Of a stretch of 64,000 nucleotides of DNA, positions 1 through 64,000 are shown piece after piece (the first letter of the stretch is position 1; each line of letters begins with the position of its first letter). This stretch comes from Gordius sp. MW1 (lineage: Eukaryota; Nematomorpha; Gordioida; Gordea; Gordiidae): NCBI GenBank assembly GCA_964036665.1, contig OZ038528.1:22989245-23053244 (forward strand). Reading direction: 5' to 3'. Under the pieces are notes generated by a model. It worked only from the letters and a program-made list of their open reading frames with translations. It searched no databases and was not told the DNA's origin. A program made the translations under genes and the position numbers.

Positions 1-722
1 AAATCCTTGATGTGATTTATATTTACCCCCGACAATGCTAAAACCTAATTCGTTGTTATTTTTGTATAAAATGACTTCGTAAAGTCGTGTCGCTTGCGTT
101 GGATTTTTATGAGTTCCTAGTTTCTGTCTATCGGAATCATCGCTTTTAGTTTGACATCGCGCCCTATGCTTTATTTCGACTTCCTTTGGATTATTGCATT
201 CGGAGTGAGAAGACAAGATGGCTAAGTTTCTTTCCACCAGTGGTCTTTGTCGGCAACTACCATACACAGCATTAGTGCGATCACCGACTCCCGACCCTCC
301 TTTGGCACAATATAAATCGCACCCTCTTAAGTGATGGGACGAAGCTGGCATCATCATTTGGCTCTCGACCCCATAATGTGCGAGATTGTGATTATCGTTA
401 ATAACAGTATTTGGCACTGAATAATGTCTTTGGGATCGTTGATCGTGAGCCGATATCAGTTTATCGAATGATTCGTATGGAAAATTTGGACTCAATGATT
501 TATGCCTTTGCGATATGCTAGCATAATCGGGTAACAGTTTAAAATCTCCATCACTAAATTGCGCCGCAGAATGTTGTGCGCAATGACAGTTTTCATCATT
601 TTTATGGTAATTTTTGATTTGTTCCCTGTCGAATTGCAACTTGGAGGGTAAAAATTCTATGTCGTCGTATAATTTTGTCTTATAAAATGGACCAGAAGCT
701 TGGGTATTATCTAAAACATTAA
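1..722 (-). CDS. LAP gene exon 12: end of linker and start of PDZ domain
   Basis: Acceptor AG at 723-724 on the minus strand. The exon is open to the left edge (240 codons). It is mostly hydrophilic, His/Ser-rich linker. Its last visible residues read [19 protein letters not shown], the first beta strand and the carboxylate-binding GLGF-like loop (here LGFS) of a class I PDZ domain. The rest of the PDZ domain lies outside the window. An alternative acceptor at 705/706, just inside the exon, would also keep the frame. Confidence 0.8.
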
Positions 723-3700
723 CTTCAATGTAAATAATCAAGTAAAAACTTGTTTTTGATTTATTTTGCAAACAAATATTTAGTTATGGTGAATTTTTTT
801 AAATATACTTTTCATTTTGCCGTTGCCCGTTGCCGCATATGATCCCTTTGAGCATTTATGACTTAAATAAAATACTCATTTAATAAGTATATAAATTTAT
901 TGTTAAGGTATTATATTTTAACTAATATAGTTTAAAATAATATATTTCATAGACTTATTTATTAGGACTAACCTTTCTTGTGTACTTGGGCCAAGAAATG
1001 TTACAAAATCCAATTTATTATCTATCCTGGATTGCTCACATTGAGATGCCATCATTTTTGCATCTAATTTGCTTAGACGTGCATCAACGGATTTAAATTT
1101 GTTATGTTGAATATCGCATTGTTTCATATCTTTAGGGAATGAGTCGTTTGACTTGTTCATCGCCTTTAGATTAAGGTCCATCAAAACGTCCTATTAAGAA
1201 AATGTGCATGATTTTTATCTCATGCTGTAACTCTATATAATACATTCCACATACCTTTAACATTTTAAACAAACGTTTATTAGTCTTTTAATCATATATA
1301 CATATGGGTAGTTACAAAAAGTCTCTGTATTAGTGATTGAAATTAAAACCAAATTAATACTACGCTTTAAATAAGACGTGTTAGCATGGCACAATATTAA
1401 AAAGGAGTTGGTCATTGTTAAATGGACGTAGTTAGAAGGATTATAGGGGCAGGCATAAAGTTTTGAAATGAACCATAAATGAACGAAATAGTTATAAAGT
1501 CTGACTTTATTATCTACCTGAACTCTAAAATGAGGTGAATGATTTGAGACATTTGTGCAAAATTATGTTGATAATCAATATATGCTTAATACTAAATCTC
1601 ACGAAAAGGATAAGGCATAGATGTTACTTGGGGTGGTTTCTTGATCTTGAGATATTTCGATGCCCAGGAGAAAGGAACATCTTTTTTATTGAGAAGCCCT
1701 TCTTTGTCGTTATGAAGCCCCTTAGATTTATCATTACTTGCTCTCATCGCCTTATCATCAATTTTTTGGTGGTTGCAAAGATGTTTATTCAAATGGTTTG
1801 TGTCAGCCATATGAGTCTGATACAATAGGTCTAGGCGAGACTTTTCACAATCACTATGATACCCTCTAAGTATGGCTGTTATAGCCGGGTGGGTATGTTT
1901 TTTTCGCTGTCGAAAGATATTATATTTCAAAGTTCGATCTGATAGCTTGCGGCTTTTCAATGGTTTATGGTCAAAAACTGCCAGTGAACTATCGGAATTA
2001 TAAACTTCGTTGTCTGTAAAAGGAATATGGTGATGAATGAAGGGTTGCTTAACGTCGTATTTCGCAGTTTTAATTTCTTGATTTTCTTTTGCAACATAGT
2101 TATGTGGGTGATTGTTCTCCGCACATAACGCGTCATCGGCTTCGGGTATAACGTAACAATGTCCATTTTCGCCTTGGCTTATGATGGTCATGCCATTCGT
2201 CTTACAATGGCTACAGCATGGAACTTGTTGAATAGCAAATCCGTTTAACAATTTAGCGATCTCCCCGTCGCTCGAATACCCGGAGGAACCACTTAGCTGA
2301 TATATAATACAATTGGACGTGTGAACTGGAACATTATCCTGACTAAAGTGCCTTGTGGCATGGTCAGCGGTCATATAGTCCGCTTGAGATCGGCGGCATG
2401 TCATTGGATTACTTTGCCATCTCGCATTTGTTGGTTCGAGATTATGACATTGTTCCCAAACTGGGTTGTTAATTGATTCGGGAACGAGATTTGTATCCTT
2501 CGACTGAATTGATGTGCAATGTATATTTTTATCCTTGAAATCGATGTTGGCTTTCAGTTTGAAGTCTTTGCGGGCTGCGGAAGAAGGCCTGCAATGAGCA
2601 CGTGAGTACCAAGGGGTGCTAGATCGCATGCCCATATCCGAAGAAACGGATGAATATAAGGCTAGAAACACAATAATAAAAAATAAGGGGCATTGTACAT
2701 TTACTTTGGGTGACGATGGAATAGGCACTCGAGGTCGGTATAAGCTCAGGGGCCTTACGATTCGTATTCGAGAGTATGGATTTTAATAGATCATTTGGGT
2801 TTTCGTTACCAGGAATATGCGGCAGAGTCTTAGATGATTCTTTGTTGTTATTACAATTGCCTCGAAAGGTGGTAACTTAAAATAATGCATGTAATGTGGC
2901 GCAAAATAATAATGTTATACCTTTGTCTGAAAATTTGACGTGGCCATTGCGGACTCTGACGGGGTTGGTAATTGACTAAAAGCAGTTTAAAGAATTTTAG
3001 TAAATTAAAAAAATGGATGCATAACTCACTTGTATAGTGGTGTTGTTTATCTCTTCAAATGGTAATTCTTCACTCTCGTCGTTTATTTTTTGAGGCAGTA
3101 GAATGCAAGTTAATACATCCTTTTTTGCCATGGGATCGTATTCATTTTGTAAGGGAACCAACGGATTAGTCTAATATTCACAATTTAAAAATCACTTCAA
3201 CTATGTTAAATTTGACTTTTCTTTTCATTTTCTAATTAAAATAATACTTGATTTTTGACGAGCCAAAGGGCCGAAAGATTTTTGAGTTTGAGGATGGCAC
3301 ATGGCAACGAGGAAAGCTTATTATCGCACAAATTGAGAATTTTTAAGTTATTTAAATCACCAATTTTATCGGGGACTTGTGTTAGATTATTGCTACGACA
3401 GGATAATATAGTCAGAGATTTAAGAGAGCCTATTTCGTTGGGCAATTCTTCAAGTTGGTTTTCGTCCAGGTAGAGAGTGCGTAAGTTTTGCATGATTCCG
3501 ATCCACTTAGGAAGTGTAGAAAGACAATTATTTGTAAGTATAAATTCCGTCACACCTTCCATGAATGGCGGGGCAGATTTGGCATTAGGTTCTGCCATTT
3601 TATCCGGCAGCGTGATCAATTGATTAGAATCGATTTTTAAAATCGACAATTTCGACAAGCATCCTAAAAATGAAACAATTATTCGTGACAAAGTTTATTT

Positions 3701-6700
3701 CAAATTTTGATGAATTTTTTTTTGAATTTTTATTGATTACCAAATGAGTCTGGAATGGTTTTTAAGTAGTTAAAACTTAGGTGGAGATCGGTTAATTCTA
3801 CACAGCCTGATATATCGGGTGATATATCATTAATTTTATTTCTAGAGGCGTCCAGACAAACTAAAGATTTGAGGCAACCCACAAACTTGTGTATCAAAAA
3901 GAAATATTTGGTTTATAAAATATTAAATAAATTAAAAAATTAAGAATCGTAAAGAATGGGAAACGATTCTTAATTTTGTAATTTATTTATCACCTTCGCA
4001 AAATATGTAATTCTCTTTATAAAAATAATAAATGATAAATACTTAAAATATTAAATAAATTTTCATAATAAATTTGAAATTGATTTACAGATGGGATTGT
4101 AGTTAGTTCATTAATGTCGCACCATAATTCGTTTAAGGAAAATAGCGTTCCTATAACATCCGGCTTAAAACAAATAAAAAATTTATAAATGATCCTTAAT
4201 AGTATTCATATATTCCTAGCTACAAAAATTTATTAAAACCTCATTTAAATTAGCACTTAGCTACTAAAAATATTATATTTAATTTTTTGTGCTATTTATT
4301 AGATAACCATAAGGCAATTAAATACAATTACTTATTTTATGAGTGCAACTAATAAACTATATTACCAATTCATTGAAATGGTTGTTGCCAATATCCAATC
4401 TTTCCAACAAAACTAACATGCAAAGTGATTTAGGGAGTGTAGTTAGATTGTTTTCCCGAAGTTCCAATATTTTAAGCTTGTTTAAACTAAAAAAACAGAT
4501 TAATAATTGATATCATAAATTAATTAATAATGAGCAAATTATTAATGATAAAGTTTTGAAGAGTTACTAAACATGTTTTACATGCAACTAGTTCTCAAAC
4601 GTGTTTAAGTCTATTTTGCTTTATATCATGTTCTTTGGGGACACCGCGAATTTTGTTCCGAGATTGCTAATGTTGTTTTATTGATTTTTAGTTTAATTTT
4701 TAATAAGAAAAATTTTGTGGAGTTACGCCAAATATAGTGGCGTCTCTAAAGAAGTGTAAAGCTTATGAAAACTATGTGGTCAGACTTAAGAAGTTTTGTA
4801 ATTCCTCTATGTTTTAAAGTCATACTTTAGTAAAAAAAAAACTTTCAGGCAATTTAAAGTTATAAAACTTCTTACCCATATACTTAATTTACAGGTTATG
4901 AAATTAGATTAATATCCACACATGTATGCACTAACAAACCCTCTAAACCCATGGTTTTTTAATAAAAATTGTCACAAGAGACCCAAAATAGTTTGTACTT
5001 TTAGTGATTAATTTGACTTTTTTAATTGCTATGCAATTTATGGGCTCGTTTTTTGGTGTCCGTCGTCCGTCGTCCGTTACCCTCCCTATCTATTTGCATT
5101 GGGTATATTAGGTTATCGCTTTTTTAAATTAATGCATGAGAAAGAGTTGCCCCACCCCTCATCTCTATCTCCCTCGCTGTGTTATTTTTTAAATTAATGC
5201 ATAAGAGGTGCCCCACCCCTCATCTCTATCTCCCTCGGTGTGTTATAATATAAGATTTGTTAAATTATCTATTATATAATAAACATAAATAAAAGTTGTT
5301 TACTTTTAATTGCTATGCAATTTAACTAGTTATATAATAAACATAAATAAAAGTTGTTTAGTTTTAATTGCTATGCAATTTAACTAGTTTTTGTTATATA
5401 ATAAACATAGATAAAAGTTGTTTACTTTTAATGCTATGCAATTTAACTAGTTATATAATAAACATAAATAAAAGTTATTTACTTTTTAATTGCTATGCAA
5501 TTTAACTAGTTTTGGGGTTAGAATCCCGGAGTTTTTTTGACTCTTATGATTGTTCTTGTTACTATCATTGATAATAAGAATTTATGGCCGTCCGCTGGCT
5601 GCTGACCAATGAAAAAAATGACCATTGGCCAAAATGTGAATCGAAATTATTTTTTTCGTTTTTTTTGACTATTATGATTGTTCCTGTTTCTACCATTGCT
5701 ATTATGACTTTTTGGCCGTCCGCTGGCTGCTGACCAATGTTATATAATTAACATAAATAAAAGTTGTTTACTTTTAAATGCTATGCAATTTAACTAGTTT
5801 TTGGGTTAGAATCCCGAAGTTTTTTTTGACTCTTATGATTGTTCTTGTTACTATCATTGATAATAAGACATTTTGGCCGTCCGTTGGCTGCTGACCAATG
5901 AAAAAAATGACCATTGGCCAAAATGTGAATCCGAGTTTATTTTTTCGTTTTTTTTGACTATTATGATTGTTCCTGTTACTACCATTGCTATTATGACTTT
6001 TTGGCCGTCCGCTGGCTCCTGACCTATGGAAAAAATGACCATTGGCCAAAATGTGAATCGAGATTATTTTTTTCGTTTTTTTTTGACTATTATGATTGTT
6101 CCTGTTCCTACCATTGCTATTATGACTTTTTGGCCGTCCGCTGGCTGCTGACCAATGGAATAAAATGACCATTGGCCAAAATGTGATTCGAAAACTTTTT
6201 TTTTCGTTTTTTTTTGACTATTATGAATTTATATCCACTTTTACCGTGTCCTGGCTGCTGACCAATGGAAAAAAATGACCATTGGCCAAAATGTGATTCG
6301 AAAATTTTTTTTTCGTTTTTTTTACTCTTATGAATTTATATCCACTTTACCGTGTGCTGGCTGCTGACCAATGAAAAAAATGACCATTGGCCAAAGTGAA
6401 CATCAAAATTTTTTTTCCGTTTTTTTGGCTATCATTGACTTATAGAGTATCTGTTGGTACTGACCAATAGAGAAAAGGTGACCATTGGCCAAATTTTGAT
6501 TTTTTTAATTAAAAATTGTTCAAATTCAACAAAAAATTTCTCCCAACAATTCTGCAAATTCTTAACATTGTGTTGTTTTATAATATAATGTTTGTTAGAC
6601 CCATAATCACTAAAGGCCATAAAAACTAATGTAATAAGCAACTAGATGCAAACACTAAATCTAACCCTAACCCTTGCCTATATTACATTTTGCCTTTATT

Positions 6701-9700
6701 ACATTTTGCCTATAATGGAAAATTTGTATAAATAATTAATTAATCATTAGGCATTTAATACCCCCCTATAGGCATTCTCGCCCCTTCCCACTTTTCTCGC
6801 CCATAAATTGCATAGCAAATATGATACATTTATACGAAGTACAGATGAGTCGTCCCCCCTTCCCTTCCCCTCTTCCCTTCCCTTCTCCCCCTTCCCACGA
6901 GGGCCGAAGGCCCGAGTCTTTCATTCTTAATATACTATAATCGTGGATTTACCTCTTGGATACAATTATATTTGCCTAAAATTTAATCTATTTAAGTTAT
7001 TAATCATATATATTATTAAAATTTAGCTTCAAATAAGCATTAAGCCGTATTTGTAGGCCTTTAAATTTATTAAGCATATTTTAAATAATAGTGAATATTA
7101 TTATACTTCAATTAAAAAACATAGCCAAAACCCCCATTTTATTTATTCCTGCAGTTCATGTGTTCCCAAAAATAACCGCCATTTTGAACATAGGCGTAAT
7201 TAATTTATGTACTTAGATGAATGTGAAACATATTAATATTGAATTACATCGGAGTAAGGATTTGGGTAGAGAGGCAAAATGTGTGAAAAATCATTTTAAA
7301 TGTTTATTTTTAATATTTTAACCATTATTTCCTAAATATATAAGAATATTAAGATTTAAAGGAGCAACCACCACCACTCAAGTTACGTCCTTGTTAAATT
7401 AATTATTTTCATAATTTCACTTCGAGAAAAATGCAAAATAACTATTAATTTCAAATGTAAATTGCGCAATAAATGTTTTTGCTCGAGAGAAGTTTATATC
7501 TCGGTGAGATTTCGAAAGAACCTAGTAACAAATATTTTATATTTTTTATATTCAACGTAAGACAAGTTTGGATTTGGATTTTATATCTAGTCACACCTTT
7601 ACAAAGGAGTTGAATGATCTAGTAGATCCATAGACTACATCGATTGCTCATGTCATATGTATCGTATGGTAAAATGTGTATCATTAAATTCACCTTTTGA
7701 ATCCAAACCATCTCTCATGTCTTTCCGCAATGTAACCCATTGTTGAAATTTGAAAATTAAATTTACCTCCCTCTTAGTTAATAAAAAAAATGTTAACAAA
7801 TGATTATTTAATAAAATGCAGTGACATTAAATTGCTTCAACATCACACATCAACATAGTATTTTAACTTTTTATTTTTATGAATGTTGTATATGATATAT
7901 TATTACAATGCTGTTTTCAATTTTTAACTAATTCAATATTTGCCTTTATTTTGAAAAAAGTACACTCGATGGCATTTAAATTAGAGTTGTTATCATTTGA
8001 TTAGCGATTACCACTCGTCGTAAATCAAGCCGTTTCTTCATAACTGTTAAATTCAATGTAATCCTTTAAAGTGAGTATACTAGGTTCTTTAGGATTATAA
8101 CGTCATTGCATTTAAGTATGTTAATAAATATATATCTTAAATAAATATTATCAATGGGACATCGCAAAAATAATATTTAAATAGTTTAAAAAACAAGTTA
8201 GAAATGGAAACGCATATAAGTTAAGTTTACCCCTGTTTAATTAACTAAAATTACTATAATCTATATGCCCTTCCATTATTTGTGCACATTTCAAAATGGC
8301 GGGAATATGGGTTTTTATTAAAAATTGAGGAGCCGTCGTCTGTCTAGTCTATGAGTAGATCAAAGATACTACTAAACATGCATTTTGTTACTATATTGTT
8401 ATGCCACTCAATTAAATTGTGAAAATTTGTCAGGTAAAATTATCTTTGACATGGGCGTACGCAGGGGGGGGGGCGGCTGCCCCCCCTAATTTTAAAAATA
8501 AGATTTTTTCAATACAAAAACCCTCAAGAATTAAAAAAAAAATTTGTTTTGCCCCCCCCCTAATTTTGCTCTGCCCCACCCTAATGTGGCCCCCCCCCTC
8601 CAAATAGTCGAGACCTTTTTTTTCTTTTCTTTTTTGCTCTCAGGAAGAAAAAATTTTTTTTTTTAATCTGCCCCCCTCTAATTCAAAACCTGCTTACGCC
8701 CATGATCTTTGATAATAATAAGACGACACAGATATTTTATACAAATCTCTTATTTGTTACAAAATAAACATAACAATTTATTAATTTATTTAAAATCATT
8801 CAAATTAATGAACATTTACTTAATATTTAAAAACTTTAAACTTTTCACACATTAAGTTAAATAATAAAAGCAGTGTCTAATTATTATTTTACTATAAATA
8901 ATATATGATAATAAGAATTTAATAAAAGCTACAATTTTTAATTGATCAGAAATACCCTCATATATTAGAAACAATTTTTAAGCTTGTTTGAATGTTTATT
9001 ACAGGCAAATAAACTTATTCGAGATGTATTATTAATGTGTTAACGCTTAAATTTAAAAATCTTCAAAAAAATTTTAATCAAACTTTTATTTTCTTAAAAA
9101 TTTCTCCATAATCAAAGTCATTGGGTAAATATCTTTCAAAAATTTTTTTAATATTCTATGGATCTCACATAACAAGAGTAATTAAGGTGAATACTGTTTT
9201 TAATTCAAATAATCGAACTCTCAAATATTGTATTAAATGGTCGACCTAACACTTTTAATTTGTCTCTATTTCGACTCTAAATTAGTTCTTTTTAAATAAT
9301 TTTATTTAAATGAGAGTTTAGAAATAGAATATTTTCGAAATTATTAAAGGAAAAGCAATATCCTATATACAAGCGGGTATAGCTAAGTTCAAATACTGGA
9401 GACATTAAGCCTAAAAGTAATTACTTAATTAAAATTAAAACTTGTAGAAAAATCAACTAATTTAAACACATATATATATTTTTAAATTTGATAGAATGTT
9501 ATAAAAATGTATTATACATATATATATATATATATACTATAACGGAATTAATATTTTCTATAAAAAGGGGTAAAAATTTGTTAACTACCTTTTTAAAATA
9601 GAATTCGTAAAAATAATTATTTTTTGGCTCATAACAATTCTCATGAGATTTCTCCTATCGCTAATAAATAATAACCTTAGGAAACTTGTTTCTTCTCAAC

Positions 9701-12234
9701 CTTTAAGTAGCCATGGTTTTTAATCAATCACACATATAAGGATAACAAATATAATCAGTTTTTCGATTACCGCAAAAATTAATGCTCAATTTTGATTAGC
9801 TGATCAATAAAAGATTGAGATATGAACGAATAACCTATTATGATTAAAAAATGACTTCCCAAGCTCATGTATGTCAATGAGAATAAATACCTATTTTATT
9901 TAGTTAGTTTATAAAACATTTTTTACTATAAAAATAATTGTCCAAAATAATATAAAAATAAATATAATTTTACTTTCCAAAACATTCTGGTAGTTGTTTT
10001 AATTGTATTTCATTAAGATATATTTCGGTAATATTGGTCAGGTTGGGCACACCAATCGGAATTTCAGTTAAAGGATTGACGCTGATATTAAGAATCTCTA
10101 ACTTGCTGCAAAGTTGAATGGCTTCATCTACTTCGTGAATATCTAAGTTAATTAAATCAACACTTTGATAAAATCCAAAATTGCGCAAATTATATATATT
10201 TGATTTATTTTATGATTAAAAATTATATAAGTTATGCTACTGAATTAATTTGAATTTAAACTGTTTCGCGCTACTTTATTTTGGGAATGTTATTAATTTA
10301 TTTTAAAACGATACATAAACACCATTGAACAATGTTATAATATGCACATTTCAAGAAAATTTCATAAAAAAGTAATAGTAATTAATTAAACCATATCTAA
10401 CGAATGTATCATCCTTTTTTATGGATATATTTTCGGAAATATTAGGGCTCTTTTATTTGCCTTTTTTTATTTATTTGAAGATTACCTTAATTAGGACGAA
10501 ATATTATAATAATTATTAATTATTTTTAACACCCTCTAACATTCCCGAAAATAAATTTATAAAAACTATTGTTTACGAGGTTAGAAATCTTCTAAAATGT
10601 TTTATCATTGATGATTCCAAGTGAAGGCAAGGAATTGTTATAACGCTACCTATTTTTATTTTAAATCATTCTTTTCCCCTAAGCTTAAAATTTAGCTGAA
10701 TTTTAGGATGTCGTCTCAATTGATTACTAAATAATAATTCGAATTGATAACTATTGAGTCATAGTCAAATGTCTAATCATAAGCGTATATATAAAACTTA
10801 TTCTCAATGAATTTTTACTAGTACCACAAACACAATAACGAAGCCATGTTTGGCTTACCAAAAAGTACTCAAATGAAGATTGATAAAAATTATATACAAT
10901 CACTTAAGGCACAATAGCAATAAAGGCCTATAGTATAATGGAGACCTTGAATTCTTATATTAGTTTTGATTATTAAGTTTATAAATAATTAATTCCTTTT
11001 CTATATTATTGAGATGTCAAAAAAATAATTACTTTGAGAGCCACTCAAATACTAACTTAAATTTTCTTTAATTCAATGTCAAATATGTGTATGAAAGCAA
11101 TTTTAAAACTTAATATAGATGGAAGAATTTCATGTTTTTTTGATGTCATAGATGAGTTGAGGCTATAAAAAGGCAACTTAATCCAATATATATGATAATT
11201 CGTGGCATGGAAAACATACCTTTTTAAGCAAAAGCAGACTGAAACTTCCATATTGCAGACATTCAAATGGATATTTATATTTGATTTATATGAATATTTA
11301 TTGATTTTGGCGTTTTGGAATAAGTGTTTGCGAATATATGGGTTATGGAAATTTAAAACTGTGCAATGTATTTAATAAGTTTTTGCCTATATACTGACAG
11401 TGATACATTATGATTTAACTACAAATTTATTTTTAACGTGTAGACTTTTAATGTATTGGGTTTATTAGCCTCATTAAATTATAAAAATGAAACTATACAT
11501 GTTTTTACATCTTTTTATGTAAGTGTTAAAGAAGTGTCTTTATTAAACTTTACAAACTTAAATTAATTTAACACAAAAATTAAAATTTGAATATAAATTT
11601 GTTTAATAATATCTGTTTATGCCTTATAAACAATAAAATTGTCACGTTGTAATAGTTTCTTATAGCCTTTATTTAGATCGTCAAAGGCATATTTAGATTA
11701 CTCCACGTCAATAATTAATGTTACTTTATGCTAAAACATATTTAACGAGACTTAAGAAAAAATTAAACCGTTGGCCTAAAGACATGCTATAAATATTCTA
11801 TAATTATAACTAAAATTATTTATAAGATTAAAAAATTTAATATTTAACCTAATAGTTATTTCGATCACTTACAGTTTGTTATAATTATAACCAAAGTCAA
11901 ATAAAATTAAGTGTATTGGTTGTGAATGATTTGATTTACTATTTTTGCTGAAGTTAAGGCATATGAGGTGATGGAGTTCTCCGATGACTTCGGAAACACT
12001 GGATAACTCATTTTCGCTAATATCCAATACTTTGAGATTTTTAAAATAGCCCAGAAATTTGGGTAACTCATAAAAGGAATTCGCTTCTAAATGTAATTCT
12101 TCCAATGCCTTATCATATATCAAATAATACGAGGGTATATCTTCCAAGCCTTGATGTTGCAACTCCAAAATCGCCATTCTAGATTGACCATCGTGCTTGC
12201 CTAGGCATTGACACTTTTTAAAGAATCCAGCCAT
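1..12234 (-). CDS. LAP-family scaffold protein (Erbin/LRRC7/Lano-like), 12 exons, C-terminus beyond window
   Basis: Leucine-rich-repeat and PDZ protein of the LAP family, which acts at the cytoplasmic face of junctions and synapses and in epithelial polarity. Exons as I read them (minus strand): 12234-11940, 10142-9974, 4486-4366, 4163-4089, 3885-3741, 3663-3248, 3170-3030, 2975-2921, 2860-2705, 2661-1628, 1190-986, 722 to the window edge. All junctions are GT...AG and phase-consistent, giving about 1178 codons. Order: Cys-rich N-terminus, LRRs (residues about 20-410), a conserved post-LRR segment with NPLVPLQ, a long low-complexity linker, then the beginning of a PDZ domain. Introns range from 43 nt to 5.5 kb. 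The family assignment rests on LRR order and the PLxPLQ block. Which LAP subtype it is remains open; Erbin/densin fits best. Confidence 0.88.
986..2975 (-). CDS. LAP gene exons 8-11: linker between LRRs and PDZ
   Basis: Four exons: 2975-2921, 2860-2705, 2661-1628 and 1190-986, separated by introns of 60, 43, 437 and (after exon 11) 263 nt. Exon 10 is the largest in the gene (1034 nt). No folded domain is visible in this stretch, and the composition is rich in His, Ser, Asn and Lys as expected for the disordered LAP linker. The donor at 1627/1626 (CCCAA before GTAACA) is chosen because the alternative at 1602/1601 runs into a stop after the next acceptor. The exon 11 donor at 985/984 is inferred from reading phase and is less certain. 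Confidence 0.7.
3030..4486 (-). CDS. LAP gene exons 3-7: main leucine-rich-repeat block
   Basis: Five exons with short introns encode consecutive 22-24-residue LRRs of the LxxLxLxxNxLxxLP type: exon 3 starts [18 protein letters not shown], exon 4 [14 protein letters not shown], exon 5 [18 protein letters not shown], exon 6 carries five or more repeats including [15 protein letters not shown] and [15 protein letters not shown]. Exon 7 (3170-3030) is the post-LRR block containing TNPLVPLQ and VLTCILLPQ, characteristic of Erbin/densin-type LAP proteins. Exon borders fall inside repeats, and phases are 0,0,1,0,0 along the block. This is the most strongly supported part of the gene. Confidence 0.92.
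5022..6930. repeat. Inverted-end repeat with internal minisatellite, copy 1 (in LAP intron 2)
   Basis: The left end has AATTGCTATGCAATTTATGG (5024) and the right part has its reverse complement (CCATAAATTGCATAGCAAAT, about 6801-6820), so the unit is flanked by inverted sequences. Outside the right inverted end a conserved tail follows (ATGAGTCGTCCCC, then C/T-rich sequence ending about 6930). Inside are AT-rich direct repeats with ATAAACATAAATAAAAGTTG (5275-5500, four copies) and a 129-bp minisatellite. A second copy with the same order lies at 28203-30480. Class unknown; a non-autonomous Helitron/Helentron or a large MITE are both possible. Confidence 0.6.
5545..6510. repeat. Minisatellite array 1, period about 128-129 bp
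   Basis: About seven units, each containing a poly-T/TTCG run, GACTATTATGATTGTTCCTG, TTTTTGGCCGTCCG, CTGGCTGCTGACCAATG and ATGACCATTGGCCAAAATGT. The GGCCGTCC core recurs at about 5587, 5714, 5876, 6004 and 6132, then decays toward 6510. The first and third units are interrupted by the AT-rich flank containing CTATGCAATTTAACTAG, so the array is partly composite. Long minus-strand ORFs here only reflect the repeat. Confidence 0.85.
6931..7628. other. AT-rich intron 2 sequence, no feature
   Basis: Interior of LAP intron 2. I see no coding exon or recognisable repeat here apart from simple AT-richness. Confidence 0.5.
7629..8353. mobile_element. MITE family A, copy 1 (hAT-type, 8-bp TSD)
   Basis: Terminal inverted repeats of the form CATAGACTA...TAGTCTATG, flanked by a perfect 8-bp duplication AGTAGATC (7621-7628 and 8354-8361). 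It is 725 bp long with no coding capacity and lies inside LAP intron 2. Three further copies are at 55741, 60271 and 61915. An 8-bp duplication is what hAT transposases make, so this is most simply a non-autonomous hAT derivative. Confidence 0.8.
8450..8704. mobile_element. MITE family B, copy 1 (8-bp TSD)
   Basis: It starts CATGGGCGTACGCAGG and ends with the inverted form (CCTGCTTACGCCCATG), flanked by a perfect 8-bp duplication ATCTTTGA (8442-8449 and 8705-8712). Subterminal C- and G-runs give the GGCTGCCCCCC signature seen in the other copies (about 16479, 18130, 19977, 52236, 54032, 57981). Confidence 0.85.
8705..9973. other. AT-rich intron 2 remainder with (TA)n
   Basis: Non-coding, with a (TA) microsatellite at about 9516-9537. 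No exon or structured repeat seen. Confidence 0.5.
9974..10142 (-). CDS. LAP gene exon 2 (LRR)
   Basis: The acceptor AG lies at 10143-10144 and the donor GT at 9973-9972. The exon encodes [18 protein letters not shown] followed by a repeat with [12 protein letters not shown] and another with [16 protein letters not shown], joining in phase to exon 1 (SKN|N) and exon 3 (FG|N). The flanking introns are long (about 1.8 kb and 5.5 kb), unlike the rest of the gene. Confidence 0.85.
10143..11939. other. LAP intron 1, no feature
   Basis: AT-rich intron between LAP exons 1 and 2. A stretch near 10485-10560 resembles the reverse complement of about 17370-17420 (shared core ATTATAATAATATTTCGTCC), so a dispersed repeat fragment may be present. 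Nothing else supportable. Confidence 0.4.
11940..12234 (-). CDS. LAP gene exon 1 with start codon
   Basis: The ATG at 12234 is preceded immediately by an in-frame TAG, which fixes the start unless that AG is a splice acceptor. It encodes a short Cys-containing N-terminus (KKCQCLG), the usual N-terminal feature of LAP proteins, then the capping segment and the first LRRs ([31 protein letters not shown]). The donor is AAATA|GTAAAT at 11939-11938. Confidence 0.85.
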
Positions 12235-12565
12235 CTAAATTATCTTTTCGACGATGCAACAATTTTCATTTTATAACTAGAAGTTTTCGTATCTGAGCCC
12301 ACCACTACCTGATGCAATTAACTGAGGACCATTCAAAGCTATAAAAAATTTAAAAGAGGGGAACTAAAAGCTACCGGTCTGTAGAGAGATATGATTTTAA
12401 AAGTGAAAGGAATAATTTAATTTATTGATCCCATCGGAAAAGAATCTTCTCAATAACTATTCATAGAGAGAATGAGCTAGGTTGTCAGTTTAGGGTTAGC
12501 CCCTTTCATACTATGTATTATATGTAGTGTAGGAGTGTCATCATGCATTTGTATTTGAGCTCAAT

Positions 12566-12760
12566 CTATCCGAATATGTTTTTGTACTTATCTTTAACGC
12601 ATAGATTTAGAGGCGGGATTTGGCCAGATATGTCGTCTAATAATTTATGTGTCCGATGAGGGATTGTGATAAAATGTTCCGACACTACACGATGGATGCC
12701 CTTATACGATGGGCTTTTATGTAGATAACTGCAAAAATAGATAATAACTATTATATGCAA
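12566..12760 (-). CDS. Possible isolated exon, unrecognised
   Basis: About 50 codons (GIHRVVSEHFITIPHRTHKL...PLNLCVKDK) with clearly less AT bias than the surroundings, following a good acceptor (TTTTTGCAG at about 12731) and ending at a GT (AAAGATAA|GTACAA). It lies upstream of the LAP start on the same strand. It could be an exon of a neighbouring gene, an untranslated exon of LAP, or chance. No domain recognised. Confidence 0.25.
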   Translation of the reverse strand: MHIIVIIYFCSYLHKSPSYKGIHRVVSEHFITIPHRTHKLLDDISGQIPPLNLCVKDKYKNIFG

Positions 12761-15700
12761 AAAATAAACGTAAAGTAAGATTTAGACATTAAAGCGTGCA
12801 TAAGCTGCTATCATATAGAATCATAAGTCGTGAAGTCTTTAATTTGAATTGCATATTAGGTATAATTTAAAAAAAGCAAATTTTATTCGTATATTAATAT
12901 AAGTTAAATATTCAAATTGTTTTTCACCCACTATTTTAGATGGTTAAACTGAGATTTTAGTTTTAAATGTAATAAATTATACACTAAGCAAGGCCTGAAT
13001 CCTTTATTTAGCATTCGTGTTTTCCCATAAGTTATTACGTAAGGGATTTGATAAACTCTATAAAATCATTATCAAATAGAATATATGTAAATTTAGATAG
13101 CACATGGTTTCTAGCCTTATAGTCATTATGGAAAACAATTGTCAAGCTTGGTTGATGATATTAACTTATACTTTAAATAGCCTTGGAAATTAACCTGTAA
13201 ATGTTGGAAAAATAAATAATTTAACAAAAAAATTAGCTTAATTGGATTTTAATTTAAATTTTAGATCGATTTGTTGCAGAAATGTCAGATTTGAGAAGGA
13301 TTGTGAGAATTGATTTTTCAATAATTAATATGCTAATAATAATATTTATTATTAAGGTAACAATTTCACGTGTTAGGAGTAGTGATGCCATGTGCTCATT
13401 ATAATTCATACAATGCTATCAGGTTGTCTAAATACCCATTTTCAAAAGGCAGACTAAGCACATATTGCGTCTTTAAAATCCATACAAACAATAATGTGCT
13501 TTTTAAATCTTTACTTTTTATACACTTTTATAAGAAATTTAATCTATAATAAATAATATAGCATTTTATGGCTTTATCCATTAAGGTAACAGTCTTTTTA
13601 TAAATCTGTCTTAAATCTATTAATTTCTTTAAATGAGTAGTTTTGAACTTTAGCTAAGACGACTATAAGAAATGTCAAATTAGTGGTAAAAAATGAAGTT
13701 TTTGATTTTAAAGAATCTGCTGAAATAAGTAAAGCTGCGATTTAAATCGAAGGCAAGTTATATATAATAATCAGAGCGGTTACATGCTCAAAACCAAAAT
13801 TGGTCAATACGTTTAGCGTGAAATGTGAATCATTATCACTTATTGTCAAACACTTTGAGCTCGACACACTAGTTAAAGGTGGCGCTCCTACTAGTCGGTC
13901 CTAAACAATGGTGACCGTAATTAAAATTTATGAGAATCTTCAAATTAAAATCGATAAAATCATATATCCCATGCCATGCACCATACTATATGTTGTTGAG
14001 GATCATCGTCCTAAATAAAAAACATAACATAACCACAAAAAACTGATTTAGGACGTTTTTTTATGTTTTAATTTCCAATATTAATCTGTGTGACATTTAG
14101 AGTAGTCAAATCCAAGGGGATAATCAATCTTGTGGTTTAAATTGTTATCGTATAAATGGGGAAGCTTAATGATTTTTAATCGTGAAAGTGATTAAAATTG
14201 CGTCAATCATATAACAAGTTAATATGTTCGACTAGCTATTTTTGGTATTTCATCCAACGGCTCTAAATTGATTTTTTTTTCTTTTTGACTTAACTCCAGC
14301 CTGAAATTGTTTGTGGATTACAAATTTATGACCAATTAACAAGCTAGGACATGGGCCTAGCCGGAAGATCGTCGTAAAATTGAAATGAAATCTACAAAAA
14401 TTTTGAATTTTTTTATTTTCTCCACTCCTTTAATCATAACTAAACTCCTCTTATACTTAATTCTAATCTTAGCTAGGTCCGTATTTTTAAAAATGAATTG
14501 AAACATATCAATTTAATGTTAAAATAACAAACCTAATGCGGCTAACGTAATATTAATTTGCTCTTAATTAAGGCTTCATTTAGCATTTTGGTCTAAAACC
14601 GCTTTTTAGGTTTATTACACAAAGAGTGGTTGAAATTTTTTTGAAAAAATATAGATATCTTTTAATTAAATTTTATGTGCACTATTGTGTTTTAGCTTAA
14701 AATATTTGCAATATATTAATTCAAAACAGCCAAAAAATGTTTCAAGATTGAATTTTTTGCAGACAGTCATAAAAGGCTTCACGTTGATTATATACTAAAT
14801 GACGACTTAAGAGTCTGTATCAAAATTATTTCAAATATCTATATAACTCCAAAGGAATAATTTCTATACTCTGTCCTAATATTATCAAAAGATTTAAAGT
14901 TTATTTGCAAAAAACGCGCCAATTGTCTTCTTTTACTTTAAAAAATTAAAGCAAACCAAATCGTTCTGTTCATAAAACGCTTGAAGAAGATTAAATTTGA
15001 ACACGGCACAAAACTTTATGCCATAAAGACAAAGGATATAATAGCATTTATATCGATGTCCTCTAAAGTAAACTTCGCCTTTTCCTTTTACATTGTGCAA
15101 AGGAGAGTGCAAATTTGGATAAAATCATTTTCACTACAAAGATCTTTATTAGGGACGTGCAAAATGTTAACGGGAATTAGCTGAGAAAATCGATCGGTAG
15201 AATTTTATGTAGTGGATGCGAAAGTCTCAAAAGAGCCAATATAAAGCTACAAAGTAAATAACCACGATCTAATTTGGTCCAACCTATATTAACATTATAT
15301 ATTAAACTTATCGAATAAAGAACAGACTGCACATCTGTTTGTAAAAAAATTATTGAATCTATATGGAGTTTTTCAAACAAATCCGAGGCAGGAAGGGGCA
15401 AGTGCTACCCTCCCATCCAAAAGTTATTTAATATTTAAAAAAATTAGGTTTAATTAAAAAAAAAATATTTTGCCCTTTTCTAATTTAAAACTTGGATCGC
15501 TCATGATGGTACCTATATAAATTTGAGAAAAATTAAATTTAATTTGTTGTAAGTGGAAGAAAATGATTTGTTCTCATTTAATTTTATATGTGCAATTTTT
15601 TAAAATATTAATTAAGTAAACAGGGGTACTAAAAAATGGACAATTTATAAACTATTTTGATGCTATTTTTCAAAGATATCGATTAATTTTGACAAATTAA

Positions 15701-16478
15701 TTTTTACTCAATAATCTATGCTAATATAAACTTTTAATTATATGGTAATGTGGATTTAAATATTTATGGTACAACAAACAATACTTAATTACAATATATT
15801 TTAGATTGTCACATTAATAATTTATAAGGGACAAGTTGAATTAAGTCATATCCGGCATTTTTTACATCACAATTAAGTCAATATGCAGCGATGTATACAT
15901 ATTTTATCATACTTATTTTTAAATTAATTAAAAATAAAAAGTTAAATTTTACATCTTTTTAAATCACAAGGATCCAAATTAAAAAGAACGGATGAATCAT
16001 TTTGAATTTTAAAAGAATCAATAATAATAAATACTGTAAAATATTATAAAATAAGTCGTAAGTTATTTTTGGGATTAAGAAAGCTTTTTATCAAACTACC
16101 TAATTATTAAGCTTAATTATTGATTTCTGTTTTAAAATACAATTTTTTTAAAGTTTGCTCGGCTCAATTCTACTAACCCCTTAATAGTTATACTTGAATA
16201 TTTTATTAAGAACTAAATTTTATTGTTATATTTTTTAATTTTGAAGATAATATTAATAATAAATAATATTTAAAAGTCTTACATCATCAAGTGCGTCTCT
16301 CACTACAATTCTATTAGGGCTTATGTTTAATTATAAATCTTTAACCATACTTCGCTTTATAATGGTGTTAAAGTTTGATTGAGCTCTATGTTTAATGAAA
16401 TTTGACAGCTTAAGGACTCATTAATAAAATTTAAACTTTCTGATCACTATGCCAGCAGCTATAATACATTAATGGGCC
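12761..16478. other. Intergenic, AT-rich, no gene
   Basis: No ORF with coding character and no splice-linked exons. A degenerate family B-like piece may sit at about 15385-15508 (GGAAGGGGCAAGTGC...TTGCCC...CGCTCATGATGG). Confidence 0.45.
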
Positions 16479-16645
16479 TATAGGCGTAGCCAGGAGGAGG
16501 TAGGGAGAGGCGGCTGCCCCCCCCCCCCTTTTTCAAAAATTCTTTTTAATCTAAATTTGGCTAAAATTTCAAAAAATCATCATTTTGCCCCTCCCTAAAT
16601 TATTATTGCCTCTCCCCTCTAATTCCAATCCTAGTTACGCCCATG
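16479..16645. mobile_element. MITE family B, copy 2
   Basis: TATAGGCGTAGCCAGG at the left and CTAGTTACGCCCATG at the right, with the typical interior (GGCGGCTGCCCCCC, CCTCCCTAAATTATTATTGCC). About 167 bp. The host sequence to the left (16405-16470) is repeated with mismatches on the right (about 16705-16790, shared CAGCTATAATACATTAATGG), so the element sits within a local direct duplication. Confidence 0.75.
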
Positions 16646-16804
16646 GCATTAGTACAATCAAAAAGCCTTTTATATGAATGTCATTATTAATTAATTAATT
16701 AATGAATTTAACACTTCAAGAACTTATTAGTAATATTTAACCTTTCTGATGATTATGTTGGCAACAGCTATAATACATTAATGGCCCCCTCTTGAAAGAT
16801 GACA

Positions 16805-18129
16805 AATATATAGTTTTTAGGTCAATTAGTACATAATTTTTGATACAAAGATGCCAAATCAATCAATATAAAGTGATTTCATGGAACATCATACAATCTA
16901 AGATGAGAGGTTGTATGTGGGACGATTGAAGAAGAAATGACATTATTGATCAAATCCCATGTGCCCTATACATATCGTAAATCTCTAGCAAGTGAAGGGC
17001 CCATAATAATTGGTCAAGTGAGGGAAAAATATTTATTTTCATCTCATGCTTAGCTATAATGATTGCGTTTTTATTGGTGTCGAGCCTCGATTTTAAGCAA
17101 GATTACACGAATATTATCAAAAAAAACTAGTGATCGCATGTAGTTTTAACTTACATATTTTTTGTTTTTAAGAGGCTGATTTAAAGAAAAAGACATTGGG
17201 TTTTTAGCGAAATAGCTCCCTAAAAATCGCATTATCTTGTTAATTGAAACCTAAAAATCCTTTTTTCCATGGATTTTCTCCAAAATCTTTCAAATATTAC
17301 TTCAAATATCATAGCCTTAAATTTAAAAGATTTTGTTCCTCGTAGAGAATATTTTTAGGCGAGGAGCATTAGAGGGCGTTTAAAAATAATTAAAATTATT
17401 ATAATAATATTTCGTCCTATTCAAGGACATCATCAAATTAAAACAAAATGAATTAATAAATAAAATAATGCAATTAAATAGAACGTTCTATAGTTAGAGG
17501 ATTTTAACATGTTTGAGGATAGCGAGAGATGACACTATGATAGGATGGGATGTAATTTTTGTCATAACATATTGGTTACGGGAAAAGATTAAAAATTGTG
17601 ATTGTTCAATATATTTAAATGCTCCTGTTAATAAATCTCTTAAAAATCATAGCCTTAGTTTTGCCTCTTTAACCATACATGACCCTCTCTAAGTAGACAA
17701 TTTAAATATAAACAATCCCCATTAACCATAAATCTAGGCCTCATATTAAGGACTTAACGAGAGGAGGAGCGGAGCAGGCATGGTAGGGGGTATATTGTGG
17801 GCTACTTCTAAAGCTTTAACTAATGTCACATAAGTAATTGGGATGATGAGAGTAGTGGCCCCAAAGAAGAGAATATTTATATAAACAGGGAAATGACCAT
17901 CTCTACTACCCCCTGGTCAATGCTTGGTGTAAAGCGTGTTGCAAAAAATCAATATCAAGATGAGATGCATCATGACGACACAGGGAAACTGAAACAATCT
18001 GTGAACTTTGTCATACCCCCCCTACCCCTCTTGCGTAATCTTAAACTCGACTCTGCATTCTTATCATCATTATCATCACTCAACCATTATTAAATATAAT
18101 AAACGCGTTTATGTGTGTTATTAAAATTT
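16805..18129. other. Intergenic with first copy of a 110-bp dispersed repeat
   Basis: The segment about 17500-17620 (GTTTGAGGATAGCGAGAGAT ... GGATGGGATGTA ... ACATATTGGTT ... AAGATTAAAAATTGTGATTG) recurs at about 19152-19270 in the same orientation. No coding sequence seen; the small ORF at 17893-18093 has no recognisable domain. Confidence 0.5.
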
Positions 18130-18398
18130 ACGGGTGTAGCTAGAGGGAGGTCGGAAGGGGCATATGCCCCCCTTGAAATAATATTGTTTAAAAGGATTTT
18201 AGCTAGCCTATGTAAAAATTGCTTAAAATCATCATGATGTCCCTTATAAATTCATCCAAATTCTGACTAAACCATTTTTAATACAAAAATCTAAATTTAA
18301 AAGTTATCTTCGCCATTTTATGTATAAATTTTTTTGTTTCCCCTCCCTCCCCTTCCCCTCCCCCTTCTCTTCATATATTTAACTGGCTATGTCCATCA
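18130..18398. mobile_element. MITE family B, copy 3 (diverged)
   Basis: Left end ACGGGTGTAGCTAGAGG, right end ACTGGCTATGTCCAT, with subterminal AGGGGCATATGCCCCCC and CCCTCCCTCCCC. More diverged than the other copies; target duplication not clear. Confidence 0.6.
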
Positions 18399-19656
18399 TG
18401 ATCCCCCATTAAAATCGGACATTTGGCACGTTTTTACACTTTATTGGTTAAGGGGGGGGGGGAGGAGAACTGGTTAATGAACTATTGGAAATTCAGATTA
18501 TGGGGCTAAAGATGGGAAAAGATGGCATTTTTAGGGTTGGTGATGGTCTGTCGTGTTTTAGTTGTGTTGTGTCGTGATTTATCATTAAATGGTAATTGAA
18601 TTGCTAATTTAATCATCAAAAAGGCTCTCGGGCCATTACTACTACTAATATACTAATAAGGGTTACACTCGTTAGTCGTTATAAAATATTTATAATGTAT
18701 CTCATTAGCTAATTTCAGCTATATTTTAGTATTTAAAATGGCAAATATTATGGATATATAGTAGTTTATAAAAGTTTAAATATAAAAATAGTATGTTTTA
18801 ACGAAAAATTGTGGTAAAATATAAAAGGAATTTTAATTAATATTTTGATTGTTTTAAATAATGTAGATGTAAAAGATATTTTATACCGATTTTGGTCTGA
18901 TTGACAAGAATGGAAGATTTGAGAAGAAGTAATATTAATTTGAGTCAAAAATATGAAGATATATTGGCAAGCGTCCACTTTTATTTAGACTAAGAAATAA
19001 TAGAATAATACTCCTACAGTCCATAAGTAAATTTAGTCTTTAAATTTAATATGCTGCCAGGCGTAATAAATTTTAATAAATCAAAAATGACATGAAATTT
19101 TAGTGCAGAAAAAGATTATAATTTTGATTTTTGACGAAAAAAGTAGTTATAGGATTTTAACAAGTTTGAGGATAGCGAGAGATGACTCTATGGTAGGATG
19201 GGATGTAGTTTGTGATAACATATTGGTTCCTAAGATGGGAAAAGATTAAAAATTGTGATTGATCAATATATATATATATTGTATTGCAATAAATCAATAA
19301 TATAAATTTCCAATTCTAATAATATAATAAATATTAATTTAAAATTATAAAAACTGAATTTTTAAAGCGAGAAATTATAAAACATGCCATAAAATGGATG
19401 AAATTTTATGTTTTAAAAGTCAAAACAATACTCTCAAGTTGTTATATATGCTCCGATTTCGCCAGCTATAATAAATATTTAATAACTATTAATAAAATAA
19501 TTTTATTTGTATGTGAATAAATTATCTAAAAATAGCATACAAATTGCTAAAAATGGTCATGTCCATCCCTTATTCCTCTTATTTGCTTATAATATTAACA
19601 GACCAAACCACAACCTTTTAATTCAACAAAAATTTGGCAACGAGCTTAAAGTAAAT
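18399..19656. other. Intergenic with second copy of the 110-bp dispersed repeat
   Basis: Contains the repeat copy at about 19152-19270 and a short (TA)n at about 19268-19279. Otherwise AT-rich with no coding signal. Confidence 0.45.
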
Positions 19657-19809
19657 GGTGGCCCGTCAACTTGCCGAAAACCATCTCGCCAAATCAATGT
19701 CCCCCAGTTAAAAATGATTCCCCGGGGGACGATTTTAAATTAGGGGACCTTTTTTAACCGGGGGACATTAAATTCGGCGAGATGGTTTTCGGCTAGTTGA
19801 TAGGGCACC
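19657..19809. mobile_element. MITE family F, copy 1 (near-palindromic)
   Basis: A 153-bp unit with long inverted ends: left GGTGGCCCGTCAACTTGCCG then AAAACCATCTCGCC, right the inverse (GGCGAGATGGTTTTCGG ... GGGCACC). The centre has CCCGGGGGACG and ACCGGGGGACATT. A second copy lies directly upstream of TBL3 at about 56473-56792. Confidence 0.75.
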
Positions 19810-19976
19810 AAATTAAATTTACAAAGTCTGACGGTTATTAACGTTTAAAACAGGGTCCCCGAATTTATAATTTTATGCATTTATATGCAATTACTAGCAT
19901 GATATTATATTTAAGAAAATGATTAAATCAAGTTGATTTAAAGTGGAATTATACTTTAGTAAATTATACTCATTTG

Positions 19977-20141
19977 CATGGGGGTAGCCAGGATTGGAAT
20001 TATAGGGGGGGGGCAATAATGATTTAGGGAGGGGCAAAATGATAATATTTTAAAATTTTAACCATTATATTATATTTTTAAAGTTTTTAGGATAAAGAGA
20101 GGAAGAGCTGCCCCTTTAAGCCACCCCCTGGCTACGCCTAT
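19977..20141. mobile_element. MITE family B, copy 4 (opposite orientation)
   Basis: Ends CATGGGGGTAGCCAGG and CCTGGCTACGCCTAT. The interior is the reverse of the other copies (AATTGGAAT-type end first, AGCTGCCCCTTTAAGCC at the far end). No clear target duplication. Confidence 0.7.
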
Positions 20142-20379
20142 AAATATGTTGCAAAAGCCATTTTAATAAAAAGATTTCATCCAAAATTTGCCTTTAATAT
20201 ACACTATGTGAGCTTATCTAAAATGTCTGCTTAGCGGTAAATGTATTAAATGCTTTTAATTATAAATCTTGGCAACTATTGTCAAGTAATTATGATATAA
20301 ATTGCTTGCGGCTTGAGTTACCACTCCCCCATTCAAGAAATTCGGGCAAAACTTGGACAAAATCTAAAATTATCGGGCC

Positions 20380-20902
20380 ATGGGCTCGAGTGGAGCCTGA
20401 TGGGCCAGCCCAACCCGAGCCCGGCCCGAAGCCATCCTAGCCAAGACATTAATTAAAAAATATTTTTTTTACAATTAATTTAACTGTATTTAAAAAAACG
20501 TCCATGTGATAAAATATCCTTTTCGGATACTAACACGTCCCCAAACTCTAAGATTTTACTCGTTTTTTTAAAAAAGTATAAGTGAATAATTATTAAGAGA
20601 TTATGTATTTTGATCGTTGGATAAAAATTCATTTCAATAAAATTTAATTAAATAGTAGATGTTTATTGTAGTAAAATAAATAGGATTCCCAAATTTTAAC
20701 TCCTTAAATTTATAAAAATCCTACATGGCATTTCCATCTTAAAGACATTCAAAATGTACAATTTTCTTAAATATTTTGATTTAAAATATATATAGGTTAA
20801 GTTCGAGCCAAAAATTGAAAAAGTATTTTGGACTCAGGTAGGACTACAGTATATTAGAAATCAATGCCCGAGTTAGGGGCTATCCTGTTTTGCAAGGCTC
20901 CG
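20380..20902. mobile_element. Degenerate MITE family E copy
   Basis: GC-rich ends (GAGCCCGGCCCGAAGCC near 20420 and ATGCCCGAGTTAGGGGC near 20862) around an AT-rich middle, with the GAGCCAAAAATTGAAAAAGT block near its right side. It parallels the better-preserved copy at 21961-22640 (GGGCCAAAAATTAAAAAGTC). Exact ends are uncertain. Confidence 0.45.
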
Positions 20903-21661
20903 GGTTCATGCATTCATCTGACTAAATCTATTTACTATACTTGCTTTTAAAAATCTGTAAATTAAACTACCTTTGAGACATAATAGATTTCTATAAAACC
21001 AATTCACTTTTAACATTAATACACAACAGAACTGCCTTTTTGATTTTGGCTAATCACGCAAATTTTATTTTTCTTTTAACTACGAACCCGATTGAATTTT
21101 TAGTTCACGCGCCTTTGAAACAAAGAATATGTGTGATGATTTTAACCTGCCATACTTTAACAGGTCTTTAAATATTTTATTAAGGGTTGAAATCAGAAAT
21201 TGCTCTAATTAAAAAAAATAACTACTATAGAAAATCTTCGTAAAATTCAACGTCTCAAAATTATTTTTTTGTACATCTTTATTCAGGCTATAATAAATTG
21301 AGTTGTAATATTATACTTAGAAAAAAAATATATTGTTCAATTCATTCTTCCTTCCCTAAGTTCCTGCTTTTTTTAAATCGAGTTTAGGTTTCGGTTTCTT
21401 TTAAAATTTTTTTATAAGAAAGTCCGTTTAGGTGTAAATAAAAATTGTTAAATTATTTTGTAAAAAACCAACATTTTTCTTCTTTTTTATCAAGTATTTA
21501 ATCCCAAAATCGTGGGGTTTGTTTTGATGAGTTTCTTCCATCTCCATCTTGATGGGTAAGTGCCATGTCTTGATTAATTTTCTAAGATCTCATAAATTTG
21601 TCGACTTCACCTTTCCATGTAACACAAGGTCGTCCTCTTCCTCTCACCAGTACCTCCATGC

Positions 21662-21888
21662 GGATAGGGGTCAAAGTAGCAGAATGATGAAAAAGTAGCA
21701 GAAAAATTTGACTTTTAGATAATCAATATATTAGAATTAAATCTCAAATTGGGAGGGAATTTACTGTGCATCTAACCCTAACCCTAACCTAAAACGCTGA
21801 CCTAAAACCCTAACCCTCCTGACCAATCTTGATCTTGATCAGTTCTGACCAATTTGGCTGCTTTTTTCTGCTACTTTGACCGGTTCCC
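21662..21888. mobile_element. MITE family D, copy 1 (Mutator-like, 9-bp TSD, internal telomere-like motif)
   Basis: Inverted ends share GGTCAAAGTAGCAGAA, and the element is flanked by a perfect 9-bp duplication CCTCCATGC (21653-21661 and 21889-21897). Near its right part it contains CTAACCCTAACCCTAACC and further CCCTAA units (about 21774-21815). It interrupts LINE copy 1. A 9-bp duplication is typical of Mutator-like transposases. Confidence 0.8.
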
Positions 21889-21960
21889 CCTCCATGCCCT
21901 CTACTTTTTGATTTACATCATTCGAATTCCGTCATTAGTATATGCCCATATCATCTTAGC

Positions 21961-22640
21961 TAGAGCCCTGCACGGGCCGCCCGAATCCCAATCCGACCCG
22001 GCTCGATCGGGCTTAGGGCCGGGCTCGGGTAAAATTTAATAAAACAATCGGGCCTCGGGCTCGGGTCGGGCTTGATGAGGCGGCCCGACCCGAATCGACT
22101 AAAGCAAAATAATCTTTTATAAAATATGATTTAAACAAACTAACTCGATATTAAATAATTATCTTTTACACTATACATAATATAGTTTCCAAGCTTTAGC
22201 TTTTTCCTCTGTCTAATATAAAACTTTTACCTAAATTGCAAATCTTGCTATAGTATTTAAATGTATTCATAGTAGCTTTAGAAATAAAATAAGGAAATAT
22301 TTTAAAAAGTATTTAACTTGGAACTGTTAGATAAAATATGTTTCATAAAGTTAGATTTCCAGTTTTAATTATTTGCTGAATAAATTGTAGCGGATGAAAA
22401 TGAAAATTCTATTTTAAACTATTCCTAATTGTAAATTACAAGAAGTATCAATTTACTGAATTTTCAGAAATTTTAGAATAAATTTTTAAAATTTTCTATT
22501 TGAAAAATTAGGTCGGGCTCGGGTAGGGCCAAAAATTAAAAAGTCATTCGGGCTTGGGCCGGGCTTGGGAAATATAAAAACTGGGGACGTCGGGCTCGGG
22601 CCGGGCTCTGGCAGAAAAAATTTCATTTTGCATGGCTCTA
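21961..22640. mobile_element. MITE family E (hAT-type, 8-bp TSD)
   Basis: Starts TAGAGCCCTGCACGGG and ends TTGCATGGCTCTA, with a perfect 8-bp duplication ATCTTAGC (21953-21960 and 22641-22648). Subterminal regions are rich in CGGGCTCGGGCCGGGCT-like motifs on both sides of an AT-rich core with no ORF. It lies inside LINE copy 1. Confidence 0.85.
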
Positions 22641-23074
22641 ATCTTAGCCGATTTTCGTTAATCATGACATAGGTTGAATACTCATTTTGATGAGAAAGTT
22701 ATTAGTCATATTGTCGAGGTTAGTATACCACAAGCTTGATATCATCCTCATGTCCGTGACTTGTAGTAGCTTTTCCTCCTTGGTGTATAATTAAAGATGG
22801 CGGTATAGGGAAATTTCCCGGGAAAATTGGGAAATTCCAACGGGAAATTTCCTTGGGAGATTTAAAATTCCCCTATAATTTTCCTGATAGTTAATTATAG
22901 TGATATATCATTTTTTATGTTTTTCCAATGTGATTCTAATATGCCTCGAGGCTCTTTTTTTAAATTAATATTGGCACTTAAATCATCTGGATCCTTTATA
23001 ATAATATATTCAATTAAGTAATTACATTTACATATCATGTTTCGTTAGAAATTAATATAGGTATATATTGAAAA

Positions 23075-23440
23075 TAAAACAACTTACAAAGGTCTATTCT
23101 ATATAGCTAAAATACAAATCTTTAAAGGTGAGTTTACAAAATATCTACTAATATCTTACTAATGTTTATAGTTAAAAAACAAACATCTTTATTGTTAAAA
23201 AAACAACATCTCAAAAAGGTAAATATACAAATTGTCTACTATTATCTTACTAAGGTTTATAATTAAAAAACAAACATCTTGAAAATATCAAATAGCCTAC
23301 TAAAAGTATAGTCTTTGAAAAAACAAACATCTCAAAGGTAATTTTACAAAAACTTTATTATTATCTTTATAAAAGTATAAACAAACATCTCAAAAAGGTA
23401 AATTCACAAAATATTCACTAATTATTTAAAAACTATGCCA
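23075..23440. repeat. Degenerate direct repeats inside the hAT element
   Basis: Four to five loose copies of a unit of about 85 bp with AAACAAACATCTCAAAAAGG and TTTACAAAATATCTACTA motifs. Their subterminal position fits hAT transposase-binding repeats, but that is inference. Confidence 0.5.
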
Positions 23441-23642
23441 AAAAAGCGCTTTGACATATGGACACACTTTTTAAAAATTTCTGCCCCAAATAAAAAAGGA
23501 TGCATTGTGATTTGTAAATATTTTAATATAAAATGTACCTTCCCTAATTTAACCAAAATGACTGTACATATATGAAGAGATCCGCCGTTTAATTAATTAA
23601 GCTAAAAATATAATAAAATATATAAAACGTAATTCAATTCTT

Positions 23643-24573
23643 ATGGCTATTTTGAAAGAGAAACAATTGTTAAAAGGAAACACACTTTCACTCAAAGTTC
23701 CAGGCCTTACTAGATGGGGAGGGGTTGTCATAATGTTTGAGAGCCTAATATCAAATAAAGCAGTTCTTAACGAAATAGCTACTAGTGAAAGCTTTGAAGA
23801 CAAAGATAAAAGAAAAACCTTGTTATATAACGAAAATTTCTGGTCGCTTCTGTCCATAAGGCCCATCTTACGCATTATTTATTCAAAAATTCTGCAGGTA
23901 GAGGGGGACAGAGCTTTTCTATCTGATGTTGTGGAGGCTTTTTTAAAAATACATACATCATTGAATGAAAGCATATCCTGGTACAAAAGAAATAATATCA
24001 CTAATTTAATTAAAAAGGGAGCTTTTTTGTTGTCAGGACCTACATTTGGCCGCCTATATGCTCGATCCACGTTTTTGTGGGAAAAATTTGTGTGACAAGC
24101 AAGTGGCCAAAGTTTTAAAATGTATTTCTCGCTTGTGTGGCAATATGGAACTTCACCTTGGAAAGGTGATGGGGAATTTAGCAGAATTTCGATCAAAAGA
24201 ATGAACATGGGGAGAGGCAGCGATACGGGCTAGCGTTGATTACACGACCCCATTAGTATAGTGGAAAGGGATGTGCCTAAATCAAGCGATCAGTCCGCTT
24301 GCAATCAGATTATTCTCATTGCCACCTTCAAGTGCCGCTTCATAAAGAATATGGTCGACTTTTGGCAACTTACACACCAAACTAAGGAACAAATTAGCAA
24401 ATGATAAAATACGCAAAATTGTGGTCATACGACACAATTTACACCTTATCAATCGAATAAACACACCGGAACCGGATTATAATGCAATATCATCTTCGGA
24501 TTCCATAGATGAAGATTTAGAAGAAATTACATCAGAAAATAATTTTAATCTGTTTACATATATACATAAATAA
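23643..24573 (+). pseudogene. hAT transposase, broken
   Basis: The first part (23643-24095) encodes a segment with PGLTRWGGVVIMFESLI and NKAVLNEIA, typical of the catalytic region of hAT transposases. After frameshifts, the frame at 24291-24573 encodes the C-terminal hAT dimerisation domain (FSLPPSSAAS, a TAA stop replacing the usual Glu codon, then RIWSTFGNLHTKLRNKLAN and KIVVIRHNL) and a Ser/Asp/Glu-rich tail ending in TAA. The N-terminal zinc finger and first catalytic part are missing. Domain assignment is confident; boundaries of the decayed middle are not. Confidence 0.8.
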
Positions 24574-24911
24574 CATAAACTTTTTAGATTCACTTATTAT
24601 ATAATCTAATCGTTTGTTATAAATTTTTTCATAAATCTTTTATCGATGTTAAATGTGTTGTTTTAAGTGTTTGTGTCGTTTTTTTAAGTTGTCAATTTTC
24701 CCCATAAATTACCTTATTTTCCCATTATTTTTCCTTGGAAATTTCCCAAATGCAACACTTCAACCATATTGGCATTTTCTTGTCGCACATTACACCGGAT
24801 ATACTTCGCCATTTAAGCCATCCTTTTTCAATTCAGGCATTGACTTCTTTTGCGCAATCTCTCTTGGTGTAACATCGAGTCGACCTGTCTACTTTTGGGT
24901 ACTTTAGATGG

Positions 24912-25350
24912 TCATCGGGTGCCTGTTTTATCTCCATGTATACCGTTTTTGCGGACCTTTAAACCATATCCAGCCAAGCGCTTGGACCACTTTTCGGTTT
25001 CTTCTAATATCTTTTCCTCTGTCTCTTCGCATAATACTATATCATCGACATATAGCAAACACCCTGGCGGTGGCTTTAGTATGTCTCTAGCTATCATATC
25101 CATAATTATAATGAATTAAAAGGGACTAGAGCGGATCCTTAATGTAATTCATCTAAACCCGAATAGGTTTAGAGTCTGTGGTCCCAAGCCGCGATTTTGA
25201 GGTTTTATTAATAAATTCCATGAGCCGTTTATAACTCAAAGATATTTTGTTTTCTCAAGAACCACCATATTAAATCGCGAGGAACCCTGTCATAAGCTTT
25301 TTTCAAGTCGATAAAGACCAAATGTAGGTCTCTTCTTTTTTACCTTATTT
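24912..25350 (-). pseudogene. LINE copy 1 reverse transcriptase fragment
   Basis: Reads (minus strand) motif A with DLEKAYDRVP-like sequence near 25300, then motif C LLYVDDIVLCEETEEKILEE, then a thumb-like piece (WSKRLAGYGLKV). Stops and shifts separate the two motifs. Closest in layout to RTE-clade RT and to the better-preserved LINE copy 2 in this window. Confidence 0.7.
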
Positions 25351-26521
25351 ATCCATCATTTGTTACAGTGCGAAGATATGGTCGATTCTGGATTTGCCGG
25401 TTACAAATCCGAATGGGATATTTCTACCTAGTTTCTCAGCCTTGTTACTAAGATCCTTTCCATAAGCTTCAAGGAGGGGAAAGTTAGCTTGATACCTCTG
25501 TAATTGCCACGCTCCTGAAGGTCTCCTTTGCCTTGGATAAGAGTACAATTTTGCTTGCTCTGCATTGATTAAGAATTCGCTCTTCTACCAATATCTTAGA
25601 GTTTCGTCATGGTCGTGACTCCTTCTTCACGGCATCCGAACAATGTTTTCATAAGTATTCCATCTGGGCCATTGGATTTTACTTTTTGCATCTTGTTCAT
25701 TTGTGTCCTAACTTCATCCTCCTGAAAGAGTTCGACCTTACCTATGTTTGGCTCAATATCGTGAAGGGAATCTTAGTCATTTGCTATATTCATAAGTTCC
25801 TTGAAATATCCTTTCCACCTTTCTACCATTTCCTTTGGCTTGAATAAGGTTGACCCTTCTCGTTTTTAACTATTTTAAGGACTCCGACATCGCGACCTTT
25901 CTTCTCCCTTACCTTAACTAATTTTTACATAAGCCTGTCGCCCACTTTTTGTTTGCCAACTCAATTTACGCGGCATTCTTCGCTAACGCAACAGCCTTTT
26001 TAGCGGCTCTCGTTTTGATAACCCTCCGACATTTTTGATTTATGCCACCGTCTATATAGAAATTTTTTTTATGAAATCTCAAACCGCTTGATTCCACCAC
26101 CATAGTGCCCAATTCATAGCTTTAACTTATTTGGTCTGTCCTAGAACCAAAATCGCTGCATCCTTTATGTTCTTAGTTTTCGTATCGTAGTCTACATCCC
26201 TAGCGTGAGGAGGCCTTATGATGTTTTTTATTGTTCGTCGACGTACCCTTCAGCGTTCCATATCGAATTCGAAGTTCAGAAACCCTATAGGGACAATTTT
26301 ATTTCAAGATCCATCACAAGTGGACGATGTTGCCAGGCGATTTCTTTTTCTTGTATTACTTTGCAATCTCTGATACTCCATAAGTTCTCTCGCCGAATGA
26401 GCAGATAGTCAATTTGACTAAAATTCTTCCCACTTCTATAAATCACAATATAATTTTCGCATTTTTTAAAATAGGTGTTAACGATCGCCCGTATACTTGG
26501 GATACTTGGAGAAGTTATTCC

Positions 26522-26770
26522 CTATCTTTGTTCTTTAGACAATGCCCATAGCCTCAATGATTTTGTACCGAGGCGATCTTTCCCTACGCGGGCGTTGAAA
26601 TCCGCGTTAAGAATTTGCCATCCTGTCCTCTTCCTTTTATTTTCTTTTCTAATGAATCGAGAATATGTCCAATTGATTCTATACACCCAATTTGGGGAGC
26701 ATACGCGCACATAACGGTTAGGCTCCTTGATCTGCAGTCTTCACCCACTTTAACCTGTCGGAACAACGCT
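26522..26770 (-). pseudogene. LINE copy 1 APE-type endonuclease fragment
   Basis: Overlapping frames read SRSLTVMCAYAPQIGC and then LNADFNARVGKDRLGT, the conserved Tyr-Ala-Pro and GDFNA blocks of APE endonucleases in non-LTR retrotransposons (Gly replaced by Ala here). A frameshift separates the two blocks. Confidence 0.65.
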
Positions 26771-27235
26771 GGACTTAGACCATCCTGTCTTTGAACAATT
26801 CACATAGAACGATACCGAACCCGTTTCTACGATTTGGTGACCCACTGTAGAATAGTTTGTATCCTTCTTCTACCTTTCCACCTCTGTTCCGCTCCACATC
26901 GCCTCTTTAAGGCAGGCGATGTGTACCTTTCTTCTTTTTACCATTGTGCGACCTCGATGTCTTTCCCGTCAACGTTCCCACATTCCAGCACGTTATTCGC
27001 ATTCTTTCCACAACTTTCCTTAACTAATTTCGTTTTAAGTCGGGCAGTAACCCTATTGTAATTTTCCCATTGCATGGGCGGGGTATTCAGTGCGCGTCGT
27101 TTGTGAAGGACGCCCTAGCTTTCGGTTGTAAAGTTTTGCTTGAAACTACCATGATTTTGAAGTTGGTTTTTAAAGCCGGTTTTGGACCTGACGCCAACCC
27201 TCCATTTTTCGCACATTAATTAGGACCCTCGTAGA

Positions 27236-28202
27236 TAGTGTTTAGTGCTTCAATCTTGTCTCCTCTCGGTCTCGAAAGCAAAATCTCGTCTCGTCTTGGG
27301 TGCCATTATGAAATATCTAGTCTCGTATCGGTTTAAAAAAACTCGGGCTCGCCTCGACGAGAATTCTCGTCATGTCTCTATTTTTGATATAATTTTATAC
27401 CATATAAATTTTTCCCTTAATTTTTTTAAAATGTTTAAACAAATTAAAAAAGGGAACCATTTTTTATTCGAAATCTATATGAACATGTTATTTTATCGCT
27501 TGTGCACTACTTCATTATCATCCGTTTTTATATTTTATATCTGCTTTTATAATGTTTATAACTTCAAAGAAAAGTAAATAATAAAAAAACATATAATTAC
27601 GCTTGTACACTACGTTATTAAATTTTGTAAAGTTATTTACCAATTAATAAAAATATCAGTTTCTATAATGAGCTGATTTTTAAAAAATATCATTAAATTT
27701 ATAACGCCATCCTGTCTGATGCATACAAAAAATTTTTTAGTTTAGAATTTAGACACATTAAATTGTTAATTTACCTATATTTAACTTAATTGCATATTTG
27801 AGCTGTTAAGATCTAAGTAATGCCTTTAGGTCAATGTTATACATCTGCTATAGCAATAATCAATTCGTTTCTAAAAAATATTTTATTTTTATTATTGCTA
27901 TAGTGTCATTGCAATCACAAGGATGCGTGTGGATACTTCTCATCACTATTAATTACATAAATAATTATTTGCACACATTACAAAGTGTAATAAAAATAGC
28001 ATTGTTACTAAATTAGATACACAATAAATTTGAGGTTTCAATAAATTGGACGTATATAATTTCATAACAATAACAAACACTGTTATATTCAACAAGTAAA
28101 CGATTATATTATAATGTACAGTGTTATATTATGCCCCAATATATTTACTTGTAGGGGAGACCGGGGCTAGTCGTAGCCCGGGGTTACTATAATCTTTCTA
28201 AT
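27236..28202. other. AT-rich intergenic with a CTCG-rich segment
   Basis: 27240-27385 has repeated TCTCGTCTCG-like motifs that recur at 32027-32100, next to another LINE fragment, so it probably belongs to a dispersed repeat. The rest shows no coding signal. Confidence 0.45.
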
Positions 28203-28389
28203 TATTAATTGCTATACAATTTATGGGCTCACTTTCCATTTTGTTTGTCACGCTATTCGGCGTGCGCTATTTGGCGTCCGCTACGTGGATGTCACGCACC
28301 GAACGTGGATGTCACGCACCGAGTGTTTTGTTTTGTTTACTTTTAATTTTTGTTAATTTAACCAGTTTTTGGGTTCGAATCCCGGGTTT

Positions 28390-29210
28390 TTTTTTGACTA
28401 TTATGATTGTTCCTGTTACTACCAATGTTATTATGACTTTTTGGCCGTCCGTTGAGTGCTGACCGATGGAAAAAATGACCATTGGCCAAAATGTGAATCC
28501 AAGTTTATTTTTTCGTTTTTTTTCGACTATTATGATTGTTCCTGTTACTACCAATGCTATTATGACTTTTTGGCCGTCCGTTGATTGCTGACCGATGGAA
28601 AAAAATGACCATTGGCCAAAATGTGAATCCAAGTTTATTTTTTCGTTTTTTTTCGACTATTATGATTGTTCCTAGTACTACCAATGTTATTATGACTTTT
28701 TGGCCGTCCGTTGGGTGCTGACCGCTGGAAAAAAATGACCATTGGCCAAAATGTGAATCGGAATTATTTTTTTCGTTTTTTTTATTATTATGATTGTTCC
28801 TGTTACTACCAATGTTATTATGACTTTTTGGCCGTCTGTTGGGTGCTGACGAATGGAAAAAAATGACCATTGGCCAAAATGTGAATCGGAATTATTTTTT
28901 TCGTTTTTTTTTATTATTATGATTGTTCCTGTTACTACCAATGGTATTATGACTTTTTGGCGGTCCGTTGGGTGCTGACCGATGGAAAAAAATGACCATT
29001 GGCTAAAATGTGAATCCAAGTTTATTTTTTTCCTTTTTTTCGCTAACACTGATTTATAGACCATCTGTTGGTACTGACCAATTAAAAAAAATGACCATTG
29101 GCCAAAATGTGATTCGAAAATTATTTTTTCGTTTTTTTGACTATTATGAATTTATAACCACCTCTACCCTGTCCTGGCTGCTGACCAATGAAAAAAATGC
29201 CTTATACCAT
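28390..29210. repeat. Minisatellite array 2, period about 129 bp
   Basis: Six to seven units. The GGCCGTCC core recurs at about 28443, 28572, 28702, 28830 and 28959 (one unit reads GGCGGTCC). Units are more alike than in array 1. Same consensus as array 1 apart from GACCGATGG replacing GACCAATGG, so the arrays homogenised separately after they split. Confidence 0.85.
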
Positions 29211-30360
29211 TTTTGAATATCTATACTATTTTATTTTTAGATATCTTATTAATAAATCTAATTATTATTACATCTTATTTTTAAAAGTCATGTTTTTTAA
29301 TATCTAACGCATTTTTATATATTTAAATTTTATTTTCAAAAATTTTTATTATAAGCCACAATAGGAATTATCCCAATTTAATAACATTTTACATTAACCA
29401 AAAGTAAGTTATTAAATTTTATCATTTTTAGATGTGCGGTCATAACAGGCAATCCAATTCTCTATTATTATTAAAAAGTTGATTAATTAATTTTATAATT
29501 TCTAATTTCCGCCTGTTATTACTTTAATTGAAACTATTTTCTAACACTTAAAATTAACCTAATATTGTGAAATAATCTTCATCTCCTCCACTCCCGCCCC
29601 CTAGCGGTGGGCGGATAAGAGAGGAAGATAGGGGTAGGGGTTTAACCTTGGCATAGCGCCATTGAAAAAAAAATCAATATAAAATGACGAATGAATAATT
29701 TCCCCCTTTCCCCTTTTAATTGCTATATAATAATAATTCTAATATATTGATTATCTAGTTGTAATTTTCAATTATGACAACTGCAATTTCAAACCTAAAT
29801 ATGAGATAATCGTTAAATATCATTGATTAAGCCGTTAATAAGTGTAGGGACACAGGGACCCATATTAGTAAAGGCATAGGGTTCTGTAGGGGGTGGGGCA
29901 AAGGGTAATTATCAATGTTAACAAATTCAAATCAATGGTCATTTTTTTTCATATTTTGAATTAATAATAGAATTTTTAAAGTATATTTGATTATTTTAAT
30001 GTTCACATTTCATTTTACAAAACAATCCCTTTTTACATGGCCAGCTTCTGCCAAATTAAAAAAATACTATCTTTTTCTTCATCAAATTTTTATCACATGC
30101 AAAACATACGTTATAAAACGGCGAGTAAAATTGAGGTTTTAAATTTAAATGAATTTTATTTTTTTTTACAAAAAAGTAGATTTTTATGTTGTGTAACTAG
30201 CATGGGAGTAGTCAAGGGGGAAACAATAGCAATTATCCTACCCCCTATAGGCATTCTCGCCCCTTCACACCTTTCTCGCCCATAAATTGCATAGCAAATA
30301 TGCTACATTTATACGTAGAATAGATGAGTCGTCCCCTCTTCCCTTCCCCCCCCCCTTCCC

Positions 30361-30462
30361 TTCTCCCCCTTCTCCGGGGGTCTGGGGGCGGAGCCCCCAG
30401 GAGATGGGGGTTTGGGGGCGTAGCCCCCAAGGGGGTCTGGGGGCGAAGCCCCCAGTTACGCC
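30361..30462. repeat. Three tandem GC-rich hairpins
   Basis: Three consecutive units, each a perfect or near-perfect stem of the type TGGGGGCGNAGCCCCCA (30381, 30409 and 30438 approximately), separated by GGGGGTCT-like spacers. They stand out strongly from the AT-rich surroundings and mark the right end of repeat copy 2. Confidence 0.8.
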
Positions 30463-30480
30463 CGAAGGTCGTATTTTTTA

Positions 30481-32026
30481 AAATAATTGATATTAAATCA
30501 AAATTTAAACCATACGTGTATTTTTCCATAAAGTATACGTAAAAAATTTTTGTTTAGAAAAAATAAAATTTAAAATTTTTAATGAGAAAAACGATTTTTC
30601 GGGGCTATTAGTAGCCTTGACAAAAATTTTTATTTTGCAAATAAAATTTTTTGGGCTGAATATTTTGGATTAATTTAATTTTTATCTTATATAGGTAGAT
30701 TTTTTATATAAAACCCGTCTTTAAATTTTTATATATAATATAACATCTTAAATTATTAATTGTTTATGAAAATAGGGGTTGGGGCTTGTCGGAGAGGGGC
30801 TTTTGCTAGCCATTTTTCATTGTGTTTTACAAATGACAAGATTTAAAAAAATGATTTTGTTTAATAATCTAACTTACTGTTATTTGGAATAGAAATAGAC
30901 TATGATTATACATTATAAAACGACTAAAAGTTTTTTTCCATTGCTAAATCCGTCTTTTAAGTGTTCTTAAGTCAGATTGTCATCTTGACCCTTTTTTATG
31001 TGTTTTATATAATACAATCATAATACATTTGCATTTTCTACATTTTTTTATAATAAAACAATCTTTTCATTGATTTGAGTTAGCATACACTAATAGGAAG
31101 TGAAAGCGGAGTTAATCTATCGGCTTTGACTAGCCCCGGGTATTTTTGAAATTTTTTGGATTTTTGTTTTTTTTAACTTAATTTGTGAGAAAACTATTAC
31201 TTATTTCCTTCCAAATCCTTTCCCTATAGTAAAAATATACCTTAAAAATAAATTCTTACAAAACAATTGAAAAAATAATTTTTTAGTTTTTTTTAAAACG
31301 CGATTTCTCGGTGTTCCTACATTTTAATAATAATTTCGCCATAAAATATTTCGTTATTATTAAAGCTTAGGGTCATGTATAATAATGTTTTGCAAAATGG
31401 TAACATTTGAAAATATATATATATTATACTACACCTGCCAACTCCATTAAAATGTGAAAAGTAATAAATGGAAAAAAATGCATAATGTGATTTGTCAATT
31501 GAGAATTTAGGAGGCGTTCTTTAATGATTTATATCATAAATCTAGGCAGACTCATGATTGAATATCATTGTCTTTTCAATAGTAAAAAGATAATCTGTAG
31601 ACATTTTAGTCAAATTCTCATAAGTTGGTTTAATTAACAAAAAACATTATCACATAAGACAGGATTATGTAATTGTTGTGAAATTTGAAAATGTTCTTGT
31701 AATATTTACTATTTTACCAGATCTCATATTCGTATGTTCATTTTATATTAATTCTTAGGATAAAAATATGTAATATATATATTAGATAAATATATACAAG
31801 CCTCAAGGGCCACTCATATTTTATTGAACAGACTAAATAACCAAAATTCGATTTAACGCGTATATGATTTAATTTTAATTATACCTGTGTGTTTAAAAAT
31901 ATTCAATATCAAAGGAATCCCAGTTATATTAATTCACATTTAACATCCTATATATGAATCATCCAAAATTAGAGTATAAACTCAAATTTCCCTATATGAT
32001 TATGATGGTCATAAAAAAAAATTGAG
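30481..32026. other. AT-rich intergenic, no feature
   Basis: Nothing supportable: no coding ORF, inverted repeat or tandem repeat that I can define. Confidence 0.45.
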
Positions 32027-32104
32027 CCGAGATCTCGAATATAAATATAAAATATCGTCTCGTCTCGAGGTCAAAATTCTCGTCTCGATCTTGACTCGAT
32101 TGTT

Positions 32105-32345
32105 CAAATTCTTACTCATCTCCTTACCTTGACCAATTTCTACATAAGCTGTCGCCCACTTTAGGGTCCAGTTTGTTTGCCATCTCAATGTACGCGGCAT
32201 TGTTTGCTAAGGCAACGGCCTTTTTCGTGGCTCTCTTTGCCTCCTTATACTCTTGATAATCCTCCGACATTTTTGATTTTTGCCGCCGTCTATACAAATA
32301 TTTCTTTTTTTGATGAAATCCCTAACCGTTTGATTCCACCACCAG
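32105..32345 (-). mobile_element. LINE fragment, same family as copy 1
   Basis: About 240 bp matching LINE copy 1 around 25900-26110 on the same strand (shared ACATAAGC.TGTCGCCCACTT, TACGCGGCATT and CGTTTGATTCCACCACCA landmarks). It stops abruptly at a poly-G run at 32345. CTCG-rich sequence (32027-32100) precedes it, as at 27240. Confidence 0.7.
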
Positions 32346-32741
32346 GGGGGGGGGCGAAAGTGGCTTAAGTTCAATCCGGTCTGGTCTTATATGTCTGCAA
32401 CGGGCGGACTGATTGACCTAATGAGGGCTATTCCAGATCTCCAATTTCGCATGCCCATGTGTAAGTCGAAGGCAAACTAAAAAAGAAAGATCTTAAGTTT
32501 GGGAACATAATATTGATATGGAGTTAAAAAGGTAATCATTCAAAAAAAATTTGAGAAAGAAATTACACAAATGAATAGCTGATTATTACGTTTGACAAAT
32601 CCCTTCCCTGCTGGTGTAAAATTCAAGTTCAACCCCTCCAAAGAAAAAATGCTAGCTATGCCACTGATAATAAAGCCTAAATTTGTGTTAATTTCATCAT
32701 TTTAAACAGCAACAAAATTTGTTCATTCATTTATTAACAGC

Positions 32742-33306
32742 ATGATTTTGGCCAACTTGCGATCCCCTGGTTTTATTAAGGCTATCAAACGTACGTTTGC
32801 TGATGCCAATCGTCTACAATTAACCTTAGCATCTCCTAGTAAAGTATAAATTATTTTTTGATATTTATAATCTAGGTTTTTTACAATCAAACATATGTTA
32901 AACAAGTTGATGTTCCTTCGTTCTCTGGTAATTTTGGTGTTCTAGCAAACCATGTGCCTCTTTTGGCTTTGCTTAAACCAGGAGTAATCAAAGTATTTGA
33001 AGAAGATGGCAAAACTTCTGATATATTTGGTAAATGTCTTTAAAATTATATTAAGCTTATTATTAGTTAGCAGTGGTACAATAACGATAAACTCAGATTC
33101 TACTTGCCAAATTTTAGCTGAAGAGGCTATTTCTGTTGATCAAATTGATATAAATGTAATTTTTTCTTGTTTGATTAATATTTTTTAAGGCTTGCAAAGA
33201 AGCAATTAATACCCTTCAATCAGACCTTGGCAAAGCAAGTGAAGCTGAAAAAGGAGAATTAATGGTTGGGATTGAAGTTTTAGAGGCTGCTTCCAAAGCT
33301 AAATGA
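32742..33306 (+). CDS. ATP5F1D: ATP synthase F1 subunit delta, mitochondrial
   Basis: Central-stalk subunit of mitochondrial F1Fo ATP synthase (equivalent to bacterial epsilon), binding gamma and the c-ring. Four exons: 32742-32843, 32876-33029, 33067-33155, 33190-33306, giving 153 aa. Introns are only 32, 37 and 34 nt, all GT...AG and phase-consistent. The protein begins with a basic, Arg/Lys-containing presequence (LRSPGFIKAIKRTF), then a beta-sandwich with VKQVDVPSFSGNFGVLANHV, PLLALLKPGVIKVF and SSGTITINSDS, and a C-terminal helical hairpin (LAEEAISVDQIDI, KEAINTLQSDLGKASEAEKG). The length is slightly below the usual 160-170. A poly(A) signal AATAAA lies at about 33373. Start choice: first ATG before the presequence. 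Confidence 0.93.
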
Positions 33307-33974
33307 CATTGTAAATAGTTTTTTTTTTTTAAATTTTGAATTTTTGATGTTTAATACATTATTATGTATCTAATAAAATACGTTTGTTGTATCCTAATTA
33401 AAAATGGTGGCTTCTTTATTACAGAGATTTATTCTTATAAACCTTTATTATTTTTAAACCAATATGACCTCAGACCCATATCAAAGTATCCTATAAATTA
33501 CTAGGTGTAGAAATCTGAACTTCAATAACTTCGCAAATAAATCTTTAGAAATTTCTTGAATCTATGTATTCTGATATATATAAGGTAAGCCTATTAAACA
33601 AGTAAAGTAAGTTGTGACTGTTAAATAAGGGTAATTAATTAGAAATGGTTATTACAATTGAATTTCTGTGAAAGTGTTTAAATCACTAGTTTAAATCATA
33701 TACCTGTTGAAACATCTAATTTTACAAACTTCATGTTAATTTGTGCTTATTTACAACACTGTCTATTTAGCACTTGTATTTTTGGGTTAATTGCTATGCA
33801 ATTCATAACTATGATTATCTAATATACATGTTTTGTAATTTGGTGTTGTTATATCGTTTTTTTATAAAGGATAATATTTTAACAACCATTTTTACTTATT
33901 AGATTGGAAAAAGGGTTAATCAGGAATTTATTATTATAGTTTAATAATATATATGATAATTTTTTCCCTCAAGT
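33307..33974. other. ATP5F1D 3' flank, AT-rich
   Basis: Contains the likely 3' UTR and poly(A) region of ATP5F1D, then featureless sequence. CTATGCAATTCATA at about 33791 resembles the end of the inverted-end repeat family. Confidence 0.45.
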
Positions 33975-34029
33975 TTTTTCTTCTTCTTCTTTATCGTGTT
34001 GAAAATCCCACAGACGTGGGGTAAGTTTT
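33975..34029 (-). mobile_element. 3' end of LINE copy 2 (left of the gypsy insertion)
   Basis: Read on the minus strand it continues the LINE reading frame interrupted at 46185: CTTACCCCACGTCTGTGGGA, then an (AAG)n-like tail. The same 3' end (TGGGG...GATTT...TT.TTCTTC on plus) is seen in LINE copy 1 at 21474-21530. The base group GTTTT at 34025-34029 is the target duplication of the gypsy element. Confidence 0.75.
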
Positions 34030-34273
34030 TGTTGTATACTGCAACTGCATACTCCACCATGCGCGTTTATTCAAATTAGGACTGCAACTGCATACTCCAC
34101 CATGCGCGTTATTTCAGATTAGGTTATTCAAATTACATTCATTATCACACAATCACCCTACCATCACGCGATCACCTTATCATCACGCGATCACCCTACC
34201 ATCACGCGTTCTTACCCTTTATATACAAAAATCGCTAATAGTTAAAGAGTCCACCAAATATCGAGACGCAACA
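34030..34273 (+). repeat. 5' LTR of the gypsy element
   Basis: Starts TGTTGTATACT and ends GACGCAACA (TG...CA). It has two internal tandem motifs: an ACTGCAACTGCATACTCCAC unit twice, and a CATCACGCGATCACC-type 20-bp unit three times. A TATA-like TTTATATAC lies at about 34218. Confidence 0.9.
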
Positions 34274-37061
34274 ATGGCGCGGTCTACCCTTACTTTCCAC
34301 CCATATAGTCCTTCGGATAATATTGACCTCTACATATCACAGTTCAACCACTATCATCTAGTAGTCGGCGGCGATAAAAAATCCCTTTTCTTAACGGTAT
34401 GCGGATCGGATAATTATGAACTGCTGATCAATCTTCTTTCCCCTTCGGACCCGTTACAAAAGACCTTCGAAGAAATAGTGTCCACCTTGAAAAGTTTCTT
34501 CGCTCCCTCTCTGAGTGCTATTGTCCATATATATAAATTCCACAAATGCGCACAAGTAGAAGGTGAAAATATTGATTCCTTTGCAGCTAAACTTAAAGGT
34601 ATATCTATCAATTGCAACTTTGGTGCCTCTCTCGAGGAAAACCTTAGGGATCGGTTCGTGGCGGGATTACATAATAACAAGATTGTGGAGCGACTATTGA
34701 TTGTAGATAATCTGACATGGCAAGGGGCATTAGATATTGCGAGATCGATGGAACGGGCAAGATTCCAAAGCCATATGTTGACCCAACAATTGGAACCCGT
34801 TCATACAGTGACTAAACCCACAGCATCAAATATGAAATGTTTTGCCTGTGGGGGGAACCACCTTCGAGTCAACTGTAAATTCCGTTTTGCGACGTGTTAT
34901 AAATGCCATACCCAAGGCCATATCGGAAAGATATGCCGTGTCAAACAGGTTTCCTCATTAGATTATTTCCATTTAAAAGACTCGTTGCGGCCATGCTATG
35001 CTTTGAAGGTAAATGATCGTATGTTAAATTTTGAAATTGACACTGGGTCAGCGGTCACCTTGATTAATGCTCTCAATGGGGCCCACCTTACCACTCAACC
35101 GTGTCGTACCGAATTAAGGGGTTATGATGGTTCGTCTATACCGCTATAGGGATCGGCAAGAGTAATCGTGCAAGAAGAGGACGCAACCCACCAACTCTTG
35201 CTTTACGTCGCTGATGGGAGCGGGCAAAACATTTTGGGAAGGGACTGGTTAAGGATATTTCCACACATATTACGTCAACTAGCTAAGGATTGGGAGCAAA
35301 ACAAACCTTTCCAACGATACGAGATTAATCATACCCACGATGATGTTGTAACCAATAATATTATTAAAAATTATCCGTTGTTGTTTGAAAATAAATTGGG
35401 GGGCGGGGTAGTTGGTTATGAAGCAAAGCTAAAATTAAAAGATGAGTTATGCCCACGTTTTTTCCGCCCTAGACCTATTCCCTATACGTTAAAACCTAAA
35501 ATTGACGAAGAATTAGATAGGTTAGTTAAAGAAGGTATCTTAAAACCCATAAAATATGCTGAACACGCTGCCCCTATTGTAACTGTTATTAAAAATAATG
35601 GGAGCATCCGTATTTGTGGCGATTTCCGTGATTTAAACAAGCACCTTGTAATTGAAAAATATCCTTTACCACGAATTCAAGATTAGGGGCCTTTTCAAAT
35701 ATACTAGACTACCTTTTGGCATAGCTTCGGCCCCAGCTATTTTTCAAAGATTTATGGATTCATTATTTAGAAATAATAAGGGAATAGTAGTCTACCTAGA
35801 TGACATCATTATAGCTGGTAAGACAATAGAGGACCATAATCAAAAATTGGAAAAGGTTTTTAAAGAATTGGAAAAAACAGGCCTAAAACTAAAATTAGGA
35901 AAGTGTAAATTTTTGGAAAAAAAAGTCGAATATTTAGGACATACCATTAGTAAACACGGAATTTTTACTACTGACAAGAATACTAAAGCAATTTTAGCAG
36001 CACCAGCCCCAACTAAAATAAAAGAATTACAATCTTTTTTAGGTATGGCAACATACTACGCGAAATTCATAAAAAATTTCTCTTCGTTAGCACAACCTCT
36101 TTATAAACTGCTAAGGAAAACAGTATCTTGGAAATGGTCAATAGACTGTACAAATGCATTCAATGACATTAAAAAAGCCATTATCAAGGCTCCGATATTA
36201 AAACATTTCGACCCCGAGTTACCGTTAGTACTCTCGACGGATGCGTCATCTAAGGGCCTCGGCGCAGTACTTTCCCACGAAATTAAAGGTTATCAGCACC
36301 CTATTGCTTTTGCGTCCCGCACCCTTAACGCTGCTGAAAGAAATTATAGCCAAATTGAAAAAGAAGCTTTAGCCATCATTTATGCTTTTAATAAATTTAA
36401 GGAATATTTATATGGCCTCCATTTTACATTACTTACAGATCACAAACCTTTAATTACAATATTCAACCCAAATAAAAATGTATCACAAGGCATGTCAGCA
36501 AGACTTCAGAAATGGACTTTGTTAACAACACCTTATCATTATACCATAAAATACAAAATGGGCAAGGAAAATACACAAGCTGATATGTTATCCAGGCTTC
36601 CGATACAATCCAAAGAAAATCTAGAACAAGAAGAAGATGATGATATACACACCATTTATGAAGAACCATTTCAACGTTTTCCCATTACGTCCGCTGACAT
36701 AGAGCGTCATACTCGTACAGATCCTATCCTAGGACAAGTCTATAACTATGTACTCCATGGCGCCGAAGAAAGTTACTCCAGACCTAGTAGTTTACCAGCA
36801 AAGAGAACTAACCATCTTAAAAGGCTGCATATTTTGGGGATACCGAATTATTATTCCTCAAGGATTAAGACAAACCATTTTAAAGCTAATCCACTTAGGA
36901 CACCCAGGCATGAGCCGCTCAAAAATATTGGCTCGTCAACATCTCTGGTATCCGGGTATTGATAAAGATATAGAAGGTTATGTTCAAAACTGTACAGATT
37001 GTCAACAATGGTTTACTGGGACAACAGAATTAGCCACTCAAAAATGGGAAAACCCTGGGAA
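34274..37061 (+). pseudogene. Gypsy gag-pol, left copy, inactivated
   Basis: Gag with two zinc knuckles (CFACGGNHLRVNC and CYKCHTQGHIGKIC, around 34838-34935), protease with FEIDTGSAVTLI (about 35032), RT, RNase H and the start of integrase with its HHCC finger (HLGHPGMSRS ... NCTDCQ, 36893-37004). Breaks: an in-frame TAG at 35147-35149 in the protease; a deletion of roughly 40 codons at about 35685 that joins PLPRIQD to GLFKYTRLPFG out of frame and removes RT motif A with its catalytic Asp; small deletions near 36760 and 36800 that shift frame. RT motif C (VVYLDDIIIAG) and RNase H (STDASSKGLG, LTDHKPL) remain. The copy ends within integrase at the nested array. Confidence 0.9.
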
Positions 37062-37071
37062 ATATTATTAT

Positions 37072-37419
37072 CTGAGTATGGCAGTTAAGCTGCCATACTC
37101 AGACCTGTGGGTTCAGGTAGGGATATCCCTACTGTCCCCCACAGCGTTTATTTATTTTTCTAACTAAATAAACAATTACATATGAGCGTATAAAATATAA
37201 ATGAACAATTATGCGAAGTAGAATAGGTGAATAGGTAAAATAGCGAATATGTTGTTAAGTAAGTTGTAAAACAGGTAAATTCGACGAAAAATTTAGGATA
37301 ATGAGTGGAATATTATGGGGACTTGGTATGTAAGGGACGAGCGTATAAGCGAAATTCAAAAAGGCGACCCCTCAGGGGAGCGGGTTCCTTATATACGCGC
37401 AAGAGCGAGCGCGCGCTAT
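37072..37419 (-). repeat. 3' terminal repeat (A+B) of array element 1
   Basis: 348 bp. On minus, part A starts GCGCGCTCGCTC and contains a TATA box (GCGTATATAAGG) and CCCCTGAGGGG. Part A up to CCTAAATTTT is shared with the 5' leader repeat. Part B follows with two AATAAA signals before a G-rich run, a stem closed by CTGTGGG/CCCACAG around the palindrome GTAGGGATATCCCTAC, and a terminal perfect 13-bp hairpin (CTGAGTATGGCAG, loop of 5). Further copies: 40207-40554, 43240-43590, 43598-43948. Confidence 0.85.
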
Positions 37420-37422
37420 GGG

Positions 37423-39522
37423 TTATTTGTTCCGTTCTGTCCCAATTCCACTATCCGGGTTTTCGTCGGTAATTTCCGGGTCCCCTGCCCACGTTGTCCA
37501 GTCGAATAGATCTTCGTCGGAGAAGGATTCGGGTAAGTCGACCCCCGGAGGCGGTTCTTGCGTGCCAATTGATGGGACCGTGTAGCGCTCCGGAGGGATC
37601 CAGGTACGGCTGGCGTAGTCAGCTGGATTTTCAGTGGTAGGTGTCCATTGTACGTTGTAGCGGATGGCTATGAGGGATTTTATGCCATATTCTCTAACGA
37701 AGCAGGAGATCAGATGTTCGATCCTTGGTGAATTTGATCCTCCTTTGAGGAGGACGTAGTAGGCTGTTGTGGAGTCGGTTCGTATTTGCGGGAACGGTTC
37801 ACCTTCGAATCTTGCAACTAGGTAGGCATAGATGGCGGCTAAGGTTTCGGCAAGCGTGATGTGGCCATCTTCTGGATAAATGAAGTTGAGTGCCGCTGCT
37901 GCGTCTACAAACGAGATTGAGAATTCCCTTGTCGGTGTATAGATTCCTATGTGGCTGTCGGATGCATCTGCGTAGATTGTGATGGATGGTGGCACGTATA
38001 GCGAGATCCTGGAGCGCAGGGATTGCACTAGAGTGTAGTTTGTGACATGCGCTGTCTAGGTTGAACGTGCGGTTGTCGTCCGTGAGGAAGGCGTAAAACG
38101 GGGCTAACAGTTTGGACATTCCCGTTAAGTTGTATAGGAAGTAGTTGAGGACCCCGAGGGCTTCCAGCATGACATTCTTAGGGGGGAGTAGGTTGTTAGT
38201 TGCTACTAGGAAGAGGATATCGGTGGCGTACTCTAGGCGATTTATGATGTCCGGGGAGCATGATATTGAGTGCGAGCCGAAAGAGATTCGTAGGCCTAGG
38301 TAGTCGATATCGCATTCTGGGATAATGGAGGATTTCCTAGCGTTAATAGTTAACCCCCATTGATGGGCCATGTCGTAGAGGGATTCCAGATCATCTTGGA
38401 CGTCGGATTCCGACTCCCCGTATATTAGGACGTCGTCCAGGTATACGTTGTATTTACATCTTGTAACCGATTTCTTGGTAAGGTCGGCGATGATGTTTTG
38501 CAAGACATACGGGGAGAAAGAAGCTCCCATGGGTAAGACTTTATATCTGTACTTGCTACCTTTGTATGTATATGCCAGGTATTTTCGGACGCTGACATTG
38601 ACGGGGATGGCAAAGAACGCGGCTTTGAAGTCCACTTTTGCCGCATAATGTGCTTTTGACAGCTGGCGTGACGTGAGTGGAATCGAGCATAATTTCAGTG
38701 GATAATGAATAAAGTTCTTGGAGACTGCTGACAGGTTAGTTATCACTCTGGGGTCTCCATTTGGTTTCGATATAAAGAAAGTCGCGGATTTGATGATTTC
38801 TCCGTCTGTTCTTTCCACGACTTGGGCTTCAACCATTGCCTCAAAGTATTCCTGCTTGCCTTTCGATATTGCCTTTCGTCTGCCAGGTCGCTGAAAACCG
38901 TTGGTTCGGATCTTCTCCATGTCGAATTTTGGCATAAAGCCGCAGCGGGCTACCTTGCGCGTGAAAGGGTTTTGGAGAGGATGGTATCGTAGCTTGGTCG
39001 TTACGATATCCAGTGGACCTGTTGGCGCCGATGAAGTTGGCTCCTTGTTCCACTGGAATAGAGATTTGTGGAGGCTAAATTTGGGGAGCATCTCTGACCC
39101 CATATCCCGGCCGAAGGCGGCCTCCACTTGCGCTATGCGCGACGAATAGTTAGCGGATGGGACAAATGTAGTTGCGTAGGCTGGAGTTGGTATTCGGATG
39201 GCCCCCGTTGTCCCCGAGGGGAGGCCTTCGGGCGAGAAAATCCACCGGCGCGTCTCCCTGATTTGAAAAATCAAGCGGGCTAACCATGTGGGAGACGTGG
39301 ATTCATCGCTGCCCGAGGAGAGCGGTACGCCTAGGGCCCGACTCTCCATGCTCCGACCAGCCGCTTAATGCGCCGTCTTACCCCTGGTAGAGGCCGGCGT
39401 CTTTTTGAAGTTGCGGCGCGTTGGGCCGCCTCTGCCTCTACCAGTGCCATGAAATAACTGTCGCTTGTTGGGAACCACTTCGAGGTTAGGAATATTCCAA
39501 TCCTCAGCGAATGATTTATCAT
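37423..39522 (-). pseudogene. Array element 1 pol (RT-RNase H), two frameshifts
   Basis: Near-identical to the intact pol of element 2, but broken by a 1-nt deletion near 39333 (ACGCCTAGGG against ACGCCCGAGGG in element 2) and a 2-nt deletion near 38028 (GCACTAGAGTG against GCACTATGGAGTG). The three frames 39522-39331, 39349-37799 and 38028-37423 together cover the protein. RT motifs KVDFKAAFFAIPV, LPMGASFSPY and YNVYLDDVLIYG and RNase H blocks are all present. Confidence 0.9.
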
Positions 39523-40021
39523 TTTTGATAGCTGTGGCCCAATTAAAATGGATGGCCGTTGCTAGGGTCGTCATCCTTGCTATGGTTTCTTTGATGAGCG
39601 TAGGGTGCGATTCGATGTCTAGGGAGTCGGTGACCAGGCAGCAATATTGGGCTTCCTTGCGGTCTCTCCCTGAAACTTTGGTGGGGAATGTAGAGATTAA
39701 TTCCTTTAGTTTTTTAGCTTTTTCGTACACGTCTTCAATTAGCTCCTGTTGTGTAGGCTCGGCGGGTGCCGGCTGAATGATGTTAATGGCTGGGGTTTCA
39801 GAATGGCCCGATGAATTTGCTTGCATCGTGTCTATGAGACGATCGATATTTGCTTGCGATGTACTGACCTCATCCCTTATCAGAGCGTTTTGCTCCTGTA
39901 GCATTCGTACTAATTCAGCTACTGTGTCCGTTGCCATTTGAGATCCGGATTGGGTATTTCCTCGGACAGGTGTGGTTGGTGCTACCGGCGTTTGGTCGGT
40001 CCCTTTTCCTTTTTTACTCAT
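39365..40021 (-). CDS. Array element 1 gag-like protein
   Basis: 218 aa. A hydrophilic N-terminus (KKGKGTDQTP), a predicted helical/coiled segment (VAELVRMLQEQNALIRDEVS), a Pro-rich hinge (IIQPAPAEPTQQE), a globular region with KAKKLKELISTFPTKVSGRD, and a basic Gly/Arg tail (HGTGRGRGGPTRRNFKK) suited to nucleic-acid binding. There is no CCHC zinc knuckle. The 3' part overlaps pol in another frame. It differs from the element 2 gag by a short indel (NSS against SS) and few substitutions. No homologous family is recognised by eye; the role as capsid/nucleocapsid is inferred from position and the basic tail. Confidence 0.7.
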   Translation of the reverse strand: MSKKGKGTDQTPVAPTTPVRGNTQSGSQMATDTVAELVRMLQEQNALIRDEVSTSQANIDRLIDTMQANSSGHSETPAINIIQPAPAEPTQQELIEDVYEKAKKLKELISTFPTKVSGRDRKEAQYCCLVTDSLDIESHPTLIKETIARMTTLATAIHFNWATAIKNDKSFAEDWNIPNLEVVPNKRQLFHGTGRGRGGPTRRNFKKTPASTRGKTAH

Positions 40022-40071
40022 AAATATTAATATTTGCTTACACGCGAGGGATTTCCAATAATAGTTCCTTG

Positions 40072-40198
40072 AAAATTTAGGATAATGAGTGGAATATTAT
40101 GGGGACTTGGTATGTAAGGGACGAGCGTATAAGCGAAATTCAAAAAGGCGACCCCTCAGGGGAGCGGGTTCCTTATATACGCGCAAGAGCGAGCGCGC
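40072..40198 (-). promoter_or_regulatory. 5' leader repeat (A) of array element 1 with TATA box
   Basis: About 127 bp, identical to the first part of the 3' terminal repeat and including GCGTATATAAGG at 40184-40173 on minus. It then diverges into the gag leader (AAGGAACTATTATTGGAAAT...). Transcription would begin about 30 nt downstream of the TATA box, so a full-length RNA from here would be terminally redundant with the 3' repeat. The promoter role is inferred from the motif. Confidence 0.55.
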
Positions 40199-40557
40199 AT
40201 TATTATCTGAGTATGGCAGTTAAGCTGCCATACTCAGACCTGTGGGTTCAGGTAGGGATATCCCTACTGTCCCCCACAGCGTTTATTTATTTTTCTAACT
40301 AAATAAACAATTACATATGAGCGTATAAAATATAAATGAACAATTATGCGAAGTAGAATAGGTGAATAGGTAAAATAGCGAATATGTTGTTAAGTAAGTT
40401 GTAAAACAGGTAAATTCGACGAAAAATTTAGGATAATGAGTGGAATATTATGGGGACTTGGTATGTAAGGGACGAGCGTATAAGCGAAATTCAAAAAGGC
40501 GACCCCTCAGGGGAGCGGGTTCCTTATATACGCGCAAGAGCGAGCGCGCGCTATGGG

Positions 40558-42660
40558 TTATTTGTTCCGTTCTGTCCCAATTCCACTATCCGGGTTTTCG
40601 TCGGTAATTTCCGGGTCCCCTGCCCACGTTGTCCAGTCGAAGAGATCTTCGTCGGAGAAGGATTCGGGTAAGTCGACCCCCGGAGGCGGTTCTTGCGTGC
40701 CAATTGATGGGACCGTGTAGCGCTCCGGAGGGATCCAGGTACGGCTGGCGTAGTCAGCTGGATTTTCAGTGGTAGGTGTCCATTGTACGTTGTAGCGGAT
40801 GGCTATGAGGGATTGTATGCCATATTCTCTAACGAAGCAGGAGATCAGATGTTCGATCCTTGGTGAATTTGATCCTCCTTTGAGGAGGACGTAGTAGGCT
40901 GTTGTGGAGTCGGTTCGTATTTGCGGGAACGGTTCACCTTTGAATCTTGCAACTAGGTAGGCATAGATGGCGGCTAAGGTTTCGGCAAGCGTGATGTGGC
41001 CATCTTCTGGATAAATGAAGTTGAGTGCCGCTGCTGCGTCTACAAACGAGATTGAGAATTCCCTTGTCGGTGTATAGATTCCTATGTGGCTGTCGGATGC
41101 ATCTGCGTAGATTGTGATGGATGGTGGCACGTATAGCGAGATCCTGGAGCGCAGGGATTGCACTATGGAGTGTAGTTTGTGACATGCGCTGTCTAGGTTG
41201 AACGTGCGGTTGTCGTCCGTGAGGAAGGCGTAAAACGGGGCTAACAGTTTGGACATTCCCGTTAAGTTGTATAGGAAGTAGTTGAGGACCCCGAGGGCTT
41301 CCAGCATGACATTCTTAGGGGGGAGTAGGTTGTTAGTTGCTACTAGGAAGAGGATATCGGTGGCGTACTCTAGGCGATTTATGATGTCCGGGGAGCATGA
41401 TATTGAGTGCGAGCCGAAAGAGATTCGTAGGCCTAGGTAGTCGATATCGTATTCTGGGATAATGGAGGATTTCCTAGCGTTAATAGTTAACCCCCATTGA
41501 TGGGCCATGTCGTAGAGGGATTCCAGATCATCTTGGTCGTCGGATTCCGACTCCCCGTATATTAGGACGTCGTCCAGGTATACGTTGTATTTACATCTTG
41601 TAACCGATTTCTTGGTAAGGTCGGCGATGATGTTTTGCAAGACATACGGGGAGAAAGTAGCTCCCATGGGTAAGACTTTATATCTGTACTTGCTACCTTT
41701 GTATGTATATGCCAGGTATTTTCGGACGCTGACATTGACGGGGATGGCAAAGAACGCGGCTTTGAAGTCCACTTTTGCCGCATAATGTGCTTTTGACAGC
41801 TGGCGTGACGTGAGTGGAATCGAGCATAATTTCAGTGGATAATGAATAAAGTTCTTGGAGACTGCTGACAGGTTAGTTATCACTCTGGGGTCTCCATTTG
41901 GTTTCGATATAAAGAAAGTCGCGGATTTGATGATTTCTCCGTCTGTTCTTTCCACGACTTGGGCTTCAACCATTGCGTCAAAGTATTCCTGCTTGCCTTT
42001 CGATATTGCCTTTCGTCTGCCAGGTCGCTGAAAACCGTTGGTTCGGATCTTCTCCATGTCGAATTTTGGCATAAAGCCGCAGCGGGCTACCTTGCGCGTG
42101 AAAGGGTTTTGGAGAGGATGGTATCGTAGCTTGGTTGTTACGATATCCAGTGGACCTGTTGGCGCCGATGAAGTTGGCTCCTTGTTCCACTGGAATAGAG
42201 ATTTGTGGAGGCTAAATATGGGGAGCATCTCTGACCCCATATCCCGGCCGAAGGCGGCCTCCACTTGCGCTATGCGCGACGAATAGTTAGCGGATGGGAC
42301 AAATGTAGTTGCGTAGGCTGGAATTGGTATTCGGATGGCCCCCGTTGTCCCCGAGGGGAGGCCTTCGGGCGAGAAAATCCACCGGCGCGTCTCCCTGATT
42401 TGAAAAATCAAGCGGGCTAACCATGTGGGAGACGTGGATTCATCGCTGCCCGAGGAGAGCGGTACGCCCGAGGGCCCGACTCTCCATGCTCCGACCAGCC
42501 GCTTAATGCGCCGTCTTACCCCTGGTAGAGGCCGGCGTCTTTTTGAAATTGCGGCGCGTTGGGCCGCCTCTGCCTCTACCAGTGCCATGAAATAACTGTC
42601 GCCTGTTAGGAACCACTTCGAGGTTAGGAATATTCCAATCCTCAGCGAATGATTTATCAT
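40558..42660 (-). CDS. Array element 2 pol: reverse transcriptase-RNase H, intact
   Basis: 700 codons without interruption. Residues about 1-200 have no recognised domain (Arg-rich SKRRRPLPGVRRRIKR near 45). RT: FISKPNGDPRVITNLSAV (fingers), KVDFKAAFFAIPV (motif A), LPMGATFSPYVLQ (motif B), NVYLDDVLIYGE (motif C, YLDD), WGLTINARKSSI, IDYLGLRISFG. RNase H: IYADASDSHIG, LAETLAAIYAYL, IRTDSTTAYYVLLKGG, ENPADYASR, giving the D-E-D-D set. The RNase H style resembles DIRS elements and pararetroviruses more than gypsy. No protease, integrase, tyrosine recombinase, GIY-YIG or APE motif is seen. The frame is +1 relative to gag with about 157 nt overlap. The first ATG at 42660 may not be the real start; one at 42588 (MALVEAEAA) also lies in the overlap. 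Confidence 0.88.
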   Translation of the reverse strand: MINHSLRIGIFLTSKWFLTGDSYFMALVEAEAAQRAAISKRRRPLPGVRRRIKRLVGAWRVGPSGVPLSSGSDESTSPTWLARLIFQIRETRRWIFSPEGLPSGTTGAIRIPIPAYATTFVPSANYSSRIAQVEAAFGRDMGSEMLPIFSLHKSLFQWNKEPTSSAPTGPLDIVTTKLRYHPLQNPFTRKVARCGFMPKFDMEKIRTNGFQRPGRRKAISKGKQEYFDAMVEAQVVERTDGEIIKSATFFISKPNGDPRVITNLSAVSKNFIHYPLKLCSIPLTSRQLSKAHYAAKVDFKAAFFAIPVNVSVRKYLAYTYKGSKYRYKVLPMGATFSPYVLQNIIADLTKKSVTRCKYNVYLDDVLIYGESESDDQDDLESLYDMAHQWGLTINARKSSIIPEYDIDYLGLRISFGSHSISCSPDIINRLEYATDILFLVATNNLLPPKNVMLEALGVLNYFLYNLTGMSKLLAPFYAFLTDDNRTFNLDSACHKLHSIVQSLRSRISLYVPPSITIYADASDSHIGIYTPTREFSISFVDAAAALNFIYPEDGHITLAETLAAIYAYLVARFKGEPFPQIRTDSTTAYYVLLKGGSNSPRIEHLISCFVREYGIQSLIAIRYNVQWTPTTENPADYASRTWIPPERYTVPSIGTQEPPPGVDLPESFSDEDLFDWTTWAGDPEITDENPDSGIGTERNK

Positions 42661-43156
42661 TTTTGATAGCTGTGGCCCAATTAAAATGGATGGCCGTTGC
42701 TAGGGTCGTCATCCTTGCTATGGTTTCTTTGATGAGCGTAGGGTGCGATTCGATGTCTAGGGAGTCGGTGACCAGGCAGCAATATTGGGCTTCCTTGCGG
42801 TCTCTCCCTGAAACTTTCGTGGGGAATGTAGAGATTAATTCCTTTAGTTTTTTAGCTTTTTCGTACACGTCTTCAATTAGCTCCTGTTGTGTAGGCTCGG
42901 CGGGTGCCGGCTGAATGATGTTAATGGCTGGGGTTTCAGAATGGCCCGATGATGCTTGCATTGTGTCTATGAGACGATCGATATTTGCTTGCGATGTACT
43001 GACCTCATCCCTTATCAGAGCGTTTTGCTCCTGTAGCATTCGTACTAATTCAGCTACTGTGTCCGTTGCCATTTGAGATCCGGATTGGGTATTTCCTCGG
43101 ACAGGTGTGGTTGGTGCTACCGGCGTTTGGTCGGTCCCTTTTCCTTTTTTACTCAT
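42503..43156 (-). CDS. Array element 2 gag-like protein, intact
   Basis: 217 aa, same architecture as the copy at 39365-40021: helical N-terminal segment, Pro-rich hinge, globular domain, RG-rich basic tail, no zinc knuckle. The ATG at 43156 follows a short A-rich leader (AAATATTAATATTT). The stop at 42503 lies inside pol, which is read in the +1 frame, so pol needs frameshifting, internal initiation or termination-reinitiation. This element's leader repeat is truncated to 34 bp (43206-43239), so it lacks its own TATA box and would depend on the adjacent copy at 43240-43590. Confidence 0.75.
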   Translation of the reverse strand: MSKKGKGTDQTPVAPTTPVRGNTQSGSQMATDTVAELVRMLQEQNALIRDEVSTSQANIDRLIDTMQASSGHSETPAINIIQPAPAEPTQQELIEDVYEKAKKLKELISTFPTKVSGRDRKEAQYCCLVTDSLDIESHPTLIKETIARMTTLATAIHFNWATAIKNDKSFAEDWNIPNLEVVPNRRQLFHGTGRGRGGPTRRNFKKTPASTRGKTAH

Positions 43157-43239
43157 AAATATTAATATTTGCTTACACGCGAGGGATTTCCAATAATAGT
43201 TCCTTAAAAATTTAGGATAATGAGTGGAATATTATGGGG

Positions 43240-43948
43240 CTGAGTATGGCAGTTAAGCTGCCATACTCAGACCTGTGGGTTCAGGTAGGGATATCCCTAC
43301 TGTCCCCCACAGCGTTTATTTATTTTTCTAACTAAATAAACAATTACATATGAGCGTATAAAATATAAATGAACAATTATGCGAAGTAGAATAGGTGAAT
43401 AGGTAAAATAGCGAATATGTTGTTAAGTAAGTTGTTAAACAGGTAAATTCGACGAAAAATTTAGGATAATGAGTGGAATATTATGGGGACTTGGTATGTA
43501 AGAGACGAGCGTATAAGCAAAATTCAAAAAGGCGACCCCTCAGGGGAGCGGGTTCCTTATATACGCGCAAGAGCGAGCGCGCGCTATGGGTTATTATCTG
43601 AGTATGGCAGTTAAGCTGCCATACTCAGACCTGTGGGTTCAGGTAGGGATATCCCTACTGTCCCCCACAGCGTTTATTTATTTTTCTAACTAAATAAACA
43701 ATTACATATGAGCGTATAAAATATAAATGAACAATTATGCGAAGTAGAATAGGTGAATAGGTAAAATAGCGAATATGTTGTTAAGTAAGTTGTAAAACAG
43801 GTAAATTCGACGAAAAATTTAGGATAATGAGTGGAATATTATGGGGACTTGGTATGTAAGGGACGAGCGTATAAGCGAAATTCAAAAAGGCGACCCCTCA
43901 GGGGAGCGGGTTCCTTATATACGCGCAAGAGCGAGCGCGCGCTATGGG
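43240..43948 (-). repeat. Two tandem 3'-end-only copies of the array element
   Basis: Two complete A+B terminal repeats (43240-43590, 43598-43948) joined by TTATTAT. Each begins (minus) with CCCATAGCGCGC, i.e. a few bases upstream of A in the pol 3' end, so they look like strongly 5'-truncated copies and not solo LTRs. The right one abuts the gypsy RNase H sequence at 43949 with no duplication visible. Confidence 0.75.
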
Positions 43949-45927
43949 CGAAATTCATAAAAAATTTCTCTTCGTTAGCACAACCTCTTTATAAACTGCT
44001 AAGGAAAACAGTATCTTGGAAATGGTCCATAGACTGTACAAATGCATTCAATGACATTAAAAAAGCCATTATCAAGGCTCCGATATTAAAACATTTCGAC
44101 CCCGAGTTACCGTTAGTACTCTCGACGGATGCGTCATCTAAGGGCCTCGGCGCAGTACTTTCCCACGAAATTAAAGGTTATCAGCACCCTATTGCTTTTG
44201 CGTCCCGCACCCTTAACGCTGCTGAAAGAAATTATAGCCAAATTGAAAAAGAAGCTTTAGCCATCATTTATGCTTTTAATAAATTTAAGGAATATTTATA
44301 TGGCCTCCATTTTACATTACTTACAGATCACAGACCTTTAATTTCAATATTCAACCCAAATAAAAATGTATCACAAGGCATGTCAGCAAGACTTCAGAAA
44401 TGGACTTTGTTAACAACACCTTATCATTATACCATAAAATACAAAATGGGCAAGGAAAATACACAAGCTGATATGTTATCCAGGCTTCCGATACAATCCA
44501 AAGAAAATCTAGAACAAGAAGAAGATGATGATATACACACCATTTATGAAGAACCATTTCAACGTTTTCCCATTACGTCCGCTGACATAGAGCGTCATAC
44601 TCGTACAGATCCTATCCTAGGACAAGTCTATAACTATGTACTCCATGGCTGGCCGAAGAAAGTTACTCCAGACCTAGTAGTTTACCAACAACGGCAAAGA
44701 GAACTCACCACCTTAAAAGGCTGCATATTTTGGGGATACCGAATTATTATTCCTCAAGGATTAAGACAAACCATTTTGAAACTAATCCACTTAGGACACC
44801 CAGGCATGAGCCGCTCAATAATATTGGCTCGTCAACATCTCTGGTATCCGGGTATTGATAAAGATATAGAAGGTTATGTTCAAAACTGTACAGATTGTCA
44901 ACAATGGTTTACTGGGACAACAGAATTAGCCACTCAAAAATGGAAAAACCCTGGGAAACCATGGTCTAGGTTACATGCCGATTTTTGTGGACCTCTTAAT
45001 GGGTATTATTATCTAATTGTAATTGACGCCTACAGTAAATGGCCTGAGGTAATTCCCATGACCACGATCACTACTTCAAGCACTATAAACGCTCTCGAAG
45101 CTATTTTCTCAAGGTTCGGAGTACCAAACACCTTGGCTACAGACAATGGACCTCAGTTTACAAGCGCCGAGTTTAAAATATACTGCAAAACTAATAATAT
45201 TCGTAATGCATATTCCAGCCCGTATCATCCTCGATCCAACGGAGAAGCCGAACGTTTTGTACGAACATTCAAGGAGTTTTTGAACAAAACTAGAAATTTT
45301 AAAAACGATAAATTGTATAACTTTCTGTTTTCTTATAGGAACACCATTCACCCAACAACTGGATTAACTCCAGCCAATCTATTAATCAAAATTCAACCAA
45401 TCGGTCCATTAAACTTACTCAAACCACATGTAACTGGTCTTGACAAAGACGAGTTGGCACCTATCAAACGAAAATTTGTAATTGGAGATAGAGTATGGGT
45501 TAGAACTTTCACAACTAATGATCAATTATGGGTAACGGGATAAATAGTAAAAATCTTAGGCCCAGTATCATACATGATAGAAATGGATAATGGGGCATTA
45601 TGGAAGAGACATGGTGATCATCTTAGAAAATCTTTAGATAACGCGGACACGCTAAACAATGAAGATCAATGGGCTGACATTTCGCACGCACTACCGGATG
45701 CTCTGCCACAAAATGTTCCCAGTGATTTACTTGACGCCACCACTCCGCAACAGCCTAATCTACCACATGATGAAGCTAGCGATAAAATGCTTGTTTCCAT
45801 TCCACCCCCGCTCTCACCTCTACCCCCTCGTACGGACTCCCCTTATTCACCTATACCCTCACCCGAAATAACGGTCCGGCGATCTACACGAATCCGAAAA
45901 CCTATAGAAAGATATGGAATAACTTAA
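43949..45927 (+). pseudogene. Gypsy pol, right copy: RNase H, integrase, C-terminal tail
   Basis: From KFIKNFSSLAQP (end of RT) through RNase H (STDASSKGLG, YSQIEKEALAI, LLTDHRPL), the integrase HHCC finger (HLGHPGMSRS ... CTDCQ), the integrase core with the D-D-E residues in ADFCGPLNGYYYLIVIDAY, ATDNGPQFTSAEF and PRSNGEAERFVRTFK, and a C-terminal tail ending near RSTRIRKPIERYG. One in-frame TAA (45541-45543) replaces the expected sense codon after WVTG; the frame then continues to 45927. The apparent upstream start at 43831 is chimeric, reading out of the array repeat. Against the left copy it has substitutions and lacks the small deletions at 36760 and 36800. Confidence 0.9.
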
Positions 45928-45939
45928 GGGGGTAGGAGA

Positions 45940-46184
45940 TGTTGTATACTGCAACTGCATACTCCACCATGCGCGTTTATTCAAATTAGGACTGCAACTG
46001 CATACTCCACCATGCCCGTTATTTCAGATTAGGTTATTCAAATTACATTCATTATCACACAATCACCCTACCATCACGCGATCACCTTATCATCACGCGA
46101 TCACCCTACCATCACGCGTTCTTACCCTTTATATACAAAAAATCGCTAATAGTTAAAGAGTCCACCAAATATCGAGACGCAACA
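45940..46184 (+). repeat. 3' LTR of the gypsy element
   Basis: Direct copy of 34030-34273 with a few differences (one extra A in the TATA-distal A-run, one CATGCGC to CATGCCC). It is followed by the target duplication GTTTT and then by LINE copy 2. Confidence 0.9.
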
Positions 46185-47190
46185 GTTTTCAGCAGCCTCT
46201 TCCATCTGAGTCGCGTACATGCCATGCCATTTCCATCTGTTTGACGTCCATATCCTTTTCGACCAGTCGTTTCCAGGTGGCACGTGGTCTGCCCCTTCCT
46301 CTTCTTCCAGGCACGTCCATCTCCAGCGTTTCGCCGTGTGACATCGTCCTCGCTCTTCGTAATACATGGCCGTATCACCGAAGTCGATTTTCCCTTAAGA
46401 AGTCCTTCGTAGCTTGTATACCCATCTTTGTCATCAAGGATTCGTTCGTCATGCGATCCAGCTTGGTGTAGCCTAAGCTCCATCGCACCATTCTCATTTC
46501 CGTGACTTGCAAGAGTTTCTCCTCCGCGGTGGTTACACCCCATGTTTCGCTCCCGTAAAGCAAGACCGGTCGCACGATGGTTTTGTACGCCTTGCTTTTC
46601 AACCAAATTGGTATCTTTTTGTCACACATGACACCGGAGATGCTGCGCCACTTGAGCCATGCTTTTTTTATCCGAGAATTTCGGCGGTACATCCTCTCTC
46701 TTGATGTAATAGCGAGCCAAGATATGTGAACTTATCAACCTCCGTGTACATTGGACCGTCATTTTTGTGCATTTGCTGACTGCCGCCCATCGTTTGCATG
46801 TAAACCGTTTTCTTCTCGCTGATTAACCCGAATTCCGAAAAACGTTCTGACCATTTTTTCGCCTGATGAAAAACCCCTTCACTTGTTTCATCGCATAGGA
46901 CAATATCATCGGCGTATAGCATAGTCCAAGGGGCTGGCTTGTGCAAGTCCTTTGTTATTGTATCCATAATTAGATTAAACAAGAATGGGCTTAATGCTGA
47001 CCCTTGATGTAGTCCAATCATTATTCGGAAGGGTTTCGTTTCTCCTACGGTAGTCCTAACAGATGCAACCGCGCCATTATACATTTCCTTGATAAGTCGA
47101 ACATATCCTTCGGGTATATTTCTGGCCCTAAGGGACCACCATATTACTCGGAACCGTATCGTAGGCCTTTTCTAAATCGATGTTTATTAC
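46185..47190 (-). pseudogene. LINE copy 2: RTE-like RT C-terminal half
   Basis: 5'-truncated LINE. From about 47185 on minus it reads motif A (LEKAYDTVPSNMV), GLHQGSALSPFLFNLIMD, PWTMLYADDIVLCDE (motif C), YLGSLL, then the typical post-RT section [32 protein letters not shown] and KLLQVTEMRMVRWSLGYTK, and WHGMYATQMEEAAEN at the gypsy insertion site. Frameshifts near 46690 and 46400 and a stop near 47115 disrupt it. The remaining 3' end is at 33975-34029, beyond the gypsy element. Confidence 0.85.
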
Positions 47191-49239
47191 TTTAAAATTT
47201 ATTTTAAGGTAAGAATATAAATTATAAAATGATTTTATCTTGGAATAGGGCAAATAATTTTAATTAGTCATTGATCTAATATTAAACCCTTTATTTCACC
47301 AGAAGATATAAAATCTATACAGGCGCGTAGCCAGGATTTTCTCAAGGGGGAGGAAAGCTGCCAAAAATTTTTTTGCCCATTTTATTTGTAATTAAAAATA
47401 AAAAGTAGACACAAGGGGCCTGTGTTGTAAATTAAGATTTTGAATTGGCCTGGGCGGGCACCATAACAATGAGATTTTTAATATAGTTTTCTATTTTTTT
47501 GTCACCTTTTTATTTATAAAAATTTAGAATTAAATAAAAAAGTTCAAAAATAAGACAAAATTAATGCCTGAAATTTAAAAAAGTTTTTGGGCTACGCAGT
47601 TTGGAGACCACAAATGAATTGGGCATAAAGGATTGAGGTAGCCTTGGCGGGCAATTTAGTTATCAAGTGATGTGTTCTAGCAGAAAATTTAGACAAAGAA
47701 AGGTATTAATTCTTTATTAAATGAGGTGGTTTTAAGAAAATAAAAAAATGTGGTTATAGCTTTTTTGCCAGTTAATTTAAAAATAAGTATAAATCTTTTA
47801 AGGTATAAGTGTGTCTTTTATCTGGCTAAATATTTTTAACTCATTTAATAGTTTATATCAATTTTTTTAATTTTTGCTAAGGGGAGGGGCCTTGCCTACG
47901 CCACCAATCCACATCATTGTATAAAACTACAGGTGAGACGTTTTCAATATCTTTGTAGAGATTATTAATCAGTGGATTAAAAATGATATATCTATAGGAT
48001 CGGATAGATAACCATAAATAATATTTATTTTGATATTCAATGCTTAATTAGGTTTAGATATGCATATGTTTTGTCTGTATATGCTCAAGTAACAACTTAA
48101 AACATAAACAATAATTTTAACAATTAAGATATATAAGAAATTAATTACTATATTAAACATAATCATTTAGTTAGCCACTTCCAGGGGCGTTCTGGTGTTT
48201 TCACGGGAAATTCTCAATTAAGTTTTTTTTTAGCAATTTTCACGATCATTTCGAAAATTTTACAATGTATTTTGTCAAAAATTAAATGTATATATTATGT
48301 TTCCAGGTTTTTATTAGTGTGTTACTTTTAGGCAACTAAACTATAATATTTTAACCCATTTAATTTAGTTATTAATCCAAAAAATTTCAAATTTTGGCCA
48401 AGGGGAAGGAAAAGTCGCTTTCCGCCCCCTTAACTAAGCGCCTGAATCTATAATGTTTTTACAAATTATACAATGTTAAAAATTGGTGATTTTTATAGCT
48501 CTAATCTTTTTGCCTTTAAACTTATTAATGTCAAATGCTTTTTCTTAATTAGGGCCAGCCTTAAATTATTATAACAAAACGATACTAATTTTATTAACTT
48601 TGATTTTTGGGTAGATTAAAATTGTTGTCTGTCATCCTAAAATTGGCTATAAAAAGTCTCAAATAAAGTGCAGAGATTCAGTATAATTTTACATTTAAAC
48701 TCCCTATAATTTTAAAATTTATGCTTGTTTAAATGCTGGGTCATATTAACTCCTAAAACCTCAACAAAAATTTGAAAAAATAATTCTAAATTATCTTTTA
48801 ACGCGTTTTAGTTATGTCTATTGTAGCCCGATCTCCTCTAACCTGTTAAAAAACTTAAAATTCCAAGAAACATAATTTTCTATTTTAACATGAAATATAT
48901 TATCAGATCAATAGCTGGGTAAAAAAGTAAAATGATAAATATTATCAAATTATCTTAGTTGACAACATAAATGAAATAGCCTTCAAAAATAATAATGAAT
49001 TTTATTTTAAACTAGTGTATTTTATAATAATAAAAATTAAATTTCTCATACTTATTAAATATAAAAATAATATGAAATATACTTAGCTTTACATTTAGAA
49101 TTAGATCCCTAGCGCAAAAGACTTATTTAATATTATATTATTTTATTTTTGCAGACGATTTTTTGGTATGGCAACTAATGCTTTCAAGTATTGTTATATT
49201 ATAAATTTGAAAGATATTTAATTTCAAAATCTATATTAG
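47191..49239. other. Intergenic with degenerate family B-like pieces
   Basis: Traces of family B-type ends occur at about 47330 (GGCGCGTAGCCAGG) and 47880-47905 (GGGGAGGGGCC, GCCTACGCC), but they are too diverged to define an element. The rest is AT-rich. A possible 11-nt micro-exon or acceptor at 49154 precedes the coiled-coil gene; its upstream exons were not found. Confidence 0.4.
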
Positions 49240-49765
49240 TCAAAAAGATTTAAATTTAGACGATTTATTCGCTCAAATTTTAGAAGAAGAAAGGAAAGCT
49301 GAATCAAATAAGACTATTCTGTCTAATCGTAAGTTATCAGCATAAGTTGATATGTTTTTATATCAATACAAATTACAATTGTTAGATATTTTATTAATTT
49401 AATGTCTTATAAAGTGAACCAAAAAATAAAAGAGTTGGAAGGTGTTTTGGAGCAAAAGAATGATGAACATACTAGGATCAAAGCTAATCTAGTTAAAGAA
49501 GTAGCTGATGTTAATTTATACATTTAAAGTTTGTGTTAGGAAGATATTTATCACAACTTAGTCTTTGAAGAAGAACTAATCAATAATAAAACTATTATAT
49601 TAAATAGAAAAGTTAAAGAGATTGAAAATGAAAATATTTCTCTTAGGAAACAAATAGTAAAAATTCAATCAATTTAATTGTTTACATAAATTTTTACATA
49701 TATAGGAAACACTAGATTCAACGTTTCAAAATCTAGCGAATAATATATATGCAATTGGTAAATAA
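49240..49765 (+). CDS. Coiled-coil protein, C-terminal exons
   Basis: Four exons join in phase: 49240-49328, 49415-49509, 49540-49656, 49706-49765 (TAA). Introns are 86, 30 and 49 nt. The product is about 120 aa, almost all charged and helical: DDLFAQILEEERKAESNK, KIKELEGVLEQKNDEHTRI, FEEELINNKTIILNRKVKEI, ENENISLRKQIETLDSTF, with heptad-like spacing of Leu/Ile. The first exon starts in phase (T|CAA), so an upstream exon is required; ACGATTTTTTG at 49155-49165 could supply it but is only 11 nt. No family recognised; a cytoskeletal or ciliary coiled-coil protein would look like this. Consistent phasing across three tiny introns is the main evidence. Confidence 0.6.
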
Positions 49766-50075
49766 AAAATAAATTGCATTTATATTAAAACGGATTATTT
49801 GAAAATATTTTATGATCAGTATCAGTATGACTGCTACTGCTGTATTAATTGCTTTAACCAACCCAAATGTATCAAACCCATATAAAATTTTTAATAAATC
49901 GTCTCCTAAAATCATTTTTAAATCATTATTCGAGAGATCTTAAATAGTTGTAATCTACTTCCAATTCGTTCAAAAATAATCAAATTTTTTGACAGGATAA
50001 CATGTAAATTCATGTATTTATTATCAACCAAACACTATCAAAACATTATTGTCATATTATATGAATTCGCATAAA
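49766..50075. other. Convergent intergenic gap, no feature
   Basis: About 310 bp between the stop codons of two convergent genes (49765 on plus, 50076 on minus). AT-rich, presumably both 3' UTRs. Confidence 0.5.
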
Positions 50076-53000
50076 TTATGGTAAATTCTTATTATTTTGT
50101 GGTTCAAATGGGTCTAAATGAGATTTTGCGGATTTGAGTGAATCAGAGTCTATAGATGAATTTTTTTCTGATCTTTCTAATATGGGATATATTGTAGGCG
50201 CTTTGTTGTCGTTAAAATTTGCATCGTTATCGAAATGTTCAAATGGGTCGGAACTGTTTGGGGGAATTAATGCATTTTTTGAGATATTAGGACTTTCTGA
50301 AATATGGTCTTGTTCCTCGTATATGTGTTTCAATTGATTATACATGGCATTTTCATCATTTTCCTATTCAGTAAAAAGAATGAATTTTATATTTAATAAT
50401 TTTATAAATTTATTTTTCTTTTAAATATTCTTTATCAAAAAAGTATGTGTTGACTAATTATTAATTAATGTTGTTATTTTTTCACGTTTAGGGCTAATGG
50501 TTTATTCGACGTTTATAATTAATGCTTGATGTAAAATTCTATAAGAGGCTTTAAAATTAGAGCTTGGCAGAAAATTCTACCGGAGAAAGTAACGCTTTTT
50601 TAAAGTAAAGATTCCAATTTTTAATGTTAAATAACTAATAATAAATTAAATGGACATTAACTGTCAATGAATTTACTTTATTTTCAAAATTTAAAACACT
50701 ATCACCACTCTTTTGTTGAATTTATGAGAATTTTGGATAAAAATGATGGGGAAGCGCATATCGATATATGAAATTATAACAAAAACTAATCAATAGATCT
50801 ATCCTTCTAAAAAGATAACAATAATCGAAGAAAAGGGACAAACTTGGTGACAAATCTGTTAGAATATGCATAAAAAATGAAAATCAGGATTCAAAGATTG
50901 AATAATACACAAAAGTAGTGTTGTAAAAACGGCTGGGTTTTGTTTGGTAGTCCTTTTGGTTTTAGTCGACTAAATATAAACAGCCCATAGCCTTTTTGGT
51001 CTATTTTTCTTAGTCACACAAACAGACTAAAGGTTTTGGTCTAACCTATGGTCTGTCTATGTTTAGTCGACTAAAACCAAAGGACGACCCAACAAAATCC
51101 AGCCGTTTTTACAGCGCTACACAAAAGAAATTACCTCAACTTCAACGGTGATACCAGATAGGCCACAACAAATGAGTAAAAAACCAACGGCAGACAGGAT
51201 ACAGCATATTATTAGAGAAAAGATGAATCTAATATTAGAGTTGCTACAAGTTCTCCTTATAATAGGTTCGTAATCTAATTCAATATTTCGTCCCGATCTT
51301 TCATCCTGTATGATTTGCTGTAGGTCGTGGTTAATGAAATGTTTGTCTTCGTTCATTTTGTACAAGAAAAAGTCGATGTAGGCTAGCTTGTAATATTACG
51401 ATAAATGAATTTTAAGTTAAATATTGCTAATTTAGAGCATTATATTATTTAAAATGGATCCATTTATAATTTTTGGCCAAATATATTCCTAGGAACAAAA
51501 TCGCTAATTAACTTTCTATTATTGTTCTCATGTTTACTTTTTAAATTTATTTGAAAATTAGTCTAAAAGACGGACGGACAACCCAAAACGAGCCCATAAA
51601 TTGCATATAAATTAATAATAGTTTAGGTTGGGAGGTTAATTATAATTTTTTTTGTAAATTTACTCATTTACGAATAGCAAATTTATAAAATAGCATAAAA
51701 AATTATAGTTGAATTTCATTTGATTAAATCTTATATACCTAAGGTTTGCTAAGGTAGATACAAATTAAAATCAATATCAAGACGGGTGGCCGAAATTCTT
51801 TAGGTTTAAAAGGGAATTAGGTTAGGACCATTTTACTTTAGCGTTTAGAATGTTTTACCAATATTCGCTTAATTACACGATTCAACAAGAAAAATCCGAC
51901 AAACTGTTTGCAGATTTTTGTAGAGTTTTTCGCGGTGAACACAAATATATGTTTTTAGTTTTTCCCCTGCACGTCAAATTTTTGTAATATTTGCTGTCAA
52001 AGTTACCAAAACCAGCGATTTTAGCGTTTTTCAAACGTCAATAACTTGCAAATTTATCGTTACAATTTTAATTTAATAAATCTGATTCGTAAATAAAGAT
52101 TCACCGTAAAAAACTCCACCAAAATCTTTGAACGGTTTGACGGGTGATTTTATAAGTCCATTATTTGTTGACCAATATTATTTTTTAAAGCTAGTTTTGA
52201 CAGGTAACAAATAATTATAAAAGCTTGTTCTTAAGCATAGGAAGGCCGGGATGGGCGGCTGCACCCCTCTAAATCCCTAAATTCTTTAATAACTATGGTT
52301 AAAATTTTTAAAATTTTGCCACTTCCTAAATCATTTTTGCACCCCTCCAATTCCAATCCTGGCTACGCCCATAAACTTGCTTTATAATTGAAGTTTCATT
52401 TATATAACTTAAATTTAAAAATGTAATACCTAATCAAAATAACTTAATGCGTTACTGAAAGAGTCGTTAAAAAAGCCGAAACATTATTTGACATTTCTAC
52501 ACATTCGTGTTGTAAAAAGGGCTGAGTTTTGTTTGGTCAACCTTTATCCTTAGTGTTAGTTGACTAAACATAAACACACCAAAAATTCGACCATGAAGTC
52601 TTTGGTCTATTTATGTGACTAAGAAAAACAGACACCGAAAAACATTTGGTCTGTTTATGGGTACCAAGTCAAACGTTCTCAAGTCAAACGTTATAAAACA
52701 ACTAAAAACAACTAAAAACAACTAAAAATTTCTTTAAAAATTATGATATAAGCTTTTAATTTAGGTAGATCTGAAGGTTTTATACATAATTAGGGTTCTC
52801 TATATAGGGGTAGGGTTAGGGTTAAGGTTAGGGTAAGGTTTTAATTATTTTAGTTATTTTTAGTTGTTTTTATAACGTTTGACCCTGAAAACGTTTGACC
52901 CGGATTCCTGTTTATGTATAGTCGACTAAAACCAAGGGTCGACCAAACAAAACCCAGCCGTTTTTACAACACTACTCTACATAATGATAATGACAAAAAA

Positions 53001-53756
53001 TATTTGAAGTCATAATATACTTTCCAAATGAGAGTTCCCAAACAACTGAATAGTAAAATGAATCCTAAAAAGAATAGCCATTGTCCCCAAGGACTCCATT
53101 CCGAAGATTTCAGCTGTTTCCAATCCCGACTTCTCCTAGCCATTTCTTCAAATGTAAGCCTTCTCACGTATTCAAGCGAATTCCGAACCCATTCTTCACT
53201 ACCTTTACTCTCGGAACTTGTTATAGATCGATTTGAGACTTTACTCATTCTTCTCTGCATTTTAACCTCAGGTGGTTCGGGCATAATATTTATAGCCGCT
53301 TTCGTATAAATAATAAATTAAAAATAAATAAATTAATTAAAAATAAATAAATTAAATGAATAGAACTTTTGTTTAAAACAATTAAATTTTATAAGAGAGA
53401 GCAGTAAAAATGACAATATTTTTAACGGTCCTGGCTGAGTTCGAATGTCAATTGACATCTTCAATAACACTCTAATCAGCGTTATAAAAATTAAACTCAG
53501 GAAATTTAAATGTTATTTAACCTTACTTTAGAAAGGACGGGTAAAGTAAAGTTAATAAAAACTGGGATTTTAAAATAAATATTCTTTGAAAATATACATT
53601 TGCCAAATTAACGTTATATTAGGAATACATAAATATACTTGATTTAATTTGAGGAATGTTAAGAATTGCCCTTAAATCGCCGGCATTTTGATTCAATAAT
53701 AATAACTTTTCAGAAGATAAGGAATCAGAAGACTGATTGTTGCGTTTAGTTGACAT
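50076..53756 (-). CDS. Unrecognised two-TM protein with DPF motifs, 4 exons
   Basis: Exons 53756-53639, 53298-53021, 51386-51135, 50363-50076 join in phase (1, 0, 0) to give 311 aa. Residues 1-112 are polar with Ser-rich (QSSDSLSSEK) and basic segments (KMQRRMSKVSNRSITSS). TM1 is at about 113-131 (WLFFLGFILLFSCLGTLIW) and TM2 at about 186-211 (FIFSLIICCILSAVGFLLIC). The tail after TM2 is acidic and carries two DPF motifs (SSDPFEHF, SHLDPFEP), the AP-2 alpha-appendage ligand motif. Both ends are predicted cytoplasmic. Intron 2 (1.6 kb) holds three MITEs and intron 3 one. I do not recognise the family. The exon 2-exon 3 link is the weakest: exon 3 could instead start a separate protein at its own ATG (51356). 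Confidence 0.6.
50917..51119. mobile_element. MITE family C, copy 1 (near-perfect palindrome, 8-bp TSD)
   Basis: 203 bp. Left TAGTGTTGTAAAAACGGCTG mirrors the right end; the arms extend about 60 bp (including TTTTAGTCGACTAAA on both sides). Flanked by a perfect 8-bp duplication CACAAAAG (50909-50916 and 51120-51127). It sits in intron 3 of the two-TM gene, 15 bases from the donor of exon 3. Confidence 0.9.
51560..51640. repeat. Fragment of the inverted-end repeat family
   Basis: GACGGACGGACAACCCAAAA followed by CGAGCCCATAAATTGCATA matches, in reverse, the left end of the repeats at 5022 and 28203 (CCATAAATTGCATA and CGTCCGTCG-like flank). Located upstream of exon 3 in intron 2 of the two-TM gene. 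Confidence 0.55.
52236..52372. mobile_element. MITE family B, copy 5
   Basis: Right end AATTCCAATCCTGGCTACGC is well kept, left end CATAGGAAGGCCGGG is diverged, and the interior has GGGCGGCTGCACCCCTC. 137 bp, intron 2 of the two-TM gene. No clear target duplication. Confidence 0.7.
52504..52975. mobile_element. MITE family C, copy 2, split by a family D insertion
   Basis: Left arm 52504-52659 (GTGTTGTAAAAAGGGCTGAG...), right arm 52908-52975 (TAGTCGACTAAAACC ... CAGCCGTTTTTACAACACTA). Flanking TCTACACA/TCTACATA (52496-52503, 52976-52983) is an 8-bp duplication with one mismatch. More diverged than copy 1. Confidence 0.8.
52660..52907. mobile_element. MITE family D, copy 2 (9-bp TSD, internal telomere-like motif)
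   Basis: Inserted in family C copy 2 with a perfect 9-bp duplication CTGTTTATG (52651-52659 and 52908-52916). Inverted ends share AAGTCAAACGTT/GGGTCAAACGTT, followed inward by TATAAAACAACTAAAAA and its inverse. Near the middle it contains GGGTTAGGGTTAAGGTTAGG (about 52810-52840), paralleling copy 1 at 21662. Confidence 0.85.
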
Positions 53757-54031
53757 GGTAAGCATTAAATATCTAATCACAGATTTGATATTGAAATTGA
53801 GAACATTATCTCATAACTATAGGAGAGGATGAAAAATATTGGTTAGTATAATATCAATAACTCCTTCTTCCCACGATCGAAATTTTGAAATCAATAAATC
53901 GATTTTATGGGATAAGAAGGGGAGGGCTGATAGACTTTTATGTGTCAAGTTCATTATAATATTGTTTTGGCTATTGATTGACATTTTGCGTGTCTTACAT
54001 CGACCTTTTAAATCAAAGTATCAATTTTAGG
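53757..54031. other. Upstream region of the two-TM gene
   Basis: Short AT-rich stretch 5' of the ATG at 53756. No promoter motif that I can defend. Confidence 0.4.
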
Positions 54032-54195
54032 CATGAGGGTAGCCAAAGGGGGCAGGGAGGGGCGGCTGCCCCCCTCTAAATCCAAAATGTTGTTGAAATT
54101 TATTGAATTATGGCTAAAATTTCAGAAAATGACCATTTAGCCCCTCCCTATATCATTATTGCCCCCCTCTAATCCCAATGCTGGCTACGCCCATG
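54032..54195. mobile_element. MITE family B, copy 6
   Basis: Ends CATGAGGGTAGCC and GGCTACGCCCATG, flanked by ATTTTAGG/ATTTTATG (54024-54031 and 54196-54203), an 8-bp duplication with one mismatch. The interior has GGGGCGGCTGCCCCCC and ATCATTATTGCCCCCC. Confidence 0.85.
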
Positions 54196-54313
54196 ATTTT
54201 ATGGGTCTAGGGTAAGACCAGAGAGTAATAATACAATAGATTAACGAAGAACTAATATCTCCCTTAAAAGTTAACGTAAATTAGACCGCCATTTTGAACG
54301 AGGTTATTTCAAT

Positions 54314-54403
54314 ATGCAACACTTGTGTGGTGAAAAATTGCAAGAGTTAAGGAAGAAAAGAAAGAATAATGAAACAAAGTGGGATAATCTATCCATACGA
54401 TAC
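54314..54403 (+). CDS. Possible first exon of an unidentified gene
   Basis: ATG followed by 30 open codons of charged character (MQHLCGEKLQELRKKRKNN...WDNLSIRY) ending exactly at a strong donor (TAC|GTAAGT at 54404). CCGCCATTTTGAACG lies 25 bp upstream. No matching downstream exon was found before 55740, so this may be a relic or a non-gene. Confidence 0.3.
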
Positions 54404-55740
54404 GTAAGTTTAACATTAAATTATTTGACAAAGCTATTAGCGTTTAGTTTGTTAGAATATGTCTCTAACATGGCCTACACCCTTATTTAATAATTATCAG
54501 CTGTTGGCCAGTGTATTGTATTATTAGTCCAAGGGTAAGACCTTAAACTAGTTAAATAAATGTGTTTAATTTAAAGATTTTGTATTTACAATGTAAAACT
54601 TTTTTTTTCATTAAAAGTTGTTTTTTTTATTGAATTTGATCAGAACTCTTAAAAAATATAAAAAACATAGGTTTTATCATATTAAAGTTATTACTAAAAA
54701 TACATAGATTTTAATTTATGCGGTTTAATCGTAGCAATTAAAATTATAAACTTAAATGGTATTGAATTTTTATGAGAAGTTTGATTGAGAAATGGGAAAT
54801 TAAAAAAAAATTAAAAGCTTGGTTATTATTAAAATTTTTAAATTATTTTAGATTTTTATAGATATAAAAAATTTATAATGGAATAAAATGGCTACTAACA
54901 AGTCTGCAAGACACACGCTCATAGAAAGGAGAGAATGATTTTAGAGAACTGTTGGAATATACTATATTTGATTGTCATAGACGTCCTTATAGCTCCTAAA
55001 GCGTGTTTTTTGTCAAAATAAACAGTGTGATTAATGAATAATTTCTTTTCGATTTGTATTTGTAAACCTCAGAGGGAGAAATATTTGAAAAAGGTTTTGG
55101 GTTAAGGCTGATGCTTATTTTTATTTTGAATACCCAGGATGTTAAATATACAAGCTATCTGTTATTTCGAATCAAACGTTATTAAGTAATATTTACAAGT
55201 TATTTTTTAAACAGCCTATAATTTTAAATTATAAAAAGAGTCTAATCGCATTAAAAATTACAATTTGGTATTATATGTTGCAAAAATGGGCCTAATAAAA
55301 TTTAAATAAAATTGAGGCTGCCTTCTGGAGGTGCTTTATAAAGTATTTAATCGAAAAATGTTTAATGGAATTGGATTACAGCAAGTTGATAATAAATTGT
55401 CGAATAAGCAGTAAAGGGAACAAAAGGACTTTAAGAATTTAGTCTCCGATATATATGGATATATAATATTAGTTGAGAGGAAATATGAGAAGGAAAATAA
55501 AAATTTAATGCGCAATTTAGTTAGGATTGTTTTGTAAAATCTTAAAGATGAGCCATAGATTCTCGCGAAGAATTTTAAAAACAATAGTTGTTTCTCTTAC
55601 CATCTTAAATATTAGCGAAATTTTTTGTTAAATGATTTAAGCGTTTCTATTAAATATGTAATTTACTATAGGGCTAGAAAAATTGAGGATGTATATTCAT
55701 AGAGAATAAGATCAACAGGTTAAATATAGTTGATTATAAT
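54404..55740. other. AT-rich, no feature
   Basis: No exon with coding character identified. ORFs here are AT-rich and lack splice context. Confidence 0.4.
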
Positions 55741-56135
55741 CATAGACTAGATAAACTGCTCATGCCATACGTTGCACATGGTTAATTGTGTGTCAAATTT
55801 TCCTCCATTTTGAGGAGAGCAATTGGTGTATTTTAACCTTCCTCACTAATAAATTAAAACGAACGTAAATAAATTAATATTATACAAAATAGCAATTAAA
55901 ATTGATAGCGCTATATTATTAAACAAACTTTAATCACATTTTTTACATTTATAATATTTATAATGCTGTTTTTGATATCTACCCAATTCAATATTTTTTA
56001 ACCTTTTTAAGATTATTTAATTTGCGAAAATTACGAATTGCTATATGATCACCACTTTACAATGTGCCTCTCAAGATGGCGGCAAAAAAGGGTATACACA
56101 TTTTGTGCGTTGATAAGCAGTCTATCTAGTCTATG
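55741..56135. mobile_element. MITE family A, copy 2 (8-bp TSD)
   Basis: CATAGACTAGATAAACTGCT at the left, AGCAGTCTATCTAGTCTATG at the right, flanked by perfect ATTATAAT (55733-55740 and 56136-56143). 395 bp; contains the family's CAAGATGGCGGC-type block near its right end. Confidence 0.9.
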
Positions 56136-56472
56136 ATTATAATAGAGATTCACACTACCTATATCAGTAAAAACACTCAGCTCCCTGTAAATTTGCTTCA
56201 ATCTGTCTTAATGAGTTAAGGCAAATGGAATTTATAATGTTATTATAAAAGGGACGGCCACAGAAACGTCCGAAAATATGGTTTTGCAAAGCCGTCGCTT
56301 CCTTCTACCCAAATAGTTAATAACGGTTTAATTGGTGGATTTTTTGGTATAAAGTAAAACAGTTTTTGATATCAATTTTTGAATGTTAAATTGTTTGCAA
56401 ATTCTTTTCTTTAAATTAAACCTATTTACAAAATCTTATATTTGCTTCTACTAATATATAAAAGTGTTATCA

Positions 56473-56792
56473 CATGACAGACATTCGTCAACTTACCGAA
56501 AACCATCTTGCGTCTTCGGGGCAAAAAATACATACATACATACATACATCTTGCCGAATAGAATGTCCCAATGTTAAAAAATGTCCCCCAATTAGAAAAT
56601 GTTCCCAACAAAAAGCATATTAATCATTCAATTTTAGATTAAAGTTATAATTTAGGTATTTTTATAATAAAATTGATAATTATTATTTTAAAGGGACTTA
56701 ATTTAGGACCTTCTTTATGATAATGAGAAGATGGTCGTTAATGCCCCAAGGTGAATTCGGCAAGATGGGTTTCGGCGAGTTGAGGGGACACC
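56473..56792. mobile_element. MITE family F, copy 2, abutting the TBL3 start
   Basis: Left CGTCAACTTACCGAAAACC, right TTCGGCGAGTTGAGGGGACA, the same inverted ends as 19657-19809 with a longer centre that includes a (CATA)n tract (about 56528-56548) and ATGTCCCCCAATT. Its right end lies 10 bases before the TBL3 ATG at 56803, so the 5' UTR and core promoter of that gene must lie in or span this element. Confidence 0.7.
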
Positions 56793-56802
56793 ACAAAAAA
56801 GC

Positions 56803-59800
56803 ATGAAATCAAAAACTTTAGCGAAAAACTTTAAAACTAAGTAATCTTAATTAATAATTTCTGGCATTTCATAGGTATTCAGGTGAACTTACCTACGACT
56901 CATTTTTCATAGGAAATAAAATTTTAGTAAGTATATTTTTGTAATGAATTTATACAACTTTAGATTTCTAATGATGGCCAATATCTATTCTGCCCGAAGT
57001 TTAACATACTTAGCATATTATACGTTGCTGATCGGAAGATATATAAAACTATAGGGGAGGTATATAAATAATATGATATTTAATAATAAAGTTAGGATGA
57101 AATATCTGATGAAATTACATGTTTTGCCTTAAACTCTGATAACAGTCAATTAACCATTGCATATAGGCATGGTATAATAAAATCCTGGAATTGGCATATA
57201 CCTGAATGTCTTAGAACGTGGAAGGTAGTTTTTTGTTTCATTATTTTGTATAATTTTTTAGTCAAATTTTACAACTCCTATCACTACAATGGTGTTTGAT
57301 CAAATATCCTCAACGTTATTAGCTACTGGTACAACTGTAAATTGTCAGATAAAGTTATGGGATCTCTCCCGTAACTATTGTACCCATAGTTTTAAAGAAA
57401 TTGGAGTTGGAGGAGTAATGTAGGTTTTAGTCTATGTTTTTATAAGGAATTTATTTTATGCGTTACATATTATTATTTAGTTTTTAATATAAAAAATTAT
57501 TTTTGCATTTTTATAAATACTTTTTTTCATTTTTAGCTTGATGACATTTTGGTGTGATAAGAGGACCTCACTAATTAATTCATTAATTGCTGCTTGTGAC
57601 AATAACAGTTTGAAAGTATTTAAACTCCAATCATCAATTGATTTGCCAAAAGATTTTAAATCAGTTCATACATTACTTGGTCACACAGCTAATGTAACTG
57701 GATTGCACATTTTATCTTCTGATAGCAAATTGTTGAGGTAAAATTTTACAATTTATAAAATATTACTCTGTAACTATGGGGTTTAAGAATTTTGTTAAAA
57801 ACTTAGTTTGATTGCTGAATTGCTGTTTATTACATAATTAATGATAAAATATATGGGTCATTGACTCAATTGTTTTCAAGTTTTTATTATTTTTTAACTA
57901 ATATTTAAATCCTAACTATATGCATATTGTTTTGATAAAATATTTGTTTACCATTTATAAATACATAACATTGTGTTATCCATGGGCGTAGCCGAGGGGG
58001 GGCAGGGACAGGTGGCTCCTTCCATCATAATTCAAAAATTTATTAAAAAATTAATTATGACTAAAATCTCAAAAAATGATCATTTTCCCCTCCCTACATC
58101 ATTATTGCCCCCCCCCCCTTTAATTCCAATGCTGGCGACGCCCATGGTGTTGTCTTGATTTTTTGCTGGGAAGATCTATTCTACAATCAGATAGATTAGA
58201 TAGTAGCTGGATATCTTATATGATTGGCTTTATCTACTATTAATATCTTAAACCTAAGGTTTTTATTAGATTACGCAAAATTAGATTTTAAATGGATTTA
58301 ATATCGCTTAATCTCTGAAAATGCAACCATGCACAATAAGATTTGATTTAATGCATTCACACTTTAAAGTGTTCACCCACATGCGAAGTCAAATTTTTTC
58401 ATCCATACTTGACCAGACTCAAAGGAAATTTTTATGGTAGAATCAATATTAATGTTGCTCATGATCTGGTAAAATTTTTTGTTAAATGATGATTTTCCAC
58501 ATCTAATTAATTATTCCTAGACCTGACAGCACTCAAAATTATCTATTTATTTTACACTTTCAAATGTAAGGGCTTGACTTACACAATTATTGCTATGTTT
58601 TGCCCAAGTTACCAAAACAAACTTATTGATTAAACTACAATGTAACCTGTACAATCGTTTTAACTTAAGATTTTGTATTTAGGGTCAAAGGTGTAAAATG
58701 TTTAATAAAATCATATTAAATATTACTTACCTCGTCCATATAAATAAATCTCTTTTTTTATCTTACGTACTACAGCTGCGGGCGAGATAAGTTGATTATC
58801 TTATGGGACTTAGTCAATTTTTGTTCCCTCAAACTATTCCAAGCTGCACAAGGTTTTGACGGGGGCATGACTCAAATTCCATCCCTCGAGGAAGACGGCG
58901 GGGAACAAAAGATTATGGCCACCATTCTAACAGCTGACGGAGATCACGTGCTTCGACGTTGGCAATTGAGGTGCGATTCGATACCGGGTGAGAATGGGAC
59001 GACGCCTACCACGACCTACGGATTAAAACGAGTTGGGGAAAAGGCAATTTATGACGAAAGGCGACCCGACGCGTCGGGAGCAGACGACCGAGAATCAGCT
59101 GATCGCGAAGCGGTAAATGCGGCAAACCAGGCTTTAGTACCGCGAAGCCTGACCTACGATAAAATTAACGATCGATTATTCCTTACAAATTACCAAAATG
59201 ACGTTATAATATCGTCCGGACGGAGTTTAGAACTCATTTCATTGGTAAGTAAAAATGTTTAGAATTTTTGTAAATCCCTAAATTTGACAATATCACAAAA
59301 TAAATACACAAAACGTATTTTGGCCTCTGGCCGGGGTCAGACAAATTAAATTTAAACAGCAGTCATTAATTTTTGGGGATTTATTTACCCAATTTCGCAA
59401 TTATTTGTTATAAAGCAAAAGCCAGACAAGTTGCAAAAAGAAATTTACAAAATAAAAATGAAATATGGGTTCGGGCGAGGTTGAAGAAGTTTAAGTCAAC
59501 CAGCGCTCATTAACTTTTTATGCTCAAGCAAAGTCTTTTACAGTACCATAAATTACCATTTAACCCAAGTTGGACAGACGGACAGGACAGGACATAAACT
59601 CATAAATTGCATAGCAATTAATAAAAGTTGCCTAAAGAAATTTATATATAAAGGTAATCAATAAATCGATCGGTCTAAAAACAAAAATGGAGTTTGGGCC
59701 CGGGCGAGGTCGAAAAAATTAAGTCAACCAACCGTCATTAGCTAGTCTATATGCGTAAACAAATAAAAGTCTTTTACAGAAGCATGACACAGCCATTAAA

Positions 59801-62800
59801 AACCGTATAAGTTATCATGTAGCAATTATTAAAAAATTACAAGTTAGACAGGACGGGAAGGACAACCAAGCCCATAAATTGCATAGCAATTAATTAAATG
59901 AAATGCGTTAAATAATCTTTAATAAATTTATCTATCGATAATATTACATAACTTGGTGCATTTTAACCTTTTCGCCACTTTAGTTAATTGCCTTAACGCG
60001 ATATCGACGTAGCTTTCGTATTTTTATTTACTAGTTTGTGGGAGATTTGGAAGAAATTACGGATCTTACATTTTTTCCGCAAACGAAGAAACAATCCTAT
60101 CCCTACCTAGCAGTTGCCGACAATAGCCCTCAAGTAAATTTTGGAATACTTGCACATTATTTTCTCAAAGGGATTTACGTAGGACTTCACTGGTCTACAG
60201 GCAAGAGACTCGGTTGTTTTTATCGATTATTTAAAGCTGTGTTTTGCCAAAATATTCAAACAGCGAAAGTCATAGACTAGGTAGACTGATCATCAACTTG
60301 GAATCAGTATACAATTTTTCCGCCATTTTGAAATATGCACAAATAAGGGTGTGACACATAGAACATCGTAATTTTGGTTAACTTAAAGTGTTTTTAAAAG
60401 GTAATAAAAAAATATTGAACTAGTTAGACATTAAAAACAGCATTTTAAAATATATATCATTTGCGAAATTCATAAAAATAAAAATATAGTGATGATGTGA
60501 TGTTAATTAATTTCGTGCCATCAGCATTTTATTAGATAATCATTTATTAACATTTTTTTATTTATTAACTAATGTAAAAGGTAAATTCACTATTTATGTT
60601 TTATAACAAGACACTGCAGAAAGACATGAGAGCCAGCTAAATTCAAAATGGTGGATTTAATGGTACTCATTTACTATGTTAAACATATGACATGAGCCGT
60701 CTATATAGTCTATGGCTATAGTTTAAGTTTATAATAAGTATGTGAGGGGGGAGGGGACGATTCTGATGCTTTGAGGAGAAGGTCAAAATAATTATTTGGA
60801 AAATCGTATTCCTCTTAATTATATTTTTAATATCTTAAAAACTAAAGAATTTTTGATTATGCTGCCTGTACTTCTTCCTCGGTTTTAAAAATAAATTGCC
60901 TTGCAAGCTCAATGATACTTGAAATCTTATTTTTCCCTTAATATTTTAATATGATTTTGCGTAGCCCAAAATATTTTCGTTACCGTCGTTCAACACCTTC
61001 CTTCTGTACGGACATTTTGGTAATGTCCTCACTATGGATACCTTCTCTACCAAAAGGAACTTACTACTCACGGCATCTAAAGTAAGCTCGAAGTTGAGTT
61101 TGGCATCAATTTTTGTCATTTTCTACGTGTCTGAACTGAATATTATACATTCCCGCTAATTTTATCATTACTTAAAAGTTTTTATATCATTTTGAGCTTA
61201 AAATTGTAAATTTCCCGTTGCTAAATGTTGCTCAATCTTCGTAAGTTTACATGGTATTGCGGAAATGTATTTTTATAATTTTTTGAGTATTTTGAAAAAT
61301 ATGGGTAATTTTTACATTTTTGTTGCAATTGTTCCTTTTAAAGTAACACTGCTAGGACCGATTATAAACTAAATTAGATTATTTAACGTTTACATCGTTA
61401 CAAAAAATTTAAAAGTTAAGATATTTTAAATGCCCGACCCTAGAGCGTTTTAGCATTAATTGATTAAAACAAATCAAGGTAATTTGTGCTTTATAAATTT
61501 ATAAGAATAAAAATGCAAAAAAGCACACTAAAGCATATGAATGGTATATTTTGGGGATTTTTTTTTAATTTTTAATATTTTTTATGCAGGATAATACGAT
61601 GAAATTATGGAAAATTGGGTTTAAAAAGCGCAAATTTGAATGTCTCCACACCTTCGTCGGCCATACAAATTCCGTCACAGCCGTGAAATGCTCCCAAACA
61701 GGGTAAAAAGTCCCCCTACAATGCATTTAATTTTCAGTTATACAAGTCATTATTTCGGGCGTTTTGTATCGTAATTAGCAAAATTAAGGCGCATTTTCAA
61801 TGGTTTAAATTTTCGCAAATTATTTTTCCTGATATTTCTAAGTTGTTAATACCATAAAAATTGTCATAAAATATTTTATCTTGAATATAATTTTCATGTT
61901 TGGCGACATATAGCCACAGAAATACTGCTCAAGTCATATGTTTCATATGACTCCTTTAAATCCACCATTTCGAATTTAACTACCTCAAATGTCTTTCTGA
62001 AGTGTACCACATTGTTAAAACAGAAAAAGTAATTTACCTTCCTCATTAGTTATTAAATTAAAAAGAATGTTAATAAATGAATTTAGTAAAATGCAGATGG
62101 CACTAAATTGCTTTAACATCACATTATTACAGTTTTTATTTTTTATTAATTTTGTAAATGATATGTTTTTTAAAATGCTGTTTAAAAGTTTAACTAGTTC
62201 AATATTTTTTTTTAAGTTTTAAAAACACCTTAAGTAACCAAAATAACTATAATGTGTATGTCCTTCCCTTATTCGTGCACATTTACAAATGGCGAAAAAA
62301 TGGTGCACTTCTTTAAAGTTGATGAGCAGTCTATCTACTCTATGCATATAGCTTGTAATTCTTGAGAACTTAGTAATAGTTTAAATTAAAGGGCTCACGT
62401 CTCGCGACCAAGTAGTTTAGATATAATTCCATCAAACTTTTCTTATATTTCGAACAGTTAACGTCAATTTTTTCACTCTTTTATTCTTTTTATTTTATTC
62501 ATAATTCCAAAAACATTATTGTCCCCTCTATATTTTATATGCTTAAGTTACGATTTATTAGGGATTCCGATTTTTTGATAAGCGGTAGCTCGGACCTCAC
62601 CGTAAAATATTGGGAATTAAAACTTATTGTCAACGATGCAGAGCTTGAAGAGGATTCCGAAGGAGAAAATCCCACCATGGAAAGAACTCCTAAAAGACTT
62701 AAAAGTGGGAAAAGTAAAAAGTGTCGAGATTATCGACTGAAAAGCGTTGTCGTTAGGTATACCGTAAAAGCGCACGACAAGGAAATATCGTGTATTTGCT

Positions 62801-62856
62801 TGTCGCCCCGCAACGCCAAATTTTTTGCCACCGGCTCTATGGATAAAACTGTTAAG
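56803..62856 (+). CDS. TBL3: Transducin beta-like 3 / UTP13, WD-repeat U3 snoRNP protein, 3' exons beyond window
   Basis: Nucleolar WD40 protein of the UTP-B complex in the small-subunit processome (18S rRNA maturation). Exons: 56803-56840, 56875-56926, 56964-57059, 57096-57224, 57262-57420ish, 57537-57737, 58776-59244, 60035-60133, 60965-61081, 61590-61702, 62562-62856. The N-terminus (NFKTKYSGELTYDSFF), then blades with LLATGTTVNCQIKLWDLSRN, LLSCGRDKLIILWDL, ILTADGDHVLRRWQL, YLAVADNSPQ|PKIFSL, LLLTASK|DNTMKLWKI, FVGHTNSVTAVKCSQTG|DSDFLISGSSDLTVKYWEL, KAHDKEISCICLSPRNAKFFATGSMDKTVK follow human TBL3 order closely. Exons 1-4 are split by introns of 34-37 nt; later introns are long and carry MITEs. 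At the exon 5/6 border one extra T creates a stop in the simplest model (see findings). Remaining blades and the Utp13 C-terminal domain are outside. Confidence 0.92.
57981..58146. mobile_element. MITE family B, copy 7 (TBL3 intron)
   Basis: CATGGGCGTAGCCGAGG ... GCTGGCGACGCCCATG, flanked by GTGTTATC/GTGTTGTC (57973-57980, 58147-58154), an 8-bp duplication with one mismatch. 166 bp. Confidence 0.9.
59270..59905. repeat. Three diverged tandem units in a TBL3 intron
   Basis: Units of roughly 200-230 bp share GGGTTCGGGCGAGGTTGAAG-type sequence (about 59322, 59467, 59695), AAGTCAACCA.CG.TCATTA, CAAGTCTTTTACAG-like and AGACGGACAGGACAGGACA, and end in CATAAATTGCATAGCAATTA (59603, 59872). The ends match the terminus of the repeats at 5022 and 28203, so the tandem units are probably stacked members or solo ends of that family. 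Confidence 0.6.
60271..60714. mobile_element. MITE family A, copy 3 (TBL3 intron)
   Basis: CATAGACTAGGTAGACTGAT at the left, CCGTCTATATAGTCTATG at the right, 444 bp, with CCGCCATTTTGAAATATGC just inside. Flanks GCGAAAGT/GCTATAGT only partly agree, so the target duplication has decayed or the end is off by a few bases. Confidence 0.8.
61915..62344. mobile_element. MITE family A, copy 4 (TBL3 intron)
   Basis: Diverged left end (CACAGAAATACTGCTCAAGT), well-kept right end (GAGCAGTCTATCTACTCTATG without its last base pairs conserved), flanked by perfect CATATAGC (61907-61914 and 62345-62352). 430 bp. Confidence 0.85.
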
Positions 62857-64000
62857 GTTTGTTTTTTGGTGGATGTTTATTTTCTCTATTACAATATAAT
62901 TTTTAAAGACCTAAGTGAAAATATTTAATATGATGTTTTTTAAGCTATGAAATCATGGTATACAAAAAATTACATTCACGACTAAAAAAAGATATTAAAA
63001 CGCGCTATAACTATAAGATGTTTGTACGTAAAACAAATAAATATGGGATAGCCCGTCATCATTGTAAACATTTCCTAACTCATACCTTTAAAAGATGTTT
63101 CTCTGGAAGATTTTTGAACGGGAATTCTGGATAGTTTTACTTTGTGGAGAATATTTTTGGGATTTGTCTTTAAGTGACTTTATGTCATCTGTTCCCCCTT
63201 AGATCAATCTTTAGTTTTGAAAAGGGGGTGCTGAAGGCTAAAATAGTTTTATAGTTAGATTGATTCTTGGGCCATTCTCTTGCCCATTTGATGATATTTT
63301 TGTGAGCTCAAAACGATTTCTGCGTAGAATAGGATTGCTATTTGGTGGCCAATATTGTTCTGAGAAATCTCGTTTTAGAAAGGTTTGTTTGCAGATTAGG
63401 TTTTGTATTAAAATGTAAAATATGCTAGCATTTTGTTTTTAATTTGTTTTTATTTAATAATTTCGTCCATTGAGAATCCTACCCCTAGTTAAATTTAAAC
63501 TGGTTTATGGAGTAATGGGAGTTTGACTTTTTGCAATTAATTTAGTTTTTTAGGCACGCTAGTAGAATTATTTTAATGTTTGCGAAATTTAACTTAAATG
63601 AGCTCTTCGTATTTTGCACGTCTAGGATTGTCTTAATATCGGATTTTGCTGCGCAGCAAAAATCGTTTTACGGGTAGTAACATACGTGTCTTAACTTCGA
63701 ATTCTCAGCAGATATACATTTCAGACGCTTAATATAACAGCGATTAATCTCAAGACTTAAAATAAACAAAAAAACATTTTTAACTATCATAAAACAAAAT
63801 ATTAATGATAATTACAACCGAGTTTGACACGTGAAATTGAATCGGAAATTTGATAAGATAAATTCGCGCCATTTGAATCTGATTCCGATATTAAGACAAG
63901 CCCTAAAACAAACTTTAAAATAGTTACATTCCTCTTTCCTAAATCGATTGGTCATCAAGATCGCTATCTTTTTTTACTCTCATTTTGCACATTACACTTT
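62857..64000. other. TBL3 intron running to the right edge
   Basis: Donor GTTTGT follows exon 11 at 62857. I found no further WD exon up to 64000; the sequence is AT-rich. A small inverted motif GCTGCGCAGC lies near 63648. Confidence 0.5.

Follow-up and report, generated by a model that had tools for sequence, protein, structure and literature searches.

How does a retroelement enter chromosomal DNA if none of its own proteins can open the target? Well-described autonomous retroelements carry an enzyme for this step. In a window of 64,000 nucleotides from Gordius sp. MW1 (the whole stretch of DNA that was analysed), positions 37064-43946 are occupied by a minus-strand head-to-tail array of a 3.1-kb retroelement, here termed X, that occurs at dozens of sites across the genome and has apparently been maintained in working order, so that its insertion route calls for an explanation.

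Two units of the array carry gag-pol, the other two are short and non-coding, and the whole is nested in a Ty3/gypsy copy (Table 1). The full anatomy of X comprises a first repeat A1 of about 130 nt, a gag-like ORF, a pol gene coding for reverse transcriptase (RT) and RNase H, and a terminal segment L of about 358 nt, which is formed by a second repeat A2 and a B part (A, 132 nt and containing TATATAAGG; B, about 226 nt). Across about 355 nt, no difference separates the three complete L repeats of the array. A preliminary description of the locus, made from the sequence alone, had reported a 3.1-kb element with a gag-like ORF and an intact pol with a YLDD-type RT and RNase H, and this is borne out by unit 3, whose open pol frame overlaps the gag-like ORF by 197 nt in a different frame; in unit 4, pol is split into two frames.

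Table 1. Features of the X array and its surroundings (positions in the window)
Feature	Position	Strand	Remarks
Array unit 1, L-only (A2+B, non-coding)	43588..43946	-	5' start CCCATAGCG at A boundary; 3' end GATAATAA
TATATAAGG within A of unit 1	43913..43921	-	putative promoter-like TATA box
Array unit 2, L-only	43241..43587	-	3' end few bases short, ..CTCAG
Array unit 3, gag-pol	40199..43240	-	5' end within A1 (~A+101); 3' L complete
gag-like ORF, unit 3, 217 aa	42503..43156	-	predicted coiled coil and small helical domain; C-terminus RG-rich
Open pol frame, unit 3, 713 codons	40558..42699	-	first ATG 42660; RT with YLDD, and RNase H
Purine-rich motif GAACGGAACAAATAA, directly 5' of A2, unit 3	40558..40572	-	putatively polypurine-tract (PPT)-like
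Array unit 4, A1-gag-pol-A2B	37064..40203	-	A1 start few bases inside A boundary; pol frame broken
A1 of unit 4, 132 nt	40072..40203	-	
L (A2+B) of unit 4	37067..37421	-	A part vs A1: 0/127 differences
3'-terminal domain, unit 4	37064..37152	-	AATAAACGC, two hairpins, GATAATAA tail
Ty3/gypsy host copy	34030..46184	+	LTRs 34030-34273 and 45940-46184; TSD GTTTT
Gypsy piece, left copy of 1-kb overlap beside array	36060..37062	+	
Gypsy piece, right copy of 1-kb overlap beside array	43948..44958	+	

X is not confined to the window. The genome holds at least 60 copies, a lower bound derived from the 73 pol matches obtained by scoring 63 of 2207 candidates. Neighbouring copies less than 12 kb apart form 12 pairs, where 0.23 would be expected under random placement, and they are arranged both head to tail and inverted, with L-only and 5'-truncated units among them, in line with the earlier characterization of X as an integrase-less gag/RT-RNase H element with Penelope-like arrangements. 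Some tandem copies could have arisen by recombination, as illustrated by a dimer at locus L041, in which A is shared and the A copies are identical, and by amplified X-bearing repeat units of 8.8-8.9 kb on C6. An alignment of 12 pol members, which are 44-90% identical to the window pol, yielded dN/dS ratios of 0.027-0.061 in five of six pairs, namely those giving a ratio at all (dS exceeded 1 in two), and X pol is thus under purifying selection. RVT_1 is the sole confident Pfam domain and was found in all 12 pols; an RNase H fold is also present.

Nothing in the coding content of X resembles a target-opening enzyme. Reading through nine copies (units 3 and 4 of the window array, L002, L006, L007, L041, C5:9013, C8:5379 and C6:10148) revealed no frame of more than 200 codons other than those of gag and pol, intact or disrupted; neither an integrase nor a tyrosine recombinase (YR) ORF emerged from these longer copies, as the integrase-less reading had anticipated. 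Pfam searches detected no domain of an integrase, a protease, a recombinase or an endonuclease in the 12 pols, GIY-YIG included, neither a protease nor a DDE integrase in the gag ORFs, and, at the level of Pfam, no APE or restriction-like endonuclease domain in X. A comparison of the flanks of 18 insertions over their first 400 bases revealed nothing common to the 5' sides and a single 23-nt match on the 3' sides, so no common component lies directly outside X. A trans-acting ORF or a host factor may serve it.

The repeats of X point to a replication cycle with strand transfer. In six of seven copies, A1 and A2 differ at 0/122, 1/133, 1/134, 0/127, 0/109 and 0/101 positions, and the seventh, a decayed copy, has 12 mismatches and three gap positions in 130. 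Since A-only matches at other loci are 80-97% identical to the window L, this near identity within copies suggests that A1 and A2 are rebuilt from each other in every replication round. The 5' ends are also ordered, as all 14 copies examined start no more than about 12 nt from the A boundary, although these were picked for an A1 matching to its start, three of them belong to the window array, and for L083, L029, L034 and L038 the yardstick was the A2 of another copy. Three further copies begin at more internal points of A1 (A+101, A+59 and, for C8:5379, about 45 nt in); of the 18 insertions, six are cut off within pol. Just 5' of A2, the motif (A)GAACNGAAC or a near variant occurs in the window, L002, L006, L007, L008, L037, L041, C5:9013, C1:21639, L069 and C6:10148, and less clearly at C8:5379 and L070. 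It is part of the coding sequence in copies of the window type and follows the pol stop codon in those of the L041 type, and it may represent a polypurine-tract-like primer site. Of the head-to-tail copies with one 3' end and differing 5' truncations that the preliminary description had listed, the four-unit array and the common 3' end stand, with unit 2 falling a few bases short of the latter, whereas random 5' truncation alone does not. Simple target-primed reverse transcription (TPRT) with such truncation is not supported, since the clustering of many 5' ends at a single boundary and the near identity of A1 and A2 speak for strand transfer.

The 3' end of X is organized as a distinct domain, in which AATAAACGC or a similar sequence is followed by hairpin 1, hairpin 2 and often a GATAATAA-like (AATAAT-like) tail. 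Hairpin 2 has a 5-nt loop and ends in TAA in most copies. It covaries between X families: the window and L041 differ in both partners of 11 of its 14 pairs with none broken, as do the window and L043 in 10 of 14 and L041 and L043 in seven of 14, each of the latter two comparisons with one unpaired position. In L015, L016 and L035, hairpin 2 is missing while AATAAT-type sequence is retained, which fits reverse transcription that began 3' of the hairpin and skipped it; for L015, the tail-like sequence could be flank instead.

The insertion sites are variable. Both flanks were compared for 18 insertions, over 0.7-4.1 kb each, and no target duplication was found at 12 of them. The others comprise one duplication of 26 bp at the edge of a minisatellite (C3:20279), three direct ones on the kilobase scale, one inverted and one doubtful case. 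Flank matches of 6 nt or more are shared by 1/18 true versus 17/306 mismatched pairs, and those of 5 nt or more by 2/18 versus 46/306. A constant target duplication was thus not seen among the 18 insertions, nor were symmetric LTRs with constant duplications of 4-6 bp, given that the repeats are asymmetric (A1 of 132 nt without a B part, A2+B of 358 nt); the only duplication of the constant type observed is the GTTTT of the gypsy host. The ATTATTAT that had been taken for a target duplication around the full copy is X's own tail.

The direct kilobase-scale duplications adjoining X are found in the window (1.0 kb), at C6:19309 (0.77 kb) and at C1:14637 (2.15 kb). As a general rule such duplications were rejected, being direct in 3/18 and inverted in 1/18 cases, with only C1:14637 clean and local. 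There the two copies are 96.7% identical, and the first 1.1 kb of the duplicate has two full-length copies among the 40 of 399 candidates scored, with pieces recurring elsewhere. At C6:19309, the duplicate is made up of 80 nt of internal sequence and an LTR that belongs to another element, and it stops two bases inside the internal region of that element. Its two copies are separated by 16 mismatches and 14 gap positions over 771, compared with 0/122 between A1 and A2 of the X copy there; a deletion of about 4 kb between LTRs may explain this duplicate equally well. In the window, nine substitutions and two indels separate the two sides of the gypsy overlap, and at two variant sites both states were found among 11 other gypsy copies. 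As the L repeats of the array are identical, the two sides, judged from these sequences, probably derive from different gypsy copies that were joined by the X insertion, or else were altered by conversion afterwards. A flank match of 468 bp and 86% at C8:5379, about 925 bp from the A1 start, was excluded from the count.

Taken together, X is a real multi-family retroelement without an integrase and under coding constraint that mixes LTR-like and TPRT-like signs. On balance, we lean towards a mechanism in which cDNA primed from a DNA 3' end undergoes strand transfer in the manner of LTR elements and is joined to pre-existing breaks, with no nuclease of its own. The RNA would start from the TATA box in A and end in the tail past the terminal hairpin. 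Reverse transcription would then begin in this 3' tail, primed by a DNA 3' end and not by a tRNA at an internal site, a start that we place there because of the skipped hairpins and the shared 3' end. On reaching the RNA 5' end, the cDNA would transfer via the A repeat, and plus-strand synthesis, with the purine motif upstream of A2 as its priming site, would set the 5' boundary and restore A1 together with the promoter. We propose these two steps because of the near identity of A1 and A2, the 5' boundary and the L-only units, the last of which may be captured strong-stop-like products. Finally, the cDNA would be joined to pre-existing DNA breaks or ends, as suggested by the absence of enzymes and the variable junctions. 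Such joining could produce absent, short or very large duplications, nested positions, end-to-end tandems and inverted neighbours.

Where X belongs is a separate matter. In sequence searches against the PDB, the window-type pol ranked the Ty3 RT first (nearest solved RT, 4ol8), whereas the structure model, which is poor in its RT part and has a mean pLDDT of 56 overall, retrieved the CaMV RT first with Foldseek and fragments of the MMLV RT first with VIA-align. Against a library of viral models, the same model, weak in the RT, matched an unnamed protein first, hepadnavirus P second (E 6.4e-13) and a badnavirus pol fourth. It is conceivable, if doubtful, that X is one of the HEART retroelements, a group reportedly going back to Gong and Han in 2018; since its mechanism would be similar to the one proposed above, this is a question of filing more than a rival. 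Passages in PMC12440569, PMC12691608 and PMC11551314 describe HEART, found in insects and other invertebrates, as closely related to the Blubervirales (hepadnaviruses and nackednaviruses), as enigmatic and as having an unresolved mode of mobilization. Compared with these descriptions, X is likewise an integrated retroelement whose mobilization calls for explanation, and its viral matches include hepadnavirus P. However, Pfam detected no hepadnavirus polymerase domain in the X pols, the gag model had no significant match among the viral models, and the top viral match of pol is an unnamed protein.

The main rival for the integration step is a partner element. X could be mobilized by another retroelement, most plausibly a GIY-YIG Penelope-like one whose RT and endonuclease would use X RNA, which we regard as unlikely. 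GIY-YIG matches number 118 in the genome, and some of them form arrays of 871-938-codon frames with a spacing of about 2.96 kb (period of 2,957 bp at L094), and the label Penelope-like derives from a GIY-YIG domain and an RT piece, scoring below the Pfam cut-off, in one scanned element. Inverted neighbours and tandem arrangement are common to these elements and X. At C2:4845, moreover, a solo X L is enclosed by two inverted arms of 1.17 kb that are 99.3% identical to each other and belong to an element carrying GIY-YIG and part of an RT, so that the inverted duplication counted above is a pair of GIY-YIG elements; the L abuts one arm, and 36 bases separate it from the point where the match ends in the other. 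Yet such precise co-insertion was found only once, a further candidate (C8:23925k) having no GIY-YIG-element sequence within its 1.1 kb, and the L repeats of X share no long match with L094 or L095, the longest exact one being 12 nt among the matches listed. A passage in PMC11167929 describes tandem or partial tandem copies of Penelope-like elements with a repeat between units; X shares with them tandem and inverted arrangements, partial units and repeats between units, but differs in having RNase H and a gag-like ORF, in lacking GIY-YIG, and in an RT that matches those of Ty3, caulimoviruses and retroviruses. Penelope-like elements are characterized by a telomerase-like RT, in most cases combined with GIY-YIG, and have no RNase H.

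Descent from the DIRS order (PAT/Ngaro type), with loss of the recombinase and of B1 and insertion through circles by an outside recombinase, appears quite improbable. The combination of RT and RNase H without a protease or DDE integrase is shared with that order, and the RNase H stretch TDSTTA...GGSNSP presumably resembles the DIRS RNase H. Passages in PMC4157794 and PMC6681497 attribute to PAT, Ngaro and VIPER split direct repeats in the order A1...B1-A2-B2 and a tyrosine recombinase, and the order A1-ORFs-A2-B2 of X corresponds to this arrangement minus B1. However, no B1 was found upstream of A2 in X, where A is the only repeated part, the inverted repeats with an ICR that are the alternative layout in this order were not found either, PF00589 (tyrosine recombinase) has 0 matches genome-wide in a search whose control genomes were all prokaryotic, and L-only and 5'-truncated copies also set X apart, the truncated ones being unfit for a recombinase. 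An ordinary LTR retrotransposon of the Ty3/gypsy kind, with an integrase-bearing master elsewhere and arrays formed by unequal crossing-over, is scarcely credible, for although the nearest solved RT, the LTR-like, near-identical A repeats, the TATA box, the PPT-like motif, the L041 dimer and the amplified C6 units agree with it, integrase and protease are missing from all divergent X pols, A1 has no B part and the repeats are hence asymmetric, and a constant TSD is absent from the 18 insertions.

Persistence of a gag/RT-RNase H element in several families, under purifying selection and with no target-opening enzyme, would offer a natural test of nuclease-free retrotransposition, and the mechanism of X is testable via the 3' hairpin domain, the A repeats and the 5' boundary. 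We tentatively raise the possibility that X constitutes a distinct order of retroelements, which would combine LTR-type strand transfer with 3'-end-primed insertion, would have lived long-term without an integration enzyme, and would enter via host breaks or replication ends, at times spanning rearrangements as large as 2 kb. Rather than the undescribed lineage that was first suspected, X may also be a member of the HEART group or a recombinase-less relative of DIRS, and perhaps a known but unexplained group; as either of these, it would provide a link between retrotransposons and hepadnavirus-like replication.

The Ty3/gypsy copy that hosts the array of X, the integrase-less gag/RT-RNase H retroelement, has a single outer TSD, GTTTT, but inside it a 1-kb gypsy piece is present twice, and the two versions carry variants matching different gypsy copies. 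This suggests either that insertion of the X array joined two gypsy sources or that conversion came after insertion. Broken LINE-like RT frames lie close to the end of the gypsy copy and past it.

Features in and beside the gypsy copy (window positions)
Feature	Position	Strand	Motif
Inner 1-kb gypsy piece, one copy	36060-37062		
Inner 1-kb gypsy piece, other copy	43948-44958		
Broken LINE-like RT frames	46112-47084	minus	YADDIVL

Elsewhere in the genome, X is present four times at C6:19303871-19349175, in a repeat of 8.8-8.9 kb where it alternates with an LTR element; X is located two bases beyond an LTR in the one copy read. At C2:4842700-4847200, inverted 1.17-kb arms of a Penelope-like element, so called for its combination of GIY-YIG and an RT piece, enclose a solo X repeat. 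Arrays of Penelope-like elements occur on both strands at C8:28243286-28278707, with open frames of 875-931 codons and, at locus L094, a period of 2,957 bp.

X sequence also forms a satellite-like array at C4:20348600-20353200, with a unit of ~470 bp composed of the A-B repeat of X and ~90 bp of pol. A spacing of ~478 bp is present at C1:22968315-22977160 too.
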